Shown in pieces: positions 1-13,541 of a stretch of DNA of 13,541 bases. This stretch comes from Candidatus Desantisbacteria bacterium CG1_02_38_46 (GTDB lineage: Bacteria; Desantisbacteria; UBA1551; UBA1559), in the NCBI GenBank assembly GCA_001871015.1, contig MNUO01000092.1, positions 1-13,541 of the forward strand, given 5' to 3'. Below the pieces are notes generated by a model that was given only the letters and a program-made list of their open reading frames with translations, made no database searches and was not told the DNA's origin. The number at the start of each line of letters is the position of its first letter. Within the stretch, counting starts at the first letter, position 1. Position numbers and translations under genes: made by a program.

Positions 1-230
1 CCCAATTCTTCGCAAGCCAACGAGACCCATTCTTTAAAATGCGATTCAAATAACTTCATACCTTCAACGAGTTCTCCCCTGTCCATTGATACATATCGCG
101 TCTTGCTCTGAAGCAATTCGGAAATTTTGTCTTTCTTGGAAAAGCATCCTGGGTATATAAACACACCCACTGGTTTATCTTTACCCTTTCGTTTCTTTTC
201 TATAGATTGTTCTCCTGACCTTGAATTCAC
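1..230 (-). CDS. Hypothetical protein, N-terminal part (runs off left edge)
   Basis: An uninterrupted reading frame of 76 codons runs from a GTG at 230 to the window edge. The GTG overlaps the TGA stop of the upstream gene (227-823) in a GTGA arrangement, which is typical of translational coupling in an operon and is why I chose this start. The visible protein begins VNSRSGEQSIEKKRKGKDKP and continues with a hydrophobic strand VGVFIYPGCF, then a charged, probably alpha/beta stretch (residues about 30-76). I do not recognise the family and see no catalytic motif in the part present. It is the third gene of a unit with a NucS-like nuclease (now broken by an IS) and a RarA C-terminal-like protein, so a DNA-related job is possible, but that is inference from position only. 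Confidence 0.65.
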   Translation of the reverse strand, partial: MNSRSGEQSIEKKRKGKDKPVGVFIYPGCFSKKDKISELLQSKTRYVSMDRGELVEGMKLFESHFKEWVSLACEEL

Positions 231-823
231 AACAAACCCTCTTTCTTTAAGTGTTCCTTCAGTTCTTTTGTCCAGTCTCTTCCACCAACATCAACAGGAT
301 TCCCCAGTTTAGCACCCTCGTTATAGAATTCTTTGTTAATCACTTTCTCATAACTTTCTCCTGTAGAGGCAGATATCTTCTTTAACTTTTCCTTGCCAAA
401 AGTCGTATGACAATCCTTTGCATAATCCGGGATTTCCAGTTTCAAACCTTTTTTCTTTTTCAGTGACATTAGATATGTTGCATCATCTGCAATTCTATTC
501 TTTGGTGCCCTGCAGAGATAGAGCACAGCATGCCCAATAAGTTCAGGCCTTACATCTTTTACCCAATCTTTATTTGTCTCGTTCATACCTGCTATCATTG
601 AATTTATCAAGATTGCGGCATTGGAATCAGCCAAACCTATATCTTCACTTGCTATTACCTGCAACCTCGTCATTAGTAATTTCAGGTATCCACTTTCTGC
701 CAACTCCAGAGCCCAGTACAGCGATTGTTCTTCGTTGCCCCTTCTAATTTCTTTCTGCAATGCTGACACTACTTCGTCTAATTTATATCCGCCATTTGTT
801 ACTGATTTTTCACTTTCCCCCAT
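227..823 (-). CDS. Stand-alone RarA/MgsA C-terminal-domain-like protein
   Basis: The 198-residue product resembles the C-terminal tetramerisation/helical region of the replication-associated recombination ATPase RarA (MgsA), without the AAA+ ATPase part: there is no Walker A or B motif. The signature blocks are KLDEVVSALQKEIRRGNEEQ followed by YWALELAESG (about 14-46), LQVIASEDIGLAD (about 54-67), then a later block IPDYAKDCHTTFGKEKL and EFYNEGAKLGNP (about 131-177), all familiar from RarA tails. Full RarA proteins are about 430-450 residues, so this is less than half. It starts inside the end of the upstream nuclease gene (14-nt overlap) and its stop overlaps the next gene, so the three were probably one operon. 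A DNA-repair or defence partner role is plausible. The family match is by eye; the isolated use of this domain is the odd point. Confidence 0.7.
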   Translation of the reverse strand: MGESEKSVTNGGYKLDEVVSALQKEIRRGNEEQSLYWALELAESGYLKLLMTRLQVIASEDIGLADSNAAILINSMIAGMNETNKDWVKDVRPELIGHAVLYLCRAPKNRIADDATYLMSLKKKKGLKLEIPDYAKDCHTTFGKEKLKKISASTGESYEKVINKEFYNEGAKLGNPVDVGGRDWTKELKEHLKKEGLL

Positions 824-1331
824 CGCCTTCTCCCAACTTTACAGGAATATAATTTGCAAGGAATGGCACTATTTTGAACTTCCCGACCCGTTTCTTTTTC
901 CCTCGGGATATCTCCGCAGTCTGAATTTCCAACCTTCCATCTGGTAATTTATTTAAAATCTCCAAAGGATTTTCAACCCAATCTGAGTCCAGCCACTCAG
1001 AATTCTGTGCAATATCCCCAGATTTCCACTCATCCCAAGGTTTGAAGAAATGAACAACAGGTAAATGCAATCGCTTTCGAATTAATATTCTCTCGTCCTT
1101 CTCCCATCTACCTATAGAAATTACCTTAGTTTCAAAATTGGGAATCTTTATTTCATTGCTCAAAAAATGCATGCACTGCAAAGCACTGCCAGTAACATTG
1201 TAGCCCACAAGAATCATTTTAGGGAAAAGATTGACTTCTTCGCCCTTTGAACGTTTCTCAATCTCAGATATTTCTGGATCACTAAAGTCTTTTCGAATGT
1301 ATTTCAACATCGACACAGGCCAATTCCTGAC
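810..1331 (-). pseudogene. C-terminal part of NucS-like nuclease gene, cut off by IS
   Basis: This frame holds the last roughly 173 codons of a gene whose first part lies at 2722-3024, beyond the insertion sequence. Reading on the minus strand, the IS right-hand junction ends in GTCAGG and the left-hand junction resumes with the same GTCAGG, then AATTGG. Removing the IS plus one copy of this 6-bp duplication gives YALAVR joined to NWPVSML in the same frame. A start codon inside the IS end (GTG near 1370) could produce a protein with a foreign N-terminus, but it would lack the nuclease core. The remaining segment is mixed alpha/beta, for example PKMILVGYNVTGSALQCMHF and ILIRKRLHLPVVHFFKPWDE. 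I do not recognise a second domain. It overlaps the start of the downstream RarA-like gene by 14 nt. Confidence 0.8.
1326..1331. repeat. Target site duplication, left copy (CCTGAC)
   Basis: The six bases CCTGAC lie directly outside the left IS end (TGACAAGTATAC...) and recur directly outside the right end at 2722-2727. They form codons GTC AGG of the disrupted gene on the minus strand. Confidence 0.85.
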
Positions 1332-1338
1332 TGACAAG

Positions 1339-1416
1339 TATACATACATCGCGAACCCAAAAATATACACACATCGTGAACCTTAATGAAAAGAAATATA
1401 CATACATCGCGAACCC
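1339..1416 (+). repeat. Left-end triple transposase-binding motif
   Basis: There are three direct copies of TATACAYACATCGYGAACC at 1339-1358, 1364-1382 and 1397-1416. Copies 1 and 3 are identical over 20 nt. The likely role is as transposase binding sites; the inner copies also lie just upstream of the transposase promoter and could allow autorepression (inference). Confidence 0.8.
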
Positions 1417-1425
1417 ATCACTTTA

Positions 1426-1454
1426 TTGACTGGTTTGACTTAATGTGCTATACT
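1426..1454 (+). promoter_or_regulatory. Transposase promoter, sigma-70 type
   Basis: A TTGACT -35 (1426-1431), 17-bp spacer and TATACT -10 (1449-1454) precede the transposase start by 22 nt. A strong AGGAGG ribosome binding site lies at 1466-1471, five bases before the ATG. Confidence 0.75.
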
Positions 1455-1476
1455 GATCTCCAAAAAGGAGGTCAGT

Positions 1477-2658
1477 ATGGACGAGAAAGAACTAAGAGAA
1501 CAGGCTGTCAGGAGATACGAAAATGGCGAATCTCCCAAGGAAATCTATCAAAGTCTTGGTAAAGGTAAAACATGGTTTTTTAAGTGGCTAAAACGCTCTA
1601 AACACAATGGGGAGAACTGGACTGAAAATCTATCCAGAAGACCCCACCGGGTTCGTAAAAGGGTTGATAGAACTATGGAACAGGCTGTAATAGAAGCAAG
1701 AAAGCATCTTGAGAAAACACTTTATGCTCAAATTGGTGCACTTAACATCAGTTGGCATTTAAGCCAACAAGGGATAACACCTCCACCAATTTCTACAATT
1801 AACAAAGTCCTTAAAAGAAATAACCTTGTACGCAAGAGCCCAAAATACGAGGCAAAGAATATCGATTACCCTTCTCTGGAAATTACCAGAAGTAACTATC
1901 TGCATCAGTTTGATGTAGTGGGACCTCGGTATTTAAAGGATAATGGACGCTTTTATTCAGACAATATCATTGATGCCTATGACCGTCGGTGTAGCGTTAA
2001 TCCTGTGCGCAGACAGACCAACATAGATATCACCAACGCCTTAATACGCTGCTGGCAAACGCTGGGCATACCTGCGTATCTACAGATGGATAACAAACTA
2101 CCTATGAGGGGAAGCAATCGTTATCCCCACTCTTTCGGGTTGGTAATACGCCTTTGCCTTCACCTCAATATACAGCCCATATTTATTCCCCTTAAGGAAC
2201 CATGGAGAAATGCAATTATAGAACGCTTTCAAGATGTCTTTGATAAAGGGTTCTTTCGATCTCAGTATTTCAAGGATTTTCCCTATCTTCTCCAGCAGGC
2301 ACGAGGATTTGAAACATTTCATGATCAGAATCATCGCTATAGCACATTAGAAGGAAAAACTCCTATTGAGAAATGTTCAGGACATATTACTCTTCTTCCT
2401 CCCGACTTCAGGGTTCCTGAGAAGCTTGGTATTGCCCCAGGATATGTACATCTTGTCCGGTTCATACGAAGCAATCGAGTTCTCGATATTTTTGGAGAAA
2501 GGTTCTCTATGCCGTTAGAGGTAGAATACGAGTATGTGTGGGCAACAATTGATACTGCAAAGGAGACATTATCCATATACCATGATTCTAAACTAATAGA
2601 GAAACTCGATTACCCCTTACCAAAAACAGCCATTGATTTGTCAAAGATCGATCTGTGA
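1477..2658 (+). CDS. IS transposase, HTH plus rve (DDE) integrase core
   Basis: The 393-residue transposase catalyses excision and insertion of the surrounding IS. Residues about 5-40 form a helix-turn-helix (RRYENGESPKEIYQSLGKGK), followed by a second helical DNA-binding region to about 120. The retroviral-integrase-type core follows. The first catalytic aspartate is D146 in LHQFDVVGP, the second D205 in LQMDNK. The glutamate is most likely E249 in NAIIERFQ, matching the usual NGxxER block, although E241 has the exact 35-residue spacing. The C-terminal third has the typical YSTLEGKTPIE motif and a beta-rich tail. Start at ATG 1477 is supported by AGGAGG and a consensus-like promoter. It is the only plus-strand gene of the window and appears intact. 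I would call it IS481-like in the broad sense; a named IS group cannot be assigned by eye. Confidence 0.88.
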   Translation: MDEKELREQAVRRYENGESPKEIYQSLGKGKTWFFKWLKRSKHNGENWTENLSRRPHRVRKRVDRTMEQAVIEARKHLEKTLYAQIGALNISWHLSQQGITPPPISTINKVLKRNNLVRKSPKYEAKNIDYPSLEITRSNYLHQFDVVGPRYLKDNGRFYSDNIIDAYDRRCSVNPVRRQTNIDITNALIRCWQTLGIPAYLQMDNKLPMRGSNRYPHSFGLVIRLCLHLNIQPIFIPLKEPWRNAIIERFQDVFDKGFFRSQYFKDFPYLLQQARGFETFHDQNHRYSTLEGKTPIEKCSGHITLLPPDFRVPEKLGIAPGYVHLVRFIRSNRVLDIFGERFSMPLEVEYEYVWATIDTAKETLSIYHDSKLIEKLDYPLPKTAIDLSKIDL

Positions 2659-2659
2659 A

Positions 2660-2714
2660 GTTCACGATGTGTGTATATTTTAAGATTCTAAGAAGAGTTC
2701 ACGATGTCTATATA
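2660..2714 (-). repeat. Right-end double transposase-binding motif
   Basis: Two inverted copies, relative to the left end, of the IS end motif lie at 2660-2677 (TATACACACATCGTGAAC) and 2697-2714 (TATATAGACATCGTGAAC), read on the minus strand. They are spaced 37 nt start to start. Confidence 0.8.
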
Positions 2715-2718
2715 TTTG

Positions 2719-3024
2719 TTACCTGACAGCTAAAGCGTATCCAAGACATTGCCCAAAAGAACTTGCATTGATTGAGCCCCTTTTTATCTCGACTACTACA
2801 AAACGTCCTTTGGAGCTTAGACCAAGAATATCTATTCCACCTACACCCTTGGGGTCGGAGCGAAGCAGCAACAAGCCGGGTTCTATCAATTCAGGATTAT
2901 TCAATAGTAAGTTAGTTAATTCTTCTTCTGTTTGAAATTTCCCTTCCCCAGATGTGCTTAATTTTTCTTTGAGGGGAAAACACTTCCCATCCTGCAGAGT
3001 ATACCATTCATCACTTTCTACCAT
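2719..3024 (-). pseudogene. N-terminal part of NucS-like PD-(D/E)XK nuclease gene, truncated by IS
   Basis: About 101 residues remain before a TAA formed by the first three bases of the IS end. The core of a PD-(D/E)XK nuclease of the DUF91/NucS type is visible: E35 in the helix EEELTNLLLNNPELI, D65 in GGIDILGLSS, then E79 and K81 in VVVEIKRG, and the downstream Q92 in SFGQCLGYA that such nucleases use. I prefer ATG 3024, which has GGGGG about 7 nt upstream, over the TTG at 3036. The original protein, rejoined with the piece at 810-1331 minus one duplication copy, would be about 272 residues. Archaeal and actinobacterial NucS cut mismatched or branched DNA; related DUF91 proteins occur in mobile elements, so repair or defence are both possible. 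The catalytic fragment alone lacks its C-terminus and is probably inactive. Confidence 0.8.
2722..2727. repeat. Target site duplication, right copy (CCTGAC)
   Basis: Identical to 1326-1331 and adjacent to the right IS end. Confidence 0.85.
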
Positions 3025-3141
3025 AACTGCCCCCAATTATTTTATCTCGTAAAAGAATAAAAACACAATATAGTGGTTTTACTTGTACCAACCCTTTTAA
3101 GTTTGAACTGATACTCTTCACTCCTACCGTGGTTGCAATTA

Positions 3142-3285
3142 GTGAAAGCCCGTGAACTTCCGTGAAACTCTATGAAAACCGGGGTTTGGTGGCAAAGTTC
3201 AAAAACCATTGATTTGACAGCACTTATTTAAGTCAATGACTCTGGTTTTCAAGACCAGCGCCATCAGCCACTCGGCCACCTCTCC
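3142..3285 (-). repeat. Direct repeat copy A: tRNA-Ser 5' half plus arm region
   Basis: This 144-bp block aligns without gaps to 4886-5029, with about 85% identity by hand count and its last 44 positions identical. On the minus strand it begins with the tRNA-Ser 5' half (3242-3285), then 12 divergent bases, then a conserved arm with TCAAATCAATGG and the tandem run TTTCATAGAG, TTTCACGGAAG, TTCACGGGC, TTTCAC with a period of about 10-11. The layout suggests an integrase attachment site: core in the tRNA and arm-type sites beyond (inference). Confidence 0.75.
3242..3285 (-). tRNA. tRNA-Ser(UGA) fragment, 5' half only (copy A)
   Basis: Minus strand from 3285: acceptor 5' strand GGAGAGG, D arm GCCGAGTGGC, and a full anticodon arm with stem CTGGT/ACCAG and loop CTTGAAA (anticodon TGA). 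It stops exactly at the end of the anticodon stem: no variable arm, no TTCGAATC-type T loop and no CCTCTCC 3' acceptor strand follow. It is therefore a non-functional fragment, not a tRNA gene. Confidence 0.8.
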
Positions 3286-3316
3286 GACGATTAAAAACAA
3301 AATACCGACGGAAAAA

Positions 3317-3913
3317 TTAAGATTTCCAGATTTTAGTCTGGATAAATTTTACTCTGTATTTTCTAAAAAATTTAAGCAGCATTTCTTCTTTGTTGTGAGG
3401 TATCATAACACAGCCCGGGGAAATTTTCTCTCCACCCAATTCTTTCAAAAGTCCCTTGTAGGTATATTTCCCTTTTGTCTGTTCATATAATTCCCGATTA
3501 AATGCAGCTTTTTGTTTTTGGCTGAGACTATTTAGATTGAATGAAGAAATAATATAGGGCTTCTGTTCCAACAAGGATACCGCAGAAATCTCCAAAGGCT
3601 CTTTTGTGTAAAGAACTTTCCCTTCCTGAAATACATTCTGCAACAGACCCGTATCTGTCTTCTCCAATTCTTCTATCGTTCTTATAGTCGGCTGGATACT
3701 TTTGCTTATTTCTTGCTCTAATTGGACAATCTCTTTTTCTACCTGGTCAATTGTATCCTTTTTGCCAGTAATTATAAATAAATCTATATCAGACTTTGGT
3801 CCAAAATCACCACGGGCAAAACTCCCATAGAGCACGATTGCCCTCACATCACTTATTTTTAATAGGGCCCCTGCTATCTTCTTAGATATTGATTTCAGGT
3901 TCAATTTTTTCAT
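3317..3913 (-). CDS. MNT-type nucleotidyltransferase domain protein (antitoxin-like)
   Basis: The product is about 198 residues. The N-terminal half is a polymerase-beta-like nucleotidyltransferase fold: LYGSFARGDFGPKSDIDLFI (about 28-47) has the G-S-x10-D-x-D motif with metal-binding D42 and D44, and PTIRTIEELEK follows where the third strand is expected. The C-terminal half (about 130-198) is charged and helical, with YTYKGLLKELGG and PHNKEEMLLKFFRK, and is not part of the core domain. I chose ATG 3913 (GAGGAAAG upstream) over a TTG 15 nt earlier. It overlaps the end of the HEPN-like gene by about 32 nt. In MNT/HEPN modules the nucleotidyltransferase usually neutralises the HEPN RNase by adding AMP to it; that role is inferred from the pairing. 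Confidence 0.8.
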   Translation of the reverse strand: MKKLNLKSISKKIAGALLKISDVRAIVLYGSFARGDFGPKSDIDLFIITGKKDTIDQVEKEIVQLEQEISKSIQPTIRTIEELEKTDTGLLQNVFQEGKVLYTKEPLEISAVSLLEQKPYIISSFNLNSLSQKQKAAFNRELYEQTKGKYTYKGLLKELGGEKISPGCVMIPHNKEEMLLKFFRKYRVKFIQTKIWKS

Positions 3914-4253
3914 TGAATCTTTCCTCAAAGAAATTAATCACGATTTTTAAATTCTCCATAACTACTTTTGCCCTGTGCCCATTTACTCCATCATATCCTA
4001 AATCTCCGTAGGCAAACCATACTTTTCTCATGCTCTCATTTACTTTTGATGGGAAATTTTTGTTGCAATATTCATGACGTTCCTTATGCGTTCCGAAATG
4101 TTCATTTTTCTTAGCCGCCCCTGCCTCTACAAGTTGTTCAACCACTTTAGTTGCGAGGTCGCCTACAACTGTATGTTGTTTATTTTGATAAGCAGTTACT
4201 GTTGCCTGTAATTTTTCCTTTACCAGTGCAAGATGTTTCTTGAAATTCCCCAT
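3882..4253 (-). CDS. HEPN-like helical protein, putative toxin partner of the MNT gene
   Basis: A 123-residue, almost entirely helical protein. Its position first in a two-gene unit with an overlapping MNT nucleotidyltransferase suggests a HEPN-type RNase toxin. A canonical R-x4-6-H motif is not clear; candidates are the ERHEYC segment (about 59-63) and the charged helix RKVWFAYGDLGYDGVNGHRA (76-95), so the toxin activity is unproven. I chose ATG 4253 (MGNFKKHLAL), which has AAAGGAATAG just upstream, over an ATG 21 nt earlier that has no ribosome binding site and lies in a TAACGAA half-site. Transcription should start near 4319 from the promoter at 4326-4353 and be controlled by the palindrome at 4304-4320. 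Confidence 0.7.
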   Translation of the reverse strand: MGNFKKHLALVKEKLQATVTAYQNKQHTVVGDLATKVVEQLVEAGAAKKNEHFGTHKERHEYCNKNFPSKVNESMRKVWFAYGDLGYDGVNGHRAKVVMENLKIVINFFEERFNEKIEPEINI

Positions 4254-4303
4254 ATCTATTCCTTTCGATATCATAACGAAAAATGCCCTAAAATACCTCT
4301 TTT

Positions 4304-4320
4304 TTCGTTATAGTAACGAA
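4304..4320 (-). promoter_or_regulatory. Palindromic operator over the HEPN/MNT start site
   Basis: TTCGTTATAGTAACGAA is a perfect 7+7 inverted repeat with a 3-nt centre. It lies 6-22 nt downstream of the -10, across the expected transcription start. A further half-site, TAACGAAAAA, lies at 4274-4283. This is the typical place for an autorepressor of a toxin-antitoxin operon. Confidence 0.7.
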
Positions 4321-4325
4321 TTAAT

Positions 4326-4353
4326 ATTATACCATATTTTTCTTAAAAGTCAA
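4326..4353 (-). promoter_or_regulatory. Promoter of HEPN/MNT operon
   Basis: On the minus strand: -35 TTGACT (4348-4353), 16-bp spacer, perfect -10 TATAAT (4326-4331). Confidence 0.8.
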
Positions 4354-4384
4354 GTAAAGAACAAGATGCCAAAGTTTAATATTT

Positions 4385-4846
4385 TCACCATTCGAAACGC
4401 ACCCCCATGGTTGGCCAATAATAATTTCCTTTTCCAATAGGCTCATTTATAAAATATTTTAAATTTGCATCAAATTGCGCCCAAAATTGTGAAGGACTTG
4501 TTAAATCTGCTTCTAAATATGGTAATACATTATTCTCTTGTCCGTAAAAATTAATTCCACCCGATAATGAAATTCTACATTGATAATCAAAAATTATAAA
4601 ACCAACCGCAACAGGGTTTTTGTTTGCATGCCCAAATCCAAACAAACCTCCGTAATCTGCCAACTCAAATTTAAATGTCCCTTTTTCTATTCTGGCGCCA
4701 AAAAACACAGTTGGAACTACGCCAAGCGGATTATAGAGTGAACCAATGAATTCATGAATAGAAGAATATGTTTTTGCTAAAACTGCTCCAGATAAAATTG
4801 ATATTACACAGAAAGACAATAAAGCTATCGAGGTGAATTTACGCAT
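4385..4846 (-). CDS. Small secreted protein, probably outer-membrane barrel-like
   Basis: A 153-residue protein that starts with a clear signal peptide, MRKFTSIALLSFCVISILSG, cleaved probably after AVLA (about residue 24). The mature part is glycine- and aromatic-rich with alternating hydrophobic patterns (GVVPTVFFGARIEKGTFKFE, then NPVAVGFIIFDYQCRISLSG) and ends in GVRFEW. Aromatic-terminated amphipathic strands of this kind suggest outer-membrane or surface beta-structure. I chose ATG 4846, with AGAGGCAAG upstream; an upstream start at 4939 would add a stretch read out of the integrase-arm repeat before the signal peptide and is rejected. It lies between the two tRNA-Ser repeats with the HEPN/MNT pair and may be cargo of the same cassette. 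Specific function unknown. Confidence 0.65.
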   Translation of the reverse strand: MRKFTSIALLSFCVISILSGAVLAKTYSSIHEFIGSLYNPLGVVPTVFFGARIEKGTFKFELADYGGLFGFGHANKNPVAVGFIIFDYQCRISLSGGINFYGQENNVLPYLEADLTSPSQFWAQFDANLKYFINEPIGKGNYYWPTMGVRFEW

Positions 4847-4885
4847 TCTTGCCTCTGTTACCTTGGTACCACTTAATGAAACTCC

Positions 4886-5029
4886 GTGAAAGGGCGTGAA
4901 CTTGCGTGAAACTCTATGAAAACCGCCTTTGTGTGACAAACCTCAAAAACCATTGATTTGACTACACTTATTTGGGTTGTCGATGCTGGTTTTCAAGACC
5001 AGCGCCATCAGCCACTCGGCCACCTCTCC
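4886..5029 (-). repeat. Direct repeat copy B: tRNA-Ser 5' half plus arm region
   Basis: Gapless partner of 3142-3285. The tandem TTTCACG-type units continue one or two steps further here (TTTCACGGAG, TTTCATTAAG to about 4872). The conserved TCAAATCAATGG and TTTTCATAGAGTTTCACG blocks are kept while the bases between them differ, as expected for protein-binding sites separated by neutral spacers. Confidence 0.75.
4986..5029 (-). tRNA. tRNA-Ser(UGA) fragment, 5' half only (copy B)
   Basis: Identical over all 44 nt to the fragment at 3242-3285, and again broken exactly after the anticodon stem (ACCAG). No T arm or 3' acceptor strand follows. The sequence upstream of the acceptor differs between the two copies, so the shared block starts at tRNA base 1. 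Confidence 0.8.
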
Positions 5030-5046
5030 ACTTCGTTCCGAGCTGT

Positions 5047-5064
5047 CCAGGATGTGGTTCCTGG
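5047..5064. repeat. Small palindrome (REP-like)
   Basis: CCAGGATGTGGTTCCTGG forms a perfect 6-bp stem with a 6-nt loop in the non-coding stretch upstream of the tRNA fragment. Confidence 0.45.
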
Positions 5065-5107
5065 GTGCTCTGCATAAACGAAAGCCCGTCATTCCACTCT
5101 TCCACCC

Positions 5108-5129
5108 GTAGACGACACATCTGTGTCGT
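5108..5129 (+). repeat. GTAG-palindrome element (REP-like)
   Basis: The tetranucleotide GTAG (5108-5111) is followed at once by ACGACACATCTGTGTCGT, a perfect 8-bp inverted repeat with a 2-nt centre. GTAG at the foot of a hairpin is the layout of REP elements moved by TnpA-REP (RAYT) enzymes. On the minus strand it directly follows a tRNA-like 5' end, GGAGGGATGCCCGAGTGG (5135-5152), which breaks off there. Confidence 0.55.
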
Positions 5130-5165
5130 TCGACCCACTCGGGCATCCCTCCCTCGACTTTTTTC

Positions 5166-5327
5166 TTATTTATGATTCAAAACTCGTTCAGCGGATACCC
5201 GAACGACTTTGCCGTTCTGCCAAACGGCAAGTGGGCGTCCAGTTTCTTGATGATGCTTAACTACTTCCCTCACTGCTTTTTTAAGCGCAAGGAACGCCTT
5301 TTCGTGAAGTGTGTATCTTTTTCTCAT
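5166..5327 (-). CDS. 53-aa protein, probable antitoxin partner of the zeta-like kinase
   Basis: A short gene starting 3 nt after the stop of the zeta-like gene (TAG-ATT-ATG), so translationally coupled. The product begins MRKRYTLHEKAFLALKKAVR, continues as a charged helix EVVKHHQETGR, then a two-stranded element PLAVWQNGKVVRVSAERVL and ends NHK. The helix plus P-L-A-V-W-x-x-G-K-V-V-x-V motif is one I associate with small genes that sit beside zeta-type kinases. Codon pattern, coupling and a coherent fold support a real gene. The 8-bp inverted repeat TTGCCGTT/AACGGCAA (5209-5230) lies in its coding sequence. Antitoxin function is inferred from position and size. Confidence 0.75.
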   Translation of the reverse strand: MRKRYTLHEKAFLALKKAVREVVKHHQETGRPLAVWQNGKVVRVSAERVLNHK

Positions 5328-5330
5328 AAT

Positions 5331-5906
5331 CTACTCTCCCGCTTTTATAATCCTATTAAATAAATCTTTATCAACAATATTGAGTTTCCCGTCTTTCTCT
5401 TCGGCAATCAACTTAGGTTTAGATTCTGAATTATCAAACAACATCCAGGAGTGCAATAAAGGTTTGTAAAGTTTAAAGAAGTTGTAAATACTGCGACCAA
5501 AACGGCGACGCACATCCTGAGCTGGAACATCATGCCCGCCTTCAGCCACTCTATCTTTAATTCGCGATAAAGCTAGCTCTGCAGATGGTATCCATAAAAA
5601 GAAAACATGGAGATTATATTCTTTTCTCCTCAGTTCTTTAAAGAAATTGATGTATGTCTTACCTGACAGTGTTGATTCAAAAGCAAAATCCATGTTTTTG
5701 CTTGCATAATAGTGAAGCTGACCAAGAACAACCCTGCCAGCCCTTATCGCTGAAATCTCTGTAGAAAATGGTGAAAGTCCCTGAGCAATAAGGTCAGCAT
5801 TTACAAAATGTGGGCACCTGATATAATCTGGCAAAAATTCCTTCGCAAAAGTCGTTTTCCCCGACCCATTTGGTCCAGCTATAATATAAACATTTTTATT
5901 CTTCAT
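5331..5906 (-). CDS. Zeta-toxin-family P-loop kinase
   Basis: A 191-residue ATPase of the zeta toxin/AAA_33 type. Walker A is GPNGSGKTTF (11-20); FVNADLIAQGLSPF (about 34-47) is the zeta substrate-site block with D38; FAFESTLSGKTY (about 74-85) is the second block with E77. RIKDRVAEGGHDVP and VRRRFGRSIYNF (about 115-142) supply the lid arginines, and LLHSWMLFDNSESKPKLIAE is the typical C-terminal end. Known zeta toxins phosphorylate UDP-N-acetylglucosamine and block wall synthesis; chromosomal relatives are often uncharacterised. The ATG at 5906 has no clear Shine-Dalgarno site, and a palindrome lies 17 nt upstream (5923-5936). It is followed immediately by the 53-aa gene. The order, kinase first and small partner second, is opposite to the classical epsilon-zeta order. 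Confidence 0.88.
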   Translation of the reverse strand: MKNKNVYIIAGPNGSGKTTFAKEFLPDYIRCPHFVNADLIAQGLSPFSTEISAIRAGRVVLGQLHYYASKNMDFAFESTLSGKTYINFFKELRRKEYNLHVFFLWIPSAELALSRIKDRVAEGGHDVPAQDVRRRFGRSIYNFFKLYKPLLHSWMLFDNSESKPKLIAEEKDGKLNIVDKDLFNRIIKAGE

Positions 5907-5922
5907 ATTTTTAATAACTGCC

Positions 5923-5936
5923 GTCCCTTCCGGGAC
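5923..5936. repeat. Small palindrome upstream of the zeta-like gene
   Basis: GTCCCTTCCGGGAC has a 5-bp stem and 4-nt loop, followed on the plus strand by CCGTAG. It looks like another, partly decayed, REP-type unit. It sits close to the start of the kinase gene and could affect its leader RNA. Confidence 0.4.
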
Positions 5937-6072
5937 CGAAGCCCCGTAGTGTGCAATGTTATCCTCTTATCCTTACTGCTTCAACAGAAAGATTTCTCTT
6001 TTTGTTCTCTTCCTTCATCTGTTTAAATCAAGGGCTAAAGTTATTGCCGTGGATTTTTACATTACCTTTTAA

Positions 6073-6339
6073 TTAGAAATCCATATGCCGATAAATATCT
6101 TTTCGATGCCTCACTCGCATAATCCTAATTTTATTTTCTTGCTGGCTAATTATATAAATTATCCGGTACTCTCCAACTCTTACTCTGTAAGTATTCAATT
6201 TACCAGATAGTTTTTTATGTCTCCAAGGAAAAGGGTTATCGAGAAGTTCTTTAATAACTTTAGCAATTTTTTCTACGATATCATTTGGTATTTTATCTAG
6301 ATCTTTAAAAACCTGTTTATGATATTCAATTTTATACAT
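6073..6339 (-). CDS. RelE/ParE-family toxin
   Basis: An 88-residue protein with the full RelE/ParE fold: N-terminal strand MYKIEYHKQV, two helices (FKDLDKIPNDIVEKIAKVIK), PWRHKKLSGKLN, then the beta sheet YRVRVGEYRIIYII and IRIMRVRHRKDIYR. The basic residues expected for ribosome-dependent mRNA cleavage are there (R52, R54, R59, R77, R79 and Y83), so RelE-like RNase activity is more likely than ParE gyrase poisoning, but this is by family knowledge only. Its ATG overlaps the antitoxin stop (TAATG), which fixes both start and coupling. Length is normal for the family and the gene looks intact. Confidence 0.92.
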   Translation of the reverse strand: MYKIEYHKQVFKDLDKIPNDIVEKIAKVIKELLDNPFPWRHKKLSGKLNTYRVRVGEYRIIYIISQQENKIRIMRVRHRKDIYRHMDF

Positions 6340-6593
6340 TAAATTTTTATTCCTCTATGAACAAGATAATCATTAAATTCCTGCGTAGTGGCAAAATCAG
6401 GTTTTTTAAGTCGTTCGCTAATTACTTTAATGTCATCTTCATCTTCAACAACTTCCAGAAGCTTTTCTCTGATTGCGTGAACGACAAAGAAATTCATTTT
6501 TACACCATGCTCTTTGCAGTACTTGTCAAGAACTTCCTTCAAGGATGCAGGAATTCTTGCTCCTACTAATTTTTCTTTTATTGCAGTACCCAT
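6339..6593 (-). CDS. Ribbon-helix-helix-type antitoxin of the RelE pair
   Basis: An 84-residue protein. Residues about 5-48 read as a ribbon-helix-helix DNA-binding domain: strand KLVGARIPASLKEVLDKYC, turn EHGVKMN, second helix FFVVHAIREKLLEVV. The acidic C-terminal segment (EDEDDIKVISERLKKPDF and following) would wrap the toxin. The ATG at 6593 has a strong AAGGAGGG site and lies 31 nt downstream of a consensus promoter. It precedes the toxin with a 1-nt overlap, as usual for type II modules, and should repress its own promoter together with the toxin. Confidence 0.87.
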   Translation of the reverse strand: MGTAIKEKLVGARIPASLKEVLDKYCKEHGVKMNFFVVHAIREKLLEVVEDEDDIKVISERLKKPDFATTQEFNDYLVHRGIKI

Positions 6594-6623
6594 ATTCCCT
6601 CCTTTGTTATCATTTGTAAATAA

Positions 6624-6652
6624 ATTATATCATAAAATATCAAGTTTGTCAA
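6624..6652 (-). promoter_or_regulatory. Consensus sigma-70 promoter of the RHH/RelE operon
   Basis: On the minus strand: perfect TTGACA (6647-6652), 17-bp spacer and perfect TATAAT (6624-6629), about as strong as a promoter can look. Repeated TGATAT units overlap the spacer (CTTGATATTTTATGATATAA) and could be operator sites. Confidence 0.85.
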
Positions 6653-6811
6653 GTTATAAACAATATTACACTCAAATAATTTTAGAGATTGGCAACACAA
6701 CGGTGACTACATCAAAGACAACTCAGAAAGTTCATAACCCGCATCAATAAATTCTTTCCAGAATACCAATCTTCTTCATTTTCATTCTTTACCTCTCATA
6801 TTAAAATAAAT

Positions 6812-8254
6812 TTATCCATTTAATTTCAACTCTTTTGCCGCCTTAACTTCATCAAGGCGAGAAATTTCTAATCCCTGTGGAGATTCTTTAATAATATCCG
6901 GATTTTCTTCCACTTCTTTTGCAATTTCAATCATCGCCAGTGCAAACTCATCTAAGGTTTCTTTTGACTCAGTTTCTGTGGGCTCAATCATCATTGCCTC
7001 TTCTACAATTAAAGGGAAATATATTGTTGGCGGGTGAAAACCAAAATCAATCAATCTTTTAGCTATATCTAAAGCGCTTACCCCTTTCTGTTTCTGTTTT
7101 TTTGCGGAAATTACAAATTCATGCAGACAGGATTCCGGATGAGGAATTTCATAACATTTTTTTAATTTGTTTAAAAGATAATTAGCATTTAAAACTGCAT
7201 TTTCTGATACTCTTTTTAAACCTTCTCCTCCCAGATTGAGAATATAAGCGTATGCCTTTAAAATAACCAGAAAATTCCCATAAAATGGAGCAATATAACC
7301 GATGGAATTGGAATATTCATAATCTAATGCGTAGGTTGCATCTTCTCTTTTAATTACGCGGGAAACAGGTAAAAATTTTCTTAACTTTTCGCATACCCCT
7401 GTTGCTCCACCACCAGGACCTCCTCCTCCATGCGGAGTAGAAAATGTCTTGTGCAAATTAAGATGCACGATATCAAATCCTAAATCTCCTGGTAAACATT
7501 TTCCCAAAAGGGCATTTAGATTTGCTCCATCATAATACATCAGGCCGTCTATCCGGTGAATTAATTCTGAAATTTCTTTTACATAGGGATTAAAAATTCC
7601 AAGGGTATTTGGAGAAGTAAGCATGCAGGCAGCGACTTCATCATCCAGGGATTTCTTAAATTCCACGATATCCATTATTCCATTTTTATCAGAAGGTATG
7701 CTTACTACTTTATATCCGGCAATAGCTGCACTTGCAGGGTTTGTTCCGTGCGCAGAATCAGGAATGAGCACTTTGGTTTTTTTGTTCCCCTTTTCCCGGT
7801 GATATGCAGCAACAATCAGCATTCCTGTCAATTCTCCATGAGCACCAGCTAAGGGTTGTAAGCTGAATTCGTCCATTCCGGTGACTTTACAGAACAGTCT
7901 TTCCGAATTATAAATTACCTCTAAAGCACCCTGGGTAAGCATTCCTCCGTGATGAAGCTGAGGTAACAGGGGATGTAAATTCGCAAAACCCTCGTACCTT
8001 GCTATTTCCTCACCTAATTTTGGATTATATTTCATTGTGCAGGAACCAAGAGGGTAAAAATTGGCATCCACACAGAAATTTTTTTTGGAAAGATGGATAT
8101 AATGTCGGACCACATCTATCTCTGCTACTTCAGGTAAATTGACACCTTCCTTTCTTTTGAATTTTTCCGGAATTTCTTCTGAACAGGAAACATCGCTTTT
8201 TGGTAATTTTGCTGCTCTTCTTCCTCTAATGCTTTTCTCAAAAATTGTCTTCAT
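6812..8254 (-). CDS. gcvPB: Glycine dehydrogenase (decarboxylating) subunit 2, P-protein
   Basis: A 480-residue PLP-dependent subunit of the two-part P-protein. With subunit 1 it decarboxylates glycine and passes the aminomethyl group to lipoyl-H-protein. Landmarks: YPLGSCTMKYNPK (67-79), LHPLLPQLHHGGMLTQGALE (93-112), LAGAHGELTGM (135-145), DSAHGTNPASAA (166-177), YYDGANLNAL (240-249) and the PLP lysine K269 in HLNLHKTFSTPHGGGGPGGG. The ATG at 8254 overlaps the gcvPA stop by 4 nt (ATGA). Length and motifs are complete. It is the last gene of the gcvH-gcvPA-gcvPB unit. I see no clear intrinsic terminator in the 218 nt before the next gene. Confidence 0.96.
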   Translation of the reverse strand: MKTIFEKSIRGRRAAKLPKSDVSCSEEIPEKFKRKEGVNLPEVAEIDVVRHYIHLSKKNFCVDANFYPLGSCTMKYNPKLGEEIARYEGFANLHPLLPQLHHGGMLTQGALEVIYNSERLFCKVTGMDEFSLQPLAGAHGELTGMLIVAAYHREKGNKKTKVLIPDSAHGTNPASAAIAGYKVVSIPSDKNGIMDIVEFKKSLDDEVAACMLTSPNTLGIFNPYVKEISELIHRIDGLMYYDGANLNALLGKCLPGDLGFDIVHLNLHKTFSTPHGGGGPGGGATGVCEKLRKFLPVSRVIKREDATYALDYEYSNSIGYIAPFYGNFLVILKAYAYILNLGGEGLKRVSENAVLNANYLLNKLKKCYEIPHPESCLHEFVISAKKQKQKGVSALDIAKRLIDFGFHPPTIYFPLIVEEAMMIEPTETESKETLDEFALAMIEIAKEVEENPDIIKESPQGLEISRLDEVKAAKELKLNG

Positions 8255-9585
8255 ATCACTGCCTCAATCGCTTCTGCGAGCATGCCAATTTCTTCTTTTG
8301 TTCTTTTTTCAGTAACTGCAACCAGAATGCAATTGTCCATATCTTTATAATATCTTTCTAATGGAAAACCACATACGAATCCCTTTTCAATAAGTGCATT
8401 TATTATTTCTCCTGAATTTTTAGGAAGTTTCAGGACGAACTCATTGAAAACAGGAGAGGAAAATTTTCTTTCTACTTTGGGAATTTGCAGGAGTCTATTT
8501 AGCATATAGTTAGCTTTTTTATAACAGAGATTTGCTACTTCTTTAAGTCCTTCTTTGCCCAGCAGAGACAGGTAAATCACTGCTCTTAAAGCACACCAGG
8601 CTTCGTTTGAGCAGATATTGGAGGTAGCACTTTCTCTTCTGATATGCTGCTCTCTTGCCTGCAGCGTAAGAACATATCCTCTTGTTCCGTTTCTATCTGT
8701 GGTTTCTCCTACAATTCTTCCAGGCATTTTTCTAACATACTTCATAAGGGTTGTCATAAAACCCAAATAGGGTCCGCCGAAAGAAAGAGGAATTCCCAAA
8801 CTCTGTCCTTCGCCGGTAGCAATGTCCGCATTCATTTCGCCGGGCGTTTTTAAAAAACCTAAAGATATTGGATAAACAGAAACAACTACCAGTATCCCTT
8901 TCTGATGGGCAATTTCAGAAATGTCGGTAAAATCATCCATACATCCAAAGAAGTTCGGGTTCTGCAGAATAACGCAGGCAACTTCTTCATTTAACTCTTT
9001 TTTTATCTCCATACGAGAAACAGTTCCTTGTTCAGAAATTGGAATTTCCACCATTTTTAAGTATAAATTTTTTGTATAGCTATAAAGCATTGTTTTATAA
9101 ATAAGGTTCACGCCCCCGCAAACTACCACTTTTTTTCTGCCGGTAATTCTGATTGCCATCATCATCGCTTCATACAGCGCAGTTCCACCATCATACAAAG
9201 AAGCATTAGATACTTCCATCCCTGTTAAGTTGCAAATTGCTGTTTGATATTCGAACATTGACTGTAAAATTCCCTGGGAAATTTCTGGCTGGTAGGGAGT
9301 ATAGGGAGTATAAAATTCTGCACGGGATACAATTTCTTCTAATGCTGCAGGAATAAAATGGTCGTAAAATCCTCCGCCTAAGAAACAGGCAAGACCTGTG
9401 GAATTTTTTTTTGCAAGGATGCTAAAGTATTTCCTGAGTTCTAACTCACTTTTTCCTTCAGGAATATCCAGACCCTTGCATCTTAAACCTTCAGGAATAT
9501 TTTTGAAAAGTTCATCAATTGAACTCAGTTCTAATTCCTGAAGCATTTTTTTTCTGTCTTCGTCAGTATTGGGAATATAAGTCAC
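8251..9585 (-). CDS. gcvPA: Glycine dehydrogenase (decarboxylating) subunit 1, P-protein
   Basis: A 444-residue subunit 1 of the split P-protein, the usual size. Landmarks: MTYIPNTDEDRKKMLQELEL at the N-terminus, FLGGGFYDHFIPAA (about 68-81), YTPYTPYQPEISQGILQSMF (about 92-111), NASLYDGGTALYEA, QNPNFFGCMDDFTDI, GEGQSLGIPLSFGGPYLGFM, and QAREQHIRRESATSNICSNE. It forms the heterotetrameric P-protein with subunit 2. The start is GTG at 9585, overlapping the gcvH stop in a GTGA motif. A split P-protein is found in archaea, Gram-positives and many deep-branching or candidate bacterial phyla, whereas proteobacteria usually carry a fused protein. Confidence 0.96.
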   Translation of the reverse strand: MTYIPNTDEDRKKMLQELELSSIDELFKNIPEGLRCKGLDIPEGKSELELRKYFSILAKKNSTGLACFLGGGFYDHFIPAALEEIVSRAEFYTPYTPYQPEISQGILQSMFEYQTAICNLTGMEVSNASLYDGGTALYEAMMMAIRITGRKKVVVCGGVNLIYKTMLYSYTKNLYLKMVEIPISEQGTVSRMEIKKELNEEVACVILQNPNFFGCMDDFTDISEIAHQKGILVVVSVYPISLGFLKTPGEMNADIATGEGQSLGIPLSFGGPYLGFMTTLMKYVRKMPGRIVGETTDRNGTRGYVLTLQAREQHIRRESATSNICSNEAWCALRAVIYLSLLGKEGLKEVANLCYKKANYMLNRLLQIPKVERKFSSPVFNEFVLKLPKNSGEIINALIEKGFVCGFPLERYYKDMDNCILVAVTEKRTKEEIGMLAEAIEAVI

Positions 9586-9971
9586 TGGTTTTCTTCTCCC
9601 TTAATTAAGTTTCCATATTCTTCGGCATTTATCAGCCCATCCAGCTCTGCAGGATTTTCCATCTTTGCTTTTATCATCCACCCATCCTGATAAGGGGAAT
9701 CAGCAAGCATTTTTAAATTTTCAATAAGCTCTTTATTTACCTCAATTATTTCTCCGCTTACCAGGGAATGAAGGTCAGAAGCCGCTTTAACCGATTCAAT
9801 CACCCCGAAAGGTTCTCCTTTGACTACTTTTTTCCCTGTCTGTGGCAACTCTAAAAAAACAATATCTCCGAGCTGCTTTACTGCAAAATCTGTAATTCCC
9901 ATTGCTGCAACATCACCCTCTACCCTAACCCATTCGTGTGTCTTTGCATACTTTAATTCCTCAGGATTCAT
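9582..9971 (-). CDS. gcvH: Glycine cleavage system H protein
   Basis: A 129-residue lipoyl carrier that shuttles the aminomethyl intermediate between the P- and T-proteins. Signature segments are KYAKTHEWVRVEGDVAAMGI (7-26), AVKQLGDIVFLELPQTGK and FGVIESVKAASDLHSLVSGE (55-74), with K62 as the expected lipoylated lysine; the C-terminus has DGWMIKAKMENPAEL. ATG 9971 has AAAAGGGGG just upstream. It is the first gene of the gcv unit here. The usual partner gcvT is not next to it: the 100 nt upstream hold a palindrome and then the O-antigen ligase gene, so T-protein and Lpd must be elsewhere. Confidence 0.96.
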   Translation of the reverse strand: MNPEELKYAKTHEWVRVEGDVAAMGITDFAVKQLGDIVFLELPQTGKKVVKGEPFGVIESVKAASDLHSLVSGEIIEVNKELIENLKMLADSPYQDGWMIKAKMENPAELDGLINAEEYGNLIKGEENQ

Positions 9972-10047
9972 ATTACCCCCTTTTGCTCTTCACCGTCCAC
10001 AATCATATGAACACGATACTTAATTACTCGACTCCCCATTTTTTTGG

Positions 10048-10063
10048 CAGGACTAAAGTCCTG
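10048..10063. repeat. CAGGAC(TTTA)GTCCTG palindrome between genes
   Basis: A perfect 6-bp stem with a 4-nt loop; on the minus strand the loop is TTTA, the same loop as in the GTCGAG-TTTA-CTCGAC units at 12378-12479. GTAG lies 8 nt before it on the minus strand, overlapping the TAG stop of the ligase gene. It is followed by As, not Ts, in the direction of transcription, so it is not a standard intrinsic terminator; a REP-like element or mRNA-stabilising hairpin is more likely. Confidence 0.5.
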
Positions 10064-10071
10064 AGTTACTT

Positions 10072-12354
10072 CTACGGAATCCTGGACAGCATTGCTCTGG
10101 CATAGTTTGCCTGTGGAGAATTGGGAACGAGTTCAATAGTCTTAAGGAACTGTGCTTTTGCTTCGTTGTGCATCCCTGCAACAAAATACACACTGCCTAA
10201 GTTATTATAAGCATCTATGTAACCGGGATTTATTGAAAGTGCTTTTTTGTAACCTGCTATTGCCTTATCAAACATTCTCTTCTGGTAATAGACATTTGCC
10301 AGGTTATTAAGAGCATCCACATTGTTAGGGTCAATTGCAAGAGACTTGAAATAGGTTTCAATTGCTTTATCATACCATTCCTTTGCGTAGTATGCATTTC
10401 CAAGATTTATCAGGGATTGAATGGTCCGCGGATTAATTTTTAGAGCTTCCTCATATTCTTTGATAGCCTTATCTAACATACCCTGTTCCTTGTATAAAAG
10501 ACCTAACTGATTGTGAAAAATCTCTGCCTCTGAATATGAACTGAGTGCAAGTGCATCTTTCAATCTTTTTTCAGATTTCTCAATGAATTTTCTGTCAAAT
10601 GCAAGTGCATAGAAGAGGTATGACTGGCCTGAATTGTAATGATAGCCTGCATAGTAAGGGCAGGGTTCCAGAGCTTTCTCAAAATTCTCTATAGCCCCAG
10701 CCATATACTCTTTTTTCTCCTTTTCTGAAATCCACATTTCTCTTCCTAAATTTCCATAAAAAGTCCCGAGTTTTGTATAATAAATATCATTTAAGTTCTC
10801 TTTCTTTATTGCTTCATTGTATTCTTTCAATACAGCATTTATGTATATTGATTTCTGAGAGCTCTCCTGCACTTTATTGTATGCCTTTTCAGCGCGCAAT
10901 CCCCTGTTATAATGGACATTTCCAACAAATGGACCCAGGGATGCTTTTATCATAAATGGAACGATTATTATTGCGGCAATTCCTATTGTTAATCTTGACC
11001 ATCCTTGCAATCGCCATTTCAAAACTCTCCCTTCGGGACGACCCTGGCTTCTCTCTGCAATAACCGACAGTATTGCCGGCATCAGCCAGAAATATAAGGT
11101 AGTTTCAGGACGATAGAAATTGAAATCAAAAACCATCTGCACTAACATCCCGGCAAAGGAAGAAATTGCACCTATTGCAAGCCAGCGCCAGTAGGACTCT
11201 TTCACCTCTTTCAGCACGCGAATTCCTGTTTTGAAGAAAACGAACAAAAGCCAGATAAATGCACCCAGACCTAACAATCCAGTTTCAGAACCTATCTGGA
11301 GAAAATCATTGTGTGCATAGCGCGGTGTCTCAACAAAGGTAAAAACTTCTTTCATTTCTGGCACGCGGTATTTAGGGTAAACATTATAAAATGTTCCTAA
11401 TCCCGTGCCTGTAATTGGATGGTCCTTGATAATATTCCAGGTGGATTCATAACACAGAATTCTGAAGCGGATATTTGTGCTTTTCAGGTCCATACTTTCT
11501 CTTATGCGGCTCAGTGTGGTTCCTCCCCTGAAAGAAAGAGCAATCAATAATATTATTGCAATACCTGTAATGGAAAAAATCCAGGTTTTTGCCTCTTTTT
11601 TAACTCCTTCGCTCCTCAGGATGAAAAATATTAAAAGTAGGAGAGAAAAAATAAAACCGAGAAACCCTGCCCTGGATTGTGTGAGAAAAAGAAAAGTAAT
11701 GCCTGTAACTGTCAGGACGCCCAGAAATACTCTCCACTGCCTATTCACAATGAATGTGCAGGTAAGAGAAATAGGGATAAGTGCAATGAGGTATCCGGCA
11801 AAAAAATCCGGGTTACCAAGGGTTGAATCCATTCCTGTTCTACCCCCGATTGCTGCAAGCAAATCTATACCCAATTTCTGAAGGATTGCATAAAAATTCA
11901 CCACTCCAAACGCAATAAGCGCTACAACAAGCAGATAAGTAATGTGGGTTTTCGCTCTGAAGTGAGTTATAAACAAAATATAGAATAGAACATAGAAGAA
12001 AAATCTATATAAATCACTCATGCTCACGAGGACATTGATACTTCCAATTAATGAGAGGATGCTACTCGCAAGAAATAAAAACACTGGAAGAATCAAAGAA
12101 CTGCGCATCCATCTGATTTCGCCGCTTGTAATAGTTTTTAGTATCCAGAAAACAAGCGCAATAATTAAGGGGATTTGCGTGAAGAATATTTTTATTGGAA
12201 AGAATAACTCATGCCCACCACGATACCAATAAGAAAATACTACAGGAACAAGAAACAAAGTTGTAAGCAGGCAGAAACGAATTATCCCATCCAGGATATT
12301 TCTGGACTGTCCTGTTTTCTGCTGAACAGGGTTTTTTTGCTGAATTTTTTGCAT
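10072..12354 (-). CDS. O-antigen ligase-type membrane protein with C-terminal TPR repeats
   Basis: The product is about 760 residues. The N-terminal half has roughly a dozen membrane helices starting at IIRFCLLTTLFLVPVVFSYW. The Wzy_C/O-antigen-ligase signatures are LGNPDFFAGYLIALIPI, TQSRAGFLGFIFSLLLLIFF and the periplasmic-loop motif RYAHNDFLQIGSETGLLGLG. After a last helix (LTIGIAAIIIVPFMI) come about 300 soluble residues with four or five TPR units near the C-terminus (HNQLGLLYKEQGMLDKAIKE, LINLGNAYYAKEWYDKAIET, LNNLANVYYQKRMFDKAIAG, YNNLGSVYFVAGMHNEAKAQ). Such proteins ligate or polymerise glycans at the cell surface. I chose ATG 12354 (MQKIQQK) because the longer frame starts with TTG at 12405 and its first residues are read out of a REP palindrome. 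Confidence 0.88.
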   Translation of the reverse strand: MQKIQQKNPVQQKTGQSRNILDGIIRFCLLTTLFLVPVVFSYWYRGGHELFFPIKIFFTQIPLIIALVFWILKTITSGEIRWMRSSLILPVFLFLASSILSLIGSINVLVSMSDLYRFFFYVLFYILFITHFRAKTHITYLLVVALIAFGVVNFYAILQKLGIDLLAAIGGRTGMDSTLGNPDFFAGYLIALIPISLTCTFIVNRQWRVFLGVLTVTGITFLFLTQSRAGFLGFIFSLLLLIFFILRSEGVKKEAKTWIFSITGIAIILLIALSFRGGTTLSRIRESMDLKSTNIRFRILCYESTWNIIKDHPITGTGLGTFYNVYPKYRVPEMKEVFTFVETPRYAHNDFLQIGSETGLLGLGAFIWLLFVFFKTGIRVLKEVKESYWRWLAIGAISSFAGMLVQMVFDFNFYRPETTLYFWLMPAILSVIAERSQGRPEGRVLKWRLQGWSRLTIGIAAIIIVPFMIKASLGPFVGNVHYNRGLRAEKAYNKVQESSQKSIYINAVLKEYNEAIKKENLNDIYYTKLGTFYGNLGREMWISEKEKKEYMAGAIENFEKALEPCPYYAGYHYNSGQSYLFYALAFDRKFIEKSEKRLKDALALSSYSEAEIFHNQLGLLYKEQGMLDKAIKEYEEALKINPRTIQSLINLGNAYYAKEWYDKAIETYFKSLAIDPNNVDALNNLANVYYQKRMFDKAIAGYKKALSINPGYIDAYNNLGSVYFVAGMHNEAKAQFLKTIELVPNSPQANYARAMLSRIP

Positions 12355-12377
12355 ATAATTTCCAGTCTGATTTAAAT

Positions 12378-12479
12378 TGTAGTGGTCGAGTTTACTCGAC
12401 TCCAATGTAGTGGTCGAGTTTACTCGACTTTATTGCAGAGCAAGCTCTGCCATTACTGTAGTGGTCGAGTTTACTCGAC
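12378..12479 (+). repeat. Cluster of three GTAG-GTCGAG-TTTA-CTCGAC (REP-like) units
   Basis: Three identical 23-nt copies lie at 12378-12400, 12406-12428 and 12457-12479. Each reads TGTAG, TG, then the perfect hairpin GTCGAGTTTACTCGAC. A different perfect palindrome of the same geometry, GCAGAGCAAGCTCTGC (12435-12450), lies between copies 2 and 3. GTAG at the hairpin foot matches REP elements of TnpA-REP/RAYT type. The cluster forms the upstream region of the O-antigen ligase gene and may shape its leader RNA. Confidence 0.8.
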
Positions 12480-12512
12480 CTTGATTGTCATTCCCGCTCA
12501 GGCGTAAATCAA

Positions 12513-12549
12513 GTTTCAATCCTTGTTTTAATGGACTCGTCGTTCAAAC
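12513..12549 (-). CRISPR. Solitary CRISPR repeat on the far side of the DUF5714-like gene
   Basis: The 37-nt unit GTTTCAATCC...GTTCAAAC is identical to the repeats at 13380 and 13452. It stands alone: no second repeat or spacer lies to its left. Read on the minus strand (crRNA direction) it would be the terminal, leader-distal repeat. Terminal repeats are often degenerate, but this one is perfect. Confidence 0.9.
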
Positions 12550-12607
12550 TTTATCCGCTGTTATACGCTGTTGAGTCCATTTCCATTAACCTTAAACAAC
12601 ATTTTTC

Positions 12608-13354
12608 CTATACTGTTTTAGGATAGTAGAGACACTTCTCCTTTCTACAGTTGGGATGGTTTTTGTTAGAATGAAAACAAGAAATCTTCTCCCGATGAAT
12701 TGGCAGATGAACATTGAAGTACTCCTTCGCTGAATTGTATGCTACACCAAGAGCAGTTCTAACAAAACTCTTACAACACATCGGGCCAACGTCATTAGCA
12801 ATAGTATCAATTGTCCGTGCTGCGATATGCATGGTAATGGCAGATTCTCTATCCTTTGGACATGCTGCACCCAGAATGACACTAAAGGCAGCACCGATTC
12901 CGATAGGCACACCACATACACCAGTGAGAGCACAGTACGGAGGCATGGATTGTTTTTGCGTCCGCTTCATAGCCTCGATAATCTGTTCATTAGAGACGCT
13001 CAATGTGCCATCGTTTTTTAACGCCGCTAGGAGCGATGCAGTAGCAATTAGGCCATGCTCACAACCCAAAAAGGGTATCTTGGGATGAGCCATAAGCAGC
13101 TCGGCTATCGCCAAGGGATCCTTTTCATTCGTGGTGAGGGCGATATCTTTGACGAGATCAAACGCTCCTTTTCCATGGCATTCATCGCAGACATAATGCC
13201 CCTTGGGGCAGCGGACATACCCTGTCTCTTCCTTACCGCAGTAGTTACAGACGACACTGACTGCGGTTTCCAAGTATTCCAGTGACGCACCACAAACCAT
13301 GCAGTTCTCTGCTCTTTTTTCCTCTTCCTTGGCACAACATTCTTTATTCTTCAT
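12608..13354 (-). CDS. DUF5714-like cysteine-rich protein, inside a CRISPR array
   Basis: A 248-residue protein with a zinc-ribbon-like N-terminus: C18-x2-C21, C36-x2-C39, and C49, H53, C56, C59 in RCPKGHYVCDECHGKG, which could hold two metals. A helical middle follows, with LGCEHGLIATASLLAALKND (about 97-116), a glycine-rich segment YCALTGVCGVPIGIGAAFSV (about 140-159) and AARTIDTIANDVGPMCCKSF. It ends in another cysteine cluster, CFHSNKNHPNCRKEKC. I recognise this as DUF5714-like; members occur in methanogens and other anaerobes, sometimes near radical-SAM or methyltransferase genes, and none has a known function to my knowledge. ATG 13354 has a perfect AGGAGG (13362-13367). Only 25 nt separate it from a CRISPR repeat, and 58 nt separate its stop from another. 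No own promoter is evident, so it may be read from the array transcript. Confidence 0.85.
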   Translation of the reverse strand: MKNKECCAKEEEKRAENCMVCGASLEYLETAVSVVCNYCGKEETGYVRCPKGHYVCDECHGKGAFDLVKDIALTTNEKDPLAIAELLMAHPKIPFLGCEHGLIATASLLAALKNDGTLSVSNEQIIEAMKRTQKQSMPPYCALTGVCGVPIGIGAAFSVILGAACPKDRESAITMHIAARTIDTIANDVGPMCCKSFVRTALGVAYNSAKEYFNVHLPIHREKISCFHSNKNHPNCRKEKCLYYPKTV

Positions 13355-13379
13355 GATTATTCCTCCTTCATTTTATCTT

Positions 13380-13541
13380 GTTTCAATCCTTGTTTTAATG
13401 GACTCGTCGTTCAAACAAATGTAAAATGAAAGATATGGATATCGCACATAGGTTTCAATCCTTGTTTTAATGGACTCGTCGTTCAAACAAAAGGAAGGGG
13501 GTGAGGAAGATGGGCAGGTCAATAAGTTTCAATCCTTGTTT
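13380..13541 (-). CRISPR. CRISPR array, leader-distal end (continues past right edge)
   Basis: Two complete identical 37-nt repeats (13380-13416, 13452-13488) and the first 16 nt of a third (13526-13541) are separated by spacers of 35 nt (13417-13451) and 37 nt (13489-13525). On the minus strand each repeat begins GTTTGAACG and ends GGATTGAAAC; the ATTGAAAC end is the typical 8-nt crRNA handle of type I-B/III-like systems, so the array should be transcribed leftwards with its leader to the right. The spacers differ and I see no match to the rest of the window. No cas genes are present here. Confidence 0.97.

Follow-up and report, generated by a model that had tools for sequence, protein, structure and literature searches.

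An apparent integron gene cassette between two repeats of a CRISPR array in Candidatus Desantisbacteria bacterium CG1_02_38_46

The 830-bp insert that separates two CRISPR repeats in this genome is best read, on sequence evidence, as an integron gene cassette that moves horizontally and has here lost its attC hairpin and 5' half-site. This cassette probably entered the array, on its trailer side, a single time, in an uncultured host without a recognisable integron integrase. What would be new is a whole integron-cassette gene, apparently as a one-off, in the place usually held by a 36-base immune memory, and we found no description of an integron cassette inside a CRISPR array in the literature searched (open-access papers). 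The weight of the case is limited by its being a single instance on one contig of one draft genome, a contig that ends inside the array. The window (the whole stretch of DNA analysed, 13,541 nt) is the entire contig C91 of a draft genome of 1.73 Mb that is 88% complete and consists of 133 contigs. Checks within this genome were targeted searches of its contigs.

The window repeats and their regular spacers are a real CRISPR array. The minus-strand repeat GTTTGAACGACGAGTCCATTAAAACAAGGATTGAAAC (37 nt) occurs in three exact copies (Table 1), which is beyond chance, and the repeats are identical and the normal spacers even in size (35 and 37 nt) as in a type I-B array. The original prediction placed a gene between two perfect 37-nt repeats, which is borne out; where two repeats were named, there are three exact copies and a partial fourth. 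Allowing up to three mismatches, the repeat is absent from 97 other genomes, one of them of the same order, and neither the 35-nt spacer nor the repeat core has an exact match among viral contigs. Just beyond the trailer-side end of the array, at 12378-12484, a 28-nt direct repeat occurs three times, and every copy contains a small palindrome (GTCGAGTTTACTCGAC).

Table 1. Features of the array and of the insert in the window.
Feature	Position	Strand	Remark
CRISPR repeat, exact	12513..12549	minus	insert's trailer side
Insert between repeats, 830 bp, homologous to integron cassettes almost throughout	12550..13379	minus	
10 nt (AGCGGATAAA) between cassette half-site and repeat; start of lost attC arm or spacer remnant	12550..12559	minus	alignment
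Cassette 3' end GGACTCAACAGCGTATAAC, R''-type core GTATAAC, same as L011	12560..12578	minus	alignment
DUF5714 gene, intact, 248 aa, cysteine-rich	12608..13354	minus	
25-nt leader; full-length likeness to L026 cassette leader, p 0.003	13355..13379	minus	
Shine-Dalgarno AGGAGG	13362..13367	minus	sequence
CRISPR repeat, exact	13380..13416	minus	insert's leader side
Spacer, normal, 35 nt	13417..13451	minus	
CRISPR repeat, exact	13452..13488	minus	
Spacer, normal, 37 nt	13489..13525	minus	
Fourth repeat, first 16 nt only, contig ends within	13526..13541	minus	

The array is most likely served by the genome's own type I-B system. The cognate cas genes are present on a separate contig, C60, which encodes Cas6b, Cas7/Cst2, Cas5b, Cas3, Cas1, Cas2 and Cas4; next comes an array with 11 or more repeats, which agree with the window repeat in the last 27 of 37 nt. 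Where cas8 would be expected, C60 encodes a 591-aa protein that matched no family. Since the C60 array comes after cas1-cas2-cas4, the crRNA strand is the one that ends in ATTGAAAC, in the window the minus strand; the crRNA direction proposed originally is confirmed by this order of genes and array. The leader of the window array is thus expected past the right end of the contig, and the DUF5714 gene lies in the crRNA sense. Within the C60 array (L095:14367-15074), a block of five repeat-spacer units with the same spacers occurs twice in tandem, 366 nt apart, as either a true duplication or an assembly error.

The insert carries one intact DUF5714-like gene with a perfect AGGAGG site, as had been noted originally. 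Its protein matches the DUF5714 profile (PF18978) over the full length (positions 1-173 of 173, E 7e-49, 166 bits). The start codon is 25 nt from one repeat and the stop codon 58 nt from the other, and a targeted search found no second copy of the gene elsewhere in the genome. Its GC3 is 45%, compared to 28-38% for host genes (neighbours and cas genes). Eight base changes are particular to the window copy, five of them synonymous, three nonsynonymous and none creating a stop; together with the intact frame this small sample suggests recent entry or continued use.

DNA copies of the insert that are 80-87% identical occur in about ten genomes labelled as at least seven phyla, and proteins that are 85-92% identical occur in Proteobacteria, Bacteroidetes, Nitrospirota, Omnitrophota, Desantisbacteria, Actinomycetota (Hakubella), Nitrospinota and Elusimicrobia; these labels are the ones on the records, and misbinning is possible. 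The DNA homology spans about 12559 to 13374-13379, which is almost the full interval between the repeats, and stops nearly at both of them. In several relatives the gene starts after GTTATACGCAATTGAGTCC and ends before GGACTCAACAGCGTATAAC, or close variants of these. Several copies have attC-type sites on their 3' side, called by eye from the order of the boxes rather than with a calibrated attC model: L011 stands within a run of attC-type hairpins, and the sites of L005 and L009 are attC-type by anatomy. When folded as single-stranded DNA, the sites of L009 and L010 greatly exceed shuffles in stability and the first site of L011 does so moderately; the second site of L011 and the site of L005 are no more stable than shuffles. 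A true integron integrase above the curated cut-off was present in the genomes of 4 of 10 relatives and in 0 of 14 controls. The gene tree is star-like across phyla, and of 384 genomes sampled from the L007 genome's phylum, a single one has the DUF5714 gene. It is the DNA homology, the shared ends, the attC sites, the integrases, the star-like tree, the GC3 and the sporadic occurrence on which we base the reading of the insert as a mobile cassette. Captured cargo had been one of the original suggestions, and the homology ending at the repeats, together with relatives that have cassette ends, upholds it and points to an integron gene cassette as the source.

The window copy is a single open reading frame with ends common to the copies in attC arrays, of which the 3' end is kept and the 5' end lost. 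The attC hairpin (R''-L''-L'-R') is absent: the R''-type core GTATAAC (12560-12566) is followed by 10 nt and then by the CRISPR repeat. At the start of the cassette a 5' half-site (GTTRRRY-type) is likewise absent, with a CRISPR repeat in its place. The first 14 nt of the leader alone are not significantly similar to the L026 cassette leader and may be of cassette or of old-spacer origin. The search for an integron integrase in the window's genome, which is 88% complete, gave no match over the TIGR02249 cut-off; a match on C60 proved to be XerD. The cassette had no match among plasmids (DNA), phages (protein) or viral contigs. Because L004 and L007 lie outside integron arrays and without attC, and L009 is solitary with one attC, this cassette appears to exit integrons repeatedly. 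The 3' untranslated stretch at 12559-12607 is near-identical to L011:5742-5790 within an alignment that is merely 83% identical as a whole; this points to either a mosaic cassette or a conserved element at the 3' end. At L004:1920-3600, copies of the start of a downstream gene (about 90 nt, at ~2740 and ~3490) flank the DUF5714 cassette together with a toxin-antitoxin-like pair, in an apparent operon.

As for the route of entry, we somewhat favour a cassette in circular form that became joined to one of the array's repeats. An integron integrase could have inserted it, in an attG-type event, at the GTT with which each repeat begins, or it could have recombined there with the aid of similarity between repeat and cassette end; a later loss of the attC hairpin and the adjoining spacer would have left two whole repeats. 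The repeat resembles the 5' ends of the L005, L007 and L035 cassettes (p 0.001-0.004, a similarity noticed post hoc), and its similarity to those of L004, L011 and L026 is not significant. Plain insertion by IntI fails to explain the 5' junction, because neither the 5' half-site nor the attC hairpin is present. Cas1-Cas2 may instead have taken up a linear 830-bp piece of the cassette as an outsized spacer, with the repeat duplicated on integration. One step would then suffice to leave both flanking repeats whole and perfect, the cassette homology stops some 0-10 nt short of either repeat and leaves no clear remnant of a spacer, and the genome encodes Cas1, Cas2 and Cas4; an 899-bp plasmid-like fragment between repeats of locus F in Sulfolobus solfataricus (PMC4390879) also speaks for it. 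However, although the insert has a whole repeat on either side as a spacer does, its 830 nt are about 23 times the normal 35-37 nt, and no report of such uptake was found in the literature searched, so that we regard this route as rather unlikely. Less likely again, in our judgement, is the broader claim that CRISPR adaptation integrated a whole 830-bp mobile gene and that the array serves as an integron-like platform for gene capture and expression. The original alternative of a product of recombination between two arrays gained no specific support. Three further observations on the junctions were dropped. A target duplication (GATAAA near both junctions) implies an original spacer of 8 nt; a hairpin of the cassette end (AATGGACTC) with the repeat (GAGTCCATT) is no more stable than shuffles (z -0.33); and the repeat-to-repeat distance of 867 nt equals 12 units of 72.25 nt, a fit that about a third of lengths would show equally.

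An assembly chimera, in which cassette and array were wrongly fused at the repeats, would suit a 133-contig draft with a contig ending within the array, and integron cassettes are common in mixed samples. It would, however, need two independent false joins, each exactly at a repeat edge, which makes it improbable; moreover, the cassette was seen beside such repeats in no other locus, and the DUF5714 gene was not found elsewhere in the genome. The proposal that fares worst, and that we consider highly improbable, is a domesticated CRISPR accessory gene, as the original prediction had also offered, or a CRISPR-regulated module comparable to CreTA. The position within the array, the sense orientation and the intact reading frame would suit it, but the suggested search for CRISPR repeats flanking DUF5714 homologues found no CRISPR-like array (at least three repeats) at the other DUF5714 loci examined, which argues for captured cargo and not for an accessory gene. 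A three-copy match at L008 was an uninterrupted 63-nt tandem repeat and not a CRISPR array. The closest relatives of the window gene are in integron arrays or solitary, one of them adjoining an HMA/SAM-methyltransferase gene, and CreTA consists of degenerate repeats close to cas genes together with small RNAs (PMC10097628).

Among known systems, the nearest precedent is the S. solfataricus fragment mentioned above, which is pNOB8-like (PMC4390879). In both cases DNA of a mobile element, about 0.8-0.9 kb long, separates two repeats; that one is archaeal and, according to the review, a partial plasmid match, whereas the window holds a complete integron-cassette gene. The same review states that arrays seldom contain mobile elements and suggests that the acquisition of spacers may go along with structural change. 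Insertion sequences in CRISPR arrays, such as ISH4 and ISC1359 (PMC4390879), also interrupt an array with mobile DNA; ISC1359, however, lies inside a spacer, whereas the window insert is flanked by whole repeats and has no transposase. Genomic attG sites are an established target of cassette insertion (Loot et al. 2024, cited in PMC12901181 and PMC12444791). Cassettes of this type outside integrons share with the window copy a single promoterless gene, a 3' half-site, copies in integron arrays and a solitary position. What sets the window copy apart is its place between two CRISPR repeats and the loss of both attC hairpin and 5' half-site, which means that it is no clean product of IntI. The window joins two gene-capture systems that are usually studied separately. 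If real, it would mean that a CRISPR array is able to house an intact gene of foreign origin, and perhaps to express it, and that the repeats of this array, each beginning with GTT, may serve integron cassettes as landing sites. Targeting of CRISPR repeats by IntI and integration of gene-length DNA by Cas1-Cas2 become testable questions.

The gene had been said originally to have little room for its own promoter, and indeed no good promoter was found. A weak pair (9/12) lies across repeat and leader, with a start that would fall about at the Shine-Dalgarno; it is one of seven such weak sites observed in the region compared to 2.0 expected in shuffles. Integron cassettes usually depend on an outside promoter. 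Here the CRISPR leader would supply one, the gene would be read from the leader's transcript, and Cas6b, by cutting in the repeats, would release an mRNA with a 5' end consisting of AUUGAAAC and the 25-nt leader with its AGGAGG. That the gene is expressed in this way, from the transcript of the array and freed by cuts in the repeats, is plausible, as it fits the anatomy: the gene has the sense orientation, its own Shine-Dalgarno and no good promoter, and Cas6b is in the genome.

With respect to function, the MbdU model (NF045648) matches the window protein with E 5e-94 and 316 bits, short of the cut-off of 600, so that membership of this selenoprotein family is not reached. MbdU is a metal-binding double selenoprotein, and its family includes described selenoproteins (PMC13188914). 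The N-terminal cysteine-rich and DUF5714 regions of the two proteins align, although the window protein covers just 238 of the 468 profile positions (32-269). In L011 an HMA/SAM-methyltransferase gene precedes the DUF5714 protein in the same cassette, and the N-terminus of that DUF5714 protein is weakly TusA-like; this partner and this N-terminus make a metal or metalloid role plausible. An AlphaFold model (pLDDT 84) had no convincing match in the PDB. A DUF5714 gene of Methanocorpusculum (L048:5001-5684) has one in-frame stop, a TGA, and reads through it if TGA is selenocysteine.

Elsewhere in the window, positions 1340-2717 are an insertion sequence with an integrase-core (rve) transposase gene within inverted ends. 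No tRNA was found in the window by ARAGORN. A 144-nt direct repeat (3142-3285 and 4886-5029, 85% identical) is like the anticodon part of tRNA-Ser, and its two copies flank a nucleotidyltransferase gene and adjacent genes.
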